Shown: piece after piece, positions 1 through 64,000 of the stretch | Layout: every line of letters starts with the position of its first letter | Position numbering within the stretch: position 1 is the first letter of the stretch | Source: Microbacterium salitolerans | Lineage (GTDB): Bacteria; Actinomycetota; Actinomycetes; Actinomycetales; Microbacteriaceae | Assembly (NCBI RefSeq): GCF_019720895.1 | Contig: NZ_JAHKSH010000003.1 | Span: forward strand, 434,001-498,000 | Reading direction: 5' to 3' | DNA length: 64,000 bases | Position numbers and translations under genes: made by a program | The notes under the pieces: model-generated | Database searches by the model: none | Told to the model about the DNA's origin: nothing | Seen by the model: only the letters and a program-made list of their open reading frames with translations

Positions 1-282
1 AACTGCCGTCCTGACGGGCTGTGCGTCTCCGGTCTGACCGCCGGCGCCGCGACGGACACGAGCGTGCTCAAGATCGTGAAGGACAACGCGGGCGACACCC
101 CCGTCATCGTCAACACGGGTGTCAATGCCGACAACATCGCGACGCAGTTCGCCTACGCCGATGCGGCGATCGTCGGCACGTTCTTCAAGCAGGACGGGCG
201 GTTCGAGAACTCCGTGGATCCCTCCCGCGTCGCCGCGCTCATGGGTGCGGCCCGCGAGGCGCGTGCGGGAGTGCCTGCGTGA
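1..282 (+). CDS. BtpA/SgcQ-family protein, C-terminal part (cut by window edge)
   Basis: The reading frame is open from base 1 and stops at 280-282, giving the last 93 residues of a longer protein. The visible part has the alternating strand/helix pattern of a TIM-barrel end: VIVNTGVN, then ADAAIVGTFFKQDGRF and a closing VDPSRVAALM. That ending is typical of the BtpA/SgcQ family (named from a cyanobacterial photosystem I biogenesis factor; in heterotrophs found beside sugar kinases and transport genes). Its biochemical role in such operons is not established. The stop codon overlaps the GTG start of the downstream kinase by 4 bp, so the two are translationally coupled. Confidence 0.6.
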   Translation, partial: NCRPDGLCVSGLTAGAATDTSVLKIVKDNAGDTPVIVNTGVNADNIATQFAYADAAIVGTFFKQDGRFENSVDPSRVAALMGAAREARAGVPA

Positions 283-1793
283 CAGACCTCCTCATCGGGA
301 TCGACGTCGGCACGTTCGAGACGAAGGGCGTGCTGGTCGACGCGAGCGGATCCGTGCGCGCGAGGGCGCGGATCCGGCACGACATCCAGACGCCGCGTCC
401 CGGCTGGATCGAGCACGATGCCGACGGCGTGTGGTGGCACGACGTGGTCGGATGCTCGCGCGAGCTGATGCGGAGCGTGGGGGACGGCGATCGCGTCGTC
501 GCGATGGGCTGCAGTGCGATCGGGCCGTGCGTGCTTCCGATCGACGAGGAGCTCCGCCCCCTGCGGGCCGGGATCCTCTACGGCGCCGATACGCGCGCGC
601 ACGAGCAGGTCGATGAGCTGACGGCACGACTGGGCGAGGACGAGATCCTCCGCCGGAGCGGGAACACGCTGTCGAGTCAGTCCGCGGGCCCGAAGATCCT
701 CTGGATCCGGCAGAACGAGCCCGAGGTCGCGGAGCGGACGCGCTGGTACGTCACGAGCCAGAGCTACGTCGTCGCGCGTCTGACCGGCGAGGTGGTGATC
801 GATCATGCGACGGCGGGCTACTTCCACCCGCTGTACGACCTCGCCGGCGGGCGATGGAACGTCGACGGGCTCTCCGACGTCGTGCGCGGCGAGCAGCTGC
901 CGCGGATCGCGTGGGCGGGAGAGATCGTCGGGTCCGTCACGTCGGCGGCGTCCGCCGAGACGGGGATCCCTCGCGGGACACCCGTCATCGCGGGGACGGC
1001 GGACGCGCCTGCCGAGGCGATCGCCGCGTCCGTGGTCTCTCCGGGCGACACGATGCTCATGTGCGGATCGAGCTCGTTCATGATCCGCGTGACGGACGCG
1101 CCGCTCGCTCAGCGCGTGCTCTGGTCGGCCCCGTTCGTCTTCGAGGGAATGCACGTCGCGGCGGCGGGCACGGCGACGGCGGGCACGGCGACGCGGTGGA
1201 TCTGCGACCTCCTCGGCCTCGACGCACGGGACGACGACGCCGTCTTCGGCGAGCTCGTCGCCCTCGCCGGGCAGTCGCCGCCCGGAGCCGGAGGAGTGCT
1301 GATGCTGCCGCACCTCAGTGGCGAGCGCACGCCCGTGCACGACCCCGATGCGCGGGGCGCGTTCAGCGGCCTCGGTCTCGCCACGTCGCGCGCCGACATC
1401 GCCCGCGCGCTCATCGAGGGCGTCGCCCACTCCATCGCCCGCGCGCTCGGCGCCTACGACGCGGCGGGGATCCCACCCGAGCGGCTCGTCGCGATCGGAG
1501 GCGGCACGAAGAACGCGATCCTCCTGCAGACCGTGAGCGACATCATCGGCGCCCCGCTGCAGATCGCCGACACCGACGGGGCGGCTCTCGGGGACGCCGC
1601 GCTCGCCGCGCTGGCGTCGGGCGTGCTCTCCTCGCCCGCCGAGGTCGCCGCCTGGGTGCGCCTGCGCGGCACCGTCGAACCGGGGGGCGACGACGCCCCC
1701 GCGGTGCGCACGCTGCGCGCCGACCATGATGACCACCGGCGCCTGTACGAGGCGCTGGCCCCGATCGACCACGCAAGGAGCACCCGCCGATGA
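279..1793 (+). CDS. FGGY-family carbohydrate kinase
   Basis: This 504-residue protein is the usual length for FGGY sugar kinases, which phosphorylate a pentose, hexose or polyol with ATP. The N-terminal phosphate-1 loop reads GIDVGTFETKG (residues about 6-16). The second actin-like domain has AGTADAPAEA and CGSSSFMI, and the adenosine motif near the C terminus is AIGGGTKNAILLQ. The GTG start is chosen because it overlaps the upstream stop (GTGA) and places the phosphate loop at the N terminus; an in-frame extension to about base 21 has no kinase-like sequence. The stop overlaps the ATG of the next gene. The substrate cannot be read from the sequence; XylB, FucK/RhaB-like or tetritol kinases are all possible. 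Confidence 0.85.
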   Translation: MTDLLIGIDVGTFETKGVLVDASGSVRARARIRHDIQTPRPGWIEHDADGVWWHDVVGCSRELMRSVGDGDRVVAMGCSAIGPCVLPIDEELRPLRAGILYGADTRAHEQVDELTARLGEDEILRRSGNTLSSQSAGPKILWIRQNEPEVAERTRWYVTSQSYVVARLTGEVVIDHATAGYFHPLYDLAGGRWNVDGLSDVVRGEQLPRIAWAGEIVGSVTSAASAETGIPRGTPVIAGTADAPAEAIAASVVSPGDTMLMCGSSSFMIRVTDAPLAQRVLWSAPFVFEGMHVAAAGTATAGTATRWICDLLGLDARDDDAVFGELVALAGQSPPGAGGVLMLPHLSGERTPVHDPDARGAFSGLGLATSRADIARALIEGVAHSIARALGAYDAAGIPPERLVAIGGGTKNAILLQTVSDIIGAPLQIADTDGAALGDAALAALASGVLSSPAEVAAWVRLRGTVEPGGDDAPAVRTLRADHDDHRRLYEALAPIDHARSTRR

Positions 1794-2872
1794 CGGATCC
1801 TCGATGGGCGGAGCTCGCCCGCCAGCTCTGCGATGCGCACGGCGTCGCGAACGGAACGAAGGTCGGGGTCTTCCGCACCGACTCCTCGACGACACCGGGG
1901 GTGCTCGCCCTCGTCGAGGAGGTGTACCGGCGCGGGGGTCTCCCGCAGGTCGTGGACTCCGACGAGCGCTTCGACCGCGCCGCCGTCGCCGCGGCCAGCG
2001 CCGACGTGCTCGCAACTCCCGCACCGCTCGAGCTGTGGTCGATGGAGTGGGCCGACGTGCACGTGTCGTATCGCGGCATGGTCGCGCCGGCCGCGGATCC
2101 GGTCGACGAGGCCAGGCTCGCGACGCAGCGCGGGGCGAAGGGCGCGATCTCGACGGCGCGATGGCAGCAGACCAGCTGGGCGCTCGTGCGGGTCCCGACG
2201 CCGGAGTGGGCATCGCTCATCGGGCTGCCCTACGAGACGCTGCTCGATGAGTTCTTCGCGGGCACGCTCGCGGACTGGCCGCGCCTGCGTCGCGACTGGG
2301 ACGCGCTGTGCGGGGAGCTCGGGACCGCTCGCGAGGTGCGGATCATGAGTCGCGACACCGATCTGCGCCTCGGCACCGCAGGGCGCACGTGGGTGAGCTT
2401 CGCGGGCGAGGCGAACCTGCCCGACGGCGAGATCGCGACGGCTCCCGTCGACGATCGGGTCGACGGGCACATCGCGTTCCCCGGCACGTTCTGGTTCGCG
2501 GGGGCCGCCGTCGAGGACCTGCGCCTCGAGTTCCGGGATGGCGAGGCCACCGACGTGCAGGCTGCGCGCGGCGGAGAGTTCGCCCGCAGGCTGCTCGACA
2601 CCGACGCGGGCGCGCGCCGCGTCGGCGAGCTCGGCGTCGGCACGAACCCGCGCATGCAGTCGATGACGGGCGACCTGCTGATCGACGAGAAGATCCTCGG
2701 CACGGTGCACATCGCGCTCGGCCGCGCGTACCCCGAGTGCGGCGGCGTGAATCGCTCGTCGCTGCACTGGGACATCGTGAAGGACCTGCGCGAGCCCGGA
2801 GCGTCGCTCATGGTCGACGGGCGCGAGCTGATCCGCGACGGGAAGGTCCTCGAGCCTCTCCTTCTCCCGTGA
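1790..2872 (+). CDS. M29-type metallo-aminopeptidase family protein
   Basis: The 360-residue protein looks like a member of the thermophilic-metalloprotease family M29 (AmpS/AmpT aminopeptidases), which remove N-terminal residues with a two-metal centre. The conserved C-terminal block is present: ELGVGTNP (E280), GTVHIALG (H307) and SSLHWDIV (H326, D328), all candidate metal ligands. It starts at an ATG that overlaps the kinase stop by 4 bp (ATGA), so it is the third gene of the operon. Pairing a sugar kinase with an M29 protein suggests that some members act on unusual amide or sugar-derived substrates, but that is inference. The gene ends at a large hairpin shared with the convergent gene. 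Confidence 0.8.
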   Translation: MTDPRWAELARQLCDAHGVANGTKVGVFRTDSSTTPGVLALVEEVYRRGGLPQVVDSDERFDRAAVAAASADVLATPAPLELWSMEWADVHVSYRGMVAPAADPVDEARLATQRGAKGAISTARWQQTSWALVRVPTPEWASLIGLPYETLLDEFFAGTLADWPRLRRDWDALCGELGTAREVRIMSRDTDLRLGTAGRTWVSFAGEANLPDGEIATAPVDDRVDGHIAFPGTFWFAGAAVEDLRLEFRDGEATDVQAARGGEFARRLLDTDAGARRVGELGVGTNPRMQSMTGDLLIDEKILGTVHIALGRAYPECGGVNRSSLHWDIVKDLREPGASLMVDGRELIRDGKVLEPLLLP

Positions 2873-2972
2873 AGGGTCGGGAGCGTCACCGGAGCGCGCG
2901 CCACGGGCGCGCGGCACGGCTCGAGTGACGCCCGCGACCCTTCGCGGCGCGGGGAAGGGTCACGGGCGTCAC
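2871..2972. terminator. Three-arm palindromic bidirectional terminator
   Basis: Arms 2925-2943 and 2954-2972 form a 19-bp stem with one mismatch and a 10-nt loop. A further copy of the right-arm sequence at 2871-2889 can also pair with 2925-2943 (two mismatches), so two mutually exclusive hairpins are possible. The structure lies between the convergent M29 and YhgE genes and probably ends transcription from both sides; there is no T-run. Confidence 0.65.
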
Positions 2973-2985
2973 CGTAACGCGCCGC

Positions 2986-4878
2986 CTACCCGATCAGCGA
3001 CGGCCTGAGGTCGCGCAGGGTGCGGGTGCGGGTCATGCGGGTGAGGGCGAGGCAGGCGGCCCCGAGCGCGATCACGAGCCAGACCACGAGGAAGCCGGCG
3101 TCGGCCCAGGCGCGTGACATGTCTCCGCCGTACATGAGCTGGCGGATCCCGTCGACCGAGTGGCTCATGGGCAGCACCTCGTGCAGGGCCCGCAGGGGAG
3201 TGGGGAGCGTCTGGTGCGGGAACGTGCCGCCGGCGGTGACGAGCTGCAGCACCATGAGCACGAGCCCGAGGAACTGGCCGACGCTGCCGAGCAGCACGTT
3301 GAGGGTGAGGATGATCGCGGCGAACGTCACCGAGGTGAGCGCCATGAACCCGACCATCGCCGCGGGCTGCGCGACCGAGTAGCCGAGCGCGAACGCGACG
3401 ATGAGGAACACGGCCACCATCTGCACGACGCCGAGGATCGCGGGCGTCGCCCAGGCTCCGAGCGTGATCGCGAGGGGACGCCGCAGTGCGGTGACGGCGC
3501 GCTGCGAGTACGGCTTGACGATCAGGAACAGCGCGTAGATCCCGATCCACGCGGCGAGGCTGATGAAGAACGGCGCCATCCCTGCGCCGTATGACGACGC
3601 GGCGGAGGTCGCCGCCTCGTCGACGGCGATGGGATCCGACATCATCGCCGCGGCGGTCGCGCGCTCGTCCTCCGACTGGTCGGGGATCTCGGTGACCGCC
3701 TCGTCGAGGCTGTCGGCGAGCTCCCGCGATCCGCTCGTGAGGTCGCCCAGGCCCGACGCGAGCTCGTCGGATCCGCCTGCCAGCTGGTGCACGCCGCCCG
3801 AGAGGTCGGCGGCGCCGGTCGCGGCGCTCGCGATCCCGTCAGCGAGCGCGGGCATGCCGTCGGCGAGCTGCTGGGTGCCATCGGCGACCTGCGCGGATCC
3901 GTCGGCCAGCTGGTGCACGGCGGCCGCGGCGTTCTGCACCTCGCCGTTCGCGTTCTCGATGTCGGCGTGCGCGGGGCTCACGATGCCGACGACGAGGTCG
4001 ATCTGATCATCGGAGAGGCCGGCGCCGGACAGGCGGTCGCGGACGTCCTGCTCGGAGGGGAGGGCGCCGACCGCCTCGTCGATCCGCTGCGCCGCCGGCG
4101 CGACCTGGTCGTCGAGCTGCGCGTTGCCGTCGGCCACCTGGCGCGCGCCGTCGTCGAGCTGCGCGACCTGGTCGGGCAGCGCGGCCGCGGATGAGTTCAG
4201 CGTGTTCAACCCCGTGACGAGGTCATCGGACCCCGTGGCCGCCGCCGCGGCGCCCTCGGCGAGCGTATCGGCGCCGTCTTCGGCAGTCGCGGATCCGTCG
4301 GCGAGCTGCGCGGATCCGTCCGCCGCGTCGGACAGGCCGGTGCGGATCGTCGCGAGGCTGTCGAGCAGGGTGCGTGCGGCCTGCTCGCCGACCTCCTGCG
4401 TGAGGTTGTCGCGCACGGTGTCGGTCACGGTGTCGGCGATCGTGCCCGCCAGGTAGCTGTTCGCGTCGTTCGTGGTGACCTCGACGACGGCCTTCGTCGG
4501 GTCGTCCTCGGCGATCGACGTGAGCGAGCGCGAGAAGTCGGTGCCGAACGTGACGATGAAGTCGTACTCGCCCGACTGCAGCCCGGCTGCGGCCGCGTCG
4601 GCGTCGGTGTCGTGCCAGTCGAGTGTGCCGTCGTCGACGAGGTCGTCGCGCACCTGCTCGCCGTAGTTGACGTCGTCGCCGTCCTGCGTCGCCCCCTCGT
4701 CCTCCACGACGAGCGCGGCCGGCACGCTGTCGAGGTTGCCGTAGGGGTCGTCGTTCCCCCACAGGTACAGGCCCGAGTAGAGCACCGGCACGAGCATGAG
4801 CGCGACGAGCGCCAGAATCGACATCGGCGACGACGTCAGCCGGCGCAGTTCGGTGCGGACGAGCGTGGGGAACTTCAC
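2986..4878 (-). CDS. YhgE/Pip family membrane protein (ABC-2-type exporter-like)
   Basis: The 630-residue protein has the YhgE/Pip layout. There is one N-terminal membrane helix (about residues 18-38), a long extracytoplasmic stretch, a central region of repeated LADG/VADG heptads (about 190-410) typical of the X-heptad and Pip regions, and a block of about five or six membrane helices at the C terminus (about 435-615) resembling ABC-2 permeases. Relatives include phage infection protein Pip and EsaA/YhgE secretion-linked proteins; the cargo here is unknown. The GTG start is favoured by a GGAG ribosome site 5 nt upstream. It is the last gene of a TetR / ABC-ATPase-like / YhgE minus-strand operon and is probably repressed by that TetR protein. 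Confidence 0.85.
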   Translation of the reverse strand: MKFPTLVRTELRRLTSSPMSILALVALMLVPVLYSGLYLWGNDDPYGNLDSVPAALVVEDEGATQDGDDVNYGEQVRDDLVDDGTLDWHDTDADAAAAGLQSGEYDFIVTFGTDFSRSLTSIAEDDPTKAVVEVTTNDANSYLAGTIADTVTDTVRDNLTQEVGEQAARTLLDSLATIRTGLSDAADGSAQLADGSATAEDGADTLAEGAAAAATGSDDLVTGLNTLNSSAAALPDQVAQLDDGARQVADGNAQLDDQVAPAAQRIDEAVGALPSEQDVRDRLSGAGLSDDQIDLVVGIVSPAHADIENANGEVQNAAAAVHQLADGSAQVADGTQQLADGMPALADGIASAATGAADLSGGVHQLAGGSDELASGLGDLTSGSRELADSLDEAVTEIPDQSEDERATAAAMMSDPIAVDEAATSAASSYGAGMAPFFISLAAWIGIYALFLIVKPYSQRAVTALRRPLAITLGAWATPAILGVVQMVAVFLIVAFALGYSVAQPAAMVGFMALTSVTFAAIILTLNVLLGSVGQFLGLVLMVLQLVTAGGTFPHQTLPTPLRALHEVLPMSHSVDGIRQLMYGGDMSRAWADAGFLVVWLVIALGAACLALTRMTRTRTLRDLRPSLIG

Positions 4879-4907
4879 GAAAACTCCAATGCGAGTGCGT
4901 CACCAGA

Positions 4908-4972
4908 ATCGGAGATATCCCCACAATCGGAGGAGATCGCGAGATTCCTCCGATCCGAGGGAGATCTCCGAT
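4908..4972. repeat. Nested double palindrome upstream of the YhgE gene
   Basis: An outer perfect 9-bp inverted repeat (4908-4916 with 4964-4972, ATCGGAGAT/ATCTCCGAT) encloses a second perfect 9-bp pair (4926-4934 with 4946-4954, ATCGGAGGA/TCCTCCGAT). All four arms are variants of ATCGGAG. It fills most of the 106-bp gap between the ATPase-like gene and the YhgE gene on the minus strand. It could be an attenuating or stabilising RNA structure or a tandem operator. Confidence 0.7.
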
Positions 4973-4984
4973 CCTGGCGACGAG

Positions 4985-5560
4985 TCATGCGCGGGCAGCG
5001 GCGATCGAGCCGGCGGAGGCGAGGACGATGACGGCGTACCGGCGCGCGGCCCAGGTGTGCGCGGCGTCGAGCCAGGCGCTCGTGTCGCCGCCGTGGCGGT
5101 CGGGGGCGGTGAGGACGAGCGCGTCGACCTCGGGTGGGACGGCGGCCGTGCGCATGAGCACGCGGATCCGCGCGGCCGCGGGGATGTCGCCGATCGGCGT
5201 CCCGGCGAGGTCGCTCAGCCCTTCGTCGGCGAGGAGGCGCCGCGTCGCGCGTCGCGCGCCGCGGAGGCCGGAGAAGACGAACTCCTCCGTCACGACGGAC
5301 GCGAGCGCGAGGTCGTCGACCGGCGCGCTCGTGTCGGGCGCGTCGACGACGGCGACGCGGCGGCGCAGGAGGCGCGGATCGGCCGCGCCGTCGAGCAGGA
5401 CCTCGCCCGCCGCCGGCGTCATTCGGCCGGCGAGGATGAGGGCGAGCAGGGTCGGGCGCTGCCCGCCCTCGACGGGGACGAGCGTCACCTCGCCGGACGC
5501 GGCCTCGAGGCTCGTCGAGGTGAGCGGCCCCTTCGCGATGCCGTGGGCGGAGATCCTCAC
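4985..5560 (-). CDS. Degenerate ABC-transporter ATPase-like protein
   Basis: This 191-residue protein starts at a GTG overlapping the TetR stop (GTGA). It follows the fold order of an ABC ATPase: an opening beta region, a position equivalent to the Walker A loop followed by ILAGRMTPAAGEVLLDG, then VAVVDAPD, and a late VDALVLTAPD where Walker B would lie. The nucleotide-binding residues are lost. The Walker A position reads EGGQRPTLL instead of GxxGxGK[ST], with no lysine, and I see no LSGGQ signature. It is probably a non-hydrolysing partner or regulatory subunit of the YhgE protein encoded next. The homology assignment rests on pattern and context only. Confidence 0.55.
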   Translation of the reverse strand: MRISAHGIAKGPLTSTSLEAASGEVTLVPVEGGQRPTLLALILAGRMTPAAGEVLLDGAADPRLLRRRVAVVDAPDTSAPVDDLALASVVTEEFVFSGLRGARRATRRLLADEGLSDLAGTPIGDIPAAARIRVLMRTAAVPPEVDALVLTAPDRHGGDTSAWLDAAHTWAARRYAVIVLASAGSIAAARA

Positions 5561-6198
5561 GCGGGGGCTCCGCTCGGACCGGAGGGCGCGTCGTCGCGCG
5601 CGCTCGCCCGTGAGATCGCCTCCTGCGCCTCGCGCCAGGACAGGCCGGCGACGCCGAGCGCGGTCGCGCTCACGAGGCGCTGTGCCTCGTCGTCGGGGAT
5701 CTCGCGCGCGACGGCGACGTCGAGCACGGCGAGCGCGGAGTCCTCGATGAGGCGCGCGATCACGTCGGCCGCGGCATCCTGCCGGAAGTCGCCCTCGGCG
5801 CACCCGCGGGAGACCGCGTCGCGCAGTGAGCGGCGGATCGGTGCGAGCGCCGCGCCGACCTCGCGCTCGAGCGGACCCGTGACGAGCGTCTGCGCGACGA
5901 GCTTGACGTGCGCGATGGCGCGCCACACGGCGGATCCGAGCAGCACGACGTGCACGGACGGATCGTCGTGCCGCACATCCGCGACGGCGCTCGCGATCTG
6001 CGCGGCGCCGCGGGCGAGGAGCTCGCGCATCAGGTCGTCGCGAGAGGAGAAGTGGCCGTAGACCGCGCGGCGCGTGAGCCCGGCCTCGGCCGCGATCGCG
6101 TCGATCGAGGCCTGCGGCGTGTGGCGCAGCACGCGCCCCGCAGCGTCGAGGAGCGCCTGGCGATTGGCGACGGCGTCGCGGCGTCGGGGGGCGGTCAT
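5557..6198 (-). CDS. TetR-family transcriptional regulator
   Basis: The 213-residue protein has an N-terminal helix-turn-helix of TetR type: ALLDAAGRVL, ASIDAIAAEAGLTRRAVYGHFSSRDDLMRELL (about residues 14-55). The remainder is a helical ligand-binding domain. The ATG at 6196-6198 is preceded at 7 nt by TAAGTT, a -10 box for a leaderless transcript, which argues against the longer open frame that runs back under glgE. It heads the operon with the ABC-ATPase-like and YhgE genes and probably represses it through the palindrome at 6209-6226. Confidence 0.9.
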   Translation of the reverse strand: MTAPRRRDAVANRQALLDAAGRVLRHTPQASIDAIAAEAGLTRRAVYGHFSSRDDLMRELLARGAAQIASAVADVRHDDPSVHVVLLGSAVWRAIAHVKLVAQTLVTGPLEREVGAALAPIRRSLRDAVSRGCAEGDFRQDAAADVIARLIEDSALAVLDVAVAREIPDDEAQRLVSATALGVAGLSWREAQEAISRASARDDAPSGPSGAPA

Positions 6199-6205
6199 GT
6201 GGGAT

Positions 6206-6211
6206 AACTTA
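6206..6211 (-). promoter_or_regulatory. -10 box of the tetR operon (leaderless)
   Basis: TAAGTT on the minus strand lies 7 nt before the TetR ATG, so transcription would begin at or next to the start codon. It overlaps the edge of the palindrome at 6209-6226, as expected for autorepression. Confidence 0.55.
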
Positions 6212-6226
6212 CACACCAATGTGCAA
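6209..6226. promoter_or_regulatory. Probable TetR operator palindrome
   Basis: TTACACACCAATGTGCAA is an 18-bp dyad: TTrCACA, four bases, TGTGCAA, with one mismatch between arms. It overlaps the TetR -10 box and lies 110 bp before glgE, so it mainly serves the minus-strand operon. Confidence 0.55.
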
Positions 6227-6306
6227 ATTAGGCTGAGTGCGATCTGCGCGGGGCGCGGAGCCGCACTATTAACCCTGTGTGAACCCTTGACGCAGGGGTC
6301 TTCCGC

Positions 6307-6323
6307 ACCTGTCTCCGACAGGT
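6307..6323. promoter_or_regulatory. Perfect 7-bp inverted repeat at the glgE promoter
   Basis: ACCTGTC-TCC-GACAGGT sits immediately upstream of the glgE -10 box, where the -35 region would be. It may be the operator of a regulator of alpha-glucan synthesis. The rest of the 138-bp gap between tetR and glgE shows nothing clear. Confidence 0.4.
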
Positions 6324-6324
6324 C

Positions 6325-6330
6325 TAGGTT
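6325..6330 (+). promoter_or_regulatory. -10 box of glgE operon (leaderless)
   Basis: TAGGTT lies 6 nt before the glgE ATG with no Shine-Dalgarno sequence between. This is the TANNNT spacing expected of a leaderless actinobacterial transcript. Confidence 0.55.
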
Positions 6331-6336
6331 GACCAC

Positions 6337-8285
6337 ATGGTCGGCCGAATCCCCGTCGTCGATGTCCACCCGCTCGTGCAGAACGGCACCAGGCCCGCCA
6401 AGGCGACCGTGGGCGAGGCGCAGCCGGTGCGCGCCACGGTCTTCCGCGAGGGGCACGACCGGCTCGGCGCCGAGGTCGTGCTCGTCGCGCCCGACGGCAC
6501 GCGGGGTGCGCCCGTGCGCATGCGCGAGATCGCGAAGGGCCTCGACCGCTACGAGGCATGGGTCGCGCCGTCTGGCGTCGGCGACTGGGGGTTCGAGATC
6601 CAGGCCTTCGGCGACGTGCTCGCGACCTGGCAGCACACGGCCGAGATGAAGATCCCGGCGGGCGTCGACGTCGACCTCACGTTCGCCGAGGGGCTCCTCC
6701 TGCTCGACCGACTCGAGGACGCGCACGGTCCCGCGCCCCACGCGACGGCGCTGCGGCAGGCGCTGACCGACACGGCCCGCCCGCTCGAGGCCCGGCTCGC
6801 CGTCATCACCAGCCCGGAGACGACCGCGCTGTTCGAGGCGCTCCCCCTCCGCGACCTCCTCACGGTGGAGGGCCCGTTCCCGCTGGCTGTCGATCGGACG
6901 CGCGCGCTCACCGGGGCCTGGTACGAGTTCTTCCCGCGCAGTGAGGGTGCGACGGTGGATCCCGACTCCGGCAGGGTCGTCTCCGGCACCTTCCGCACCG
7001 CGCAGCACAGCCTGCAGCGCGTCGTCGAGATGAACTTCGACGTGCTCTATCTGCCACCCGTCCACCCGATCGGCGAGGTCGGCCGCAAGGGCGCGAACAA
7101 TACGCTCGACCCGTCCTCGGACGACGTCGGGTCTCCGTGGGCGATCGGCTCGCGGCACGGCGGTCACGACGCGATCCACCCCGACCTCGGCACCCTCGCC
7201 GACTTCGACGCGTTCGTCGCGGAGGCGAATCGCCTGGGCCTCGAGGTCGCCATGGACTTCGCGCTGCAGGCGGCGCCGGACCACCCGTGGGTCGACGCGC
7301 ACCCCGAGTTCTTCACGACGCGGGCCGACGGCACGATCGCCTACGCCGAGAACCCGCCCAAGAAGTACCAGGACATCTACCCGATCAACTTCGACAACGA
7401 CCCCGCGGGCATCTACGCCGAGGCCGAGCGGATCCTGCGGTTCTGGATGGACCGCGGAGTGCGGATCTTCCGCGTGGACAACCCGCACACGAAGCCCACC
7501 GACTTCTGGGAGTGGCTGCTCGCGCGGATCCGGAAGACGGATCCCGACGTCGTCTTCCTCAGCGAGGCGTTCACACGGCCCGCGCGCATGCACGGGCTCG
7601 GAGCGGCGGGGTTCCACCAGTCGTACACGTACTTCACCTGGCGCACCGAGAAGACCGAGATCGAGGAGTACCTGCGCGAGGTCTCCAACGAGTCCGACCA
7701 CACCATGCGCCCCGCGTTCTGGCCGAATACGCCCGACATCCTGCATGCGTTCCTGCAGTACGGCGGCCCCGCCGCGTTCCGCATCCGCGCGACGCTCGCG
7801 GCGCTGGGATCCCCGACCTGGGGCATGTATGCGGGCTACGAGCTCTGCGAGCACGTGGCCGTGCGCCCGGGATCCGAGGAGTACCTCGACAGCGAGAAGT
7901 TCCAGATCCGCGTACGCGACTGGGACGCGGCGCTCGCCGAGGGGCGCACGATCGCGCCGGACATCGCGCGGCTCAACGCCCTACGCCGCGAGATCCCGGC
8001 GCTCCAGACGCTGCGCGGTCTGCGGATCCACTGGTCCGATGACGATCACGTGCTCGTGTTCACGAAGGGCGCAGGTGCCGCCACGGTCATCGTCGTCCTC
8101 AACCTGGACCCGCACGGCGGTCGCAGCACGACCGTCCACCTCGACTGGCGCGCGCTCGGTCTCGACGAGCACTTCCCCGTGCGCGAGCACCTGACCGGCG
8201 AGGACTGGTGGTGGGGCGAGCACAACTGGGTGTCTCTCGATCCCGGTCATCAGGTCGCGCACGTCCTCACGATCCGGAGCGCCTG

Positions 8286-8286
<1 letters not shown>
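6337..8286 (+). CDS. glgE: Alpha-1,4-glucan:maltose-1-phosphate maltosyltransferase
   Basis: GlgE extends alpha-1,4-glucan by transferring maltosyl units from maltose 1-phosphate in the cytoplasm. The 649-residue protein has an N-terminal beta domain (about 1-110) and a GH13 barrel. Candidate catalytic residues are D381 in FRVDNPH, E410 in FLSEAF and D467 in NTPDI. Their spacing equals that of the Streptomyces coelicolor enzyme (D394, E423, D480) with a constant offset of 13. It is the first gene of glgE-treS-mak-glgB, and its TGA overlaps the treS ATG by 1 nt. The pathway links trehalose to branched alpha-glucan storage or capsule material. Confidence 0.97.
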
Positions 8287-10042
<1,756 letters not shown>

Positions 10043-10046
<4 letters not shown>

Positions 10047-11476
10047 CCCCGCTCGTTCCCGACGCGTTCGAGGGCTACCTCGTGCGCACGCGCTGGTTCG
10101 GCGGCAAGGGGCGCCCGTTCCGCGTGACGGGGGTGCGCACGATCGCCGAGATGGGATCCGCGGATCCCGGTCCCGCCGTGATCGTGCACCTCGTCGACGT
10201 CGCGTACGACGATGACGAGGGCGGCGAGGACACCTACCAGGTGCCGCTCGCGTACTACGCGGATCCCGTCGACCGGCTCGGGCACGCCTTCGTCGGAGCC
10301 TGGGACGACGCGGTCTTCGGCGGCGTGGAGCTCGGCTCCACGTGGGCCTACGACGCCGTGCACGATCGCGACGCCATGCACGTCTGGTTCGAGGCGTTCG
10401 CCGACGCGGGCGTCGACGGATCCCTCGCCGTACCCGGGGCGGTGTTCCAGCGCACGCGCGTCGACGTCGAGCTCGACCTCGACGCGGCCAGCTCGCCGCT
10501 CGCCGGCGAGCAGTCGAACTCGTCGATCCGCTTCGGCGAGCAGGCGATCATGAAGCTGTTCCGCAAGGTCACCCCCGGGCACAACCCCGACATCGAGATC
10601 CACCGCGCGCTCACCGAGGCGGGCAACGACTTCGTGGCCGAGCTCTACGGCTGGATCGACGCCGACGGCGACGAGGGATCCGTCCGGCAGCTCGGCATGC
10701 TCCAGCACTTCCTGCGCACCGCGACCGACGGATTCGACCTCTCCATGGCGAGCGTGCGCGCCATGCTCGCCGACGACATCGACGGCGCCGCCAGCTACGC
10801 CGGCGAGGCGCGCGAACTCGGACGGGCGGTCGCCCGGATCCACCAGGACCTGCGCGACCTGTTCCCCTACGAGGACCGTGACGCCCTCGCGGCAGGCGCG
10901 CTCGCCGACCTCATGCGCGACCGACTCGATCAGGCGATCCTCGCCGTGCCCGAGCTCGATTCCCACGCGCCACGCCTCCGCGGCCTGTTCGCGCGGGTCG
11001 GCGAGCTGAAGACGCTCGGCGCGCAGCGGATCCACGGCGACCTGCATCTCGGCCAGGCGCTCCGCACGGTGCACGGATGGAAGATCGTCGACTTCGAGGG
11101 CGAGCCCGCGAAGCCGCTGGCCGTGCGCTCGCGGCCCGACTCCGTGTGGCGCGACGTCGCCGGCATGCTGCGGTCGTTCGACTACGCGCCGGCCGTCGTG
11201 AGCATGGCCCCCGCCGACACCGACGATGCGGGCGAGCGGAGGGAGCTCTGCGAGCGATGGGGGATCGCCGCGCGGGGAGCCTTCCTCTCGGCATACGCCG
11301 AAGAATGCGGGCTGCCCGAGGGGCGCGTCGCGGGCGACGACCTGCTCCTCCTCGACGCCTTCGTCGCCGACAAGGCCGTCTACGAGGCGGTCTACGAGAA
11401 GCGCAACCGTCCGACCTGGATCGGCATCCCCCTGGCCGCGATCGCGCGTCTCGGAGACCCGGAGGAGACCGCATGA
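10043..11476 (+). CDS. mak: Maltokinase
   Basis: Mak (Pep2) phosphorylates maltose to maltose 1-phosphate, the GlgE donor. The 477-residue protein has the usual N-terminal cap, [17 protein letters not shown], and an aminoglycoside-phosphotransferase-like kinase fold. The catalytic loop reads [12 protein letters not shown] (about residues 328-339) and the metal-binding motif VDFEGEP follows. [21 protein letters not shown] is the nucleotide-binding beta hairpin with the conserved lysine. The start is the GTG within the treS stop (GTGA). The stop overlaps glgB (ATGA). Confidence 0.95.
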
Positions 11477-13722
11477 CGACGAACCCCCTTCCTATCGAGC
11501 CGCACGTGCTGACGATGATCGCCGAGGGGCGGCACGGCGATCCGCACGCCGTCCTCGGGGCGCACCTGTCGGCCGGCGAGGTCGTCTTCCGCGTGCTGAG
11601 GCCGCTCGCGGAGACCGTCGCCGTGCGCGTGCCGGCGGGCAGCGTCGCGCTCCGTCGCACGGCGGAGTGGGTCGAGGAGTCGGCCTGGCGAGACGTCCCT
11701 CTCGTCCACGAGCAGGACGGGATCTGGGTCGGCGTCGCGCTCGCCGACGAGGTGCCGCCGTACCGCGTCGTCACGACGTACACCGACGGATCCCCGCACG
11801 AGGTCGACGATCCGTACCGATTCCTCCCGACGCTCGGCGAGGTCGACCTGCACCTCATCGGCGAGGGGCGGCACGAGCACCTCTGGCGCGCGCTCGGCTC
11901 GCAGGTGCGCACGTACGACGGGCTGGGCGCGGCTCCCGACGTGACGGGGACGTCGTTCGCGGTGTGGGCGCCGCGCGCGCAGGGGGTGCGCCTCAAAGCC
12001 GACTTCAACCAGTGGGACGGCCGCGAGCACCCCATGCGGCAGCTCGGATCGAGCGGCGTGTGGGAGCTGTTCGTGCCCGACGTCGGCAGCGGCACGCGCT
12101 ATAAGTACGCGATCCTCACGACGGCCGGGGAGTGGCTCGAGAAGGCGGATCCGCTCGCGCGCTGGGCCGAGGATCCGCCCGCCGCGGCGAGCCGCGTGCA
12201 CGCGTCTCGCTACGCGTGGGGGGACGATGCGTGGATGGACGCGCGCCGCGAGGGCGCGCTCGTGCGCGAGCCGATGTCGATCTACGAGGTGCACCTCGCG
12301 TCCTGGCGGAGCGGCCGGTCATACGACGACCTCGCCGACGAGCTCGTCGGCTACGTCACCGACCTGGGCTTCACGCACGTCGAGTTCATGCCCGTCATGC
12401 AGCACCCGTTCGGCGGCTCCTGGGGCTACCACGTGACGGGGTACTTCGCGCCGGACAGCCGCTTCGGGGATCCTGATGGCTTCCGCCTGCTCGTCGACCG
12501 CCTCCACCAGGCGGGCGTCGGCGTGATCCTCGACTGGGTGCCCGGGCACTTCGCGACCGACGAGTGGGCGCTCGCGCGGTTCGACGGCCACCCGCTGTAC
12601 GAGGACCCGAACCCGCAGCGCGGCTGGCACGCGCAGTGGGGATCGCACATCTTCGACTTCGGCCACCGCGAGGTGCGCAACTTCCTCTACGCGAACGCGC
12701 TGTACTGGCTCGAGGAGTTCCACGCCGACGGCCTGCGCGTCGACGGCGTCGCGAGCATGCTCTACCTCGACTACGCCCGCGAGGAGGGGGAGTGGGCCCC
12801 CAACATCCACGGCGGGCGGGAGAACCTCGAGGCCGTGCAGTTCCTGCAGGAGCTCAACGCCACGTGCTACCGCCGCGTGCCCGGCATCACGATGATCGCC
12901 GAGGAATCGACGTCGTGGCCCGGCGTGACCCGCCCGACCTCATCGGGCGGACTCGGGTTCGGCTTCAAGTGGAACATGGGCTGGATGCACGACACGCTCG
13001 AGTACGTCGAGCGCGACCCCGCGCACCGGGCCTACCACCACCACGAGATGACGTTCGCGCTCGCCTACGCGTGGAGCGAGAACTTCGTCCTCCCGCTCTC
13101 GCACGACGAGGTCGTGCACGGCAAGGGATCTCTCCTCCGCAAGATCCCGGGCGACCGCTGGCGGCAGCTCGCGACTCTGCGCGCCTACTTCGCGTTCATG
13201 TGGGCGCACCCCGGCCGGCAGCTGCTGTTCATGGGCGGCGAGTTCGCGCAGGAAGGCGAATGGGCGGAGTCCCGTGAGCTCGACTGGTGGCTGCTCGACC
13301 TGCCCGACCACCGCGGCGTGCACCACGCGATCCGCGACCTCAACCGCGCCTACCGGGCGACGCCCGCGCTGTGGGCATGGGACGCGGATCCGGGATCCTT
13401 CCGCTGGATCGACGCCGATGACGCCGAGCGCAACGTGCTCGCGTTCCTACGGCGCTCGTCGCCCGACGCCGACGCCTCGCAGCTGGCGTGCATCGCGAAC
13501 TTCTCCGCCGTTCCGCTCACCGGCTATCGCATTGGCCTCCCGCACGCCGGGCGCTGGGAGGAGGTGGTCAACACCGACGCTGCGGCGTACGCGGGCAGCG
13601 GCGTCGGCAACCTCGGCGGCGTCGCGGCCGTGGAGGGGGAGTGGTACGGCTACCCGGCCCACGCCGACATCACGGTGCCACCCCTCGCGACGGTGTGGCT
13701 GCGCGGTGCGTCGCACGCCTGA
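11473..13722 (+). CDS. glgB: 1,4-alpha-glucan branching enzyme
   Basis: GlgB introduces alpha-1,6 branches into the glucan made by GlgE. The 749-residue protein has the long two-module N terminus (a carbohydrate-binding region about 10-110, then CBM48 about 125-220 with FAVWAPRAQGVRL) and a GH13 domain. Catalytic residues are D424 (LRVDGVASMLYLDY), E477 (MIAEESTSWPG) and D545 (LPLSHDEVVHGKGSL), a constant offset of 19 from E. coli D405/E458/D526. It is the last gene of the operon, starts at the ATG overlapping the mak stop, and is followed by a hairpin. Confidence 0.97.
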   Translation: MTTNPLPIEPHVLTMIAEGRHGDPHAVLGAHLSAGEVVFRVLRPLAETVAVRVPAGSVALRRTAEWVEESAWRDVPLVHEQDGIWVGVALADEVPPYRVVTTYTDGSPHEVDDPYRFLPTLGEVDLHLIGEGRHEHLWRALGSQVRTYDGLGAAPDVTGTSFAVWAPRAQGVRLKADFNQWDGREHPMRQLGSSGVWELFVPDVGSGTRYKYAILTTAGEWLEKADPLARWAEDPPAAASRVHASRYAWGDDAWMDARREGALVREPMSIYEVHLASWRSGRSYDDLADELVGYVTDLGFTHVEFMPVMQHPFGGSWGYHVTGYFAPDSRFGDPDGFRLLVDRLHQAGVGVILDWVPGHFATDEWALARFDGHPLYEDPNPQRGWHAQWGSHIFDFGHREVRNFLYANALYWLEEFHADGLRVDGVASMLYLDYAREEGEWAPNIHGGRENLEAVQFLQELNATCYRRVPGITMIAEESTSWPGVTRPTSSGGLGFGFKWNMGWMHDTLEYVERDPAHRAYHHHEMTFALAYAWSENFVLPLSHDEVVHGKGSLLRKIPGDRWRQLATLRAYFAFMWAHPGRQLLFMGGEFAQEGEWAESRELDWWLLDLPDHRGVHHAIRDLNRAYRATPALWAWDADPGSFRWIDADDAERNVLAFLRRSSPDADASQLACIANFSAVPLTGYRIGLPHAGRWEEVVNTDAAAYAGSGVGNLGGVAAVEGEWYGYPAHADITVPPLATVWLRGASHA

Positions 13723-13757
13723 TCGCCGCCGCGTGCCGTGCCGTCGCGAGGAGAAGT

Positions 13758-13824
13758 GCCGCGCTGAGGAGGGATCCGCGCCGGTGGGTCCTCGATTCGG
13801 CACATCTCCTCAGGAGTGCGCGGC
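13758..13824. terminator. Hairpin between glgB and a convergent gene
   Basis: GCCGCG (13758-13763) then CTGAGGAG (13764-13771) pair with CTCCTCAG (13806-13813) and CGCGGC (13819-13824), with a 5-nt bulge between the two stem segments. It probably terminates both genes. Confidence 0.5.
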
Positions 13825-13825
13825 G

Positions 13826-14407
13826 CTAGGCCGGCGGGAGGCGGAGGACGTTCGACTCGCCGACCTCGAGATCCTCGACCCAGCGCAGGGTGCGGGCGAG
13901 CTCGTCGAGGGCGGGGATGAAGGTGAGGAAGCGCCCCTTGTCGGGACTCACCGCATGCAGGGTGACCAGTTGGGATCCCGTGTCCCACGTGTAGGTCGCG
14001 AACGGCGGCTTGCCGGTCTGCGTCGGCTCGTCCATGACGAGCTTCTCGCCCATGCCGAGGTGGGGGTTCGAGAAGTTCTCGGTGTCGTCGTACTCGATCG
14101 GCATCATCGCGCGCGCGGCACGGACCTGTGGGGTGAGCTCCTGCACCTGCGCGAGCGCGGCAAACGCCTCGGGGTCGTCCTTCCACGACCACGCCAGGAA
14201 GCGCCCGTTGGCGTTCTTCAGCCCTGCCTTGATGACGCGGTTCGCGATGAAGCTCATGACGCCGGAACCCGGCTGCCCGTGCGTGACCCCTGCCGTCGAC
14301 AGCAGCATGCGGATCGCGGCCTTCCGGTGCCTTCCGCTGCCGAATCCGCCGCCCCGAATCGGCACCCAGCGGTTCGGATCGGCGTCGGCCTGCAGGTGGG
14401 ACGTCAT
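13826..14407 (-). CDS. Conserved actinobacterial protein of unknown function
   Basis: This 193-residue soluble protein is not one I recognise. It has no signal peptide or membrane segment. Noticeable stretches are GSGRHRKAAIRMLLSTAG near the N terminus, a central MMPIEYDDTENFSNPHLGMGEKLVMDEP, and an end FLTFIPALDELARTLRWVEDLEVGESNVLRLPP. The ATG is preceded 7 nt upstream by TAAACT, and GGAG also lies in that gap, so either a leaderless or a led transcript is possible. A LAETG-tailed microprotein gene lies 64 bp upstream on the same strand. Confidence 0.7.
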   Translation of the reverse strand: MTSHLQADADPNRWVPIRGGGFGSGRHRKAAIRMLLSTAGVTHGQPGSGVMSFIANRVIKAGLKNANGRFLAWSWKDDPEAFAALAQVQELTPQVRAARAMMPIEYDDTENFSNPHLGMGEKLVMDEPTQTGKPPFATYTWDTGSQLVTLHAVSPDKGRFLTFIPALDELARTLRWVEDLEVGESNVLRLPPA

Positions 14408-14414
14408 GGGCTCC

Positions 14415-14420
14415 AGTTTA
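14415..14420 (-). promoter_or_regulatory. -10 box of the unknown gene at 13826-14407
   Basis: TAAACT on the minus strand lies 7 nt before the ATG, matching the TANNNT leaderless spacing seen elsewhere in the window. Confidence 0.45.
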
Positions 14421-14470
14421 CGGCGCCCGGCGGCCGCGTCGGGATGAGGAAAGCCCTCCGGCGTGCGGCG

Positions 14471-14614
14471 TCATCCCCTGCGGCGGCGAATCAGGAACAG
14501 CGCCGTGCCCCCGCCGATGAGCACGATCGCGGCGATGATCACACCGATCGAGATCTGCGTGCCCGTCTCCGCGAGCGCGGCCAACTCGGTGACCTGAGCG
14601 TGGATGTCGACCAT
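14471..14614 (-). CDS. 47-residue LAETG-tailed membrane microprotein
   Basis: This short gene encodes little more than a sortase-type sorting tail: a 13-residue N terminus, LAETG at residues 14-18, a hydrophobic helix about 21-42, and RRRRG at the C terminus. LAxTG is accepted by class E-type sortases of high-GC actinobacteria. There is no Sec signal peptide and no exported domain, so as a wall-anchored protein it would display almost nothing. It may be a small membrane protein, or the remnant of a longer surface protein. The ATG at 14612-14614 is the only good start; I see no strong ribosome site. It lies divergent from apt. Confidence 0.6.
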   Translation of the reverse strand: MVDIHAQVTELAALAETGTQISIGVIIAAIVLIGGGTALFLIRRRRG

Positions 14615-14673
14615 GCACTCAGCATCCCACTTTCGTCGAGAGGGGGGAAGCGCGCGATCCCAGGTCGCGCCGC

Positions 14674-14679
14674 TACCCT
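14674..14679 (+). promoter_or_regulatory. -10 box of apt (leaderless)
   Basis: TACCCT lies 6 nt before the GTG start of apt, matching the TANNNT leaderless pattern. No Shine-Dalgarno sequence is present in the gap. Confidence 0.5.
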
Positions 14680-14685
14680 CGATCC

Positions 14686-15204
14686 GTGACCACCCCCGAA
14701 CTCGCCCGCGCGGAATCGCTCATCGCCGTCACGCCCGACTACCCCGAGCCCGGCGTGCTCTTCCGCGACATCTCCCCGCTCCTCGCCGACCCGCACGCGC
14801 TGCGGGATGTCTGCGACGCTCTGATCGACCCGTTCCGGGGACAGTTCGACGTCGTCGGCGGGATCGAGGCGCGCGGCTTCCTGCTCGCCGGCTACATTGC
14901 CGCGGTCACGGGTGTCGGCATGCTGCCCATCCGCAAGGCCGGCAAGCTCCCGCAGCCCGCCGCCGCCGTCACATACGAGCTCGAATACGGCACCGCGACG
15001 ATCGAGGCGCCCGGCGTTCTCGCACCGGGCGAGCGCGTCCTCCTCGTCGACGATGTCCTCGCCACGGGCGGCACGATCGCGGCCGCGAAGGAGATCATCT
15101 CTCAGCTCGGAGCCGAGACCATCGGATCCGCCGTCATCCTCGAGCTCGAGGCGCTCGGTGGCCGCACCCACGCCGGCGACGTCCACACGGTCTTCACCGC
15201 CTGA
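14686..15204 (+). CDS. apt: Adenine phosphoribosyltransferase
   Basis: Apt salvages adenine to AMP using PRPP. The 172-residue protein has the expected features: the N-terminal PDYPEPGVLFRDISPLL, GIEARGF, the KAGKLP hood segment, and the PRPP loop VLLVDDVLATGGT (residues 118-130). The GTG start is supported by the -10 box TACCCT 6 nt upstream. The last 24 bases of the gene (15181-15204) are repeated at 16703-16726 beyond the nuclease-like gene, suggesting that something inserted at this 3' end. Confidence 0.95.
   Translation: MTTPELARAESLIAVTPDYPEPGVLFRDISPLLADPHALRDVCDALIDPFRGQFDVVGGIEARGFLLAGYIAAVTGVGMLPIRKAGKLPQPAAAVTYELEYGTATIEAPGVLAPGERVLLVDDVLATGGTIAAAKEIISQLGAETIGSAVILELEALGGRTHAGDVHTVFTA
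15181..15204. repeat. Left copy of 24-bp direct repeat (apt 3' end)
   Basis: The last 24 bp of apt, including its stop, match 16703-16726 at 23 of 24 positions (15200 differs from 16722). The two copies flank the nuclease-like gene, like attachment sites or duplication boundaries. Confidence 0.7.
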
Positions 15205-15262
15205 CGCCGAGAGCGGGCGCTGCCGTCGAGAGCGGCGGCAGCATCCCCCTCTCTCGGCGACA
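15203..15262 (+). terminator. Two-part terminator hairpin of apt
   Basis: An outer GCCGAGAG/CTCTCGGC pair (15206-15213 with 15251-15258) encloses an inner GCTGCCG/CGGCAGC pair (15219-15225 with 15236-15242). Its opening 18 bases recur at 17164-17181 after the PPOX gene. Confidence 0.6.
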
Positions 15263-15274
15263 GCACCCACCCTC

Positions 15275-15288
15275 GCGGGCGGAGCGCC
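15275..15288. repeat. Left copy of 14-bp direct repeat
   Basis: GCGGGCGGAGCGCC is identical to 16731-16744. With the 24-bp apt repeat it shows that the same two-part junction occurs on both sides of the nuclease-like gene. Confidence 0.6.
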
Positions 15289-16637
15289 TACTCCGCGTCG
15301 GCGACCACTTCTTCGGTGGTCACGGTCGGCGGTTCTTCCTTCGCCGCGGTGGGTGCCTTGGGTGGTGGTGCGACCCAATCCGAGAGGTTCTGAACGACAT
15401 CGGCGTAGAACGTGTCGAACGCCTCGAGAACCGAGTCGATGAAGCAGCCGGATCCGACCCCACGTTTCGTGCCCATCTTCGTCATCGCCGCGACGCGAAA
15501 TCGGACGATCTCGCGAGCGGGATCGATTATCAGCACATCGGGTGTCTCGCGTGCGTCGTCGAGGAGGTTCGCTGCGCCTTGACCACGCTGGTGCGGAACA
15601 TACGCCTCGATCCGGGTGTCGCCGCGCGCCTCCCGAAGCTGTCGCACGAGCCAGTTGATGCGTGTGCGATTTCTGCCGCTCTTCGGGGCGTCGATGTCAA
15701 CGGCGCACGTCACGGTGCGTGAACGAAGATCCGCCGTGATCACGATGTCGCCCACCGTGCCGGGGATGCGGATCACACCGCTGAGGCTCCCCTGATCGAC
15801 GAGCTCGCGTGCGAGCGTCTGCTGTCGAAACGCCGGGTCCTGGCTCTCCTTTCGCGTCAGCTGGTGTTTGACGTCGACTCCCAGTCGACGGCCAGCACGG
15901 AGCGACGTGAAGCGCATCAGGGCGTCGAAGTTCGCCGTGATCTCTGCGATCGGCTCCTTGTCAGACGTCCGCAGCGTGCTGGTCCGGACGGAATCACGCA
16001 CAGTCGTCCAGTTGTCGCCCATATCCTCGAACGCGAGCGCGCCCGACTTCGGGTGCTCGAGATATCGGATGAGCTCGCCCAGCACCCATGCCTGATCGGG
16101 GTCGCGAACCCCGCGATGCTCCTTCTCCATCACGGCCACGGTCAGCAGCCGTGACCACGACCAGTGGTGGAGGGTCAGCCGTCGAAGCTTGCGCCCGTCG
16201 ACGCCGTCCGTCGGATGCTTGTCTGCATTGGGGCTGATCTCATTCGAGATCGTGATGAGTGCGTCAAAACCGTGTTCACGGGCGACATCGAGATAGTTGT
16301 TGAGCTGGTCGGGATCGAGTCGATTCCGTCCCGTCTTCACCTCGACGAGTGCGACCCACGTGCGTTTGCCGCGAGTGACACGGATGAGCCCGTCCGGACG
16401 GACGGACTTCTTTGTGCCGTGCAGTTCGAAGGAGACCTCGGTGAAGCAATCGACGCGACCTGCGGGCGCTCCTGCCATTCGCGTCAGGGAACGCCCGAAT
16501 TCATCGACAGCAGTGATCACAGCGAGAAGTGCTGATGTCGCTCGTCTCTCCTGTTCCTGTGCTCCCGAGATTCCCGTTGTGGGAATCAGTCTCGCGGGCT
16601 CCCATGCGGCCTCTGCGTCGGCCTTCTTCTCTGCCAT
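15288..16637 (-). CDS. PD-(D/E)XK nuclease-like protein of unknown function (inserted cargo)
   Basis: The 449-residue protein has an N-terminal region resembling a restriction-endonuclease fold. E67 (TEVSF), D82 (RPDGLI), E99 and K101 (WVALVEVKTG) and Q111 give the E-D-(x)n-ExK spacing of PD-(D/E)XK enzymes. The rest (about 150-449) has no motif I recognise and ends in a low-complexity Pro/Glu-rich tail. The ATG at 16635-16637 is chosen because TAGTGT lies 7 nt upstream; a longer open frame runs further back. Codon choice looks less GC-extreme than in the neighbours. It is flanked by direct repeats of the apt 3' end, so it probably arrived as a small mobile island. A defence role is a guess. 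Confidence 0.6.
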   Translation of the reverse strand: MAEKKADAEAAWEPARLIPTTGISGAQEQERRATSALLAVITAVDEFGRSLTRMAGAPAGRVDCFTEVSFELHGTKKSVRPDGLIRVTRGKRTWVALVEVKTGRNRLDPDQLNNYLDVAREHGFDALITISNEISPNADKHPTDGVDGRKLRRLTLHHWSWSRLLTVAVMEKEHRGVRDPDQAWVLGELIRYLEHPKSGALAFEDMGDNWTTVRDSVRTSTLRTSDKEPIAEITANFDALMRFTSLRAGRRLGVDVKHQLTRKESQDPAFRQQTLARELVDQGSLSGVIRIPGTVGDIVITADLRSRTVTCAVDIDAPKSGRNRTRINWLVRQLREARGDTRIEAYVPHQRGQGAANLLDDARETPDVLIIDPAREIVRFRVAAMTKMGTKRGVGSGCFIDSVLEAFDTFYADVVQNLSDWVAPPPKAPTAAKEEPPTVTTEEVVADAE

Positions 16638-16644
16638 GGCGGAA

Positions 16645-16650
16645 ACACTA
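16645..16650 (-). promoter_or_regulatory. -10 box of the nuclease-like gene (leaderless)
   Basis: TAGTGT on the minus strand lies 7 nt before the ATG at 16635-16637 and so decides that start over the longer open frame. Confidence 0.5.
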
Positions 16651-16702
16651 GTGACGCGCCCGGGCGTCGTGGGATCGTCACACGAATTGAGACTCACCTG
16701 TA

Positions 16703-16744
16703 GTCCACACGGTCTTCACCGGCTGACCCTGCGGGCGGAGCGCC
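16703..16744. repeat. Right copies of the apt 24-bp and 14-bp direct repeats
   Basis: 16703-16726 repeats the last 24 bp of apt with one mismatch, and 16731-16744 repeats 15275-15288 exactly. In this copy the two lie 4 bp apart. In the left copy they are separated by the apt terminator region. Confidence 0.7.
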
Positions 16745-16763
16745 GAGGCGGCACACTGTGGGC

Positions 16764-17162
16764 ATGACCGTGATCGATGACATCCCGCCGCAGTTCCGCC
16801 GCCTGCTCGATCTGCCGCTCTTCGGGCATCTCGGCACCGTCCGCCCGAACGGCACGGTGCAGGTCAACCCGATGTGGTTCGAGTTCGACGGGGAGCACGT
16901 GCGCTTCACGCACACGTCGAAGCGCCAGAAGTTCCGCAACCTCCAGAAGAATCCGTCGATGGCGCTCTCCCTCACGGATCCCGACGAGCCCGTCCACTAT
17001 CTCGAGGTCGCGGGCCGGCTCGTCGACGTCGTCGAGGATCCGCAGGGCGACTTCTACGTGCACCTGGCGGATCGGTACGGCGCCCCGAACCAGCCCGCGC
17101 CGCCGGACAGCGCCGACCGCGTCATCCTCGTGATGTCGATCGAACGGTTCACGAAGCAGTGA
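16764..17162 (+). CDS. PPOX-class F420-dependent oxidoreductase
   Basis: The 132-residue split-barrel protein belongs to the pyridoxamine-5'-phosphate-oxidase-like flavin/deazaflavin reductases common in actinobacteria. The diagnostic opening FGHLGTVRPNGTVQVNPMWFEFDG is followed by VRFTHTSKRQKFRNLQKNP, the phosphate-contacting K/R segment of F420-binding members, and DPDEPVHYLEVAGR. The substrate is unknown. ATG 16764 is taken rather than the in-frame GTG 6 nt upstream because the family usually begins just before this point. It lies next to the insertion scar behind apt. Confidence 0.85.
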   Translation: MTVIDDIPPQFRRLLDLPLFGHLGTVRPNGTVQVNPMWFEFDGEHVRFTHTSKRQKFRNLQKNPSMALSLTDPDEPVHYLEVAGRLVDVVEDPQGDFYVHLADRYGAPNQPAPPDSADRVILVMSIERFTKQ

Positions 17163-17163
17163 T

Positions 17164-17206
17164 CTGACGCCGAGAGCGGGCCGCCTGCGTCGGGCAGCAG
17201 CCCGCT
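17164..17206 (+). terminator. Terminator hairpin of the PPOX gene
   Basis: AGCGGGC (17175-17181) pairs perfectly with GCCCGCT (17200-17206). The preceding 17164-17181 repeats the start of the apt terminator (15202-15219). Confidence 0.5.
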
Positions 17207-17222
17207 GGGCCTGGTCGACGTC

Positions 17223-17268
17223 TGCCTCGGAAAAGTCCCGGAACCTGCCTCGAAAACGTCCCGGAAGT
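17223..17268. repeat. Tandem 23-bp repeat, possible insertion-sequence end scar
   Basis: Two imperfect units start at 17223 (TGCCTCGGAAAAGTCCCGGA) and 17246 (TGCCTCGAAAACGTCCCGGA). Tandem terminal repeats of this size are typical of IS21-family ends, and the unit abuts a gene remnant. No transposase is present. Confidence 0.45.
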
Positions 17269-17689
17269 CGTCGACTCCGGACTGGCGGCGCACCTCATGC
17301 GGGTGAACGCGGCCAAGCTCGCGACGCTCGATCCCGCGGTGCTGAGCGATCTCGGCCACCTCGTCGAGACGTTCGTCGTCGGCGAGCTGCGCAAGCAGGT
17401 CTCATGGATGGAGGAGCCCGCCACGATCGGCCACTGGCGTACGAGCGACGGTGACGAGGTCGATCTCGTCATCGAGTTCGCTGACGGGGGAGTTCTCGCC
17501 TTCGAGATCAAGACGGCCGAACGGGTGTCAGGTCGAGAGCTGAGCGGCTTGAGGTCGCTGCGCCGCGCGCTGGGCGACCGGTTCATCGGCGGGGTCGCGT
17601 TCAGCATGGGGAGCCGCTCGTACACCTACGAGGACCGGATCCACGTGATGCCGATCGACCGTCTGTGGCGCACCGTGGGCGACGCGTGA
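17267..17689 (+). pseudogene. Remnant of a DUF4143 (ATPase-associated) gene
   Basis: The frame from about 17267 reads VVDSGLAAHLM and continues to GELRKQVSW, HWRTSDGDEVDLVIEFADGGVLAFEIKTAE and SMGSRSYTYEDRIHVMPIDRLW. This is the C-terminal half of the AAA-plus-DUF4143 proteins found widely in actinobacteria. The N-terminal ATPase domain (Walker A/B) is missing; in its place lies the tandem 23-bp repeat. The piece keeps the PD-(D/E)XK-like EVDLVIE...EIK residues. A short product could start at ATG 17297, but truncation makes normal function unlikely. Confidence 0.65.
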
Positions 17690-17810
17690 CCTGCCGGGGT
17701 CATCGGATCCGCCGGCATCCCTGAACTCCACGCGTTCGGCGGCCGTTCTCGGATCTCGCGCGTGCGGCCGTTCGTCGACGGACGGAAACAGCGAGGCAAC
17801 GCGACGTCGC

Positions 17811-17816
17811 TAGCGT
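17811..17816 (+). promoter_or_regulatory. -10 box of the xanthine/urate permease gene (leaderless)
   Basis: TAGCGT lies 6 nt before ATG 17823, with no ribosome-binding sequence between. The 120 bp upstream hold nothing else I can identify. Confidence 0.5.
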
Positions 17817-17822
17817 CGCGCC

Positions 17823-19307
17823 ATGAGCACCACGCGCGCCCGTAACACGGTCGATTCGATCCCGCCTCTCGCCCGGCTGTTTCCGCTCGGGCTGCAGCAC
17901 GTCCTCGCGATGTACGCGGGCGCCGTCGCCGTTCCGCTGATCGTCGGACGGGCGTTCGGGTTCGAGGGCGCCGACCTCGCGTACCTGATCAGCGCCGACC
18001 TGTTCGTCGCAGGCATCGCGACGATCCTGCAGTCGGTCGGCTTCTGGCGCTTCGGCGTGCGGCTGCCGCTCATGCAGGGCGTGACGTTCGCGGCCGTCGG
18101 CCCCATGGTCGCCATCGGACAGAGCTATCCGATCACCGCCGTGTTCGGTGCGACGATCGCCACGGGCGTCTTCATGATGGTCGTCGCGCCGTTCTTCTCG
18201 CAGCTGCTGAGGTTCTTCCCGCCGATCGTGACGGGCACGGTGATCCTCATCATCGGGCTGTCGCTCATGGGCGTGGCGGCAGGGTGGATCGTCGACGGCT
18301 CGACCGACGGCTCCGGATCCGGGACCCAGCTCGCGTTCGCCGCGGGAACTCTGCTGTTCATCGTCCTCGTCGAGCGCTTCGGGCCGCGGGCCCTGGCGCG
18401 CGTCTCGGTGCTGCTGGGCCTCGTCTTCGGAACGATTGTCGCCGCATTTGTGCCCGGCATGGTCGACATGTCGGGCGTCGGCGACGCCGCCTGGTTCGGG
18501 GTCGTCACGCCGTTCCACTTCGGTCTGCCGACGTTCGAGGTCGTGCCGATCCTGTCGATGCTCATCGTCGGCATCGTCATCATGACCGAGACGACGGGCG
18601 ACATGATCGCCGTCGTCGAGAAGCCCGTGACGCGCCGCCAGCTCGCGGATGGTCTGCGGGCGGACGGGTTCGGCACGATGCTCGGCGGCATCTTCAACAC
18701 GTTCCCGTACACGGCCTTCGCGCAGAACGTCGGGCTCGTGTCACTCACGGGCGTCCGCTCTCGATGGGTCGCCACGATGGCGGGTGCGATCCTCGTGATC
18801 CTCGGCCTCCTCCCGAAGGTCGCGTCGATCGTCGAAGGCGTGCCGCGCGCGGTGCTTGGCGGCGCGGGGGTCGCGCTGTTCGGCATGGTCGCCGCGAGCG
18901 GGATACGCACGCTGGCGAAGGTGAAGTTCGACAACCGCAACATCCTGGTCGTCGCGCTCTCGGTGGGCGTCGCGCTGCTGCCGACCGTGTCGCCGAGCAT
19001 CTATCACCAGATGCCCGACTGGTTCCAGCTCATCTTCGACTCCGGCATCTCCGCCGGCGCGATCGCGGCGATCCTCCTCAATCTGCTGCTCGGCGGATCC
19101 TCGTCACGCGACGGCAGGGATCCGCACCTGCCGACGCACGACGGCCTGCGGGGTCCGGCCGCGGCCGCGCTCGTCCACCCCGACGCGACAGGCACGGGGC
19201 TCATCCCCGTGCAGATCCTTGGCAAGGACGGCGCAGAGCTCGTCACGCTCGATGGCGAGGGAAATCCCGTCGAGCCGCATGTGCTCGTGCCGGAGAAGGA
19301 CACCTGA
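17823..19307 (+). CDS. NCS2-family xanthine/urate permease
   Basis: The 494-residue integral membrane protein has about 12-14 helices and the nucleobase:cation symporter-2 signatures: LGLQHVLAMYAG at the start, RLPLMQGVTFAAVGP in helix 3, TETTGDMIAV with the substrate-binding acidic residue, and QNVGLVSLTGVRSRWV. The family imports xanthine, urate or uracil with protons or sodium. Proximity to uricase and xanthine dehydrogenase favours xanthine or urate. It ends at a hairpin shared with the convergent ROK gene. Confidence 0.88.
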   Translation: MSTTRARNTVDSIPPLARLFPLGLQHVLAMYAGAVAVPLIVGRAFGFEGADLAYLISADLFVAGIATILQSVGFWRFGVRLPLMQGVTFAAVGPMVAIGQSYPITAVFGATIATGVFMMVVAPFFSQLLRFFPPIVTGTVILIIGLSLMGVAAGWIVDGSTDGSGSGTQLAFAAGTLLFIVLVERFGPRALARVSVLLGLVFGTIVAAFVPGMVDMSGVGDAAWFGVVTPFHFGLPTFEVVPILSMLIVGIVIMTETTGDMIAVVEKPVTRRQLADGLRADGFGTMLGGIFNTFPYTAFAQNVGLVSLTGVRSRWVATMAGAILVILGLLPKVASIVEGVPRAVLGGAGVALFGMVAASGIRTLAKVKFDNRNILVVALSVGVALLPTVSPSIYHQMPDWFQLIFDSGISAGAIAAILLNLLLGGSSSRDGRDPHLPTHDGLRGPAAAALVHPDATGTGLIPVQILGKDGAELVTLDGEGNPVEPHVLVPEKDT

Positions 19308-19356
19308 CGCCGTCAGTCGGGATGCGTCGCCCGCCTTCGCGAGTCAGGCGGCGTCA
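19305..19356. terminator. Hairpin between permease and ROK genes
   Basis: TGACGCCG (19305-19312, starting in the permease stop) pairs with CGGCGTCA (19349-19356, overlapping the ROK stop). The convergent position suggests bidirectional termination. Confidence 0.4.
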
Positions 19357-20610
19357 CCGGGGCCGGGCGAGCGTCGGCGCCAGCCCGGCCGGATCCGCGA
19401 GCAGCGGGGCGAAGGCCAGCTCGGCGGGCGCGATCTGCATGAGGCGCGACCGCATACGAGCGCGCTCGAGGCGGATCGCGCGGTTGTCGGCGCCGACGGG
19501 GTCGACGCGGACGGCCTGCGAGAGCCGCTCGCGGCTCGTCTCGAGCAGCACGCCGAGGTAGCCGGAGAGCACGACGGTCTCCGGCGCGAAGGCGTTGACG
19601 AAGTTCGTGAGCGCGACCGAGAGGACATCGACCTGCCGTGCGAGCTCGGCCGCCACGGCCGAATCGCGCACGACGCCCAGCTCGATGTCGAGCTCGTCCT
19701 CATCGAGCTTGCGGCGCCCGAGGAGCTCGAGGATCCGGGCGGGGTTCACCTCGGCCTCGAGGCAGCCGCGACGTCCGCACGCGCACTTCGCGCCGCGCGG
19801 GACGACCACGGTGTGGCCGAGCTCGCCCGCGAACCCCGAGGTGCCGCGCAGCAGGGTGCCGTCGAAGATGAGCCCGCCGCCGATGCCGTGTCGGGAACCG
19901 GTGAGGTACAGCAGGTTGTCGGTGCCGCGTCCGATGCCGAAGCGGGCCTCCGCCATCGCGCCGATGCTCGCGTTGTTGCCGGCGGCGACGCGGACGCCGA
20001 GCGCGTTCTCGAGGCGGGCCGAGATCGCCTCGCGCTTCCAGCCGAGGGGAGGGGCGAACAGCACGGTGCCGGTCGGATCCACGAGCCCCGGCACGACGAG
20101 GCCGGCGCCGACGAGGCGGTAGTGGCGCTCGATGTCGGCCCGCATCCCGTCGACGAGCGACGCGGTGATCTGGGCGAACTTCCGCGGGCTGGGCGCGCTG
20201 GCGAGGTCGTGTCGGACGCGCGAGTGGATGGATCCGTCGAGTCCGACGAGGGCCACGGTGACGGCATCGGGCTCCGCGACGATGCTGAGCGCGACGACGT
20301 CCCCCTCGGCTGCGACGCCGAGCGAGGGGCGCCCGACGCGTCCGGTCGGCGCCGTCTGCGTCTCGCGCACGACGCCGAGCTCGAGCAGCTCGGTCACGAG
20401 GGCGGTGACCGTCGAGCGATTCAGTCCGGTCTCGGTGCCGATGTGCGAGCGCGAGAGGGATCCCTCGACGTGCACGAGGCGGAGGACGGTCGACAGGTTC
20501 TGCTGCCGCACCTCCTCGTTCGTCGTGCGCGACCCCGTCGTGCGGGGCGGCGCCATGGCCCACGGTGCGAGGGGGCGATCGTGCGCGGCGTCCTTGTGGT
20601 CCACGGGCAC
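19354..20610 (-). CDS. ROK-family transcriptional regulator
   Basis: The 418-residue protein has an N-terminal MarR-like winged helix (QNLSTVLRLVHVEG, LSRSHIGTETGLNRSTVTALVTELLELGVV; about 34-80) and a sugar-kinase-like ROK domain. The ROK zinc motif is CACGRRGCLEAEV (about 273-285), and GHTVVVPRG precedes it. ROK repressors bind sugars or sugar phosphates. The GTG start at 20608-20610 has GGGGAG about 6 nt upstream and lies 2 bp behind the stop of the sugar ABC-ATPase gene. The two are therefore co-transcribed, and this protein probably controls the multiple-sugar importer. Confidence 0.9.
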   Translation of the reverse strand: MPVDHKDAAHDRPLAPWAMAPPRTTGSRTTNEEVRQQNLSTVLRLVHVEGSLSRSHIGTETGLNRSTVTALVTELLELGVVRETQTAPTGRVGRPSLGVAAEGDVVALSIVAEPDAVTVALVGLDGSIHSRVRHDLASAPSPRKFAQITASLVDGMRADIERHYRLVGAGLVVPGLVDPTGTVLFAPPLGWKREAISARLENALGVRVAAGNNASIGAMAEARFGIGRGTDNLLYLTGSRHGIGGGLIFDGTLLRGTSGFAGELGHTVVVPRGAKCACGRRGCLEAEVNPARILELLGRRKLDEDELDIELGVVRDSAVAAELARQVDVLSVALTNFVNAFAPETVVLSGYLGVLLETSRERLSQAVRVDPVGADNRAIRLERARMRSRLMQIAPAELAFAPLLADPAGLAPTLARPR

Positions 20611-20612
20611 AC

Positions 20613-22139
20613 TCAGCTCCCCTCGGTGATGTGTCGCATGAGGAGCTCCTGCGTCGCGTCGTCGCGGTCGATCTCGGCCGTGATCCGCCCCTCGCAGACG
20701 GTGTAGATCCGGTCGGAGAGTCCGATGATCTCGGGCAGCTCCGACGAGATCACGATGACGCCCTTGCCCTGCGCCGCGAGCTCGTTGATGACGCCGTAGA
20801 TCTCGTAGCGTGCGCCGACGTCGATGCCGCGCGTCGGCTCATCGAGGATCAGCACATCGGGGTTCGCGAACATCCACTTCGACAGCACGACCTTCTGCTG
20901 GTTGCCGCCGGACAGATCGCCCGTCGGCGTCGCCACGCTGGGCGCCTTGATGTTGAGCTTGTAGCGGTACGCGTCGGCGACCTTGTGCTCGCGGAACTGG
21001 TCGACCAGCCCTGCGCGCGACAGGCGGGAGAGACCTGCTGCCGACACGTTGGTCTGGATGTCGCCGAGCAGGTTCAGCCCGTAGGTGCGGCGATCCTCCG
21101 TCGCATACGCGATCCCGTGCGCGATCGCGTCGCGGGCCGAACGCAGGGAGATCTCCTCGCCGTTCTTGAACGCGGAACCGGTGACGTCGGTCCCGGCGGA
21201 CTCCCCGAAGATGCTCATGGCGAGCTCGGTGCGCCCCGCGCCGATGAGGCCCGCGAGGCCCACGATCTCGCCCGAACGCACGGACAGGTTTGCGTCGTCG
21301 ACCAGAAGCCGGGTCGGATCCGTCCGATGGCGCACCGACCAGTGCTCGATGCGGAGCAGCTCGTCGCGGATCTCGTGTTCGCGCGGCGGGAAGAGCGCAT
21401 CGATGTCCCGGCCGACCATCGCGCGGATGATGCGGGCCTCGTCGGTCTCGGCATCGTCCGTGCGCATCGTCTCGATCGTCGCTCCGTCGCGGATCACCGT
21501 GATCCGGTCGGCGATCCGCAGCACCTCGTGGAGCTTGTGGCTGATGAGCAGGCACGTGATCCCCTGGGACCGCAGCTGCTCGAGGATCCCCAGAAGGCGG
21601 TTCGAGTCGGCGTCGTTGAGCGCGGCGGTCGGCTCATCGAGGATGAGGAGGTCGACGTCCTTCGCGAGCGCCTTCGCGATCTCGACGAGCTGCTGGCCCC
21701 CGACGCCGAGTTCGGAGACGCGCGTCGTCGGCGCCTCGTCGAGCCCGACGCGCTCCAGGAGCTCGGCGGCGCGGGCGTTCGTGCGCACCCAGTCGATGAC
21801 GCCGTGGCGGGTGACCTCGTTGCCGAGGAAGAGGTTCTCGGCGATCGACAGCGTCGGCACGAGCGCGAGCTCCTGGTGGATGAAGACGATGCCCACGGCC
21901 TCGCTGTCGCTGATCGAGCGGAAGGCGGTCTCGCGCCCGGCGAACCAGACGGATCCGTCGTAGGTTCCCGCAGGGTGGACGCCGCTCAGGACGTTCATGA
22001 GGGTGGACTTGCCGGCCCCGTTCTCGCCGCAGATCGCGTGCACCTCGCCCGGCAGCACGTCGAGTGACACACTCGAGAGCGCGGTCGCACCGCGGAACCT
22101 CTTCGTGATCCCGGAGACGCGGAGGATGGGCTCGGACAT
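20613..22139 (-). CDS. Sugar ABC transporter, tandem ATP-binding protein (first copy)
   Basis: The 508-residue protein carries two fused ATPase domains as in GguA/XylG/MglA. Domain 1 has GENGAGKST, LGVGGQQLVEIAKAL and LILDEPTAAL. Domain 2 has the usual degenerate P-loop GLIGAGRTEL, LSGGNQQKVVLSKW and LILDEPTRGIDVG. It energises import of a monosaccharide through a GguB-type permease. It reads away from the binding-protein gene and is followed by the ROK gene. A closely similar ATPase gene lies at 23617-25167 beside the only permease, so this copy is supernumerary or can swap partners. Confidence 0.92.
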   Translation of the reverse strand: MSEPILRVSGITKRFRGATALSSVSLDVLPGEVHAICGENGAGKSTLMNVLSGVHPAGTYDGSVWFAGRETAFRSISDSEAVGIVFIHQELALVPTLSIAENLFLGNEVTRHGVIDWVRTNARAAELLERVGLDEAPTTRVSELGVGGQQLVEIAKALAKDVDLLILDEPTAALNDADSNRLLGILEQLRSQGITCLLISHKLHEVLRIADRITVIRDGATIETMRTDDAETDEARIIRAMVGRDIDALFPPREHEIRDELLRIEHWSVRHRTDPTRLLVDDANLSVRSGEIVGLAGLIGAGRTELAMSIFGESAGTDVTGSAFKNGEEISLRSARDAIAHGIAYATEDRRTYGLNLLGDIQTNVSAAGLSRLSRAGLVDQFREHKVADAYRYKLNIKAPSVATPTGDLSGGNQQKVVLSKWMFANPDVLILDEPTRGIDVGARYEIYGVINELAAQGKGVIVISSELPEIIGLSDRIYTVCEGRITAEIDRDDATQELLMRHITEGS

Positions 22140-22240
22140 GGCGGTGTGGGCTGCGTTCCTCTCTGAATCGCATGGCGCAGTGGGCCCGCGGGCCGACGGA
22201 ACGACCGTGTGTCCGCATCGTTATCGTACGTGATTGCAAT

Positions 22241-22269
22241 TTGTCCGCAGGCTCGTCAATATGTAGTCT
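22241..22269 (+). promoter_or_regulatory. Likely promoter of the sugar-binding-protein operon
   Basis: TTGTCC (22241-22246) and TAGTCT (22264-22269) are separated by 17 bp in the 244-bp divergent region. Apart from this and the operator at 22347, I see no other sites in that gap. Confidence 0.4.
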
Positions 22270-22346
22270 GCACGACACGCGGCACATCGCCGCATCGGAC
22301 ACCGCGGTCCCGATCGATGCCGCGAGCACCAGCTCGCGCAGCACCG

Positions 22347-22360
22347 TGGGAGCGCTCCCC
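22347..22360. promoter_or_regulatory. CebR/LacI-type operator palindrome
   Basis: TGGGAGCGCTCCCC contains the perfect dyad GGGAGCGCTCCC and differs at one position from the CebR box TGGGAGCGCTCCCA described in Streptomyces. It lies 24 bp before the binding-protein ATG, placed to block transcription. No LacI-family gene is in the window. Confidence 0.65.
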
Positions 22361-22383
22361 TTTCAACGAAGAGAGACACAGCA

Positions 22384-23535
22384 ATGAAGCGAACTGGTCT
22401 GCGGATCTTCGGCGTCACCGGCGCCATCGCACTGGGAATGAGCCTGGCCGCCTGCTCCGGCGGAGCAGGCGGATCGGAAGGCGGCGGAGACGGCGGCGCC
22501 GAGGACGTCACGGTCGGCGTCGCGATGCCCACCGAGACGAGCGAGCGCTGGATCGCCGACGGCGAGGCCGTCGAGTCGCAGCTCGAGGAGAAGGGCTACG
22601 AGGTCGATCTGCAGTTCGCGAACGATGACATCCCGACGCAGCAGCAGCAGATCGAGCAGATGATCACGAACGGCGCCGACATCCTCATCGTCGCGTCGAT
22701 CGACGGCACCGCCCTCGCCAGCCAGCTCAGCTCGGCCGCCGAGAAGGGGATCCCGATCATCTCCTACGACCGCCTCATCAACGGCACGGAGGACGTCGAC
22801 TTCTACGTGACGTTCGACAACTACCAGGTCGGCGTCCAGCAGGCGCAGTCGCTCCTGCGCGGCCTCGGCTACCTCGACGAGAACTACGAGGAGACCGGCC
22901 TCGACGAGGAGAAGACCATCGAGGTGTTCGCCGGCTCGCCCGACGACAACAACACCGGCTTCTTCTACGGCGGTGCGATGGACACGCTCCAGCCCTACCT
23001 CGACGACGGCCGCCTCACGATCGGATCCGGCCAGACCGAGATGGACCAGGTCGCCACCCTGCGTTGGGACCAGGCCACGGCGCAGAAGCGCATGGAGGAC
23101 CTGCTCACGTCGACGTACGGCGGCGGATCCGAGCCCCTGGACGGCGTGCTGTCGCCCTACGACGGCATCTCCCGCGGCATCATCACGGCCCTCCGAAACG
23201 CCGGCTACGGCAACTCGATCGAGGACGGCCTGCCCGTCGTCTCCGGTCAGGACGCCGAGATCGGCTCGGTCAAGATGATCAGCGACGGCGTGCAGTTCGC
23301 GACGATCTTCAAGGACACGCGCAAGCTCGCGACCGAGGCCGTCGAGGCGGCCGACGCGTACGCGACCGGCGAGGAGCCCGAGGCGAACGACACGGAGACG
23401 TACGACAACGGCGAGAAGGTCGTGCCGTCGTTCCTGCTCGAGTCCGACATCGTCGTGGAGGACAACATCACCGAACTGCTCATCGACACCGACTACTGGA
23501 CCGAGGCCGAGGTCGAGGCGGGCGTCGCGGAGTAA
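22384..23535 (+). CDS. Multiple-sugar-binding lipoprotein (ChvE/XylF type)
   Basis: The 383-residue protein has a lipoprotein signal peptide ending LAAC (C24), then a Gly/Ser linker and a type I periplasmic-binding fold. The opening VTVGVAMPTETSERWIADG, QQQQIEQMITNGADILIV, IPIISYDRLI and EVFAGSPDDNNTGFFYGGAMDTLQPYL are characteristic of the ChvE branch, which binds monosaccharides such as xylose, glucose, galactose or arabinose. It is the first gene of the importer operon (binding protein, ATPase, permease) and has a CebR-like operator just upstream. The hairpin after it probably raises its dosage over the membrane parts. Confidence 0.93.
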   Translation: MKRTGLRIFGVTGAIALGMSLAACSGGAGGSEGGGDGGAEDVTVGVAMPTETSERWIADGEAVESQLEEKGYEVDLQFANDDIPTQQQQIEQMITNGADILIVASIDGTALASQLSSAAEKGIPIISYDRLINGTEDVDFYVTFDNYQVGVQQAQSLLRGLGYLDENYEETGLDEEKTIEVFAGSPDDNNTGFFYGGAMDTLQPYLDDGRLTIGSGQTEMDQVATLRWDQATAQKRMEDLLTSTYGGGSEPLDGVLSPYDGISRGIITALRNAGYGNSIEDGLPVVSGQDAEIGSVKMISDGVQFATIFKDTRKLATEAVEAADAYATGEEPEANDTETYDNGEKVVPSFLLESDIVVEDNITELLIDTDYWTEAEVEAGVAE

Positions 23536-23550
23536 CTCCCGCGGGCCGAC

Positions 23551-23587
23551 GACGCCCGCCCGGCGCGAGAGCGACCGGGCGGGCGTC
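23551..23587 (+). terminator. Intercistronic 13-bp hairpin (attenuator or mRNA stabiliser)
   Basis: GACGCCCGCCCGG (23551-23563) pairs perfectly with CCGGGCGGGCGTC (23575-23587) over an 11-nt loop and without a T-run. It separates the binding protein from ATPase and permease genes, where partial termination or 3'-end protection is common. Confidence 0.65.
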
Positions 23588-23616
23588 CGTCCTGATCGAA
23601 TCCCACAGAAGGGGTC

Positions 23617-25167
23617 ATGATGTCCGACGCCATCCTCGAGATGCGCAGCATCACCAAGAACTTTCCCGGCGTGAAGGTGCTCAAGGGAGTCGACCTGCAC
23701 GTCGAGCGCGGCGAGATCCACGCCATCTGCGGCGAGAACGGCGCCGGCAAATCCACCCTCATGAAGGTGCTGTCGGGCGTCTACCCGCACGGCAGCTACG
23801 GCGGGGATATCCTGCTCGAAGGACGTCCCGTCGAGTTCCACTCGATCCGCGACTCCGAGAAGCAGGGAGTCGTGATCATCCATCAGGAGCTCGCGCTCGT
23901 CCCGCACCTCTCGGTGGCCGAGAACATCTTCCTCGGCAACGAGCGCCAGCGCGGCGGGATCATCGACTGGAACCAGGCGAACCACGAGGCCGCGCAGTAC
24001 ATGGAGCGCGTAGGCCTGCACGAGAACCCGACGACGCTCGTCGGCCAGCTCGGCGTCGGCAAGCAGCAGCTCATCGAGATCGCGAAGGCGATGACGAAGG
24101 ACGTCAAGCTCCTCATCCTCGACGAGCCGACGGCCGCCCTCAACGACAACGACTCGGAGCACCTCCTGGGGCTCCTGCGTCAGCTGCGCGACGAGGGCAT
24201 CACGTCGATCATCATCAGCCACAAGCTCGGCGAGATCGAGGCCGTGGCCGACAACACCACCGTGATCCGCGACGGCGAGTCCATCGAGACGCTCGACATG
24301 CACGCCCCCGACGCCTCGCAGAACCGGATCATCCGGGCCATGGTCGGCCGCTCTCTCGACAACCGCTTCCCGGATCACACGCCGACGATCGGCGAGGAGA
24401 TCTTCCGCGTCGAGAACTGGACGGCCTACCACCCGACCCAGGCCGGACGCGTCGTCGTCGACGACGCGAATCTCTCGGTCCGGGCCGGCGAGATCGTCGG
24501 CATCGCGGGCCTCATGGGCGCGGGACGCACCGAGTTCATGATGAGCGTCTTCGGCCACGCCTACGGCCGCGACATCTCGGGACGGGTGTTCCTGCACGGT
24601 CGGGAGATCTCGACCCGCACCGTGACGGAGGCGATCGACAACGGGCTCGCCTACGTGTCCGAGGACCGCAAGCACTACGGCCTCAACCTCGTCACCGACA
24701 TTCGGACGAACATCACGGCCGCCGCGCTCGACAAGATCAGCAACTCAGCCTCGCTCATCAACGCGAACGAGGAGATCAAGGTCAGCGAGGAGTACCGTCG
24801 CAGCCTCGGCATCAAGACGCCGACGGTCATGCACAACGTCGGCACCCTCTCGGGCGGCAACCAGCAGAAGGTCGTGCTGTCGAAGTGGCTGTTCTCGGAT
24901 CCCGAGGTCCTCATCCTCGACGAGCCGACGCGCGGCATCGACGTCGGGGCCAAGTACGAGATCTACGAGATCATCCAGCGGCTCGCCGACGAGGGCAAGG
25001 CGATCATCGTCGTCTCGAGCGAGCTCCCGGAGCTGCTCGGGATCAGCGACCGCATCTACACACTCGCCTACGGGCGGATCACCGGACAGATGGACGCGTC
25101 CGAGGCGACGCAGGAAGAGCTCATGACACTCATGACGATCGAGAACGACAAGGAGACCGCGGCATGA
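23617..25167 (+). CDS. Sugar ABC transporter, tandem ATP-binding protein (second copy)
   Basis: The 516-residue protein has two ATPase halves: GENGAGKST, LGVGKQQLIEIAKAM and LILDEPTAAL, then GLMGAGRTEF, LSGGNQQKVVLSKW and LILDEPTRGIDVG. It parallels the divergent copy at 20613-22139 over its whole length. The start is ATG 23617 or the adjacent ATG 23620; AAGGGG at 23609-23614 fits the second slightly better. Its stop overlaps the permease ATG (ATGA), so the two products are made together and this is the cognate ATPase. Confidence 0.93.
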   Translation: MMSDAILEMRSITKNFPGVKVLKGVDLHVERGEIHAICGENGAGKSTLMKVLSGVYPHGSYGGDILLEGRPVEFHSIRDSEKQGVVIIHQELALVPHLSVAENIFLGNERQRGGIIDWNQANHEAAQYMERVGLHENPTTLVGQLGVGKQQLIEIAKAMTKDVKLLILDEPTAALNDNDSEHLLGLLRQLRDEGITSIIISHKLGEIEAVADNTTVIRDGESIETLDMHAPDASQNRIIRAMVGRSLDNRFPDHTPTIGEEIFRVENWTAYHPTQAGRVVVDDANLSVRAGEIVGIAGLMGAGRTEFMMSVFGHAYGRDISGRVFLHGREISTRTVTEAIDNGLAYVSEDRKHYGLNLVTDIRTNITAAALDKISNSASLINANEEIKVSEEYRRSLGIKTPTVMHNVGTLSGGNQQKVVLSKWLFSDPEVLILDEPTRGIDVGAKYEIYEIIQRLADEGKAIIVVSSELPELLGISDRIYTLAYGRITGQMDASEATQEELMTLMTIENDKETAA

Positions 25168-26387
25168 CGAACGTGTTCGTGGAGGCGAAGGACCTGCTGA
25201 CCCGCAACCTGCGCACCTCCGGTATCTACATCGCGTTCGTCGCGATCATCGTCCTGTTCACGATCCTCACGAACGGCACGCTCCTCGCGCCCGAGAACGT
25301 GACGAACCTGGTGCTGCAGAACGCGCACATCCTCATCATGGCGCTCGGCATGATCATGGTGATCGTCGCGGGGCACATCGATCTCTCCGTCGGATCCGTG
25401 CTCGCATTCGCCTCGGCGGTCTCCGCCGTCGCCGTCATCAAGATGGGCATGCCCTGGTGGGTCGGCATCCTCGCCGCGATCATCACGGGAATCATCGTCG
25501 GCGTCTGGCAGGGCTTCTGGGTCGCGGTCGTCGGCATCCCCGCGTTCATCGTGACGCTCGCCGGCATGCTGATGTTCCGCGGGCTCACCTGGCTCGTGCT
25601 CGAGAACGTGTCGCTCTCGCCGTTCCCGATGGAGTACCGCCAGTCGGCCTCCGGATTCATCGACGGGATCTTCGGGCAGATCACGGTCGGGCAGGGGCAG
25701 GGGCTCCTCGCGGAGCCGCAGACGATCGACGTCTTCACGATGCTCATCGGCGTCCTCGCCGTCATCGGCTTCGTCGCGATCCAGTTCCGCGACCGCCGGG
25801 CCCGCGTCGAGTACCACCAGCAGGTCGAGTCGATGCCGCTGTTCATCATCAAGCTCGTCGCGGTCGCCGCAGTCGTGCTCGCGTTCGCCTTCGCGCTCGC
25901 CTACAACCGCGGCTTCCCGATCGTGCTCGTCATCCTCGGCGTGCTCGTGCTCGTCTACCAGGTGGTCACGAACCGCACGGTGTTCGGCCGTCGCGTCTAC
26001 GCGGTCGGCGGCAACCTCGCCGCGGCGCGTCTCAGCGGCGTCAACGTCGTGAAGATGAACTTCTGGATCTTCGTGAACATGGGCTTCCTCACGGGCATCG
26101 CCGCGGCGGTCTTCTCCGCGCGATCCAACGGCGCCCAGCCCGGCATGGGCAACATGTTCGAGCTCGACGTCATCGCGGCCTGCTTCATCGGCGGCGCCTC
26201 GACGACGGGCGGCGTCGGCCGCGTGACCGGCGCCCTCGTCGGTGGCCTCGTCATGGCCGTCATGTCGAACGGCATGTCGCTGATGGGCTGGCCGCAGTCG
26301 GCGCAGCAGATCGTCAAGGGACTCGTGCTGCTGCTCGCGGTCGCCTTCGACATCTACAACAAGCGCCGCGCGGGCGTCGCGCGCTGA
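25164..26387 (+). CDS. Sugar ABC transporter permease (GguB/XylH type)
   Basis: The 407-residue membrane protein has about ten helices and the branched-family hallmarks: ALGMIMVIVAGHIDLSVGSVLAF after the first helices, VVGIPAFIVTLAGMLMFRG, and GGNLAAARLSGVNVVKMNFWIF, the cytoplasmic contact with the ATPase. FIGGASTTGGVGRVTGALVGGLVM follows. It forms the channel for the sugar delivered by the ChvE-like lipoprotein, and ends at a terminator shared with uricase. Confidence 0.93.
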   Translation: MTNVFVEAKDLLTRNLRTSGIYIAFVAIIVLFTILTNGTLLAPENVTNLVLQNAHILIMALGMIMVIVAGHIDLSVGSVLAFASAVSAVAVIKMGMPWWVGILAAIITGIIVGVWQGFWVAVVGIPAFIVTLAGMLMFRGLTWLVLENVSLSPFPMEYRQSASGFIDGIFGQITVGQGQGLLAEPQTIDVFTMLIGVLAVIGFVAIQFRDRRARVEYHQQVESMPLFIIKLVAVAAVVLAFAFALAYNRGFPIVLVILGVLVLVYQVVTNRTVFGRRVYAVGGNLAAARLSGVNVVKMNFWIFVNMGFLTGIAAAVFSARSNGAQPGMGNMFELDVIAACFIGGASTTGGVGRVTGALVGGLVMAVMSNGMSLMGWPQSAQQIVKGLVLLLAVAFDIYNKRRAGVAR

Positions 26388-26401
26388 TCTGACGCGCGTG
26401 A

Positions 26402-26438
26402 GAAGGCCCTGGTTCCGAATGGCGGATCCAGGGCCTTC
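26402..26438. terminator. Bidirectional terminator, sugar permease / uricase
   Basis: GAAGGCCCTGG (26402-26412) pairs perfectly with CCAGGGCCTTC (26428-26438) over a 15-nt loop, between the convergent gene ends at 26387 and 26444. Confidence 0.75.
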
Positions 26439-26443
26439 CTGCG

Positions 26444-27358
26444 TCAGATGAAGGCGGGCAGGTCCTGCCAGGCGGCCGGGGCGTCGGAGACGCCGTCGCG
26501 GATGACCGTGCCCTCGATGAGGCCGTAGGGGCGGTCGTCGGCGATGAAGACCTCGCCGGCGTTCTCGAGGCCGAAGCGCGCGAGGTCGTACACGAAGTGG
26601 TGCGCGTTCGGCATCGTGAAGCGGATCTCCGCGAGCTCGGGGCGGGCCGCGATCGCCGCCTTCCCCATCTCGTAGAGGGTCTGCTGCAGCGCGAGCGAGT
26701 GCACGTCGGCGAAGCGGTCGAGCAGCACCTGGCACACCTCGTCGTAGAGACCGTTGTAGTCGATGCCCGCCTCGACGGCCTCCGGCAGGTAGCGCCAGCG
26801 ACCCGTCACGCTCGTCGCCATGATGCGATCGTCCGTCTCGGGCAGCGTCGTGAACTCGGTCTTGGGGTAGCCCGAGAACTCGGATCCGGTCGACTTCAGC
26901 ACCATGAGATCCTTCACGCCGCCCGTCACGTGCGTCTCGCCGCTCGCGACCTGCACCGCGGCGAGGCGCGTCGCCCGCCCGTTGCGGACGAACGAGTGAT
27001 CCTCGCCCGGGCCGCCGGAGGCGATCCGATCCCACGCGTACTGCTCGGCCTGCCACAGTCCGCCGTCGATCCAGTCGAACTCGCTCGTGAAATGATCCGC
27101 GAGGGTCTGCAGGAACTGCTCGGGGGAGCGCACGCCGTGGAGCTTCGCGAACGCGAACACCGTGTTCTTCTGGGTGTCGGTCGCGATGATCTTCGCGTTG
27201 TCGCCTGAGAGGAAGGAGTCGGCCAGGTCGCCGCGCAGCTGCGAGGTGACGTTGAGGTCGGCGATCTCGTGGCGCGCGGTGTCGCGGGTGATGCGCACGA
27301 GGCGCACCTCGGCCTTGCCGTACTTGTTCGGCCCCAGACGCACGGAGACGTCGCTCAT
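26444..27358 (-). CDS. pucL: Urate oxidase (uricase)
   Basis: Cofactor-free uricase oxidises urate to 5-hydroxyisourate. The 304-residue protein contains both tunnelling-fold halves. Catalytic-site residues are visible as K15 in NKYGKAEVRL and T60-D61 in IIATDTQKNT, with NAHHFVYDLARFGL near the C terminus carrying the conserved His. The ATG lies 2 bp after the stop of the HIU hydrolase gene. It is the third gene of the uraD-pucM-pucL minus-strand operon, which runs the three consecutive steps from urate to S-allantoin in reverse gene order. Confidence 0.97.
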   Translation of the reverse strand: MSDVSVRLGPNKYGKAEVRLVRITRDTARHEIADLNVTSQLRGDLADSFLSGDNAKIIATDTQKNTVFAFAKLHGVRSPEQFLQTLADHFTSEFDWIDGGLWQAEQYAWDRIASGGPGEDHSFVRNGRATRLAAVQVASGETHVTGGVKDLMVLKSTGSEFSGYPKTEFTTLPETDDRIMATSVTGRWRYLPEAVEAGIDYNGLYDEVCQVLLDRFADVHSLALQQTLYEMGKAAIAARPELAEIRFTMPNAHHFVYDLARFGLENAGEVFIADDRPYGLIEGTVIRDGVSDAPAAWQDLPAFI

Positions 27359-27359
27359 G

Positions 27360-27680
27360 TCAGCTCCCTCGGTAGGTGGAATAGGCGAACGGGCTGAGGA
27401 GGATCGGCACGTGACAGTGCCGATCGTCGGAGACCGTGAACGTGACCGTCACGAACGGGTAGAAGGCGTCGATGCCGCGCGCCTCGAAGTGCGCGCGTGT
27501 CTCGAAGCGGAGCGTGTAGTCGCCCGGATCGAGGACGTCAGGGCCGAGGCCCGCGCGCCCGTCGTCGTCGGTGACGCCGTCGGCGATCGCGGTTCCGTCG
27601 ACCGCGGTGAGCGACAGCCGGATCCCCGGGGCGGGCGCGCCCTGCGCGGCGTCGAGAACGTGCGTGGTGAGGTGCGGCAT
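27360..27680 (-). CDS. pucM: 5-Hydroxyisourate hydrolase
   Basis: This transthyretin-like enzyme hydrolyses 5-hydroxyisourate to OHCU. The 106-residue chain has the N-terminal HLTTHVLDAAQG with the active-site His, a central TLRFETRAHFEARG with the conserved Arg, HCHVPILLSPFAYSTYRGS, and the family-defining YRGS C terminus. ATG at 27678-27680 overlaps the uraD stop (TGATG); the longer open frame overlaps uraD and is not used. Confidence 0.96.
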   Translation of the reverse strand: MPHLTTHVLDAAQGAPAPGIRLSLTAVDGTAIADGVTDDDGRAGLGPDVLDPGDYTLRFETRAHFEARGIDAFYPFVTVTFTVSDDRHCHVPILLSPFAYSTYRGS

Positions 27681-28198
27681 CAGGGTGCTTCCGGCGTGGC
27701 GTCGTCGTCGATCGCGTCCTCGAGGCGCAGCTGCGCGATCTGCGCGAGCTGGTACGCGGCCTCGTGCCACTCGGTCTCGGGATCGGATTCGAGGCGGCGT
27801 TCGAGCTCGGCGAGGATCTCCTCGGGGGAGCGGCCCGCCGCGCGGATGAGGAAGACCCGACCGAACCTCTCCTCGTACGCCGCGTTGCCGTCGGCGATGC
27901 GCTGCACGATGTCGTCGGCGGCCCGCTGCACGGCCGACTGCTCGTGCCGCGAGTGGTCGGCGTTCGCGCCTTCTGCGGTGACGCGGTCGCCGATGCGCGG
28001 GTGGTGCGCGAGGGCGGCGTCGACGTCGTCCTCCGTCCACTCCTTCGCGAGGCGGCCGGCGAGATCCTCGAGGTCCTCGACGGCGTCGAACGGGCGAGCC
28101 TCGACGATCGCACGGGTCCACGCGGGCACGTCGGCCCACACGCGCACGATCTCTCGAGCCTCGTCGGCAGGAAGCTGGTTGAATTCGGCGATGAGCAC
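27680..28198 (-). CDS. uraD: OHCU decarboxylase
   Basis: UraD decarboxylates 2-oxo-4-hydroxy-4-carboxy-5-ureidoimidazoline to S-allantoin. The 172-residue helical protein has the active-site HHPRIG motif (H65-G70), ADHSRHEQSAV with the catalytic-pocket residues, and NAAYEERFGRVFLIRAAGRSPEEIL. The GTG start at 28196-28198 is supported by TAGCCT 6 nt upstream. It is the first gene of the urate-to-allantoin operon. Confidence 0.95.
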   Translation of the reverse strand: MLIAEFNQLPADEAREIVRVWADVPAWTRAIVEARPFDAVEDLEDLAGRLAKEWTEDDVDAALAHHPRIGDRVTAEGANADHSRHEQSAVQRAADDIVQRIADGNAAYEERFGRVFLIRAAGRSPEEILAELERRLESDPETEWHEAAYQLAQIAQLRLEDAIDDDATPEAP

Positions 28199-28204
28199 GC
28201 GCCC

Positions 28205-28210
28205 AGGCTA
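28205..28210 (-). promoter_or_regulatory. -10 box of the uraD-pucM-pucL operon (leaderless)
   Basis: TAGCCT on the minus strand lies 6 nt before the GTG of uraD, in the 67-bp gap to the GntR gene. Confidence 0.5.
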
Positions 28211-28265
28211 ACCGCGGGATCGTTTCCCGTGTGTTGCGGGCGCCAGAAGGGGGCCGCGGGACCCG

Positions 28266-28958
28266 TCACGCGCGCGATGCTCCCCGGCGTCGCCGCGGCG
28301 CGGGCGCCTCGGCGGGAAGACGGTCGACGAGCAGGGGGAGCGACTCGACAGCGGCGCGCTCGACGTGTGCGGCCATCAGCATCGTGGCGAGCTCGCGCCG
28401 TCCGTCGACGACGGCGTCCACGATGTCCTTGTGCTCGCGCCACATCGACGGGGTGTCGCGCTCGGGCGTCAGGCGGAACAGCCAGCGCACCCGTCCGCTC
28501 AGCAGTCCGCTCATGCGCTGGAGGAGCGCATGCCCGGAGAGGGCCAGGATCTCGTCGTGGAGATCGGAGTTCCGCGTGGAGGGCGGGGGATCGCTCGCGT
28601 CGGCGTGCGCATTCTGCAGAGCGTCGAGAAGACGGGCTGTGTCGGCGCCGTCGGCGGCGCGATCTGCGGCGAAGCCCGCCGCGAGCGGTTCGAGCTGACG
28701 GCGGAGGTCGAACACCTCGCGGGCGTCGGCGAGCGTGAAGGTGTGGACGATGGAGCCCCGGCGCGGGCGGGACACCGCGAAGCCCTCCGCTTCGAGAATC
28801 GGCAGCGCCTCTCGGACGGGGATCCGCGACACCTGCAGCCGCTCGGCGATGTCGCGCTCGTTGAGGCGCGCGCCCATGGCGATCTCGCCCGTGATGATCT
28901 GCTCGCGCAGATGGTGGGCGATGCGGGCGGGAAGCCCAGACGGGGTCTCCGGAGTCAT
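28266..28958 (-). CDS. GntR-family (FadR/FCD) transcriptional regulator
   Basis: The 230-residue protein has an N-terminal winged helix (HHLREQIITGEIAMGARLNERDIAERLQVSRIPVREALPILEAEG, about 14-58) followed by an FCD helical effector domain. The domain carries the metal-binding pattern D...H (SDLHDEI) with later histidines in REHKDI and AAHVERA. It is divergent from the importer/ureide operon at 29140 and, by position, probably its regulator, sensing a ureide or related acid. The ATG at 28956-28958 is preferred over an upstream extension that has no regulator-like sequence and runs over likely operator sites. Confidence 0.9.
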   Translation of the reverse strand: MTPETPSGLPARIAHHLREQIITGEIAMGARLNERDIAERLQVSRIPVREALPILEAEGFAVSRPRRGSIVHTFTLADAREVFDLRRQLEPLAAGFAADRAADGADTARLLDALQNAHADASDPPPSTRNSDLHDEILALSGHALLQRMSGLLSGRVRWLFRLTPERDTPSMWREHKDIVDAVVDGRRELATMLMAAHVERAAVESLPLLVDRLPAEAPAPRRRRGASRA

Positions 28959-28991
28959 GCGGGAATCTTCGCAGGCGGGGCTCGTTCCGCC

Positions 28992-29008
28992 GGTATGGCA
29001 TGCCAAAC
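28992..29008. promoter_or_regulatory. Probable GntR operator, site 1
   Basis: The palindrome TGGCATGCCA (28996-29005) is extended to GTTTGGCATGCCATACC on the minus strand. It shares GTTTGGYAT with site 2 at 29045, and both lie between the GntR gene and the operon it faces. Confidence 0.5.
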
Positions 29009-29044
29009 AAGTCAAAGTGTCACATGTCGGACTCAAATGGCGCT

Positions 29045-29060
29045 GTTTGGTATTCAAAAA
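29045..29060. promoter_or_regulatory. Probable GntR operator, site 2
   Basis: GTTTGGTATTCAAAAA resembles site 1 (GTTTGGCATGCC), inverted relative to it and about 50 bp away. The spacing of near five helical turns would allow looping or cooperative binding. Confidence 0.45.
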
Positions 29061-29125
29061 TGACACCACGGTAAGGCTTCTGTGACGAACGGATTACGCG
29101 GGCCGGATCCGGCTGTGCGGGCCCC

Positions 29126-29131
29126 TAACGT
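29126..29131 (+). promoter_or_regulatory. -10 box of the ureide-region importer operon
   Basis: TAACGT lies 8 nt before the GTG start of the first permease gene, fitting the leaderless or near-leaderless pattern of the window. Confidence 0.45.
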
Positions 29132-29139
29132 CACTTCTC

Positions 29140-30057
29140 GTGACCGCTTATCTCCTCCGCCGACTCGTGCTGGCGCTCGTGACGATCTTCCTCGTCGCGA
29201 CGATCGCCTTCGCACTCGGCCGCGCGACGGGCGAACCCGCGGCCCTCCTGCTGCCGGACAGCGCGACGGCCGACGACGTCGCGGCGCTCAACAGCACCCT
29301 GGGGTTCGACCGCCCGCTTCTCGTCCAGTACCTCGCGACGCTCGGAGGAATCGTCGTCGGCGACTTCGGCGACTCCTACCGCCTGCGTGAGCCTGCGCTC
29401 GGCCTCGTGCTCGAGCGGCTTCCCGCGACGTTCGAACTCGCCCTGTGGTCGTTCGTCATCGGCTTCGCGCTCGCCCTCGTCGTCGCGCTGCTCATCCAGC
29501 TGACCGGCAGCCGCGCTCTGCGTGCGATCGCCAACTGGTGCGGCGCGCTCCGCCAGTCGGTGCCCGACTTCTTCTTCGGCCTGCTGCTCGTGCTCGTGTT
29601 CGCGGTGATGCTCGGGGTCCTGCCCTCGCTCGGCCGCACCAGCCCGGAGAGCCTCGTGCTCCCGGTGCTCACCCTCACGACCGGTCAGTTCGTGATGTAC
29701 CTGCGTCTGCTCGACGCGGCCCTGAGCGAGCAGGCCGGGCTCGACTACGTGCGCACGGCCTTCGCGCAGGGGAGGCGCCGCGAGGCGATCCTCGTCACGC
29801 AGATGCTGCCCAACGCGCTGCTGCCCGTGCTCGGCATGGCCGGGCTCAACCTCGGCGGTCTTCTCGGGGGCACGGTCGTCGTCGAGGTCGTCTTCGCATG
29901 GCCGGGTCTCGGCCAGCTACTCACCGACGCGGTGAGCCAGCGCGACTTCCCGATCGTGCAGGCCGGGCTGCTGTTCGTCGCGCTGATGTTCATCGTCGTG
30001 AACACCCTCGTCGACATGCTCGTGTTCCGCATCGACCCGAGGACGGCCGCCGCATGA
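29140..30057 (+). CDS. Dpp-type ABC transporter permease 1
   Basis: The 305-residue protein is a DppB-like permease: an N-terminal helix, a periplasmic loop with TLGFDRPLLVQYLATLGGIVVGDFGDSYR, then five helices. The ATPase-contact loop is YVRTAFAQGRRREAILVTQMLPNALLPV, and the end is FPIVQAGLLFVALMFIVVNTLVDMLVFRIDPR. It begins the long plus-strand operon with permease 2, fused ATPase, binding protein and ureide enzymes, so the imported substrate is probably a ureide, hydantoin or small amide. The GTG start is favoured by the -10 box 8 nt upstream and overlaps nothing. Confidence 0.92.
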   Translation: MTAYLLRRLVLALVTIFLVATIAFALGRATGEPAALLLPDSATADDVAALNSTLGFDRPLLVQYLATLGGIVVGDFGDSYRLREPALGLVLERLPATFELALWSFVIGFALALVVALLIQLTGSRALRAIANWCGALRQSVPDFFFGLLLVLVFAVMLGVLPSLGRTSPESLVLPVLTLTTGQFVMYLRLLDAALSEQAGLDYVRTAFAQGRRREAILVTQMLPNALLPVLGMAGLNLGGLLGGTVVVEVVFAWPGLGQLLTDAVSQRDFPIVQAGLLFVALMFIVVNTLVDMLVFRIDPRTAAA

Positions 30058-30947
30058 CCGCGCAGATCTCCGCTCCCCTCGCCGAATCTTCGGCCGTCGC
30101 CACGCGTCGACCGCGGATGCGCCTGACCCCCTCGGCCATCGTCGGCGTCGTGATGCTCGCCGCCGTCGCCCTGCTCGCCGCTGTGCCCCCGCTGCTGCCG
30201 GGGTTCGCTCCCATGGCGCAGGATCTGTCGTCGGTGCTGCTCGCGCCCCTGGAGGATCCGGCTCATCCGCTCGGAACCGACGCGCTCGGTCGCGACCTGT
30301 TCGATCGGCTCTCGCTCGCGACATCCGTGACGCTCGGGATCACGCTCGCGATCGTCTGCATGAACGCGGTCATCGGCACCGCCGTCGGCGTGTTCGCCGG
30401 CTACTTCGGCGGGCGCATCGAGAACGTCGTGTCGGTGATGAGCAACGTGACCCTCGCGATGCCGGTCGTGCTGCTGCTCATCGCCATCTGCGCCGTCCTC
30501 CGCCCGAGCGCGGGGCTCACGATCCTCGTGCTCGGCTGCACGTGGTGGGTCGGATACGCCCGCGTCACGCGGAACGTGACCGCGTCCCTGCGGCGACAGG
30601 ACTTCGTCGTCTCGCCCCTGACGCAGGGCGGCGACACGGCCTGGGTGCTCGTCCACCACATCGTGCCCAACGTCTGGCCGCACACCCTGATCATCGCGGT
30701 CACCGACATCTCGACGATCGTGCTGCTCGAGTCCTCGCTCGAGTACCTCGGCCTCGGCGTGCAGCCGCCCATTCCGAGCTGGGGCGGGATGATCTTCGAC
30801 GGTCAGAAGCACCTCGGCACCGACCCCTGGATCTCGATCCTCCCCGGGCTCGCGATGTTCCTCGCGGTCGCGGGTGCCCAGTTCCTCAGCCACCAGTTCA
30901 CCGCCGAGGGCCGCGGAGTCCTCCTGCGCCGGGGAGGCATGTCATGA
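30054..30947 (+). CDS. Dpp-type ABC transporter permease 2
   Basis: The 297-residue DppC-like permease has a cytoplasmic N-terminal tail, a first helix at about 28-48, and HPLGTDALGRDLFDRLSLATSVTL, the classic DppC motif after the first periplasmic loop. The EAA-like loop is RRQDFVVSPLTQGGDTAWVLVHHIVPNVWP and the end is SSLEYLGLGVQPPIPSWGGMIFDG. It overlaps both neighbours by 4 bp (ATGA), so the membrane and ATPase parts are translationally coupled. Confidence 0.92.
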   Translation: MTAQISAPLAESSAVATRRPRMRLTPSAIVGVVMLAAVALLAAVPPLLPGFAPMAQDLSSVLLAPLEDPAHPLGTDALGRDLFDRLSLATSVTLGITLAIVCMNAVIGTAVGVFAGYFGGRIENVVSVMSNVTLAMPVVLLLIAICAVLRPSAGLTILVLGCTWWVGYARVTRNVTASLRRQDFVVSPLTQGGDTAWVLVHHIVPNVWPHTLIIAVTDISTIVLLESSLEYLGLGVQPPIPSWGGMIFDGQKHLGTDPWISILPGLAMFLAVAGAQFLSHQFTAEGRGVLLRRGGMS

Positions 30948-32542
30948 CCAGCGTGCTCACGATCGACGACCTCGTGATCGAGGCGACGGGGGCGAGCGGT
31001 CCCCGCACCCTCGTCCGCGGAGTGTCCCTCGAGGTGGCCCCCGGCGAAGCGCTCGGCGTGGTCGGGGAGTCGGGCTCCGGCAAGAGCCTGACCATGCTCG
31101 CGTCGATGGGCCTGCTCCCGGCCGGCGTGCGTCGTGTCGCCGGCACGATCACGCTGGACGGGCAGGACATCACCACCTTCGACGAACGGCGGATGCGCAG
31201 GATCCGCGGGCGAGCCGCGGCCATGGTGTTCCAGGATCCGATGTCCGCGCTCGACCCGCTCCGGTCGGTCGGGGCGCAGGTCGCGACCGCGGTGCGGGTG
31301 CACCAGCCGCAGCTCTCCCGTCGGCAGGCGCGGGGGCGCGCACTCGAGCTCCTCACGGCCGTGGGCGTCCGCGATGCCGCTGAGCGTGCGGTCACGCGTC
31401 CGCACCAGTGGTCAGGCGGCATGCGCCAGCGCGCCATGATCGCGATGGCGATGGCGCACGACCCCGTGCTTCTCATCGCCGACGAGCCCACCACGGCGCT
31501 CGACGTCACCGTGCAGGCGCAGGTGATGGATCTCATCGACGAGGTGCGGGACCGCACGGGCAGCGCTCTCGTGCTGATCACGCACGATCTGGGCCTCGTC
31601 GCCCAGCACACCGACCGGATCGCAGTGATGACGGACGGGCGCATCGTCGAGCGCGGCGAGACGCTGTCGGTGCTGCACGACCCGAGCGATGTCTACACGG
31701 AGCGCCTGCTTGCGGCACGACCCGAGGCGATGGAGCCGTCGCGCTCGCCGCAGTCCGGCTCGCCCGATCTCGCCCTGCGCGCCGACGACATCGTCGTCGA
31801 GTATCCGGGCCCGCGCGGAACCCCTGTGCGCGCCGTCGACGGCGTCTCGGTGCGCGTCGAGGCGGGCGAGACCGTCGCGATCGTCGGCGAATCCGGCTGC
31901 GGGAAGTCGTCGCTCGCGCGGGCGATCCTCGGGATCCATCCCGCGACGTCCGGGGTCGTCGCCATCGGCGGCGAGCAGGTCGCGCTGTCGCTCGCGGCCC
32001 GCAGCGCCCGCCAGCGAGAGGGCGCGCAGCTCGTCTTCCAGGATCCGTACTCGGCTCTCGATCCGCGCCTCACCGTGGCCGACATCGTGGCGGAGCCCCT
32101 GCGGATCCGGCGGTCCTATCAGCCGGAGCGCGTCCGACGTCTGCTGGCCGATGTCGGACTCGACGACAGCTTCGCGCAGCGCACCCCCGGCCAGCTGTCG
32201 GGCGGCCAGCGGCAGCGCGTCGGCATCGCTCGCGCGCTCGCGCTGCACCCGCGTCTGCTCGTGCTCGACGAGCCGGTCTCCGCGCTCGATGTGTCGATCC
32301 AGGCGCAGGTGCTCGAGCTGCTCGACGACCTGCAGCGCACTCACGGCCTCGGCTACCTCTTCATCTCCCACGACCTCGGGGTCATCCGCAACATCGCCGA
32401 CCGGGTCGTCGTGATGGAGCAGGGCCGCGTCGTCGAGGAGGCCGCCACCGCTGACATCTTCGATGACCCACAGCACCCCCGCACGCGCGCACTGCTCGAC
32501 GCCGTGCCGCGCATCCCCGCACCGCTCTCACTCCGCTCCTGA
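30944..32542 (+). CDS. Dpp-type ABC transporter, fused DppD-DppF ATPase
   Basis: The 532-residue protein is a head-to-tail fusion of two oligopeptide-type ATPases. Domain 1 (about 1-255) has GESGSGKSL, WSGGMRQRAMIAMAM and LLIADEPTTALDVT. Domain 2 (about 275-525) has GESGCGKSS, LSGGQRQRVGIARAL and LLVLDEPVSALDVS. Both sites appear intact. The C-terminal part has the HPRTRALLDAVPR tail of the DppD/DppF family. It drives import of the ligand delivered by the lipoprotein encoded 14 bp downstream. Confidence 0.93.
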   Translation: MTSVLTIDDLVIEATGASGPRTLVRGVSLEVAPGEALGVVGESGSGKSLTMLASMGLLPAGVRRVAGTITLDGQDITTFDERRMRRIRGRAAAMVFQDPMSALDPLRSVGAQVATAVRVHQPQLSRRQARGRALELLTAVGVRDAAERAVTRPHQWSGGMRQRAMIAMAMAHDPVLLIADEPTTALDVTVQAQVMDLIDEVRDRTGSALVLITHDLGLVAQHTDRIAVMTDGRIVERGETLSVLHDPSDVYTERLLAARPEAMEPSRSPQSGSPDLALRADDIVVEYPGPRGTPVRAVDGVSVRVEAGETVAIVGESGCGKSSLARAILGIHPATSGVVAIGGEQVALSLAARSARQREGAQLVFQDPYSALDPRLTVADIVAEPLRIRRSYQPERVRRLLADVGLDDSFAQRTPGQLSGGQRQRVGIARALALHPRLLVLDEPVSALDVSIQAQVLELLDDLQRTHGLGYLFISHDLGVIRNIADRVVVMEQGRVVEEAATADIFDDPQHPRTRALLDAVPRIPAPLSLRS

Positions 32543-32556
32543 TCGAAAGAGGACTC

Positions 32557-34101
32557 ATGATCCGCACCAGACGCCGCCTGCTCGCGGCCGGCTCTCTCAT
32601 CGCCCTCGGCGGCCTCGCGCTCACCGCATGCGCCGGAGGGTTCGACGACGCCGAGAGCGCATCGGGCGACAGCAGTGGTGCGCCGACGACCATCGTCGCC
32701 GCCCTGCCCACCGACCCCACATCGATGGATCCCCTGCAGTCAGGGTCGCTCGTCGTGCTGTCGGTGTTCTTCCACACCTTCGACCAGCTCGTCACGATCA
32801 CGCCCGAGGGCGACCTCGAATCCCGCCTGGCGAAGGAGTGGACCCCCAACGACGACGTCACGCAGTGGGACTTCGTGCTGAACGAGGGCGTCACGGCGAG
32901 CAACGGCGAGGCCATCACGGCCGAGGACGTGGTGTTCTCCTACGAAACGATCCTCGGAGACCCGGCGAGCGAGAATCACGCATACCTCAGCTCGCTCGCG
33001 TCCGTCGAGGCCGTCGACGAGCACACCGTGAGGTTCCACCTGACGGCGCCGTTCTCGGCGTTCCCGCGCAACACGTCGCTGATCTCGATCGTGCCCGCCG
33101 ACACGTACGAGGAGATGGGCGCGTCGGCGTTCGCGCAGGATCCCGTGGGATCCGGCCCCTACGTGTTCGAGAGCGTGCAGAAGGGCGTCGCCTACGACCT
33201 CGCGCGCAATGACGACTACTGGGGGCAGGCGCCGGCGATCGAGTCGATCTCGATGCAGCCCGTGGCCTCCGACGAGTCGCGCGTGAACGGCGTGCTGTCC
33301 GGCAGCCTCGACGTCGCACAGATCGGGCCCACGCAGGTGTCGAGCGTCGAGGACGGCGCGCAGGCGCAGGTGCACTCCGAGCTGTCGAACGGCGTCGTCT
33401 TCCTCGGGGTGAACTCGACGCAGGGCCCGCTGGCGGATCCGCTGGTTCGCGAGGCGGTGTCGCTGGCCATCGACAAGGAGGCGATCTCCGACAGCCTGCT
33501 GATGGGCCTCGCCGAGCCGGCCACCGCGATGCTCGCGCCCGCCGTCGAGGGATTCTCCGACGAGGTCACCGATACCGGGTACGACCCCGATCGCGCGCAG
33601 GAGCTGCTCGATGAGGCCGGGTACTCCGGGGCGACGATCGACTTCGACTACGCGACAGACGGGCGGATCCCCCTGTCATCGGAGGTGGCGCAGACCGTGC
33701 AGGCCTCTCTCGAGGATGTCGGATTCTCCGTGCAGATGAACGGCTCCGACCAGGAGAGCCACACCCTGAAGGTGCGCAACAAGGAGTTCACCGGCATCTA
33801 CCTCAACACCTGGGCGCCCTCGACCGTCGACGGCGACCTGCCGCTGACCGACTTCTATGAGCCCGACGGCAACAACAACTACGCGCAGGATCCGCGCACC
33901 GCGGAGCTCGCGGTCGAGCAGCGCGGTGTCGTCGGCGAGGAGCGCGAGGCGGTGTTCCGCGAGCTGCTGCAGTACAGCAACGACGAGGGGTACTTCGTGC
34001 CGCTGTATGTTCCGATGAACAGCTTCGCGACCGACCCGGCGCTGCAGTTCACCCCGCGGGCCGACGGCCAGTTCGACTTCCACGAGACGAGTTTCGAATG
34101 A
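32557..34101 (+). CDS. Family 5 extracellular solute-binding lipoprotein
   Basis: The 514-residue protein has a lipoprotein signal ending LTAC (C25), then the SBP_bac_5 fold: PTSMDPLQSGSLVVLSVFFHTFDQLVTITPEGDLESRLAKEW, ITAEDVVFSYETIL and DPVGSGPYVFESVQKG. SLAIDKEAISDSLLMGLAEPATAMLAP follows. Family members bind peptides, nickel, glycans or opine-like compounds. Being inside an operon for ureide breakdown, it probably binds a ureide or N-carbamoyl compound. It is preceded by GAAAGAGGA, a good ribosome site. Confidence 0.93.
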   Translation: MIRTRRRLLAAGSLIALGGLALTACAGGFDDAESASGDSSGAPTTIVAALPTDPTSMDPLQSGSLVVLSVFFHTFDQLVTITPEGDLESRLAKEWTPNDDVTQWDFVLNEGVTASNGEAITAEDVVFSYETILGDPASENHAYLSSLASVEAVDEHTVRFHLTAPFSAFPRNTSLISIVPADTYEEMGASAFAQDPVGSGPYVFESVQKGVAYDLARNDDYWGQAPAIESISMQPVASDESRVNGVLSGSLDVAQIGPTQVSSVEDGAQAQVHSELSNGVVFLGVNSTQGPLADPLVREAVSLAIDKEAISDSLLMGLAEPATAMLAPAVEGFSDEVTDTGYDPDRAQELLDEAGYSGATIDFDYATDGRIPLSSEVAQTVQASLEDVGFSVQMNGSDQESHTLKVRNKEFTGIYLNTWAPSTVDGDLPLTDFYEPDGNNNYAQDPRTAELAVEQRGVVGEEREAVFRELLQYSNDEGYFVPLYVPMNSFATDPALQFTPRADGQFDFHETSFE

Positions 34102-35306
34102 CGCTTCTGGCCGACGTTCGACCCTGGGGCGGCGAGCGCTCCGACGTGCTGATCTCGCAGGGGAGGATCTCCGAGATCCTCCCCGCCGGGACCGGGTCGG
34201 CTTCGCCCGACACGGTCGACGGCCGCGGACGGATCCTCCTGCCCTCGTTCAGCGATGTGCACGTGCATCTCGACTCCTCGCGCATCGGGCTGCCCTTCCG
34301 GCCCCACACCGGCGCACCCGGCGTGTGGAACATGATGCTCAACGACCGGAACCACTGGCGCGACGCGGAGGAGAGCATCGCGTGGCGCGCGACCGAGACG
34401 CTGGGGCGGATGATCGCCCGCGGCGCGACGCAGGTCCGCACCTACGCGCAGGTCGACGTCGACACCGGGCTCGAGAAGCTCGACGGCGTGCTCGCGGCGA
34501 AGGAGACGCACGCCGAGCGGGCGGACGTCACGATCATGGCGTTCCCGCAGGCCGGCCTCCTGCGCGAGGACGGATCCGCCGACGTGCTCGCGCGGGCGAT
34601 GGAGAACGGCGCGGACGTCGTCGGCGGCATCGATCCGTGCGCGCTCGATCGCGACCCCGCGAAGCACCTCGACATCGTGTTCGACCTCGCCGAGCGCTTC
34701 CACGCGCCGATCGACATCCACCTGCATGAGCCCGACCAGCTCGCGAAGTTCTCGACCGAGCTGATCCTCGAGCGGATCCGTGCGCTCGACATGCGCGGAC
34801 GCGTCACGATCTCGCACGGCTACGGACTCGGGAAGCTCCCGGAAGCCGAGCTGCGACCTCTGCTCGAGCAGTTCCGCGAATGGGACGTCGCGATGGCCAC
34901 CATCGCCCCGACGACGTCGCTGCCCACGCTGCTCCTCGCCGAGCACGGGATCCGGCTGGGGCTCGGACAGGACGGGCAGCGAGACTACTGGTCGCCCTAC
35001 GGCAACTGCGACATGCTCGACCGCACGTGGCAGCTGGCGTTCACGAACGGCTTCCGTCGAGACGACCACATCGAACACGCCGTCGCGATCGCGACGATGG
35101 GAGGCCGTGCGGTCCTCGGCACCGCGCCGACGCTCGCCGGGGTGGAGGATCGACCGGGCCTCGCCGTGGGAGATCCCGCCGATCTCGTGCTGGTGGCGGG
35201 CGACACGGTGACCGCCGCCGTGATGGACCGCGACCCCGACCGCACGGTGCTCCATCGCGGCGTCGTGGTGGCCGACGGGCTCGAACTCGTGGGCGCGGGC
35301 GCATGA
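34098..35306 (+). CDS. Cytosine-deaminase-like amidohydrolase
   Basis: The 402-residue metal-dependent hydrolase matches E. coli cytosine deaminase CodA at the active site. H55 and H57 (DVHVHLD), H208 and E211 (DIHLHEPD) and H240 (SHGYG) equal CodA H61, H63, H214, E217 and H246 with a constant offset of 6; D292 (LGQDGQRDYW) corresponds to D313. It therefore deaminates or hydrolyses a cyclic amidine or imide ring. Cytosine, isoguanine, creatinine-like or hydantoin-imine substrates are possible. It overlaps the binding-protein stop by 4 bp and lies before an ornithine-cyclodeaminase-like gene. Confidence 0.85.
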   Translation: MTLLADVRPWGGERSDVLISQGRISEILPAGTGSASPDTVDGRGRILLPSFSDVHVHLDSSRIGLPFRPHTGAPGVWNMMLNDRNHWRDAEESIAWRATETLGRMIARGATQVRTYAQVDVDTGLEKLDGVLAAKETHAERADVTIMAFPQAGLLREDGSADVLARAMENGADVVGGIDPCALDRDPAKHLDIVFDLAERFHAPIDIHLHEPDQLAKFSTELILERIRALDMRGRVTISHGYGLGKLPEAELRPLLEQFREWDVAMATIAPTTSLPTLLLAEHGIRLGLGQDGQRDYWSPYGNCDMLDRTWQLAFTNGFRRDDHIEHAVAIATMGGRAVLGTAPTLAGVEDRPGLAVGDPADLVLVAGDTVTAAVMDRDPDRTVLHRGVVVADGLELVGAGA

Positions 35307-36283
35307 CGCTCGTCCTCACCGCGTCTCAGCTGGAGGGGCTCGTCGATCGGCGCGCGACGGTCGACGCCGTCGGGCTGATGTTCGAGGAGATCGCCAAAGG
35401 GGCGGCGTCGCAGCCGGCGCCCACGTCGATGCAGACGGCCGCCGACACGGGCCGGTACGTGCTCATGTCGGCGGCCTCGGATGCGACGGGGACCGCGGCG
35501 GTGAAGCTGCTCGCGGATGTGCCGGAGAACGCGGCGCGCGGCCTGCCCACGCAGCGCTCGACGATCCTGGTCGTCAGTCGGCGCGACGGAGAACCGCTCG
35601 CTGTGCTGCACGGGGGAGTGCCGACGCGCGTGCGCACCGCGGCCGCGAGCGCCGTGGCCACGCGGGCGCTCGCCCGGCCCGACAGCCGTGTGCTGGGTCT
35701 CGTCGGCGCCGGCGCGCTCGCCCGCGAGCATCTGCACGCGATGCGCGGCACGTGCGCATTCGATCGCGTCGTCGTGTGGTCGCGCACCGCCGCGCGTGCG
35801 GAGGCGCTCGCCGCGGACGCCCCGGGGTTCGACGTCGACGTCGTGGGCACGGTGGAGCAGGTGTTCGCCGCCGCCGACGTCGTGTGCACGCTCACCCCAT
35901 CGACCGCTCCGATCGTCCAGGGGGAATGGGTGCGGCCAGGCCAGCACCTGAACATCGTCGGCGCGCGCCCGCGTCCCGACGAACGCGAGGTCGACGGGGA
36001 CACGATGGCCCGCGGCGCGATCTGGGTCGACGACATGGCGACGGCCGAGACCAAATCCGGCGATCTCCTGCTCGCCGTCGCGGAAGGGCGGGTCGCGCTG
36101 TCCGACGTCGTGGGCACCGTCGGCCAGGTGCTCGCGGGTCAGCGTCGCGGACGCGGATCGGACGCCGAGGTCACCCTGTTCGACTCCGTCGGCATCGGCG
36201 CCCAGGATCTCGCGATCGCCGACCTGCTCGTGCGCGCCGCGCGCGCTCAGGGCATCGGCCACGAGATCGACCTGAGCGGCTGA
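35303..36283 (+). CDS. Ornithine cyclodeaminase / mu-crystallin family protein
   Basis: The 326-residue NAD(P)-binding protein has the family N terminus (QPAPTSMQ, YVLMSAASDATGTAAVKLLADVPENAARGLPTQRSTILVV), the conserved R in PTRVRTAAASAVATRALA, and a Rossmann motif VLGLVGAGALAREHLHAM (about 128-145). Members act as ornithine cyclodeaminase, ketimine reductase, alanine dehydrogenase or opine-type dehydrogenases. In this operon it could reduce or deaminate an amino or imino acid released from the ureide. It starts at ATGA overlapping the upstream stop. Confidence 0.85.
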   Translation: MTLVLTASQLEGLVDRRATVDAVGLMFEEIAKGAASQPAPTSMQTAADTGRYVLMSAASDATGTAAVKLLADVPENAARGLPTQRSTILVVSRRDGEPLAVLHGGVPTRVRTAAASAVATRALARPDSRVLGLVGAGALAREHLHAMRGTCAFDRVVVWSRTAARAEALAADAPGFDVDVVGTVEQVFAAADVVCTLTPSTAPIVQGEWVRPGQHLNIVGARPRPDEREVDGDTMARGAIWVDDMATAETKSGDLLLAVAEGRVALSDVVGTVGQVLAGQRRGRGSDAEVTLFDSVGIGAQDLAIADLLVRAARAQGIGHEIDLSG

Positions 36284-36335
36284 GCGGCGCTCCCCGTCCC
36301 GCCCGTCCGCCGATTCCACGAAGCAGGTACCCGCC

Positions 36336-37067
36336 ATGCGCATCACCGCCATCAATCCCAACACCTCACGCGCGTTCACCGACGCGGTCGCCGCCGCCGC
36401 CCGCGAGGCGGCTGGGCCGGGGGTCGAGATCGTCGCCGTCTGCCCCGCACCGGGGCAGGGGCCGGACGCCGTCGAGTCGCACAACGACGAGATCGCCGCC
36501 GCGCGCGCCGTCGCCCGCCTCGTCCAGGAGGACCTCGCGTCCGGCGGCAGCGACGCGTACGTCGTCGCCTGCTTCGGCGACCCCGGTCTCGATGCGGCTC
36601 GTGAGCTCGTGGACGTCCCCGTGGTCGGCATCGCGGAAGCCGCGATGCATCTCGCGGCGGTGGCGGGGCGCCGGTTCGCCATCATCACGACGCTCTCGCG
36701 CACGATCGGCCGGGCGAAGGATCTGCTCGCGCGATACGAGTTCGAGAAGGCGTGCGCGGCGGTGCACGGCACGGAGATCCCCGTCCTCGAACTCGAGCGC
36801 GCCGGCGCGGACGCGGTCGCGGAGGTGCTCGCGTGGTGCGAGCGCGCCGTCCGCGACGATGGCGCCGACGTCATCGTGCTCGGGTGCGCGGGGATGGCCG
36901 AGCTGACGACGACGCTGCGTGCGCGGCTCGACGTCCCCGTCGTCGACGGCGTCGCCGCGGCGACGGGGGTCGCACTCGCGATGGCGAGGGCGGGAATCGG
37001 CACGAGCAAGCGCCAGGAGTACGCCGCCCCGCCCACTCGCGAGCCGGCGGCGCTCGCGGATGCGTGA
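36336..37067 (+). CDS. Asp/Glu/hydantoin racemase (probable allantoin racemase)
   Basis: The 243-residue two-domain protein starts MRITAINPNTS, diagnostic of the hydantoin racemase group. It has the two catalytic cysteines in VACFGDPG (about C79) and LGCAGM (about C183). HpxA, the allantoin racemase, belongs here. Directly before allantoinase, the best assignment is interconversion of R- and S-allantoin, which allows both enantiomers to be used by a stereospecific allantoinase; a hydantoin racemase role is the alternative. Confidence 0.85.
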   Translation: MRITAINPNTSRAFTDAVAAAAREAAGPGVEIVAVCPAPGQGPDAVESHNDEIAAARAVARLVQEDLASGGSDAYVVACFGDPGLDAARELVDVPVVGIAEAAMHLAAVAGRRFAIITTLSRTIGRAKDLLARYEFEKACAAVHGTEIPVLELERAGADAVAEVLAWCERAVRDDGADVIVLGCAGMAELTTTLRARLDVPVVDGVAAATGVALAMARAGIGTSKRQEYAAPPTREPAALADA

Positions 37068-37097
37068 CCGGGGCGTTCGAATGTCACACGTCGCAAG

Positions 37098-37103
37098 TAC
37101 CGT
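37098..37103 (+). promoter_or_regulatory. -10 box in front of allB (internal, leaderless)
   Basis: TACCGT lies 7 nt before GTG 37111. The preceding 12-mer at 37082-37093 (TGTCACACGTCG) matches 29018-29029 upstream of the importer operon at 11 of 12 positions, possibly a shared regulatory site. Confidence 0.45.
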
Positions 37104-37110
37104 GGGAGCC

Positions 37111-38502
37111 GTGACAGCAGACGCTCCGACATCGACGTCCATCGCCGCCCGGCGCGCCTTCGTGAACGGGTCCTTCCGGCCTGCCACGGTGCGCATCGCC
37201 GACGGCCGCATCAGCGGAATCGGCCGCTTCGACGATCAGGCGGATGTCGTCGTCGACGATGCGCATGTCCTCCTGCCCGGCCTCGTCGACACCCACGTGC
37301 ACTTCAACGAGCCGGGCCGCACCGAGTGGGAGGGCTTCGCGACGGGTACGGCCGCCGCGGCCGCGGGCGGTGTCACGACGGTGGTCGAGATGCCGCTCAA
37401 CTCCATCCCCGTGACGACGACGCCCGAGGCGCTCGGCGCCAAACGGCAGGCGGCGTCGGGGCAGCTCGCGGTCGACCTCGCCTACTGGGGCGGCGCCGTG
37501 CCCGAGAATCTCGGCTCACTCGGCGCGCTGCTCGATGCGGGCGTCGTGGGCGTCAAGTGCTTCCTCGCTCCCAGCGGCATCGACGAGTTCGGCCATCTCG
37601 ACGGCGCGCAGGTCGAGCAGGCGCTCACCGAGCTGGTGTCGCACGACGGCCTTCTCATCGCACACGCCGAGCTCGAGGCGCACCTGGGCGAGGCATCCGG
37701 ATCCGTGTTCGCCGACTTCGTCGCCTCGCGCCCTCCCGAGGCCGAGGTCGAGGCGGTGAAGCTCGTCGTCGAGGCCGCGCGTCGCACGGGCGCGCGCGTG
37801 CACATCGTCCACGTCTCGGCCGCCGAGACGCTCGACGTCGTGCGTCAGGCGAAGGCCGACGGCGTCAGGATCACGATCGAGACGTGCCCGCACTACCTCG
37901 CGCTCGACGACGCGACCGTGCCGGACGGGCAGGGGCGGTTCAAGTGCTGCCCGCCGATCCGCGACGGGAAGAACCAGGACGTGCTCTGGCGGGGCGTCCT
38001 CGACGGCACGATCGACGCGATCGTCAGCGACCACTCGCCGGCGACGGCCGAGCTGAAGAACGATCCCGACCTCGGCACCGCGTGGGGCGGCATCTCGGGC
38101 GCGCAGACGGGGCTCGCGGTCGTGTGGTCCGAGGCCAGACGCCGGGGCGTCGACCTCGAGCAGATCCTGCCGCTCTTCACCACGGGGCCCGCGGGCATCG
38201 TGCGCCTCGAGCGCGGCGCGATCGAACGCGACGCTCCTGCGCACCTCGCGGTCTTCGATCCCGAGGCCGCGCACACGCTCGCCGAAAGCGATCTCGAGTA
38301 CCGCAGCAAGGTGTCGCCGTGGGTCGGCGCCGAGCTCACGGGCGCCGTCGTCCGCACCTACCTGAACGGCGAGTGCGTCTACGCGCGCGGCGAGGGAGTC
38401 CTCTCGCGGTCGGGTCGCGAGGTGTTCCCCGACGACGAGGGGGCTCTCGAGGGGTACGTCCAGCTCGGACTGGGCACGCTGCCGGCGCCGGAGGTCGGGT
38501 GA
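37111..38502 (+). CDS. allB: Allantoinase
   Basis: AllB opens the allantoin ring to allantoate. The 463-residue dihydroorotase-type amidohydrolase has H62 and H64 (DTHVHFNEPG), the metal-bridging lysine K149 (GVKCFLAPSG), HAELEAH, a histidine in VHIVHVSAAET, ETCPHYL, and D307 in VSDHSP. GTG 37111 is chosen over ATG 37081 because the -10 box TACCGT sits 7 nt upstream and the family fold begins just after; the alternative adds only ten residues. It has its own promoter inside the operon. The stop overlaps the next ATG by 1 nt. Confidence 0.95.
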   Translation: MTADAPTSTSIAARRAFVNGSFRPATVRIADGRISGIGRFDDQADVVVDDAHVLLPGLVDTHVHFNEPGRTEWEGFATGTAAAAAGGVTTVVEMPLNSIPVTTTPEALGAKRQAASGQLAVDLAYWGGAVPENLGSLGALLDAGVVGVKCFLAPSGIDEFGHLDGAQVEQALTELVSHDGLLIAHAELEAHLGEASGSVFADFVASRPPEAEVEAVKLVVEAARRTGARVHIVHVSAAETLDVVRQAKADGVRITIETCPHYLALDDATVPDGQGRFKCCPPIRDGKNQDVLWRGVLDGTIDAIVSDHSPATAELKNDPDLGTAWGGISGAQTGLAVVWSEARRRGVDLEQILPLFTTGPAGIVRLERGAIERDAPAHLAVFDPEAAHTLAESDLEYRSKVSPWVGAELTGAVVRTYLNGECVYARGEGVLSRSGREVFPDDEGALEGYVQLGLGTLPAPEVG

Positions 38503-39635
38503 TGGCCGCCGAGATCGCGCACAACAGGTACGGCACGGGCGACGAGGTCCCGGCGTTCGCCGACCTGCCCATCCTCCAGCCGCACGCCGACATCCCCGCC
38601 GGCGCGACCTACCTGAGCGCCGAGCCCGCGCATGTGCTCTGGGGCCGCCTGCCGTGTCAGGCCGACGCGCCCGTGCTCGCGATCGCGTCGGGCGACCAGG
38701 TCGTCATCGACACGGTCAGCCACGAGGGCGTCCTTCCCGATCAGGGGCAGGATCCGCGAGCCTTCTTCGCCGCCCACGGCGTCCCCGATCATGCCGTGCT
38801 CGACGACGCGGCGGAGATCGCCGCGTCGAGCCCGCGCGACCCCCTCGCCGACGGCCCGCACGTCGTCACGGGCCCGATTCACGTCTCGGGCGCGCATCCC
38901 GGCGACCTCCTGCGCATCACGGTCGATCGCCTCACGCCGCGGGTCCCCTACGGTGTCATCAGCAACCGACATGGCAAAGGCGCGCTGCCGGGGCAGCTCC
39001 CGCGCGACGGATCCACCGTCAGCGTCTTCGCCGCCGTGGAGGAGCGGGCCGGCCGGCTCGTCGGCACGCTCCCGCGCACCGAGGGATCCGCCCGCGACGT
39101 GGCGTTCCCGCTCGCGCCGTTCCTCGGCACGATGGGCGTCGCTCCCGCGAGCGACGAGCGCCCGCACTCCGTGCCGCCGAGCGAGTTCGGCGGCAACATC
39201 GACATCAGGCTGCTCGTCGAAGGCACGCAGCTGTTCCTCCCCGTCCAGGTCGCGGGTGCCCTGGCGTATGTCGGCGACCCGCACTTCGCACAGGGCGACG
39301 GCGAGGTCGCCCTCACCGCGCTCGAGGCGTCGCTGCGCGCGACCCTCACGTTCGACGTCGTTCCCGCAGCCGAGGCACGGCGAGAGTTCGGCGAGCTGAC
39401 AGGGCCGCTTGTGCGCACCCCCGAGTACCTCGTGCCGACGGGCCTCGACCCCGATCTCGACGAGGCCATGCGCAAGGCCGTGCGCGCGGCCATCGACCTC
39501 ATCGGCGCACGCTGGGGCATGGACGAGCACCTCGCCTACGCCTATCTGTCGGCCGCGACCGACTTCGACATCTCGCAGGTGGTCGACATCACCTGCGGTG
39601 TGCACGCCCGCATCCGAGAGGCCGACTTCGCATGA
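38502..39635 (+). CDS. Acetamidase/formamidase-family hydrolase
   Basis: The 377-residue protein belongs to the FmdA_AmdA family: GPIHVSGAHPGDLLRITVDRL, VISNRHGKGALPG, LAPFLGTMGVAP, PPSEFGGNIDIRLLVEGTQLFLPVQVAGALAYVGDPHFAQGDGEV and ITCGVHARI. These enzymes hydrolyse short amides to acid and ammonia. Placed between allantoinase and a predicted oxalurate amidase, it might hydrolyse oxamate or formamide released by the pathway; that is inference. It is coupled to both neighbours (TGATG, ATGA). Confidence 0.88.
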   Translation: MAAEIAHNRYGTGDEVPAFADLPILQPHADIPAGATYLSAEPAHVLWGRLPCQADAPVLAIASGDQVVIDTVSHEGVLPDQGQDPRAFFAAHGVPDHAVLDDAAEIAASSPRDPLADGPHVVTGPIHVSGAHPGDLLRITVDRLTPRVPYGVISNRHGKGALPGQLPRDGSTVSVFAAVEERAGRLVGTLPRTEGSARDVAFPLAPFLGTMGVAPASDERPHSVPPSEFGGNIDIRLLVEGTQLFLPVQVAGALAYVGDPHFAQGDGEVALTALEASLRATLTFDVVPAAEARREFGELTGPLVRTPEYLVPTGLDPDLDEAMRKAVRAAIDLIGARWGMDEHLAYAYLSAATDFDISQVVDITCGVHARIREADFA

Positions 39636-41224
39636 CCCACGAGATCCCCGGGGCGGCCGATGTTCCCGCCGACCTCCTCGACGCGTTCCTCGCCTACGAG
39701 CGAGCGATCATGTCGAACGACCTCGACGAGCTCGACCGCTGGTTCCTCGACGACCCGCGCACGATGCGCGGCGACGACGCGGGCCTCCTTGTGGGGCACG
39801 AGGCGATCAGCGCGTTCCGCGGCCTCCGCGGCGGCGTTCCCGCTCGCGACATCGAGCGGATCGAATACCGCGCGCTCTCCGACGACACGGCGCTGATCGT
39901 CTCCGTCTCGCTGTTCCGCATCGGCGGACGCGGCCTGCAGACGCAGGTGTGGCGGCATACGCCCGACGGCTGGCGCATCACGTCGGCGCACGTGTCCGGG
40001 CGGCCGCAGCCGCTCAACCGGGCGATGTGGCGCACCGTGGGCGATCCGCTTCTCCATGAGGAGCGGAGCGGGCCGCTCGCGCACATGACCGTCGCCGTCA
40101 AGGACCTCTTCGCGATCCAGGGCTACCCCATCGGCGCCGGCAACCCCACCTACCTCGACACCGTCGCGTCCGAGCCGCGCACGGCCCCGGCCGTCACGGA
40201 TCTGCTGCGAGCGGGCGCCTCGCTGCGCGGCATCGCCCGCACCGACGAGTTCGCCTACTCGGTCGCCGGCGACAACGCGCATTACGGCACGCCGCCCAAC
40301 GGGGCGGTGCCCGGAGCCCTCCCCGGCGGATCCTCGTCGGGGCCCGCGAGCGCGGTCGCCACCGGCCAAGCCGACATCGGCCTCGCGACCGACACGGCCG
40401 GATCCATCCGCGTCCCCGCGTCGTATCAGGGGCTCTGGGGCCTGCGCACGACGCACGGTCTCGTGCCCCGCGCGGGCCTGCTGCCCCTCGCGCAGTCCTT
40501 CGACACGATCGGCTGGATCACGCGCGACGGCGGCACGCTCCAGAAGGTCGCCGACTGGTGCCTGTCCTACGGCGGATCCGACTCGACCGAGCGCGTCTAC
40601 GGAGAATCCGGATCCGATCTGCCGTGGCGATTCCGGGTGCCGAACGAGGCGCTCGCGATGCTCGAGCCCGCCACGCGCGAGGCGTTCGAGCTGTTCCTCG
40701 ATGCGCTCGACGCCCCCCTCGAACGGGTCGACATCGGCGCGCTCGCTGACTACCAGGAGCCGTTCCGCCTCGTGCAGGCCGCCGAAGCCTGGCGCAACCA
40801 CGGCGAGTGGATCCGCGAGCACCCCGGAGCGCTGGGGCCGGCCATCGACGCGCGCTTCCGCGCCGCCTCCCGTGTCACGACCGAGGACGAGGAGCAGAGC
40901 CGGGCTGCGCTGGGGCCGCTCACGCAGCGCCTCGACGTCCTCGTCGCGGATGCGCAGCTGCTGATCCCGACCGTCCCGGGGCCCGCGCCGATGCGCACGT
41001 CCGACGGCGCGAAGGTCGACGCCGTGCGCACGGCCACGCTGCGTATGACAACGCCTGTCGCCGTCGCCGGCATCCCCGCGCTGTCGATTCCGCTCCTCAC
41101 GACGCCGTCGCAGCTCGGCCCGGCGCCCGTCGGCATCTGCGTCGCGTCGCGTGCCGAGACCGACATCGCACTGGTCCGCCTGGGGCGAGAGCTCGCCGCA
41201 TCCGTCGAAGGAACCTCCGCATGA
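39632..41224 (+). CDS. HpxZ/AtzH-like domain fused to HpxY/AtzE-like amidase (predicted oxalurate amidohydrolase)
   Basis: The 530-residue protein has two parts. Residues about 1-130 are an NTF2-like DUF3225 domain as in HpxZ and AtzH (FLAYERAIMSNDLDELDRWF, GHEAISAFRGLR, TQVWRHTPDGWRITSAHVS). Residues about 140-530 are an amidase-signature enzyme with K157 (VAVKDLF), cis-Ser S234 (PGGSSSG) and nucleophile S258 (DTAGSIRVPA). In Klebsiella hpxWXYZ these are separate genes for oxalurate use, and AtzE needs the small partner AtzG/HpxX, which I do not see. Its position next to the enzyme that makes oxalurate (PucG) supports oxalurate cleavage. General amidase activity is the alternative. Confidence 0.8.
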   Translation: MTHEIPGAADVPADLLDAFLAYERAIMSNDLDELDRWFLDDPRTMRGDDAGLLVGHEAISAFRGLRGGVPARDIERIEYRALSDDTALIVSVSLFRIGGRGLQTQVWRHTPDGWRITSAHVSGRPQPLNRAMWRTVGDPLLHEERSGPLAHMTVAVKDLFAIQGYPIGAGNPTYLDTVASEPRTAPAVTDLLRAGASLRGIARTDEFAYSVAGDNAHYGTPPNGAVPGALPGGSSSGPASAVATGQADIGLATDTAGSIRVPASYQGLWGLRTTHGLVPRAGLLPLAQSFDTIGWITRDGGTLQKVADWCLSYGGSDSTERVYGESGSDLPWRFRVPNEALAMLEPATREAFELFLDALDAPLERVDIGALADYQEPFRLVQAAEAWRNHGEWIREHPGALGPAIDARFRAASRVTTEDEEQSRAALGPLTQRLDVLVADAQLLIPTVPGPAPMRTSDGAKVDAVRTATLRMTTPVAVAGIPALSIPLLTTPSQLGPAPVGICVASRAETDIALVRLGRELAASVEGTSA

Positions 41225-42447
41225 CGCACATCGCCCCGCTCGAACCGCCCCACCGCCTCCTCATGGGGCCCGGCCCCATCTCGGCGCACCCCCGCGTTCT
41301 GCGGGCGATGTCCTCGCCCCTCGTCGGCCAGTACGACCCCTTCATGACCGACGCGATGGGCGAGGTGCAGCGCCTCTACCGCGAGGTGTGGGCGACCGAG
41401 AACGAGCAGACGTTCCTCGTCGACGGCACGTCGCGCGCGGGCATCGAAGCCGCCATCACGTCGCTCGTGCGCCCGGGCGAGAAGGTGCTCGTGCCCATCT
41501 TCGGCCGGTTCGGTCACCTGCTCGCCGAGATCGCCGAGCGCGCCATGGCCGACGTCCACCGCATCGAGGTGCCGTGGGGGCAGATCGTGCCGACGTCGAT
41601 GATCGAGGAGGCCGTCGCGCGGGTGAAGCCCACGCTGCTCGCCCTGGTGCAGGGCGACACCTCGACGACGATGAACCAGCCGCTCGACGAGATCGGCACG
41701 ATCTGCCAGAAGCACGGCGTGCTGTTCTACTCCGACGCGACCGCATCGCTCGGAGGCAATGCGTTCGAGGCCGACGCATGGGGCCTCGATGCGGCCACGG
41801 CGGGCCTGCAGAAGTGCCTCGGCGGGCCCAGCGGATCCGCCCCGATCACGCTCTCGGAGCGCGCCGTCGAGGTGATCGGATCGCGCAGGCGCATCGAAGC
41901 CGGAATCCGCGAGATCGGCGACGAGAGCGCCGCCGACTTCGTGCGCTCGAACTACTTCGACCTCGGCATGATCATCGACTACTGGGGCCCGCGCCGCCTG
42001 AACCATCACACCGAGGCGACGAGCATGCTCTATGCGGCACGCGAGTGCGCGGCCGTGCTCCTGTCTGAGGGGCGCGACGCGGTCATCGCGCGCCACGAGG
42101 CCGCGGGGCGCGCGATGCTCGCGGGTGTCGAGGGGCTCGGGCTCGCGGTCTTCGGCGACGTCGCGCACAAGATGAACAACGTCGTCGCCGTCGAGATCCC
42201 CGACGGCGTCCCCGGCGACGAGGCGCGGCAGGCGATGCTCGACGACTTCGCGATCGAGATCGGCACGTCGTTCCGTCCGCTGCATGGCCGCGTCTGGCGC
42301 ATCGGCACGATGGGCTACAACGCGCGGAAGGACGCGGTCCTCACGACCCTCGCCGCGCTCGAGCAGGTGCTCCGGCGATACATCTCGGTGCCCGCCGGCG
42401 GCGGTGTCGCCGCAGCGGCCGACGTCTTCCGCGGAGCCGCCGCATGA
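41221..42447 (+). CDS. pucG: (S)-Ureidoglycine-glyoxylate aminotransferase
   Basis: PucG transfers the amino group of ureidoglycine to glyoxylate, giving glycine and oxalurate. The 408-residue class V aminotransferase opens LLMGPGPISAHPRVLRAMSSPLVGQYDPFMTDAMGEV, as in AGXT/PucG. The PLP lysine is K198 in GLQKCLGGPSG, with the PLP Asp in VLFYSDATASLGG. NYFDLGMIIDYWGPRRLNHHTEATSMLYA is typical of PucG. Neighbouring allantoate amidohydrolase produces its substrate, and the amidase fusion upstream could consume its product. It is coupled to both by 4-bp overlaps. Confidence 0.9.
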   Translation: MTHIAPLEPPHRLLMGPGPISAHPRVLRAMSSPLVGQYDPFMTDAMGEVQRLYREVWATENEQTFLVDGTSRAGIEAAITSLVRPGEKVLVPIFGRFGHLLAEIAERAMADVHRIEVPWGQIVPTSMIEEAVARVKPTLLALVQGDTSTTMNQPLDEIGTICQKHGVLFYSDATASLGGNAFEADAWGLDAATAGLQKCLGGPSGSAPITLSERAVEVIGSRRRIEAGIREIGDESAADFVRSNYFDLGMIIDYWGPRRLNHHTEATSMLYAARECAAVLLSEGRDAVIARHEAAGRAMLAGVEGLGLAVFGDVAHKMNNVVAVEIPDGVPGDEARQAMLDDFAIEIGTSFRPLHGRVWRIGTMGYNARKDAVLTTLAALEQVLRRYISVPAGGGVAAAADVFRGAAA

Positions 42448-43763
42448 CGCCCGCTGCCGCGCTCGGGCGCCTCGCCGACATCCCGCCCGGGGCCTTTGCG
42501 ACCGCTGCGCGCCGCATCATGAGCCGCTGCGACGAGCTCGCGCGCGTCTCGGCAGACGACGGCCAGATCACCCGCGTCTACCTGTCGCCCGAGCACGCGC
42601 GCGTCAATCGGCTCGCGGCCGAGTGGATGCGCGAAGTCGGCATGACGACGCGCCTCGACGCGGCAGGCAACCAGCTGGGGGTGCTGCCCGCGGCCGACCG
42701 CGATGCGCCGACGCTCATGCTCGGATCCCACCTCGACACGGTCATCGACGCGGGGCGCTTCGACGGGATCCTCGGCGTGCTCATGGGCATCGAGCTCGCG
42801 CGCCTGCTGCGCGTGCCCGGCGGCGACGACGGCGTCTGGTACAGCCCGTTCCCGTTCGGCATCGAGGTCGCCGCCTTCAGCGACGAGGAGGGAACGCGCT
42901 TCGGCAAGGCGCTCCTCGGATCCTCCGCCGTCGCGGGGGAGTGGGACGAGGACTGGTGGCAGCTCGCCGACGACGACGGCATCACGCTGCGCGAGGCGTA
43001 TCGCGAGTTCGGCCTCGACCCCGGACGCATCGGCGAGGCGGCGCGCACGAGCGAGCAACTCGTCGGATACCTCGAAGCGCACATCGAGCAGGGGCCCGAG
43101 CTCGATCGTCGCGGGGAGTCGCTGGCGGTCGTGTCGTCGATCGCGTCGGCGCGCCGTTTCCAGGTCGTCGTCGAGGGCGAGGCCCGGCACGCGGGCGGCA
43201 CCCCCTACGACATGCGCCGCGACGCGCTCCTCGGCGCCAGCGAAGCGGCCCTCGCCGTCGAGCGGATCTGCTCGGGCGAGCATCACATCATCGGCACGGT
43301 CGGGCAGCTCGAGGCGTTCCCCGGCGCCGTCAACGTCGTGCCGGGCGAGGCGCGCTTCAGTCTCGACCTGCGCGGCGAGTTCGACGGCGCGCGCGATACC
43401 GTCTGGGAACGCATCAGCCATGACCTCGACGACATCATGGGCCGCCGCCGTCTGCGCTGGCGCGCCCGCGAGGTACACTCCGCGCCGGCGATGTTCTGCG
43501 ACCCGCTGCTGCAGGATGTGATGCGGGCAGGCATCGGATCCACCCTCCCGGCGCATGCCGAGGATCCGATCACGCTGTTCAGCCCCGCGGGCCACGACGG
43601 CATGGCGATCGGATCCGTCACCCCCGTCGGCATGCTGTTCCTCCGCAACCCCGACGGCATCAGCCACCACCCCGATGAGGCGGTGAGCGCCGCCGATGTC
43701 GCGACCGGCCTGCGCGCGTTCGCGGAGGCGGTCGCCCACCGGGGCGCCGAAGTGGCCGCGTAG
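42444..43763 (+). CDS. allC: Allantoate amidohydrolase
   Basis: AllC/PucF hydrolyses allantoate to ureidoglycine, ammonia and CO2. The 439-residue M20-type amidase has H96 (LGSHLDTVIDAGRFDGILG), the catalytic EE pair in FSDEEGTRFGKALLGSS, LEAHIEQGPELD, GEARHAGGTPYDMRRDAL in the dimerisation lid, SPAGHDGM and NPDGISHHPDEAV. Beta-ureidopropionase or N-carbamoyl-amino-acid hydrolase are family alternatives, but position after PucG and with allantoinase favours allantoate. It is the last gene of the ureide operon. Confidence 0.92.
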   Translation: MTPAAALGRLADIPPGAFATAARRIMSRCDELARVSADDGQITRVYLSPEHARVNRLAAEWMREVGMTTRLDAAGNQLGVLPAADRDAPTLMLGSHLDTVIDAGRFDGILGVLMGIELARLLRVPGGDDGVWYSPFPFGIEVAAFSDEEGTRFGKALLGSSAVAGEWDEDWWQLADDDGITLREAYREFGLDPGRIGEAARTSEQLVGYLEAHIEQGPELDRRGESLAVVSSIASARRFQVVVEGEARHAGGTPYDMRRDALLGASEAALAVERICSGEHHIIGTVGQLEAFPGAVNVVPGEARFSLDLRGEFDGARDTVWERISHDLDDIMGRRRLRWRAREVHSAPAMFCDPLLQDVMRAGIGSTLPAHAEDPITLFSPAGHDGMAIGSVTPVGMLFLRNPDGISHHPDEAVSAADVATGLRAFAEAVAHRGAEVAA

Positions 43764-43865
43764 CCCGAGCGCGCTGCCGAGGCAGCCGCTGCTCTCGCGT
43801 TGTGATCGGCCGTCGTGCGCGACATGATCGGAGCGGATCCCCCTTTCGACGACAGAGGAGACGCC

Positions 43866-44312
43866 ATGGCCTTCCCAGGAACGATCACCGTCACGACGCC
43901 CGACTTCGCCGATCGCACGCGCATGCCCGATCGGTTCGCCGCCGAGCACGAGGACATCGCGCCGATGATTGAGGTGTCGGGAGTTCCGTCCGAGGCGGTC
44001 GAGCTCGCGCTCATCTGCCACGACCCCGACGCGCCGATCCCGTTCGGCTGGACGCACTGGACGGTGTTCGGCATCGCGCCCGATCAGACCACGATCACGG
44101 CCGAATCGGGCCGCGAGGGCGTGACGACGAAGGGCGAGGCCGGCTACTCGGGTCCGCTTCCCCCTCCCGGCCACGGCGACCACAGCTACTACTTCTGGGT
44201 CTACGCACTGAGCCGCCGGGTCGAGGGCGAGCCGACCCGCGAGGAGTTCCTCCGCGACTACGCCGATGCGGTCATCGAGCAGAACCGCGTGATCGGCATC
44301 TACTCGCGCTGA
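43866..44312 (+). CDS. YbhB/YbcL-type PEBP family protein
   Basis: The 148-residue protein is a bacterial phosphatidylethanolamine-binding-protein homologue: MIEVSGVPSEAVELALICHDPDAPIPFGWTHWTVFGI contains the DPDAP motif, and GYSGPLPPPGHGDHSYYFWVYAL is the anion-binding GxxGPxPPxGxHxYxF segment. Function in bacteria is poorly defined. ATG 43866 has GAGGAG about 6 nt upstream, so the in-frame extension from 43815 is not needed. The gene is immediately followed by the four-copy palindrome array. Confidence 0.88.
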   Translation: MAFPGTITVTTPDFADRTRMPDRFAAEHEDIAPMIEVSGVPSEAVELALICHDPDAPIPFGWTHWTVFGIAPDQTTITAESGREGVTTKGEAGYSGPLPPPGHGDHSYYFWVYALSRRVEGEPTREEFLRDYADAVIEQNRVIGIYSR

Positions 44313-44322
44313 CCGCCCGCCC

Positions 44323-44598
44323 GTGTCCCACAACACGCCGTCACGGCGCACGGGTGACGGCGTGTTGCGGGACACGAGCGCAGGCTCCCTACCGGTGCGT
44401 GTCCCAGGACATGCCGTCACGCCTGGAGGGTGACGGCGTGTTGTGGGACACGGTGTGGACCCTTGCCCGCTCATGTCCCGAGACATGCCGTCATGGCGCA
44501 CGGGTGACGGCGTGTCGTGGGACACGGTGAGGTCCTTGCGGGTGCGTGTCCCAGGACATGCCGTCACGCCTGGAGAGTGACGGCGTGTCGTGGGACAC
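44323..44598. repeat. Array of four 53-bp palindromic elements (copies A-D)
   Basis: Copies at 44323-44375, 44399-44451, 44473-44525 and 44546-44598 each have a 21-bp left arm beginning (G/A)TGTCCC and ending GCCGTCA, an 11-nt loop, and a 21-bp right arm beginning TGACGGCGTGT and ending GGGACAC. They are spaced 73-76 bp start to start with 20-23 bp between. They fill the 291-bp gap between the PEBP gene and the convergent DUF559 gene, where they may also act as terminators. Confidence 0.92.
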
Positions 44599-44603
44599 GG
44601 CCG

Positions 44604-45515
44604 TCAGCCGAACCAGCCGCGTTCGCGCAGCGCATCGCGCACCATCGCCGGGCCGCGTGGCGGATCGCCCCGCAGGTGATGATTGAGGATCCGCACCAGC
44701 ACCCAGCCTTCCGCGCGAACGGCATCCCACCGGTCGGCATCGCGCTCGAACTGCGCCGTGTCGAACGCATGCTGCCGACCGTCGTACTCGACGGCGACGC
44801 GCCACCGGCGGTACGCCATGTCGAATCGTGCGACGAACGTGCCCCGGTGATCGACCAGCTCCCAGTTGAGTTCGGGCTCCGGCAGGCCGAATCGCGCGAG
44901 CGCGAGCCGGAGCTTCGTCTCGCGAGCCGACTCCGACCCGTCGCGTGCCGACTGCAGGGCGCTGCGCAGGATCCGCCCCCGCATATCCCCCATGTCCTCG
45001 ATCTCACTCGACAGCTCCTCCCACGTGCACAGCGGCGACGCGCGGGCGAGCAGCGCGTCAGCCGCCGCGACGAGGTCATCGTGGGGCCAGCGATAGCCCA
45101 CCTGACGCCACGCCCGCACCGGAGACTCGACGAGGAATCCCGAACGGCATGGCTCCGCCGCGAGTTCGCGGCGCTGCAGCCGATGACCATGGATCCCCGC
45201 CGTGCGCGGCTGCGAGTGCGGTCGATGCGCGGACACGTGGAGGGCGAGCGGATCCGCACTCGGCGGGAGCGGGGATCCGTGCAGGGCGAGCGCGGTGTCG
45301 TGGCTGAAGAACTGCCATGGCCGCAGCAGCGGAGCGAGCTCCGCGCAGGCGTCGATCAGCGTCGTCGGTGGGGTCCTGCGCGTGCGGACCGCGTGAAACG
45401 GTCGGCGCAGGTCGCTCGCGCGGAGCCGCTTGTCCGGCACGCAGAACTCCCGAGATTCGGCGACGGTGAACGCTCGCGCACGGAGGGCCGCAGGGAGTGG
45501 TGCCGGTTCGTACAT
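44604..45515 (-). CDS. DUF559 endonuclease-like protein with AbiEi-type N-terminal region
   Basis: The 303-residue protein has an N-terminal segment (about 1-190) resembling actinobacterial AbiEi/antitoxin-type proteins: TVAESREFCVPDKRLRASDLRRPFHAVRT, FFSHDTALALHGSPLP, VESPVRAWRQVG. It ends with a DUF559 domain of the Vsr/PD-(D/E)XK kind, with MAYRRWRVAVEYDGRQHAFDTAQFERDADRWDAVRAEGWVLVRI. The EYDGRQH motif supplies the expected acidic and His residues. ATG 45513-45515 (MYEPAPLP) is chosen; the open frame continues far upstream but through palindrome copies and low-complexity sequence. It is sandwiched between two palindrome arrays. Its biological role is unknown. Confidence 0.75.
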   Translation of the reverse strand: MYEPAPLPAALRARAFTVAESREFCVPDKRLRASDLRRPFHAVRTRRTPPTTLIDACAELAPLLRPWQFFSHDTALALHGSPLPPSADPLALHVSAHRPHSQPRTAGIHGHRLQRRELAAEPCRSGFLVESPVRAWRQVGYRWPHDDLVAAADALLARASPLCTWEELSSEIEDMGDMRGRILRSALQSARDGSESARETKLRLALARFGLPEPELNWELVDHRGTFVARFDMAYRRWRVAVEYDGRQHAFDTAQFERDADRWDAVRAEGWVLVRILNHHLRGDPPRGPAMVRDALRERGWFG

Positions 45516-45660
45516 GTCGGCCAGGGTGGCGGAACGGCGCGGCCAACGATCGCGTCGTTCGCGGCGATTGTGGACGGATCCGCCGATCTCGCCACCTGTG
45601 GACACGCTGACGCCACCCGACACGCAGAGCGGCCCTTGCCCCGCGACAAGCCCACGCCCC

Positions 45661-45713
45661 GTGTCCCAGGACACGCCGTCATCCCGCTGGCGTGACGGCG
45701 TGTCCTGGGACAC
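45661..45713. repeat. 53-bp palindromic element, copy E (perfect)
   Basis: Arms 45661-45681 and 45693-45713 are perfectly complementary over 21 bp, with an 11-nt loop. This is the best preserved of the eight copies in the window. Confidence 0.92.
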
Positions 45714-45734
45714 GGAAGGGGGCACTGCCTGACC

Positions 45735-45787
45735 GTGTCCCACGACACGCCGTTTCGGCACTCCGATGACGGCATGTTGTGGGACAT
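45735..45787. repeat. 53-bp palindromic element, copy F
   Basis: Same geometry as copy E and 74 bp from it start to start. The inner end of the left arm has changed from TCA to TTT and the right arm ends GGGACAT. Confidence 0.88.
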
Positions 45788-45793
45788 GGTCCG

Positions 45794-45821
45794 CCCAGGA
45801 CCCAGGACTCAGGACCCAGGA
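45794..45821. repeat. Four tandem 7-bp units
   Basis: CCCAGGA, CCCAGGA, CTCAGGA, CCCAGGA follow directly after palindrome copy F. This is a simple tandem repeat likely to vary in copy number. Confidence 0.7.
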
Positions 45822-46007
45822 ACCGTTGTCGCGGGGCGCGGCGGCGATCTCGCCCCGTAACACCGACGCAATCTCCATGCCGGAGGATGCCCAGGCAGGG
45901 CACGGAAGAATGGACCGCTTCGCGCTTCCGGCGCGGATCCGCATCATCCATCCCCGACCCGCACCCCCCCTCAGCCTGGCGTGTGGTGAAACTGGAGAAC
46001 ACAGCGC

Positions 46008-47096
46008 ATGAACAAGAGCAGCACCTTCGCGCGTCGCGGCCTCACGGCCGGCGCAGCCCTCGCCGCCGGAGCTCTCGCGCTCACGGCCTGCGGCGGATCC
46101 GGTGACGAGGACTCCGCCGACGGCGATTCGGCGAGCCACGGCGACATCTCCGTGCAGCAGTCATGGATCAAGAACGAGGAGTTCGCGGGGGAGTTCTACG
46201 CCACGAAGTACGGCTACTACGAGGAGGCCGGCTTCGACAGCGTCGACCTCATCGACGGCCCCGATACGGGGGTGGCCGGTCTGCTCTCGGGCCAGATCGA
46301 CATCGCGATCAACGACGCGATCGTCACGGGCGCGGCGATCGCGAACGAGGACGCCCCGCTCACGATCGTCGGCGCGACGTTCCAGAAGAGCCCCTTCACG
46401 ATCCTGTCTCTCGCCGACGGCGGCGACATCGAGACCGTCGATGATCTGAAGGGCAAGAAGATCGGCGTGCAGGACTCGAACGCCGCGCTGTTCCAGGCGC
46501 TGCTCGATGCGAACGGGATCGACGAGTCCGAGCTCGAGGTCGTGCCGGTGCAGTTCGATCCGTCGCCCCTGACCAACGGCGAAGTCGATGGATTCTTCGC
46601 CTACACGACCAACGAGGCGCTCACGGTCGAGCTCGCGGGCAACGAGATCACGAACCTCACTTTCGCCGACAACGGGATGCCCTTCGTCGTCGAGACCTTC
46701 ACGGTGACCGACCAGTTCCTCGCCGAGAACCGCGATCTCGTCAAGGACTTCCTCATCGCCGAGATCAAGGGCTGGGCGCAGGTCCTGAACGATCCCATGA
46801 CAGCGGCCGAACTGGTCGTCGACGAGTTCGGCACCGACCTCGACCCCGACAAGACGCAGGCGGGCATGCAGGCACAGCTCGACCTCATCGTCAGTCGGGA
46901 CACCGAGGCGAACGGCCTGTTCACGGTGACCGACGCGCTGCAGCGGCAGACGATCGAGAGCCTGGCGACCGCGGGCCAGGACGTCGCGGCCGAGGAACTC
47001 TTCGACCTCTCTCTCCTCGACGAGATCTACGAGGACCACCCCGAGCTCGTCGACTATGCGACGCTCGGTGGCGACCTCGCGGCGGCCGCGGAGTAG
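46008..47096 (+). CDS. NMT1/SsuA-type substrate-binding lipoprotein
   Basis: The 362-residue protein has a lipoprotein signal ending LTAC (C28) and the NMT1/THI5-like fold: [65 protein letters not shown] and [12 protein letters not shown]. Such proteins bind pyrimidine precursors, sulfonates, nitrate or aromatic acids. It is followed by one ATPase and two permease genes (46008-49600). The substrate is unknown; riboflavin, pyrimidine or purine-related compounds fit the neighbourhood. Confidence 0.9.
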
Positions 47097-47101
47097 CGAG
47101 C

Positions 47102-47920
47102 GTGGCAGACGCGAATCGGGCCGGTGCCCCGGGCGACCGGGGCACCGGCCTCCACATCGAGGGACTCAGCAAGGTCTTCCGCTCGGGCCGCCGCCAGACG
47201 GTCGCCCTGAAGGACGCCGACCTCCACACGGAGCAGGGCACGTTCCTCTCGCTTCTCGGCCCGTCGGGCTGCGGAAAATCGACCATCCTTCGGATCCTCG
47301 CGGGGCTCGAGGAGCCGACGAGCGGCACGACGCGCGTCGACGGGCACACGCCCGAGGAGCTGAGAAAGGCCGGCAAGCTGGGCATCGCGTTCCAGGATTC
47401 GGCGCTCCTGCCGTGGCGCAGCGTGCGAGCGAACATCCAGCTGCCGTTCGAGGTTGCGGGCTCGCCCGTCGACCGCGCGTACGTCTCCGAGATGATCGAC
47501 CTCGTGGGGCTCGCGGGCTTCGAGAAGGCCAAGCCCGCGCAGCTGTCGGGCGGCATGCGCCAGCGCGTGTCGATCGCGCGTTCGCTCATCATGAGGCCCG
47601 AGGTCCTGCTCTTCGACGAGCCTTTCGGCGCACTCGACGACATGACGCGCCAGCGCCTCAACCTCGAGCTGCTGCGCATCTGGTCGTCGAAGCCGGCGAC
47701 GACGCTGCTCGTGACGCACGGCATCGCGGAGGCGATCTTCCTCAGTGACAAGGTCGCCGTCATGAGCCCGCGTCCCGGACGCATCACGGCCGTCATCGAC
47801 ATCGATCTGCCGCGGCCGCGCACTCGAGAGATGATGCGGACCCCGGAGTTCCACGCGTACGTCGACGAAGCGTCCGATCTGCTGTTCGGATCCGACGGCC
47901 CCACCGACGATGACTTCTGA
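47102..47920 (+). CDS. NrtD/SsuB-type ABC transporter ATP-binding protein
   Basis: The 272-residue ATPase has GPSGCGKST (Walker A), [12 protein letters not shown] (Q-loop of this branch), [15 protein letters not shown] and [15 protein letters not shown]. It pairs with the NMT1-type lipoprotein encoded 5 bp upstream and two permeases downstream. The GTG start is the only one that keeps the short gap and the N-terminal [10 protein letters not shown]. It overlaps the next gene by 11 bp. Confidence 0.92.
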
Positions 47921-48737
47921 GCGTCCCGCACGGCTCCCCGGGTGGGCGACGTCGGTGCTGGGCGGCGTCGCCATCATCGCGTTCTGGTTCCTCGCCGCGT
48001 GGCTCTGGCGTCTCGGCGTCGCGGCGGATCCGGAGGCCCCCGCGAGCAGGGCCGACGCGATTCCGTACCCGCAGGACGTCGTGGCGTCGGTGACGTCGGC
48101 CGGCGCGGAGTACTTCGCCCGTCACTTCAGCGTCACTCTCGCTGAGGCCGGGATCGGATACCTCGTCGGCAACGTGCTCGCGCTGGCGTTCGCGTCGCTC
48201 GTGCTCGTGATCCCCGCGATCGAGGGGATCGTCGTGCAGATCGCGACGATCACGTACTGCATCCCGATCGTGGCGATGGGGGCGGTGCTCATCGTCATGA
48301 CGCCGATCCCCGAGGCGGGGGAGCCGGCGCTCACGCCGATCATCCTCGCGGGCCTCAGCGTGTTCTTCACGACGGTCGTCGGCGCCCTGCTCGGTCTGAA
48401 GGCGGCGGACAGAGGCGCGCTCGATGTCGTCGCGGTGTACGGCGGATCCCGGTTCACGCAGCTCCGCAAGGTGCGGGTCGTCGCGGCGCTCCCTGCGATC
48501 CTCAATGCTCTGCAGATCGCCGTGCCCGCCGCGTTCCTCGGGGCCGTGCTCGGCGAGTTCTTCGGGAAGGTCGAGACGGGTGTCGGGCGCGCGATGATGA
48601 TCGCGCAGACGAACGTCGACGCGCCGCTCGTGTGGGCGCTCGCCCTCACCTCGGGTATCGCCGCGCTCGCGGGCTACGGCGTCCTGGGCCTCATCTCGCG
48701 CGCCGCGGCACCCTGGTCGAGGGGAGCGGCGGCATGA
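47910..48737 (+). CDS. SsuC-type ABC transporter permease 1
   Basis: The 275-residue protein has six predicted helices. It has the BPD_transp_1 cytoplasmic loop [46 protein letters not shown], with the EAA-type contact region. It overlaps the ATPase gene by 11 bp and the second permease by 4 bp. Two different permeases in one operon suggest a heterodimeric channel. Confidence 0.9.
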
Positions 48738-49600
48738 CGCACGTCTCGATGTCAGATGCGCCGGGCGGCGCCCTCGAGCGCGAGATGCGCCGCGAGCGCA
48801 CGCGCGCGATGTGGCTCGCCCTCGGCCGCCGCCTCGCGCTGTTCCTCCTCATGATCGCCGTCGTGCTCGTGATGTGGCAGGCGCTGCTGGTCGTCTTCGG
48901 CGTCAGCGACTACGTCGGCAAGGGGCCGCTCGACGTCTGGCAGTGGCTCGTGACCGACGACGAGGCGGCGGAGAACCGGGCCCTCATCTTCGGGCGCCTC
49001 GGCATCACGCTCGGGCACGCGTTCCTCGGATTCGTCGCCGGGCTCGTGCTCGCGCTCCTCGTCGCGCTGCTGTTCCAGCTGTCGCGGGGCATCGAGGCGG
49101 CGCTCATGCCGGTCGCGATGCTGCTGCGATCCGTCCCGCTCGTCGCGATGGCGCCCGTCATCACGTTGATCTTCGGGCGGTCGGTTCTCGGCGTCGCCGT
49201 CATCGGCGCGATCGTCGTGCTGTTCCCGGCGCTCGTGAACATCGTGTTCGGCCTGCGCTCGGCGTCGCCGCAGATGAACGATCTCATCGCGGTGTACGGC
49301 GGCGGCACGGTCACGCAGCTCGTCAAGGTCGCCCTGCCGGCCTCGTTGCCCGCGTTCTTCGCGGCCGTGCGGATCTCCGTGCCCGGCGCCTTCACGGGAG
49401 CCCTCCTCGCGGAGTGGCTCGCGACGGGCGACGGCATCGGCGGATCCCTGTCCGGCGCCATCTCGCAGGCGAAGTTCACGGAGGTGTGGGCGGCGGTCGC
49501 CGTCACGACGGCCGTCGCGCTCGTGCTCTACAACGTCGTGCAGATCCTCGAGGACGTCGTCCTCGCGCGCATGGGCATGCGCGCCCAGCGCGGGGTCTGA
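48734..49600 (+). CDS. SsuC-type ABC transporter permease 2
   Basis: The 288-residue protein has a cytoplasmic charged N terminus, six predicted helices and the contact loop LIAVYGGGTVTQLVKVALPASLPAFFAAVRISVPGAFTGALLAEWL. It parallels permease 1 and shares the YGG motif, so the two arose by duplication and probably form the heterodimer. It ends at a 15-bp perfect terminator. Confidence 0.9.
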   Translation: MTHVSMSDAPGGALEREMRRERTRAMWLALGRRLALFLLMIAVVLVMWQALLVVFGVSDYVGKGPLDVWQWLVTDDEAAENRALIFGRLGITLGHAFLGFVAGLVLALLVALLFQLSRGIEAALMPVAMLLRSVPLVAMAPVITLIFGRSVLGVAVIGAIVVLFPALVNIVFGLRSASPQMNDLIAVYGGGTVTQLVKVALPASLPAFFAAVRISVPGAFTGALLAEWLATGDGIGGSLSGAISQAKFTEVWAAVAVTTAVALVLYNVVQILEDVVLARMGMRAQRGV

Positions 49601-49606
49601 CACGCG

Positions 49607-49650
49607 GCGGCGGCCTCGCGGATCCGGGGAGGGGCCCGCGAGGCCGCCGC
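49607..49650. terminator. Bidirectional 15-bp terminator
   Basis: GCGGCGGCCTCGCGG (49607-49621) pairs perfectly with 49636-49650 over a 14-nt loop, between the importer operon and the convergent SDR gene. Confidence 0.75.
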
Positions 49651-49660
49651 GCGATCGAGG

Positions 49661-50413
49661 TCAGACGGCCGTGTAGCCGCCGTCGATCAGGTAGTACGCG
49701 CCCGTGACGAACGAGGCGTCGTCGCTGAGCAGGAAGCGCACGACCTTCGCGATCTCGTCGGAGCGGCCGAGGCGGCCGAGGGGGTGCTTCGCGACGAGGC
49801 CCTCCTTCACCTCAGCGGGAGCGCCCGCGAGGAGCGGGGTGTCGATGTAGCCGGGGCCGACCGCGTTGATGCGCAGGCCCTGAGCGCCGTACTCGGCGGC
49901 CGCGTTCTTCGTGATGCCGACGACCGCGTGCTTCGTCGCCGTGTACGCGCCGTTGCCGACAGCCGCGACGGTGCCGTGGATCGACGCCATGTTGACGATC
50001 GCGCCCTCCTCGGCGCCGGCCTCGAGGATCGCCGGCACCTGGTAGCGCATGCCGTACGCGACGCCGTTGAGGTTGATGCCGACGACCGTGTCCCACGCGT
50101 CGATGGCCATCTCGCCGATCGGCGCGCTCGCGCCGCCGATGCCCGCGTTGTTGAAGGCGTAGTTCAGCTTGCCGTAGGTCTCCTTCGCGAACGCGACGGC
50201 CTTCTCGCTGTCCTCCGCGACGGCCGTGTTGCCCTCGAACGCCGCGGCCTCGCCACCGGCTGCCGAGATCTCGTCGACGACGCGCTGCGCCGCATCGAGC
50301 TTGATGTCCGTGACGACGACCTTGACGCCGAGCGTCGCGAGCTCCTTCGCCGTCGCCTCGCCGATGCCGGATCCGCCGCCCGTGACGAGCGCGACCTTGT
50401 TGTCGAAAGCCAT
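49661..50413 (-). CDS. SDR-family NAD(P)-dependent oxidoreductase
   Basis: The 250-residue classical short-chain dehydrogenase has TGGGSGIG (residues 11-18), NNAG, the Ser of NMASIHG, YTATK (catalytic Tyr-x3-Lys) and a C-terminal FVTGAYYLIDGGYTAV. D36 in VVTDIK at the end of strand 2 suggests NAD preference. The substrate is unknown. GGAGG lies just before the ATG. It is convergent with the NMT1-type importer and divergent from the purine permease. Confidence 0.92.
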   Translation of the reverse strand: MAFDNKVALVTGGGSGIGEATAKELATLGVKVVVTDIKLDAAQRVVDEISAAGGEAAAFEGNTAVAEDSEKAVAFAKETYGKLNYAFNNAGIGGASAPIGEMAIDAWDTVVGINLNGVAYGMRYQVPAILEAGAEEGAIVNMASIHGTVAAVGNGAYTATKHAVVGITKNAAAEYGAQGLRINAVGPGYIDTPLLAGAPAEVKEGLVAKHPLGRLGRSDEIAKVVRFLLSDDASFVTGAYYLIDGGYTAV

Positions 50414-50578
50414 ATCTGCCTCCAGAGAGAATCGATGATTCCATCCGTGTGAATGGAAACTCCTGTCAGACTACGCCTGCATGCGCGACGTGGGTCCGTT
50501 CGTCGCTTCCCGTTCACCGAGAGGAGACCCGCCCGCGCTCCCTCCTTTATCGCAGGCCGCTGTGACACGATCTTCCGC

Positions 50579-52027
50579 ATGAGCGCGGCCCCAGCCACCA
50601 CGAGAAATCCGATCGATCGCTTCTTCCAGATCTCGGAACGCGGATCCACCATCGGCACCGAGATCCGAGGCGGCCTCGTCACCTTCTTCGCGATGGCGTA
50701 CATCGTCGTCCTCAACCCGCTGATCCTCGGCACGACGCCCGACGGCACCGGTCAGCTGCTGGGCGGCGGATCCGCGGGAGACGCCCCGAACCTCGCCATG
50801 ATCGCGTCGGCGACGGCGCTCATCGCGGGCGTCCTGTCGATCCTCCTGGGTGTGATCGCGAACTTCCCGATGGCGATGGCGGCGGGCCTCGGCCTCAACG
50901 CCGTCGTCGCGTTCTCGATCGCCGGCATCGAGGGAGTCACCTGGGCCGACGCGATGGGCGTCGTCGTGATCGAGGGCGTCATCATCCTCATCCTCGTGCT
51001 GACGGGATTCCGAGCCGCGGTCTTCAAGGCCGTCCCGACCGCGCTCAAGACCGCGATCGGCGTCGGCATCGGCCTGTTCATCACCCTCATCGGGCTCGGC
51101 AACGCGGGCTTCATCACGGGCGACGGCGCCACGATCCTCGCGCTCGGCAACCTCGGCACGTTCCCGATCCTCGTGTTCGTCGTGGGCCTCGTGCTCACGA
51201 TCGTGCTGCACGTGCGGCGGGTGCGGGGTGCGCTGCTCATCTCGATTCTCGTGGCGACCGTGCTCGCGGTGGTGATCGAGAACACGCTGCACCTCGGCGC
51301 GCGCTCCGCGGACAACCCCGGTGGATTCAACTCCCCGCCGGCGTTCACGGGCGTCTTCGCCATGCCCGACTTCTCGCTGATCGGGCAGTTCAACCTGCTC
51401 GGATCCGTGCAGAACATCGGCGCCGTCACGCTCATCCTGCTCGTCTTCTCGCTGCTGCTCGCCGACTTCTTCGACACGATGGGCACGATGGTCGCGGTCG
51501 GCGGCGAGGCGCACCTGCTCGACGCGGAGGGCAACCCGCCGCGGGCGAATCGGATCCTGCTCGTCGACTCGCTCGGCGCGATCTTCGGCGGCATGGGATC
51601 CGTCTCCTCGAACACGGCCTTCGTGGAGTCGACGTCAGGCGTCGCGGAGGGAGCGCGCACGGGCCTCGCGTCGATCGTGACGGGCGTCGCGTTCCTGCTG
51701 GCGACGCTGTTCGCGCCGCTCGTCGCGCTCGTGCCCTACGAGGCGGCGGCTCCGGCGCTCGTCCTCGTCGGCTTCCTCATGATGACCCAGATCTCGGGCA
51801 TCGACTGGAAGAACGTCGACGTCGGGATCCCCGCGTTCCTCACGATCGCCGTCATGCCGTTCACATACTCGATCTCGGACGGCATCGGCGCAGGCTTCGT
51901 CGCCTTCGTCATCGTGAAGATCGCGCGCGGGAAGGCCCGCGAGGTGCACTGGCTGATGTGGCTCGTGTCCGCACTGTTCGTCGTCTACTTCCTCGTCGAG
52001 CCGATCCGCGCCTGGATCGGGGCGTAG
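50579..52027 (+). CDS. AzgA/PbuG-type purine permease (NCS2 family)
   Basis: The 482-residue membrane protein has the AzgA-like signatures: RFFQISERGSTIGTEIRGGLVTFFAMAYIVVLNPLIL at the start, ANFPMAMAAGLGLNAVVAFS, LLADFFDTMGTMVAVGGEAHLLD, and a late GSVSSNTAFVESTSGVAEGARTGL. This family imports adenine, guanine and hypoxanthine with protons. It is next to the xanthine dehydrogenase operon and can supply hypoxanthine for oxidation to urate. ATG 50579 is the first start that gives the family N terminus. Confidence 0.92.
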   Translation: MSAAPATTRNPIDRFFQISERGSTIGTEIRGGLVTFFAMAYIVVLNPLILGTTPDGTGQLLGGGSAGDAPNLAMIASATALIAGVLSILLGVIANFPMAMAAGLGLNAVVAFSIAGIEGVTWADAMGVVVIEGVIILILVLTGFRAAVFKAVPTALKTAIGVGIGLFITLIGLGNAGFITGDGATILALGNLGTFPILVFVVGLVLTIVLHVRRVRGALLISILVATVLAVVIENTLHLGARSADNPGGFNSPPAFTGVFAMPDFSLIGQFNLLGSVQNIGAVTLILLVFSLLLADFFDTMGTMVAVGGEAHLLDAEGNPPRANRILLVDSLGAIFGGMGSVSSNTAFVESTSGVAEGARTGLASIVTGVAFLLATLFAPLVALVPYEAAAPALVLVGFLMMTQISGIDWKNVDVGIPAFLTIAVMPFTYSISDGIGAGFVAFVIVKIARGKAREVHWLMWLVSALFVVYFLVEPIRAWIGA

Positions 52028-52054
52028 GAGCTCTCCGCTGCGCCGGTCGTCCCC

Positions 52055-54805
52055 TCAGCTTCCGATGTGCGGTGACTGCGCGAGGCGCCAGACGCGGTCG
52101 CGCGTGAAGGGCTGCTCGAAGGGGCGGCGGCCGAGGGCGCGGGCGATGGCGTTGCCGATCGCGGGCGCGACGGGGTTGTATGGGCTCTCGCTCATCGATT
52201 TCGCGCCGAAGGGGCCGAGCGCGTCGTCGGTCTCGGCGAACGAGACGTGCACGTCGGGAACATCCGCGAACTGCGGCACGCGATAGGTGCGGAACGCGGG
52301 GTTCTGCACGACGCCGTCCTCGACCTGGATCTCCTCGTAGAGCGCGCCGCCCAGCCCCTGCGCGACGCCGCCCTCGATCTGGCCGCGGCACTGCGCGGGA
52401 TTCAGGACGACACCCGCGTCTGCGGCGTGCACCTGGCGCAGGACGCGCACGGTTCCGGTCTCGGGATCCACGGCGACGCGTGCGGCGTGCACATTGAACG
52501 CGAGCGAGCGCCTCTCGCCCGGCTCCCACGACGTCTCCGTCACGTCCTCCGAGGGCGCGGATCCTCTCGTCCTCTCGCGCAGCGCGAGCGCCGCCCGATG
52601 CAGCGCCTTGCCGGCGACCGTGATGCCGGCCGACGCGAACGCGCCCGAGTCGTGCTCGACGAGGTCCGTGTCGGCGTGACGGATGCGCACGCGCGAGGCC
52701 GACACGTCGAACACGCTCGCGACGATCTGCCGCTGCACCGTCGTCGTGCCGTTGCCGAACTCGGCGGTGCCGGTGCGGGCGGTGAAGGATCCGTCGGGGT
52801 GCGCCGTGACGCTCGCATGCGCCACATGGCCGAACGGCGCCATCGTCGCGATCATGGCGGCGGCGACGCCCTCGCCGACGAGCCAGCCGCCCGGGGCCTC
52901 GACGTCGTCGGGCCCCGCGAGCGCGGCCTCGGCCTGATCGAGGCACTGGTCGAGCCCGTAGGAGCCCCACAGCGTCTCGGCGTCGATCTCGCCCGAGGCG
53001 TGCAGGATCGGATCGCCGTCGCGCACGGCGTTGCGGCGGCGCAGCGCGAACGGATCGAGGCCGAGCTGCTCGGCGACCATGTCGAGCGCCGATTCGACCG
53101 CGAGGACCACCTGCCCGAGACCGTACCCGCGGAAGGCGCCTGAGGGCGGGTTGTTCGTGTAGACCGCCTCGGCGTCGATGCGCACGGCGGGGACGCGGTA
53201 GAGCGAGACCGACTCGGCGAGCGCGTGATGCATGACGCCGGCGGCATGGTTGCCGTAGGCGCCCGTATCGCTGAGCAGGTCGATCGCGAGGCCCGTGAGA
53301 TGGCCGGTCGCATCGGCGCCCACCCGCACGCGCGTGCGGATCGGATGCCGGAAGGCCGAGCGCACGAACTCGTCCGCGCGGCTGAACTCGTACGCGACGG
53401 GGCGCCCGGTGCGCAGGACCGCCAGCGCGACGAGATCCTCCGTGAAGATCTCCTGCTTGCCGCCGAAGCCGCCGCCGACGCGCGGCGCGAACACACGGAT
53501 CCCATCCCTCGGCAGCGAGAAGATGTGGGCGAGCTCGTCGCGCGTGAGGAACGGCACCTGCGTCGACGAGCGGATGACGAGGCGTCCGTCCTCCATCCAG
53601 CCGACGGATCCGTGGGTCTCCAGCTGTGCGTGGATCGTGCGACTCGTCTGCCACGTCTCCTCGACCACGACGGCGGACCCCGCGAGTGCGGCCTCGATGT
53701 CGCCGCGGCCCGTGTGCAGGTCGGCGACGACGTTGCGGCTCGCGTCGGCGACTCGGTCCTCCGGGGTGCGGTCGGGGTGGATCCGCGCGGCGTCGCCGGA
53801 GCGCGCCTCCTCGGGATCGAAGACGGCGGGGAGCACCTCGTAGTCGACCTCGATGAGGCGGCAGGCGGCCTCCGCGGCGGCCGCCGTCTCGGCGACGACG
53901 GCCGCGACGCGCTGGCCGACGTGCCGCACGACGTCGTCGAGCAGGCGGGTGTCGTCGGCGTCGTCGGTGCGGTGCTCGTGCCGGGCTGTCGAGTAGCGCA
54001 CATCGGGCACGTCGTGGTGCGTGAAGATCGCGACGACGCCGGGGAGCCGCGCGGCGTGATCCGTGCGGATGCCGCGGATCCGCGCGTGCGCATGCGGGGA
54101 TCCGACGACTCGCAGCGTGAGCGCGCCCGGCGGGATCTCGTCGAAGGTGTACGGCTCGAGCCCCTGCACGATCCGTCGGGCGGCCTCGGGCACCGTCGAG
54201 GTGCCGACGGATCCGGTGCGCTCCGTGTCCCAGGACACGCCGTCATCCCGTCGCCGTGACGGCGTGTTGTGGGACATGGGTGGGGGTGGGGAGGTCACCG
54301 TGTCCCGAGACACGCCGTCATCCGGGCGTCGAGACGGCGTGTTGTGGGACATGGGTCTGCCCGTCTCGTGCACCGCCCCCAGCGTCGACTCGATCGCCTC
54401 GCGGATCGGACGATAGCCCGTGCAGCGGCAGAGACTGCCCTTCATGCGGCGGTCGAGGTCGTGGGCATCGGCGGTCGCGAGGCACGATGCCGTCACCGCC
54501 ATGCCCGGCGTGCAGAATCCGCACTGGAACCCGAAGCCCTCCGCGAGGGCCTCCTGCACGGGGTGCAGGTCGTCGCCCGGAGCGAGACCTGCGGCGGTCG
54601 TGACCGAGGACCCCTCCATCCGGACCGCCGGAATCAGACACGAGTGCACGGCCGCGCCGTCGACGATGACGGCGCACGCTCCGCAGTCGCCGGCGTCGCA
54701 GCCCTTCTTCACGTCGCTGTGGCCGTGCTCGCGCAGGAGGGTGCGCAGACACTGCCCCGGACGTGGATCCGCCTCGACCGATCGCCCGTTGACGTCGAAC
54801 CTCAT
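52055..54805 (-). CDS. Xanthine dehydrogenase, fused 2Fe-2S and molybdopterin-binding subunit with palindrome-encoded linker
   Basis: The 916-residue protein has two 2Fe-2S clusters at the N terminus (C36, C41, C44, C56 and C95, C98, C126, C128). The molybdenum-binding domains run from about residue 203 to the end (GSPHAHARIRG, APRVGGGFGGKQE, PPSGAFRGYGLGQ, FGAKSMSESPYN). It oxidises a purine, most likely hypoxanthine and xanthine to urate. Residues 152-169 and 177-194 are two near-identical 18-residue stretches (MSHNTPSRR...DT) encoded by palindromic elements H and G, forming an artificial interdomain linker. It overlaps the FAD subunit gene by 4 bp. Confidence 0.93.
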   Translation of the reverse strand: MRFDVNGRSVEADPRPGQCLRTLLREHGHSDVKKGCDAGDCGACAVIVDGAAVHSCLIPAVRMEGSSVTTAAGLAPGDDLHPVQEALAEGFGFQCGFCTPGMAVTASCLATADAHDLDRRMKGSLCRCTGYRPIREAIESTLGAVHETGRPMSHNTPSRRPDDGVSRDTVTSPPPPMSHNTPSRRRDDGVSWDTERTGSVGTSTVPEAARRIVQGLEPYTFDEIPPGALTLRVVGSPHAHARIRGIRTDHAARLPGVVAIFTHHDVPDVRYSTARHEHRTDDADDTRLLDDVVRHVGQRVAAVVAETAAAAEAACRLIEVDYEVLPAVFDPEEARSGDAARIHPDRTPEDRVADASRNVVADLHTGRGDIEAALAGSAVVVEETWQTSRTIHAQLETHGSVGWMEDGRLVIRSSTQVPFLTRDELAHIFSLPRDGIRVFAPRVGGGFGGKQEIFTEDLVALAVLRTGRPVAYEFSRADEFVRSAFRHPIRTRVRVGADATGHLTGLAIDLLSDTGAYGNHAAGVMHHALAESVSLYRVPAVRIDAEAVYTNNPPSGAFRGYGLGQVVLAVESALDMVAEQLGLDPFALRRRNAVRDGDPILHASGEIDAETLWGSYGLDQCLDQAEAALAGPDDVEAPGGWLVGEGVAAAMIATMAPFGHVAHASVTAHPDGSFTARTGTAEFGNGTTTVQRQIVASVFDVSASRVRIRHADTDLVEHDSGAFASAGITVAGKALHRAALALRERTRGSAPSEDVTETSWEPGERRSLAFNVHAARVAVDPETGTVRVLRQVHAADAGVVLNPAQCRGQIEGGVAQGLGGALYEEIQVEDGVVQNPAFRTYRVPQFADVPDVHVSFAETDDALGPFGAKSMSESPYNPVAPAIGNAIARALGRRPFEQPFTRDRVWRLAQSPHIGS
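54225..54277. repeat. 53-bp palindromic element, copy G (inside the xanthine dehydrogenase gene)
   Basis: Left arm 54225-54245, loop 54246-54256, right arm 54257-54277. Read on the minus strand from ATG 54277-54275 it encodes residues 177-194 of the dehydrogenase. Confidence 0.92.
54300..54352. repeat. 53-bp palindromic element, copy H (inside the xanthine dehydrogenase gene)
   Basis: Left arm 54300-54320, loop 54321-54331, right arm 54332-54352. It is 75 bp from copy G, a multiple of three, so both are read in the same frame; it encodes residues 152-169. Confidence 0.92.
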
Positions 54806-55593
54806 CGCAGCACCTCCCGGATCCGCTCGGCGAGGACGAGGCTGATCGCGCGGCGCCAGTCGGCGGATCCGAGGGGATCCGTGTACCAGCCGTCCGCACT
54901 CCCGACGGCATGTGCGAGGGATCCGGGATCCGGCAGGGCGTCGAAGCGCCGCACCTGCGGGGTGAGCGTGGCGGCGGTGATCGCGAACGTCGCGGAGCCG
55001 TCGGCGTCGACGCGGCCCGTGACGACGGCGCCCGAGCGCCCGTGATCGGCGAGCGCCTCCTTGCGCAGGACGGCCCGCGACCGGAGTGCGCGCGCCGGGA
55101 TGTCGATCGCGCGGAGGACATCACCGGGCCCGAGCGAGTTCGTGCCGTCTCCGGTAGGGATCTCGGCGACGGGCAGGCGGCGCTCGCCGCCGTCCGGTGT
55201 GTAGACGATGGCGTCGGCGTCGAGCGCGACGGCCATCGATGTCATCGCCGCGGCCGCGTAGGCGCGCACGATGTTGCCGCCGACGGTCGCCGTCTGCCAG
55301 ATCTTGAACGACGCGAGCAGGGCGTTCGCCGCCTCGCCGAAGAGAGGGATCCCGTGCTCCTCGCCGTACGCGACGAGTCGCGCGATCGTGCACGTCGCCG
55401 CGATGCGCAGCCTGCCGTCGGTCTCCTCGATGTCGGGCCATCCCATCGTCTGCAGGTCAACGAGGCCGGTGACGTCGGGCATCGGCTCGCTGAACAGCCA
55501 CGTCCCGCCCGCGAGCAGCGCCTCGCCCGGGGCGAGGGCGAGGTCGGCCCGCGACGCCGCGCGCCGATACGAGGTGACGGTGTTCAGGTCCAT
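54802..55593 (-). CDS. Xanthine dehydrogenase FAD-binding subunit
   Basis: The 263-residue protein belongs to the FAD_binding_5 / CO-dehydrogenase flavoprotein family: GEALLAGGTWLFSEPMPDVTGLVDL near the N terminus (the family AGGT FAD loop) and ATVGGNIVRAYAAAAMTSMAVALDADA, matching the TxGGN motif. The C-terminal domain ends in a helical AISLVLAERIREVL. It passes electrons from the iron-sulfur clusters to NAD. The ATG overlaps the xdhC end by 10 bp. The gene order is XdhC, FAD subunit, fused Mo/Fe-S subunit. Confidence 0.9.
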   Translation of the reverse strand: MDLNTVTSYRRAASRADLALAPGEALLAGGTWLFSEPMPDVTGLVDLQTMGWPDIEETDGRLRIAATCTIARLVAYGEEHGIPLFGEAANALLASFKIWQTATVGGNIVRAYAAAAMTSMAVALDADAIVYTPDGGERRLPVAEIPTGDGTNSLGPGDVLRAIDIPARALRSRAVLRKEALADHGRSGAVVTGRVDADGSATFAITAATLTPQVRRFDALPDPGSLAHAVGSADGWYTDPLGSADWRRAISLVLAERIREVLR

Positions 55594-56822
55594 GCGGTCT
55601 CTCGGGGCTCGGGCGCCGTCGCCGGATCGTGACGGCGCGCCGTGTCGCGGGGCGCGGACGGGACGTGGGGCGGGTCGGCCGCGGCCGTCGGCGCATCATC
55701 GCGGCCAGCCGGCTCGACGACGACGCGGTCGCGGTGGATCGGGCCGTCGAGCTCGCGCAGGGGAGCGCCGGATCCTCCACAGCGGGTCGCGAGGATCTCC
55801 GCCATCGCGGACACGGCCGTCGCCTCGGGCGAGGATCCGCCGAGGTCGAGACCGAGCGGCGAGTGGAGGCGCGCGAGGTCGGAGTCCGGCACCCCTGCCT
55901 CGCGGAGGAGCTCGGCGCGCCGCGCGACGGTGCGGCGGGCGCCGAGCGCGCCGACGAATCCGACGGGAAGCGCGAGGGCCTGGGCGAGTGCCGGAACGTC
56001 GAGGCGGGTGTCGTGCGTGAGCACCACGATGGCGGTGCGCGCGTCGACCTCGGCACGGGCGAGGAGGTCCTGCGGCATGTCGACGACGAGGTCGTCGGCG
56101 TCGGGGAACCGCTCGCGGGTGGCGAGCACCGCCCACGGATCGCACACCGTCACGGCGTACCCCGCCGCGGATCCGACCCGGCACAGCGCGGCGGCGTGCT
56201 CCGTCGCCCCGAGCAGGATGAGGCGGGGCTTCGGCGCACAGCTGATCGCGAGGATCCGGCGCGGCGTCGCGGGCCGCTGGTCATTCGGCGAGAGCGGCGC
56301 GGATCCCCGGAGATCATCCGCGTCTGGGCGCATCCTCCGCGGCTCGGGGCGCGGGGCGCCGGGATCGGACGGCTCGTCGACCTCGATCACGCGCGTCTCG
56401 CGCAGGAGGGCCGCCGAGGCGAGGGCGGGGTGATCGACGACGGATCCGGTGTCGAGGTCGATCCCGATCGTCACCGCGCCGCCGCCCGCGGCCGTGCGCA
56501 GCGCGTCGGAGGCGTGGGCCTCGTAGGCGATGACGTCGACGAGGCCGCCGCACGCGAGGCCCGCGGCGTGCGCGGTGTCGTCGTCGAAGCCGAAGCGCGC
56601 CGTGCGGGCCGCCCCATCGGCGAGGACGCAGTGCGCGAGAGCGACGGCGTCGCCCTCGACGCACCCGCCGGAGAGGGATCCGATCACCTCACCGCGCGCG
56701 GTGATCGCCATCGACGCGCCGACGCCCCGCGGCGCGCTCCGGGCCACGCGCGTCACGGTCACGACCGCGACGCGCTCACCCCCGTCGATGCGGTCGAGCA
56801 CGGAGCATGCGAGGTCGAGCAT
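55584..56822 (-). CDS. xdhC: XdhC-family molybdenum-cofactor insertion protein
   Basis: XdhC binds and sulfurates the molybdenum cofactor and delivers it to xanthine dehydrogenase. The 412-residue protein has the XdhC/CoxI N-terminal domain (GERVAVVTVTRVARSAPRGVGASMAI, GSLSGGCVEGDAV, the Cys of LACGGLVDV) and a Rossmann-type C-terminal domain (LILLGATEHAAALCRVGSAAGYAVTVCDPW, LPVGFVGALGARRT). ATG 56820-56822 has TACATT 6 nt upstream, which sets the start. An extended Pro/Arg-rich stretch (about 165-205) separates the domains. It is divergent from the mobA/mocA-like gene by 78 bp. Confidence 0.92.
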   Translation of the reverse strand: MLDLACSVLDRIDGGERVAVVTVTRVARSAPRGVGASMAITARGEVIGSLSGGCVEGDAVALAHCVLADGAARTARFGFDDDTAHAAGLACGGLVDVIAYEAHASDALRTAAGGGAVTIGIDLDTGSVVDHPALASAALLRETRVIEVDEPSDPGAPRPEPRRMRPDADDLRGSAPLSPNDQRPATPRRILAISCAPKPRLILLGATEHAAALCRVGSAAGYAVTVCDPWAVLATRERFPDADDLVVDMPQDLLARAEVDARTAIVVLTHDTRLDVPALAQALALPVGFVGALGARRTVARRAELLREAGVPDSDLARLHSPLGLDLGGSSPEATAVSAMAEILATRCGGSGAPLRELDGPIHRDRVVVEPAGRDDAPTAAADPPHVPSAPRDTARRHDPATAPEPRETAWT

Positions 56823-56828
56823 GGGCCC

Positions 56829-56834
56829 AATGTA
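56829..56834 (-). promoter_or_regulatory. -10 box of the xdh operon (leaderless)
   Basis: TACATT on the minus strand lies 6 nt before the XdhC ATG, so the molybdenum hydroxylase operon is probably transcribed from the start codon. Confidence 0.55.
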
Positions 56835-56888
56835 CGCGCGCCGCGTTGCGGTGAGATTGCGGATCCCGATGTCGGAGCTGGGGGCGCG

Positions 56889-56894
56889 TAGCGT
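56889..56894 (+). promoter_or_regulatory. -10 box of the mobA/mocA-like gene (leaderless)
   Basis: TAGCGT lies 6 nt before GTG 56901, favouring that start over ATG 56904. Confidence 0.5.
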
Positions 56895-56900
56895 CGAGGC

Positions 56901-57602
56901 GTGATGAGGGTGACCGGGCTGGTGCTGGCGGGCGGTGCGGGGACGCGGTTCGGCGGCCCCAAGGCGCTTGCGCGCGCGGACGACGGCACGCCGTGGATCC
57001 GCCTCGCCGTCGAGACGCTGCGGGCCGGCGGATGCGACGACGTCGTCGTGGCGCTCGGCGCCGGGGCCGGCGACGCACGGGAGCTCGTGCCGCCCGACGC
57101 CCGCGTCGTCGTCGCCGGAGACTGGGCGAAGGGGGTCGCTGCGACGCTGCGGGCCGGGCTGCTCGCGTGCACGACGACGGCAGTTCTCGACGGACCCCGC
57201 GCGAACCCGCGCGGGGAGGGGGTGAGCGGCGAAGACTGCCGCACTCCTACGTCGGATGCCGTCGTGATCCTCCCGGTCGACACCCCGGACACCCCGCCGA
57301 GCGCGGTCGCTCGGGTCATCGCCGCCGCGCGCATGACGACGGCAGATTCGCCCTCCGAGCGCGACATCGCGCGGAGGTCGTCTGCAGCGGGCGCCGATCG
57401 CCGTCGTCCTGCATCGGCACTCGTGCAGGCGACCTACGGGGCCCGGCCCGGCCACCCCGTGCTGATCGGATCCGCGCACGTCGCCGCGCTCGCCGGGGCC
57501 GCCGCCGGGGACCGCGGAGCGCGCCCCTACCTCGTCGCACACGGCGTCATCGAGGTCGACTGCGCCGATCTCTGGTCGGGCGACGACATCGACCGCCGAT
57601 GA
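56901..57602 (+). CDS. MobA/MocA-like molybdenum cofactor nucleotidyltransferase with two palindrome-derived inserts
   Basis: The 233-residue protein is of the NTP_transf_3 family, which adds CMP or GMP to molybdopterin: GLVLAGGAGTRFGGPKALA (residues 6-24), DWAKGVAATLRAGLLA, LPVDTPDT with the metal-binding Asp, YGARPGHPVLIGS and AGDRGARPYL. It probably makes the cytosine-dinucleotide cofactor for the divergent xanthine dehydrogenase. Two stretches, about 93-119 and 144-168, do not fit the family and are encoded by palindromic DNA (57178-57241 and 57342-57385). Both fall at loop positions, so activity may be kept. Confidence 0.82.
   Translation: MMRVTGLVLAGGAGTRFGGPKALARADDGTPWIRLAVETLRAGGCDDVVVALGAGAGDARELVPPDARVVVAGDWAKGVAATLRAGLLACTTTAVLDGPRANPRGEGVSGEDCRTPTSDAVVILPVDTPDTPPSAVARVIAAARMTTADSPSERDIARRSSAAGADRRRPASALVQATYGARPGHPVLIGSAHVAALAGAAAGDRGARPYLVAHGVIEVDCADLWSGDDIDRR
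57178..57241. repeat. Palindromic insert 1 inside the mobA/mocA-like gene
   Basis: Outer arms CGGCAGTTCTC and GAAGACTGCCG (9 of 11 paired) enclose a perfect 9-bp stem CCCCGCGCG/CGCGCGGGG with a 4-nt loop. Read on the minus strand its right arm resembles the left arm of insert 2. Confidence 0.6.
57342..57385. repeat. Palindromic insert 2 inside the mobA/mocA-like gene
   Basis: GCAGA...CCTCCG(A)GCGCG on the left mirrors CGCGCGGAGG...TCTGC on the right around ACAT. It is probably a member of the same family as insert 1 and different from the 53-bp element. Confidence 0.5.
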
Positions 57603-57741
57603 GGGCCTTCCGCTCGGCGACAGCCCCCTGGTGCCGGCGCGCCCGCGGTCATAGCCTGTGCGCGGCGGCCACCGGTCGCCGTCGCGTCGCGGATGCGGGG
57701 GAGGATCCGCGCGCGGCCATCGATGCGCAGAGGAGCGTGTG

Positions 57742-59331
57742 ATGAAGGTTCGTTCTGCTCTGGTCGCCCTGTGCGCGATCGGCGCCCTCGCCCTCACGGC
57801 GGGCGCCGTCGCCCCGGCGAAGAAGCCCGCAGACCCGCCCCCGCTGACGGAAGCCGCGTGCGCCGACCTCGTCGGCCACGACATCTCCGCCCGCGACATC
57901 GATCTGCCGACGGCGGGCGCTTCGGTCGAGACCGCGACCTGGACCGGCGACGCGTGCGAGGTCACCGGATGGATCCGGGCGGTCACCGCGCCGCAGGACA
58001 TGCAGTTCCAGGTGAACCTCCCGGCCGACTGGAACGGGCGGGCGCTGCAGTTCGGCGGCGGGGGCTTCGACGGATCCCTCGTCACCGCGACGGGCGCGTA
58101 CACGGCCCAGCCCGCCGGCACGGCGACGGCGCTCGAGCAGGGATGGGTCACGGTCGGCAGCGACGGCGGCCATCAGGGCGGTGCGGGCTTCGACGGGTCG
58201 TTCCAGACGGATCCCGAGCTCCTCATGAACTTCGGCCAGTGGTCGGTGAAGAAGGCACATGACGCCGCGTGGGATGTCGTGCGCGCGGCATACGGGTCCG
58301 CGCCCGAGTGGTCGTACTTCATCGGCGGTTCGCAGGGCGGCCACGAGGCGCTCGACGCGGCGGCCCGCTACCCGAAGGACTACGATGGCGTCGTCGCCAA
58401 CTATCCGGCCTACAACGTCACGATGATGCACATCGGCGCCGTCAACTTCCGCGACGCGCTGCTGCTGGACGACGGCGCGGGGTGGATGAGCTCCGCCGAG
58501 GTGCAGACGCTCACCGATGCGGTCTCCGCCGCGTGCGATCCGCTCGACGGCGCGGCGGACGGCATCATCAGCGATGTCGCGAGCTGCGACGCGGCCTTCG
58601 ATCTCGGCTCGGTGCGCTGCGCCGACGGATCCGATGCGGGCGACGACTGCCTGTCGGATGCGCAGATCGCCGCGGTCGAGAAGATGACGACCGACTACGA
58701 CCTCGGCATCGACATCCAGGGCAGCAGCATCTTCGCGAAGAGCGCGCTGCTCGAGGGCGCGCTCTATCAGGGCTTCGCGGGATTCGGATCCGGTCCGCGC
58801 GACCAGGGCCTGCAGTTCCAGGTGCTCGACGCGACGAGTCGCTACGGCGTCGCGGGCGGGGATCCGTCGCACGACACGTACACGTTCGACCCGGCCGACC
58901 ACGAGCAGCGGATCCAGGAGCTCGGCGAGATCATGGACGTCACGAGCGTCGACCTCACGCGCTTCCGCGCGTACGGCGGCAAGGTGATCCTCACGCACGG
59001 CACGATCGACGACTTCATCACCCCGCACAACACCGTCCAGTACTACGAGCGGCTCGAGGAGCGCTTCGGGCACCGCCTCGACGGGTTCCTGAAGTTCTTC
59101 ATGGTGCCCGGGTGGGGCCACGGCCAGGGCGTGTTCGCGGCGCAGTACGACGGCCTGGGGGCCATCACCGACTGGGTCGAGGGCGACGTCGCTCCCGAGG
59201 GCCTCGTCGCAGGCGACGGGAACCCCGGCGCCGATCGCACGCGACCGATGTGCGAGTACCCCGCCTGGCCTGAGTACGCGGGGGAGGGATCCGTCGACGA
59301 CGCCGCGTCGTTCACCTGCGTGACCGAGTGA
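57742..59331 (+). CDS. Secreted tannase/feruloyl esterase-family protein
   Basis: The 529-residue protein has a Sec signal peptide (charged MKVRSALVA, hydrophobic core to about residue 24, then AVAPA) and a tannase-family alpha/beta-hydrolase domain. Triad candidates are S197 in GGSQGG, D423 in GTIDDFITP and H460 in GWGHGQG. The lid carries the calcium-site-like CDPLDGAADGIISD. The family releases phenolic acids such as ferulate or gallate from plant material. The usual CS-D-HC disulfide motif is absent: glycine precedes S197 and follows H460. AGGAG precedes the ATG by 8 nt. The 138 bp upstream show no other clear site. Confidence 0.85.
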   Translation: MKVRSALVALCAIGALALTAGAVAPAKKPADPPPLTEAACADLVGHDISARDIDLPTAGASVETATWTGDACEVTGWIRAVTAPQDMQFQVNLPADWNGRALQFGGGGFDGSLVTATGAYTAQPAGTATALEQGWVTVGSDGGHQGGAGFDGSFQTDPELLMNFGQWSVKKAHDAAWDVVRAAYGSAPEWSYFIGGSQGGHEALDAAARYPKDYDGVVANYPAYNVTMMHIGAVNFRDALLLDDGAGWMSSAEVQTLTDAVSAACDPLDGAADGIISDVASCDAAFDLGSVRCADGSDAGDDCLSDAQIAAVEKMTTDYDLGIDIQGSSIFAKSALLEGALYQGFAGFGSGPRDQGLQFQVLDATSRYGVAGGDPSHDTYTFDPADHEQRIQELGEIMDVTSVDLTRFRAYGGKVILTHGTIDDFITPHNTVQYYERLEERFGHRLDGFLKFFMVPGWGHGQGVFAAQYDGLGAITDWVEGDVAPEGLVAGDGNPGADRTRPMCEYPAWPEYAGEGSVDDAASFTCVTE

Positions 59332-59340
59332 CGGGAGCGT

Positions 59341-59374
59341 GGGCGAGGCCGCCCCGCGCGGCGCGGCCTCACCC
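59341..59374. terminator. Hairpin between esterase and ROK genes
   Basis: GGGCGAGGCCGC (59341-59352) pairs with GCGGCCTCACCC (59363-59374) with one mismatch, overlapping the ROK stop. The two genes converge here. Confidence 0.5.
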
Positions 59375-60505
59375 GCGCTGGAGGCGCGCGAGGTGCTCGT
59401 TGACCTGATGCGCGACGCCGACGAGGATCGCGTCGGCTCCGAGTGTCGCCGGGGCGATGCGGAGGTCGCGGGTCATCAGGGGGTGGGACCCCTCGTACAC
59501 CTGGCCGCGGACCGCCGAGACGAACGGCTCGAGCGATGAGAGCGCGCCGCCGAGGCAGATCGCGCCCGGATTGAAGAAGTTCACGACGGCGCACAGCACC
59601 TCGCCGAGATGTCGGCCGGCCGTGCGCGCAAGCGCGGTCGCCTCGGGGTCGGCGTCGCGCACGAGGTCGACGACGTCGGCCGTCGTCGCGACGTCGCGGC
59701 CGGACTCACGCAGCAGCCGCACGAGCGCGGCGCCGGATGACACCGTCTCGAGGCATCCCCTGTTGCCGCAGGAGCAGGGGCGCTCGTGCGCCGCCGCGAC
59801 CCGGGTGTGGGTGATGTCGCCCGCCGCGCCCGCCGCGCCGCGGTAGACCTCGCCGTCGATCACGATGCCGGCGCCGATCGCCGTGCCTGCCTTGATCGTG
59901 ACGGACCCGACGGCATGCGGGGTGTGCGCGAAGTGCTCGCCGATCGCCATCGCATTGGCGTCGTTCTCAACCACGGCGTGGGCGCCGACGAGGTCGGCGA
60001 GGAGCGAGCCGACGTCGACTCCGTTCCAGCCCGGCATGCGGGACGGGCTCACGACGCTGTGCGACGTGACGTCGACGGGGCCGGGGAGCGCGATCCCCGC
60101 GCCCGCCAGCGGCGTGCCGCCGGCGAGGGCGGAGAGTTCGCGGGCGCACTGAGCGAGCACGTCGTGCGGACCGGCGTCGAGAGAGATGGGGATCTCGGCC
60201 GTGCGCACGATGCCGCCGCCGCGCGGCGCGATGCCGAGGCGGGCGTGCGCTCCGCCGAGGTCGATGACGCCGAGCAGTCCGGTGTCCCCCGCGAGACGCA
60301 GCTCGCGGGGTCGACGGCCGCCCGTCGAGTCGCGGGACGTCCCCTCCTCGACGAGTCTCTGAGCGAGGAGGGACTGGACATGCTGCGACACCGTCGACGC
60401 GGACAGGCCGAGGACATCCGAGATCTCGCGACGTGAGCGCGCGCGGCCGGATCCGATCACGGCGAGCACATGGTTCTCGGCGGTGCTGGTGGTGGTGCGG
60501 GTCAT
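59369..60505 (-). CDS. ROK-family transcriptional regulator
   Basis: The 378-residue protein has an N-terminal MarR-like winged helix (HVLAVIGSGRARSRREISDVLGLSASTVSQHVQSLLAQRLVEE, about 12-54) and a ROK domain with GVIDLGGAHARLGI and ALPGPVD. The zinc motif is CSCGNRGCLETVSSG, and VNFFNPGAICLGGALSSL follows. It is divergent from a Dpp-type importer and faces an inverted repeat at 60592-60639, so it probably represses that operon in response to a sugar or glycan fragment. ATG 60503-60505 is chosen; the upstream open frame runs across the promoter region. Confidence 0.9.
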   Translation of the reverse strand: MTRTTTSTAENHVLAVIGSGRARSRREISDVLGLSASTVSQHVQSLLAQRLVEEGTSRDSTGGRRPRELRLAGDTGLLGVIDLGGAHARLGIAPRGGGIVRTAEIPISLDAGPHDVLAQCARELSALAGGTPLAGAGIALPGPVDVTSHSVVSPSRMPGWNGVDVGSLLADLVGAHAVVENDANAMAIGEHFAHTPHAVGSVTIKAGTAIGAGIVIDGEVYRGAAGAAGDITHTRVAAAHERPCSCGNRGCLETVSSGAALVRLLRESGRDVATTADVVDLVRDADPEATALARTAGRHLGEVLCAVVNFFNPGAICLGGALSSLEPFVSAVRGQVYEGSHPLMTRDLRIAPATLGADAILVGVAHQVNEHLARLQRG

Positions 60506-60591
60506 GATCCCTCGCGGAGGTGGGCGGTGACGAGTCCAGTGTGTCGCTCCCGGCGCCGGTTCGCCCGGAGGAGGGACTTCTTGCGATCGAG

Positions 60592-60639
60592 AATTAACTT
60601 TCTCGTGACAGTTCATACTATGTACGGAAGAAGTTGATT
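60592..60639. promoter_or_regulatory. Probable ROK operator (spaced inverted repeat)
   Basis: AATTAACTTTCTC (60592-60604) and GAAGAAGTTGATT (60627-60639) are complementary at 10 of 13 positions and flank the proposed -10 box. A related half-site (AATCAAAGTTTC) follows at about 60650. This AT-rich island stands out in the GC-rich window. Confidence 0.5.
60594..60621 (+). promoter_or_regulatory. Likely promoter of the right-end importer operon
   Basis: TTAACT (60594-60599) and TACTAT (60616-60621), 16 bp apart, match the -35/-10 consensus at four positions each and lie within the inverted repeat. Confidence 0.4.
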
Positions 60640-60713
60640 CGGTTACCGTAATCAAAGTTTCACCCTCACACAGCACCTGCGCGGATCCGTGCAGACCACC
60701 CAGGAGGACATCC

Positions 60714-62522
60714 ATGCGATCGACATTCGCATCACGCGGCCGCCGGGTCGGCGCCGCATCACTCGGCATCGTCGCCGCTGCCGCGCTCGTCGTCGGCTGC
60801 TCGGCCGGAGGCGACTCGGGCGCCGCGGGAGAGCCGTCAGACGAGCTGAACTACGCGCTGCCCGCCAACGCGACGCCGAACTGGCTCATGCCGCTCGGCA
60901 TCTCGGGCAAGCTCGCCACGCACAACTCGTCGCTCATCCGGGCGATGTACGAGCCCCTCATCGCGTACGACGGATCCCTGGGGACGGTCGACCGCGTCGC
61001 CGACGCGGACCTCGCCGACAGCGTTGAGTTCGCGGACGACGGTCTCTCGGTCACGATCACGCTCGACGAGCGCACATGGTCCGACGGCACGCCGGTCACG
61101 TCGGCCGACGTGGCGTTCTGGTTCGACGTCGTGAAGGCGAACAGGTCCGAGTGGGCCAGCTATCAGGAAGGCGCGATGCCCGACAACGTCGCGAGCGTCG
61201 AGACCCCCGACGAGAGCACCGTCGTCCTCACCTTCGACCAGGCCTACAACCAGGAGTGGATGCTCGCGTCGCAGCTCACGCTCATCGTCCCGATCCCCGC
61301 TCACGCCTGGACCGTCACCGAGGACGGCGGCGAGGCGGATCCCGCCCTGGCCGAGACGGCTGAGGGCGCCACGGCGATCTGGGACTACCTCATGGCGGAG
61401 GGCGAGGACCTCGCGGGCTACCAGGGCAACCCGCTGTTCGACGTCGTGAGCGGTCCCTACACGCTCGGATCGTTCAGTGACTCGGGCCACGTGACCCTCT
61501 CCGAGAACGAGGCCTATGACGGCGATGACGCCGCCGGGATCCCGACGGTCAACTTCCTTCCCTTCACGAGCGGCGACGCCGAGGTCGCGGCGGTGCGCGC
61601 GGGCGAGGTCGACTACGGCTACATCCCGACGGGCGAGCTCGACAACGCGGCGCAGTACGAGGGCCTCGGCTACGACGTCGTGAACTGGGACGGCTGGGCG
61701 ATCACGTACCTCCCGTACAACTTCCACCACCCCGACATGGGGCCCGTCTACTCGCAGCTGTATGTGCGCCAGGCGCTGCAGCACCTCGTCGACCAGGAGT
61801 CGATCTCCGACGTCGTGTGGCACGGCGCCGCCAACCCCGGCTACGGACCCGTCCCGCAGCAGCCCGACAACAAGTTCCTGTCGGACGAGCAGCGCGACAA
61901 CCCCTACCCGTTCGACCCCGCTGCGGCCCAGGACCTGCTCGAGGACAACGGCTGGACGATGGGATCCGACGGGACCTACGTCTGCGAGACGGGCATCGAC
62001 TGCGGCGACGGGGTCGCGGACGGCCAGACGCTCGCGATCACGATCCTCACGCAGTCGGGCTCCACGGAGACCGACAACATGTTCGCCGAGATGAAGTCGA
62101 CTTTCGAGGAGGCCGGCGTGGGCGTGACCATCGAGTCGGCGCCGCTGAACACCGTCCTCGGCTCCATCGCGCCGTGCGAGGCCGAGTCACCTGAGTGCAC
62201 CTGGGAGCTCCCGTTCTTCGGCACCGCCGGATCCTGGTACTTCGGCGGCTATCCGTCCGGCGAGCGCCTGTTCGGCACGGGAGCGGCATCGAACTTCGGG
62301 TCGTACAGCGACGACGAGTTCGACGCGCTCATGCAGGCGTCGCTCAACTCGGGCGACGAGGACGCGATGCAGGAGTACTCCGCCTACGGCGCCGAGAACC
62401 TGCCCGCCATGTGGCTGCCCAACCCCGTCTACCAGGTGTCGGTCATCGACCAGGGTCTCACGGGCACGGAGCAGGACTCGCTCGGAAACTTCCACCCCCA
62501 GCGCTGGGCGTGGGGGGAGTGA
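60714..62522 (+). CDS. Family 5 extracellular solute-binding lipoprotein
   Basis: The 602-residue protein has a lipoprotein signal peptide ending VVGC (C29) and the SBP_bac_5 fold: IRAMYEPLIAYDGSLGTVDRVADADLADSVEFADDG, TSADVAFWFDVVKA, VSGPYTLGSFSDSGHVTL and VRQALQHLVDQESISDVVWHGAANPGYGPVP. An AGGAGG site lies just before the ATG. The ROK regulator next to it hints at an oligosaccharide rather than a peptide ligand, but this is inference. Two permease genes follow. Confidence 0.93.
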   Translation: MRSTFASRGRRVGAASLGIVAAAALVVGCSAGGDSGAAGEPSDELNYALPANATPNWLMPLGISGKLATHNSSLIRAMYEPLIAYDGSLGTVDRVADADLADSVEFADDGLSVTITLDERTWSDGTPVTSADVAFWFDVVKANRSEWASYQEGAMPDNVASVETPDESTVVLTFDQAYNQEWMLASQLTLIVPIPAHAWTVTEDGGEADPALAETAEGATAIWDYLMAEGEDLAGYQGNPLFDVVSGPYTLGSFSDSGHVTLSENEAYDGDDAAGIPTVNFLPFTSGDAEVAAVRAGEVDYGYIPTGELDNAAQYEGLGYDVVNWDGWAITYLPYNFHHPDMGPVYSQLYVRQALQHLVDQESISDVVWHGAANPGYGPVPQQPDNKFLSDEQRDNPYPFDPAAAQDLLEDNGWTMGSDGTYVCETGIDCGDGVADGQTLAITILTQSGSTETDNMFAEMKSTFEEAGVGVTIESAPLNTVLGSIAPCEAESPECTWELPFFGTAGSWYFGGYPSGERLFGTGAASNFGSYSDDEFDALMQASLNSGDEDAMQEYSAYGAENLPAMWLPNPVYQVSVIDQGLTGTEQDSLGNFHPQRWAWGE

Positions 62523-62532
62523 GCGCTCGACC

Positions 62533-63564
62533 GTGAGCATCACCCCTGAAGCCATCCCCGCGACCGTCGCCGTTCAGGCGACGGTCGCGGGGCGGCGCAC
62601 CCGCAGCCCGTTCCTCCGCTTCCTCCTGCGACGCATCGGCCAGTCGCTCATCGTGATCTTCGTCGTCACGCTCATCGTGTTCGCGCTGCTTCAGATGCTG
62701 CCGGGCGGCCCCGCCCGCGGTGTGCTCGGCGTGCAGGCCACGGCCGAGCAGATCGCGGCTTTCAACCAGGCGCAGGGCTTCGATCGACCCGTCTGGCAGC
62801 AGTACCTCATGTTCCTCGGACGCCTCGTGACGGGCGACCTCGGAGAGTCGTATCTGCTGAACATGTCGGTCTCCGACGCGATCGCACAGCGTCTGCCCAA
62901 GACGCTGCTGCTCACGGGCCTGTCGCTCGTCATCGCGCTCGCGATCGCGATCCCCGTCGGCATCTTCCAGGCCGTCCGGCGCAACCGCGGGGCCGACTAC
63001 ACGCTCTCGGTGCTCGCGATCGTCGCGTACTCCACGCCCACCTTCTTCCTCGGCATGCTCCTCATCATGCTGTTCAGTCAGACGCTCGGCGTGCTGCCGG
63101 CGAACGCGCCGCAGGGCGACACGGTCTCGGCGGTCCTGCTCGAGCCCCAGCGCCTGATCCTGCCCGTGCTCACGGGGGCGATCCCGCTCGTGGCGAACTT
63201 CAGCCGGTACATGCGCTCCTCCGCGCTCGACGGCCTGAGCGAGGACTACATCCGCACGGCCCGCTCGAAGGGCACGCCGTTCCGCCGTGTGCTGTCGCGC
63301 CACCTGCTGCGCAACTCGCTGACGCCGGTGGTCGCGATGCTCGGATACCAGCTCCCGGTCATGTTCGGCGGCGCCCTCGTCATCGAGCAGCTGTTCAACT
63401 ACCCCGGTATGGGGCTGCTCTTCTGGAGCGCCGCGCAGTCGAGCGACTTCCCCGTCCTCCTCGGCTGCGTGATCGTGATCTCGATCGCGACTGTCGTGGG
63501 GTCGCTGCTCGCCGACATCATCCAGGCGGTTCTGGATCCCCGCACGCGAGGAGGCGTCGCATGA
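62533..63564 (+). CDS. Dpp-type ABC transporter permease (DppB-like)
   Basis: The 343-residue protein has a first helix at about 35-55 (RRIGQSLIVIFVVTLIVFALLQMLPGGPARG), the periplasmic QGFDRPVWQQYLMFLGRLVTGDLGESYLLN and five later helices. The contact loop is YIRTARSKGTPFRRVLSRHLLRNSLTPVVAMLGYQLPVMFGGALVIEQLFNYPGMG. The GTG start lies 10 bp after the binding-protein stop. It overlaps the next permease by 4 bp. Confidence 0.92.
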   Translation: MSITPEAIPATVAVQATVAGRRTRSPFLRFLLRRIGQSLIVIFVVTLIVFALLQMLPGGPARGVLGVQATAEQIAAFNQAQGFDRPVWQQYLMFLGRLVTGDLGESYLLNMSVSDAIAQRLPKTLLLTGLSLVIALAIAIPVGIFQAVRRNRGADYTLSVLAIVAYSTPTFFLGMLLIMLFSQTLGVLPANAPQGDTVSAVLLEPQRLILPVLTGAIPLVANFSRYMRSSALDGLSEDYIRTARSKGTPFRRVLSRHLLRNSLTPVVAMLGYQLPVMFGGALVIEQLFNYPGMGLLFWSAAQSSDFPVLLGCVIVISIATVVGSLLADIIQAVLDPRTRGGVA

Positions 63565-64000
63565 GCGCGCTCAAGAGGTTCTCCGAGAACCGGCTGGCGC
63601 TCGTCGGGCTCATCGTCCTCGCGCTCGTCGTGCTGTTCGTCGTGATCGGCCCGCTCGTCTACCCGACGGAGCAGGTGCGCACGGCGCTGGACCAGGCGAA
63701 CCTGCGCCCAGGCGAGCAGGGCCACCCGCTCGGCACCGACGCGCTCGGCTACGACGTGCTCGGGCGCCTGATGCTCGCGGGCCGCACGTCGCTGATCGTC
63801 GGGATCTTCGCGGGCGTGCTCGCGACCGTCATCGGCACGCTCTGGGGCGCGATCGCCGGATACGTCGGCGGCGTCGTCGACGCGATCATGATGCGCGTCG
63901 TCGATGCGGGCATCGCGATCCCCGCGATCTTCCTCCTGCTCGTGCTCTCCACGATCGTGCGACCGAGCGAGTGGATGATGATCCTCGTCATCGGCCTCGT
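63561..64000 (+). CDS. Dpp-type ABC transporter permease (DppC-like), cut by window edge
   Basis: The first 146 residues are visible: a cytoplasmic start MSALKRFSENRLALVG, a helix at about 13-31, and HPLGTDALGYDVLGRLMLAGRTSLIVGIFAGVLATVIGTLWGAIAGYVGG, the DppC signature with the second helix. VVDAGIAIPAIFLLLVLSTIV follows. It continues beyond base 64000; ATPase genes are expected next. It is coupled to the DppB-like gene by ATGA. Confidence 0.9.
   Translation, partial: MSALKRFSENRLALVGLIVLALVVLFVVIGPLVYPTEQVRTALDQANLRPGEQGHPLGTDALGYDVLGRLMLAGRTSLIVGIFAGVLATVIGTLWGAIAGYVGGVVDAIMMRVVDAGIAIPAIFLLLVLSTIVRPSEWMMILVIGL

Follow-up and report, generated by a model that had tools for sequence, protein, structure and literature searches.

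Fixed-length dispersed palindromes and the palindrome-flanked gene of a predicted AbiEi-Vsr-like nuclease in Microbacterium salitolerans

Among dispersed palindromes, the REPs are described in an excerpt of PMC3733652 as having stems of 5-13 bp and a GTAG tag at one end. The REPs of the CGTC type have, according to the same excerpt, stems of 8-9 bp, loops of 4-5 nt and an unpaired CGTC tag, and they appear there without a known mover. Long two-fold sites are described for other proteins. The binding sites of Rv2827c are pairs of 23-bp inverted repeats separated by 13 bp, and both Rv2827c and AbiEi bind inverted repeats in their own promoters (as given in an excerpt of PMC7319586). The homing endonuclease I-Bth0305I dimerises on nearly 60 bp (in the excerpted part of PMC3943268).

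The stretch of DNA analysed here, the window, is 64,000 nucleotides long. An earlier note had described in it eight palindromes with 21-bp arms and an 11-nt loop. We confirmed all of them, each 21-11-21 and 53 bp long, with no strand assigned: copies 1 to 4 at 44323..44375, 44399..44451, 44473..44525 and 44546..44598, copies 5 and 6 at 45661..45713 (with perfect arms) and 45735..45787, and copies 7 and 8 at 54225..54277 and 54300..54352. The arm pattern had 16 matches in the window at 0.26 expected, and none of 100 shuffles reached 16. Rfam gave no match within the window at gathering scores.

Copies 1-4 and copies 5-6 flank a gene of the minus strand (44604..45515) coding for a 303-aa nuclease-like protein, with an AbiEi/Rv2827c-like part and a Vsr-like (DUF559) part. 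Copy 4 ends 5 bp short of this gene's stop codon; copies 5-6 are upstream of the gene. The earlier note was right that no RAYT is present here, but in stating that there was no transposase either it overlooked the nuclease-like gene between copies 4 and 5. Copies 7 and 8 are located within an open frame of the minus strand (52055..54805) that codes for a predicted fused oxidoreductase of 916 aa; they occupy the linker and leave the frame unbroken. Its 2Fe-2S part and molybdenum-cofactor part were assigned by reading the sequence. A second palindrome family is present in the window as one 48-bp copy (2925..2972, no strand), and the same family flanks nuclease paralogue c of the same genome (G000:C10:561668-562597).

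In the whole genome (G000) we observed 41 strong copies, which fall into 24 groups and are each exactly 53 bp long (82 rows, two strands each, with E <= 2.9e-10), and one further weak copy with an E-value of 0.047. The strong copies were distributed as 25 on contig C5, 14 on C10 and one each on C18 and C20, with none on the other contigs. Twelve of the 24 groups are single copies, so the idea that copies never occur alone was wrong; in a 13th group the only mate is the weak copy. With the weak copy counted, 12 of 18 adjacent pairs showed the proposed period of 73-76 bp, but the remaining distances were 63, 64, 85, 106, 132 and 146 bp. A chromosome-domain signal was considered and rejected: the copies are uneven across contigs, but those of genome G007 had, by eye, no simple origin/terminus pattern (G000 has its dnaA at C10:17.7 kb, G007 at 2.64 Mb). 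We also considered rapid loop change via cutting. In the group at 452490-452690 the loops differ while both spacers are alike; the pattern, however, is a mosaic, and conversion therefore explains the loop change equally well.

With respect to genes, 15 of the 24 groups were at most 30 bp from a stop codon, six groups were between convergent genes and two between divergent genes. On C5 the distance of at most 30 bp from a stop was found for 10 of 14 groups; most groups are at gene 3' ends and not at promoters. The stop-codon and convergent positions favor an explanation in which the palindromes serve as bidirectional transcription terminators or as mRNA-end hairpins, spread for their usefulness at gene ends, with the nuclease gene as a passenger. 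Unrelated strong hairpins found in some of the matching gaps of M. excoecariae are in line with it as well. Still, we regard this explanation as quite improbable, since divergent genes border two of the groups and copies 7 and 8 are embedded in an open reading frame, and in view of the family-specific link with nuclease paralogues described below and of the pattern of variation in the arms.

Changes in the arms had been described as often compensatory. Among the eight copies, however, a both-sided change occurred in just 1 of 21 pairs, a value reached in 441 of 500 shuffles. With all 41 copies, no pair clearly exceeded the shuffles, the best being pair 9 (39/500) and pair 10 (77/500), and pair 9 was unpaired in 15 of the 41 copies. 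The arms thus varied without compensation in both sets, which is the outcome that the earlier note had set as a refutation of its interpretation. Since covariation was not above shuffles, an RNA hairpin under pair selection was rejected. Moreover, arm letters were invariant where pairing does not require them. The C preceding and the G trailing each copy were also invariant (41/41), and therefore the conserved unit is 55 bp long; beyond these letters the flanks varied in the 41 copies read, and the stem measures 21-22 bp. The 11-bp centre has a fixed length and a nearly free sequence. Even so, the positions of the arm that never vary speak for recognition of each arm by a protein. I-Bth0305I is most specific at the centre of its target, the very part left free here, and this difference counts against reading the palindromes as nuclease targets.

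Palindrome matches were found in 17 of 35 genomes of the genus, several of them with just one or two weak rows. Twelve groups sit where M. excoecariae keeps both flanks without a copy, and the nuclease-like gene plus its flanking copies is missing as a whole stretch at the matching place of that genome. No clear target-site duplication was seen at the sites compared with G058 (75-90% identity). We have, then, a palindrome family with fixed geometry and with insertion-like differences from a relative. There were 38 G000-specific insertions longer than 700 bp on C5:1-569000, and one was bracketed by palindromes at both ends; the other 37 were not, and the notion of palindromes as general brackets of inserted segments was dropped. 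A second bracketed insertion is evident only from the adjacency of its flanks, and two more insertions are on C10, a contig outside the chained comparison.

A classical REP/BIME or MITE family, with its RAYT or insertion-sequence transposase lost or missed, would also consist of dispersed, tandem-grouped and species-specific palindromes that are present or absent among relatives. The earlier note had proposed a mobile family of this kind; its dispersed, mobile-looking and REP-like character was borne out by the 41 copies, the 17 of 35 genomes and the 12 copy-free places, but the class membership was not. The RAYT domain Y1_Tnp (PF01797, HUH) was absent in 35 of 35 genus genomes, while 5 of 14 control genomes were positive. 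None of the 41 copies had a GTAG tag; a CGTC tag was missing too, and the element had no match in phage or plasmid collections, for which reason an origin from a phage or plasmid was rejected. On these grounds we consider a classical REP or MITE family very unlikely. Stretches in viral contigs turned up as well, 1 and 7 in number.

The arrangement nevertheless resembles that of REP/BIME with RAYT (TnpA-REP), with dispersed species-specific palindromes that occur as singles and in groups, mostly at gene 3' ends, and with a single-copy gene flanked by palindromes, though here that gene codes for another kind of enzyme. RAYT is an HUH tyrosine enzyme; the protein found here is Vsr-like with an AbiEi-like part. 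The stem of 21-22 bp and the 11-nt centre also differ from the stems of 5-13 bp given in the excerpt of PMC3733652. As in CGTC REPs and Rickettsia palindromic elements, there is no known mover and insertion occurs within an open reading frame. In contrast to the CGTC REPs of that excerpt (PMC3733652), where the tag is unpaired, the letters CGTC here form part of the paired arm, in a longer palindrome.

For the 303-aa protein, E199, D232, H249 and D259 were invariant across 26 sequences. The order E, D, H, D would correspond to the EDxHD motif. Foldseek matched the protein to 1zel (Rv2827c) with probability 1.00, an E-value of 0.0068 and a TM of 0.40, and to 3r3p (I-Bth0305I) with probability 0.93 and an E-value of 0.26; it gave no match at E <= 0.001, and T. 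gondii mitoribosome proteins ranked first and third. A profile search gave 3hrl (E 0.0068) and 3r3p (E 0.092). These fold and profile matches to Rv2827c and I-Bth0305I are weak and suggest possible relationships.

Thirty homologues were spread over 11 genomes. A strong palindrome was found within 600 bp of 26 of them, on both sides of 14, and with the same family on both sides in 13 of these 14; four had no palindrome. Among 127 control genes, of similar size and taken from 400 kb of G058, the respective numbers were 36, 3 and 1. Left-right matches of palindromes were also observed across clades (15 of 150 comparisons). The 13 closest homologues form one clade (support 99/97), and all 13 had a palindrome of the type to the left or right, nine of them on both sides. 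L393 and L397 had it on one side only, L397 ending at a contig end, and on the second side of L390 and L402 the matches were no more than weak. Each of the four homologues found in G000 had its own family on either side (53, 60, 48 and 56 bp), with lengths near-fixed within each family. The association of predicted nuclease genes with palindromes is repeated and family-specific, and the 303-aa predicted nuclease is likely the partner of the 53-bp palindromes.

The same nuclease subclade accompanies related palindromes in other species. A second family (R2) gave 66 rows in G009 and 58 in G006, both with the matching nuclease, where G007, G012 and G058 had 1, 1 and 0. There were also 17 rows in G027 and 7 in G024, where no subclade A gene was found, and G012 had 55 rows with R1, although the palindromes at its two homologues were of other kinds or weak. 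Palindrome families with no matching nuclease count against the reading of the palindromes as nuclease targets, and so do the homologues with a palindrome on one side or none and the left-right matches across clades. Of three homologues on Arthrobacter plasmids, one had the same palindrome on both sides and two had one beside them; the two families tested recur in Arthrobacter at 4 and 6+5 places.

With a probability of roughly 0.6, the palindrome would be the two-armed target of its nuclease and part of a mobile system that resembles REP/RAYT in its working, though neither its enzyme nor its palindromes are related to those. Two protein molecules, one per arm of 21-22 bp, may bind via the AbiEi-like domain to the 53-bp sites, with the 11-bp centre fixing their distance and helical phase, and their Vsr-like nuclease domains would meet and cut near this centre. 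When the cut is repaired, palindromes would be copied to other places, at times along with the nuclease gene or other DNA between two palindromes, and in this way the nuclease may drive palindrome spreading. The EDxHD homing endonucleases, with which the protein may share its Vsr-like nuclease domain, have a long two-fold target of about 60 bp (I-Bth0305I, excerpt of PMC3943268); unlike them, the gene here is outside an intron and flanked by palindromes, the DNA-binding part is AbiEi-like and the target centre is not conserved. With AbiEi/Rv2827c antitoxins the protein may share the DNA-binding fold suggested by Foldseek, and the sites have in common a pair of inverted arms, each 21-23 bp long and 11-13 bp apart, but here the targets are scattered genome-wide and occur on either side of the gene, whose product has a predicted nuclease domain.

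The latter similarity allows for an unlikely alternative, in which an AbiEi-like regulator with a nuclease domain uses the palindromes as operator or anchoring sites and so controls its own gene and others; the nuclease would serve defence or a toxin-antitoxin function, not mobility, and the sites would have spread by ordinary recombination. In line with this, copies 5-6 are placed upstream of the nuclease gene, and the promoter sites of Rv2827c and AbiEi in the excerpt of PMC7319586 have such geometry. However, palindromes also occur downstream of nuclease genes, most groups lie outside promoters, and some copies lie within a coding frame.

Returning to the palindromes as targets of a mobilising nuclease, the related genes between differently spelled palindromes point to what may be a type of small mobile DNA system not yet described. 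In open-licence full texts, searches aimed partly at this question found no paper linking DUF559/Vsr-like genes with dispersed palindromes. More tentatively, Micrococcales may hold a widespread class of minimal mobile systems, in which AbiEi-Vsr paralogues with lineage-own, fixed-length dispersed palindrome targets would move the palindrome alone, the nuclease gene between two palindromes, or bracketed whole operons. If an AbiEi-Vsr nuclease moves the palindromes, palindrome spread would have a second enzymatic solution, unrelated to RAYTs, and DUF559 genes, many of them unassigned, would acquire a role. The target of each nuclease could then be read from sequence and put to a direct test, since each paralogue sits between its own palindrome copies.

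All eight 53-bp palindromes described in the earlier note were found where it had placed them (window 44323, 44399, 44473, 44546, 45661, 45735, 54225 and 54300), each made of 21-nt arms and an 11-nt centre; matches to the arm pattern in the window numbered 16, compared to 0.26 expected. A search of the 3.46-Mb genome with R1, a covariance model of these eight copies, detected 41 strong copies and one weak copy, and the length was 53 bp in every one of the 41. The copies fall into 24 groups of 1 to 4 copies. Half of the groups (12 of 24) are single copies, contrary to the claim that the element never occurs alone, while the proposed 73-76 bp periodicity held for 12 of 18 neighbouring pairs and failed for the remainder. 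R1 matched 17 of the 35 Microbacterium genomes, in some cases by no more than one or two weak rows, and 20 of all 58 genomes searched; M. excoecariae had no R1 elements. The elements of the relatives had a ACACGCCG-like core in common, and the outer arms were species-specific in most of the elements listed. We also observed core-sharing palindromes with lengthened stems at two Isoptericola loci (L062 and L217; genomes G042 and G093), where the added arms are unlike each other, yet complementary within each locus.

Across the 41 copies, arm positions 3-7, 11, 12 and 15-17 were invariant on both sides, as were the flanking bases (C before, G after), while positions 1, 8, 9 and 10 varied; the 11-nt centre was highly variable in sequence and constant in length. 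The arm changes had been thought to be often compensatory; however, joint change at the variable positions was not clearly above that in shuffles. Since a hairpin maintained by pairing is expected to show compensation, the arms, and not the pairing, appear to be kept. Kept arms with fixed spacing form the pattern that two copies of a protein site would give.

With genes called by our own simple codon-usage caller, trained on nine window genes, a stop codon lay no more than 30 bp from the start or end of 15 of the 24 groups. Fifteen groups were located between tandem genes, six between convergent and two between divergent genes, and one inside a gene. Along 569 kb of contig C5, 10 of 14 groups were this close to a stop codon, whereas the same held for 15.5% of the bases between genes (binomial P 4.4e-6). 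The bias towards gene 3' ends may stem from preferential insertion there, from loss elsewhere or from use as terminators.

Copies 7 and 8 make up the intragenic group; they lie within the linker of a fused oxidoreductase (916 aa; domains named by reading), whose frame remains open across both. Its best match, at 78%, was in M. excoecariae, where the linker, read separately, is shorter and has no palindromes. The CTGY-to-HAHA stretch measured 69-135 residues in 60 of 63 pattern-matched loci, the other three being pattern artefacts; 17 of 80 loci, including M. excoecariae, were unmatched. In Microbacterium sp. W1N (L178) a different motif occurs twice in frame at the same linker, as if it were tolerant of inserted repeats.

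Between copies 4 and 5 sits a nuclease-like gene (44604-45515, minus strand). A protein search of 11 genomes found 30 homologues, and the 13 nearest group in a single clade (99/97). With a flank criterion of score at least 12 or R1 E at most 0.01, each of the 13 had at least one flank with a palindrome of this type, and nine had both. As for the four one-sided cases, the sequence beside L397 stops at a contig end, the second side shows only weak matches for L390 and L402, and L393 has no palindrome on its second side. More distant homologues carry other palindromes, with left and right alike for L406, L407, L412, L415 and L417 and, in a targeted scan, for L404 and L410; the rest have one on one side or none. 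Strong palindromes within 600 bp occurred on at least one side of 26 of the 30 homologues and on both sides of 14, alike in 13 of the 14. For 127 size-matched control genes from 400 kb of M. excoecariae, the respective numbers were 36, 3 and 1. Left-right matches were also seen across clades (15 of 150 comparisons).

Each of the four homologues found in the window's own genome (G000) has a palindrome family of its own on both sides, with lengths of 53, 60, 48 and 56 bp. Family 2 (arms GTGACGC..G.GACC), which flanks paralogue c (C10:561668-562597), was 48 bp long in 30 of 38 scan matches, some overlapping. It is grouped likewise, with groups on C5 near 151131-151686, 209712-209918 and 379887-382670 and one copy in the window (2925-2972). 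Its scan also gave two matches in M. excoecariae, the genome that holds the homologue most closely related to paralogue c. A second model, R2, was built from palindromes adjoining two subclade A genes, and its rows are usually two strands of each element. Genomes with a subclade A gene gave 66 (G009), 58 (G006), 18 (G018) and 8 (G020) rows, while those without gave 1 (G007), 1 (G012) and 0 (M. excoecariae). On the other hand, G027 (17) and G024 (7) had rows despite no subclade A gene found. G090 gave 14 rows and G062, which was outside the nuclease search, 7; the 12 rows in G000 are cross-matches to the 53-bp family. G012 had 55 R1 rows, yet no homologue there was flanked by the R1 family. Three Arthrobacter plasmid homologues (33-38% identity) all have adjoining palindromes, the same on both sides for one and on one side for two; of the two families tested, one recurs at 4 places and the other at 6+5. 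Nuclease genes and palindrome families are paired by position only.

Signs of movement emerged when we compared the flanks of the 24 groups with 660 kb of M. excoecariae (G058). For 12 groups both flanks were 20-395 bp apart with no copy between. For group 58588 one flank was found and for group 82960 neither, and copies on C18 and C20 had no match in the 660 kb. Some copy-free gaps contain unrelated strong hairpins; that at C1 ~44650-44741, corresponding to the palindrome site G000:C5:546625, is very stable (-83.8 kcal/mol). An 80-kb stretch (G000:C5:70118-150357), absent at the matching place, contains the pair at 82960.

Four pairs of groups bracket DNA absent from the corresponding place in M. 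excoecariae: 18.2 kb; 6.5 kb with ABC genes of iron-siderophore type (Pfam); 6.2 kb with a LacI-type regulator and a sugar ABC operon; and the nuclease-like gene of the window. M. excoecariae carries about 11 kb of the 18.2-kb segment, and G090 almost the entire 6.2-kb segment, at other locations; these two are therefore displaced segments, and either order could be the older. A large caveat is that 37 of 38 insertions above 700 bp on C5 were not bracketed by palindromes at both ends.

The C-terminal third of the 303-aa protein matched DUF559 barely above the Pfam cut-off (21.8 vs 20.6 bits) and MTES_1575, named as a Vsr-type REase in PMC3710099, below that family's own cut-off (22.9 vs 38.2). 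Searched against the PDB, a profile of 26 homologues matched 3hrl at E 0.0068 and, at E 0.092, 3r3p, which is the homing endonuclease I-Bth0305I. The AlphaFold model was confident (pLDDT 93.7, pTM 0.89), and Foldseek with this model gave no match at E at most 0.001. Rv2827c (1zel) ranked second (probability 1.00, E 0.0068) and 3r3p eighth (0.93, E 0.26); ranks 1 and 3, T. gondii mitoribosome proteins with rmsd 16, were left uninterpreted. Residues S196, E199, D232, E243, G246, H249 and D259 are invariant in 26 sequences.

The 53-bp family is not a CGTC REP. The palindrome-nuclease set would operate in the manner of REP/RAYT, yet it lacks the GTAG tag and the RAYT-type enzyme, and the literature searched, with incomplete coverage, had no report of such a system. 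Rv2827c is reported to bind inverted repeats of 23 bp, arranged as two pairs whose members are 13 bp apart (PMC7319586), and the target on which I-Bth0305I is reported to dimerise spans nearly 60 bp (PMC3943268). A protein joining parts like these could place one molecule on each arm of the 21-11-21 target, bringing the nuclease domains to the palindrome centre. We infer that the nuclease-like protein binds, cuts and mobilises the palindromes; cutting followed by repair could copy them, together with whatever DNA lies between two.
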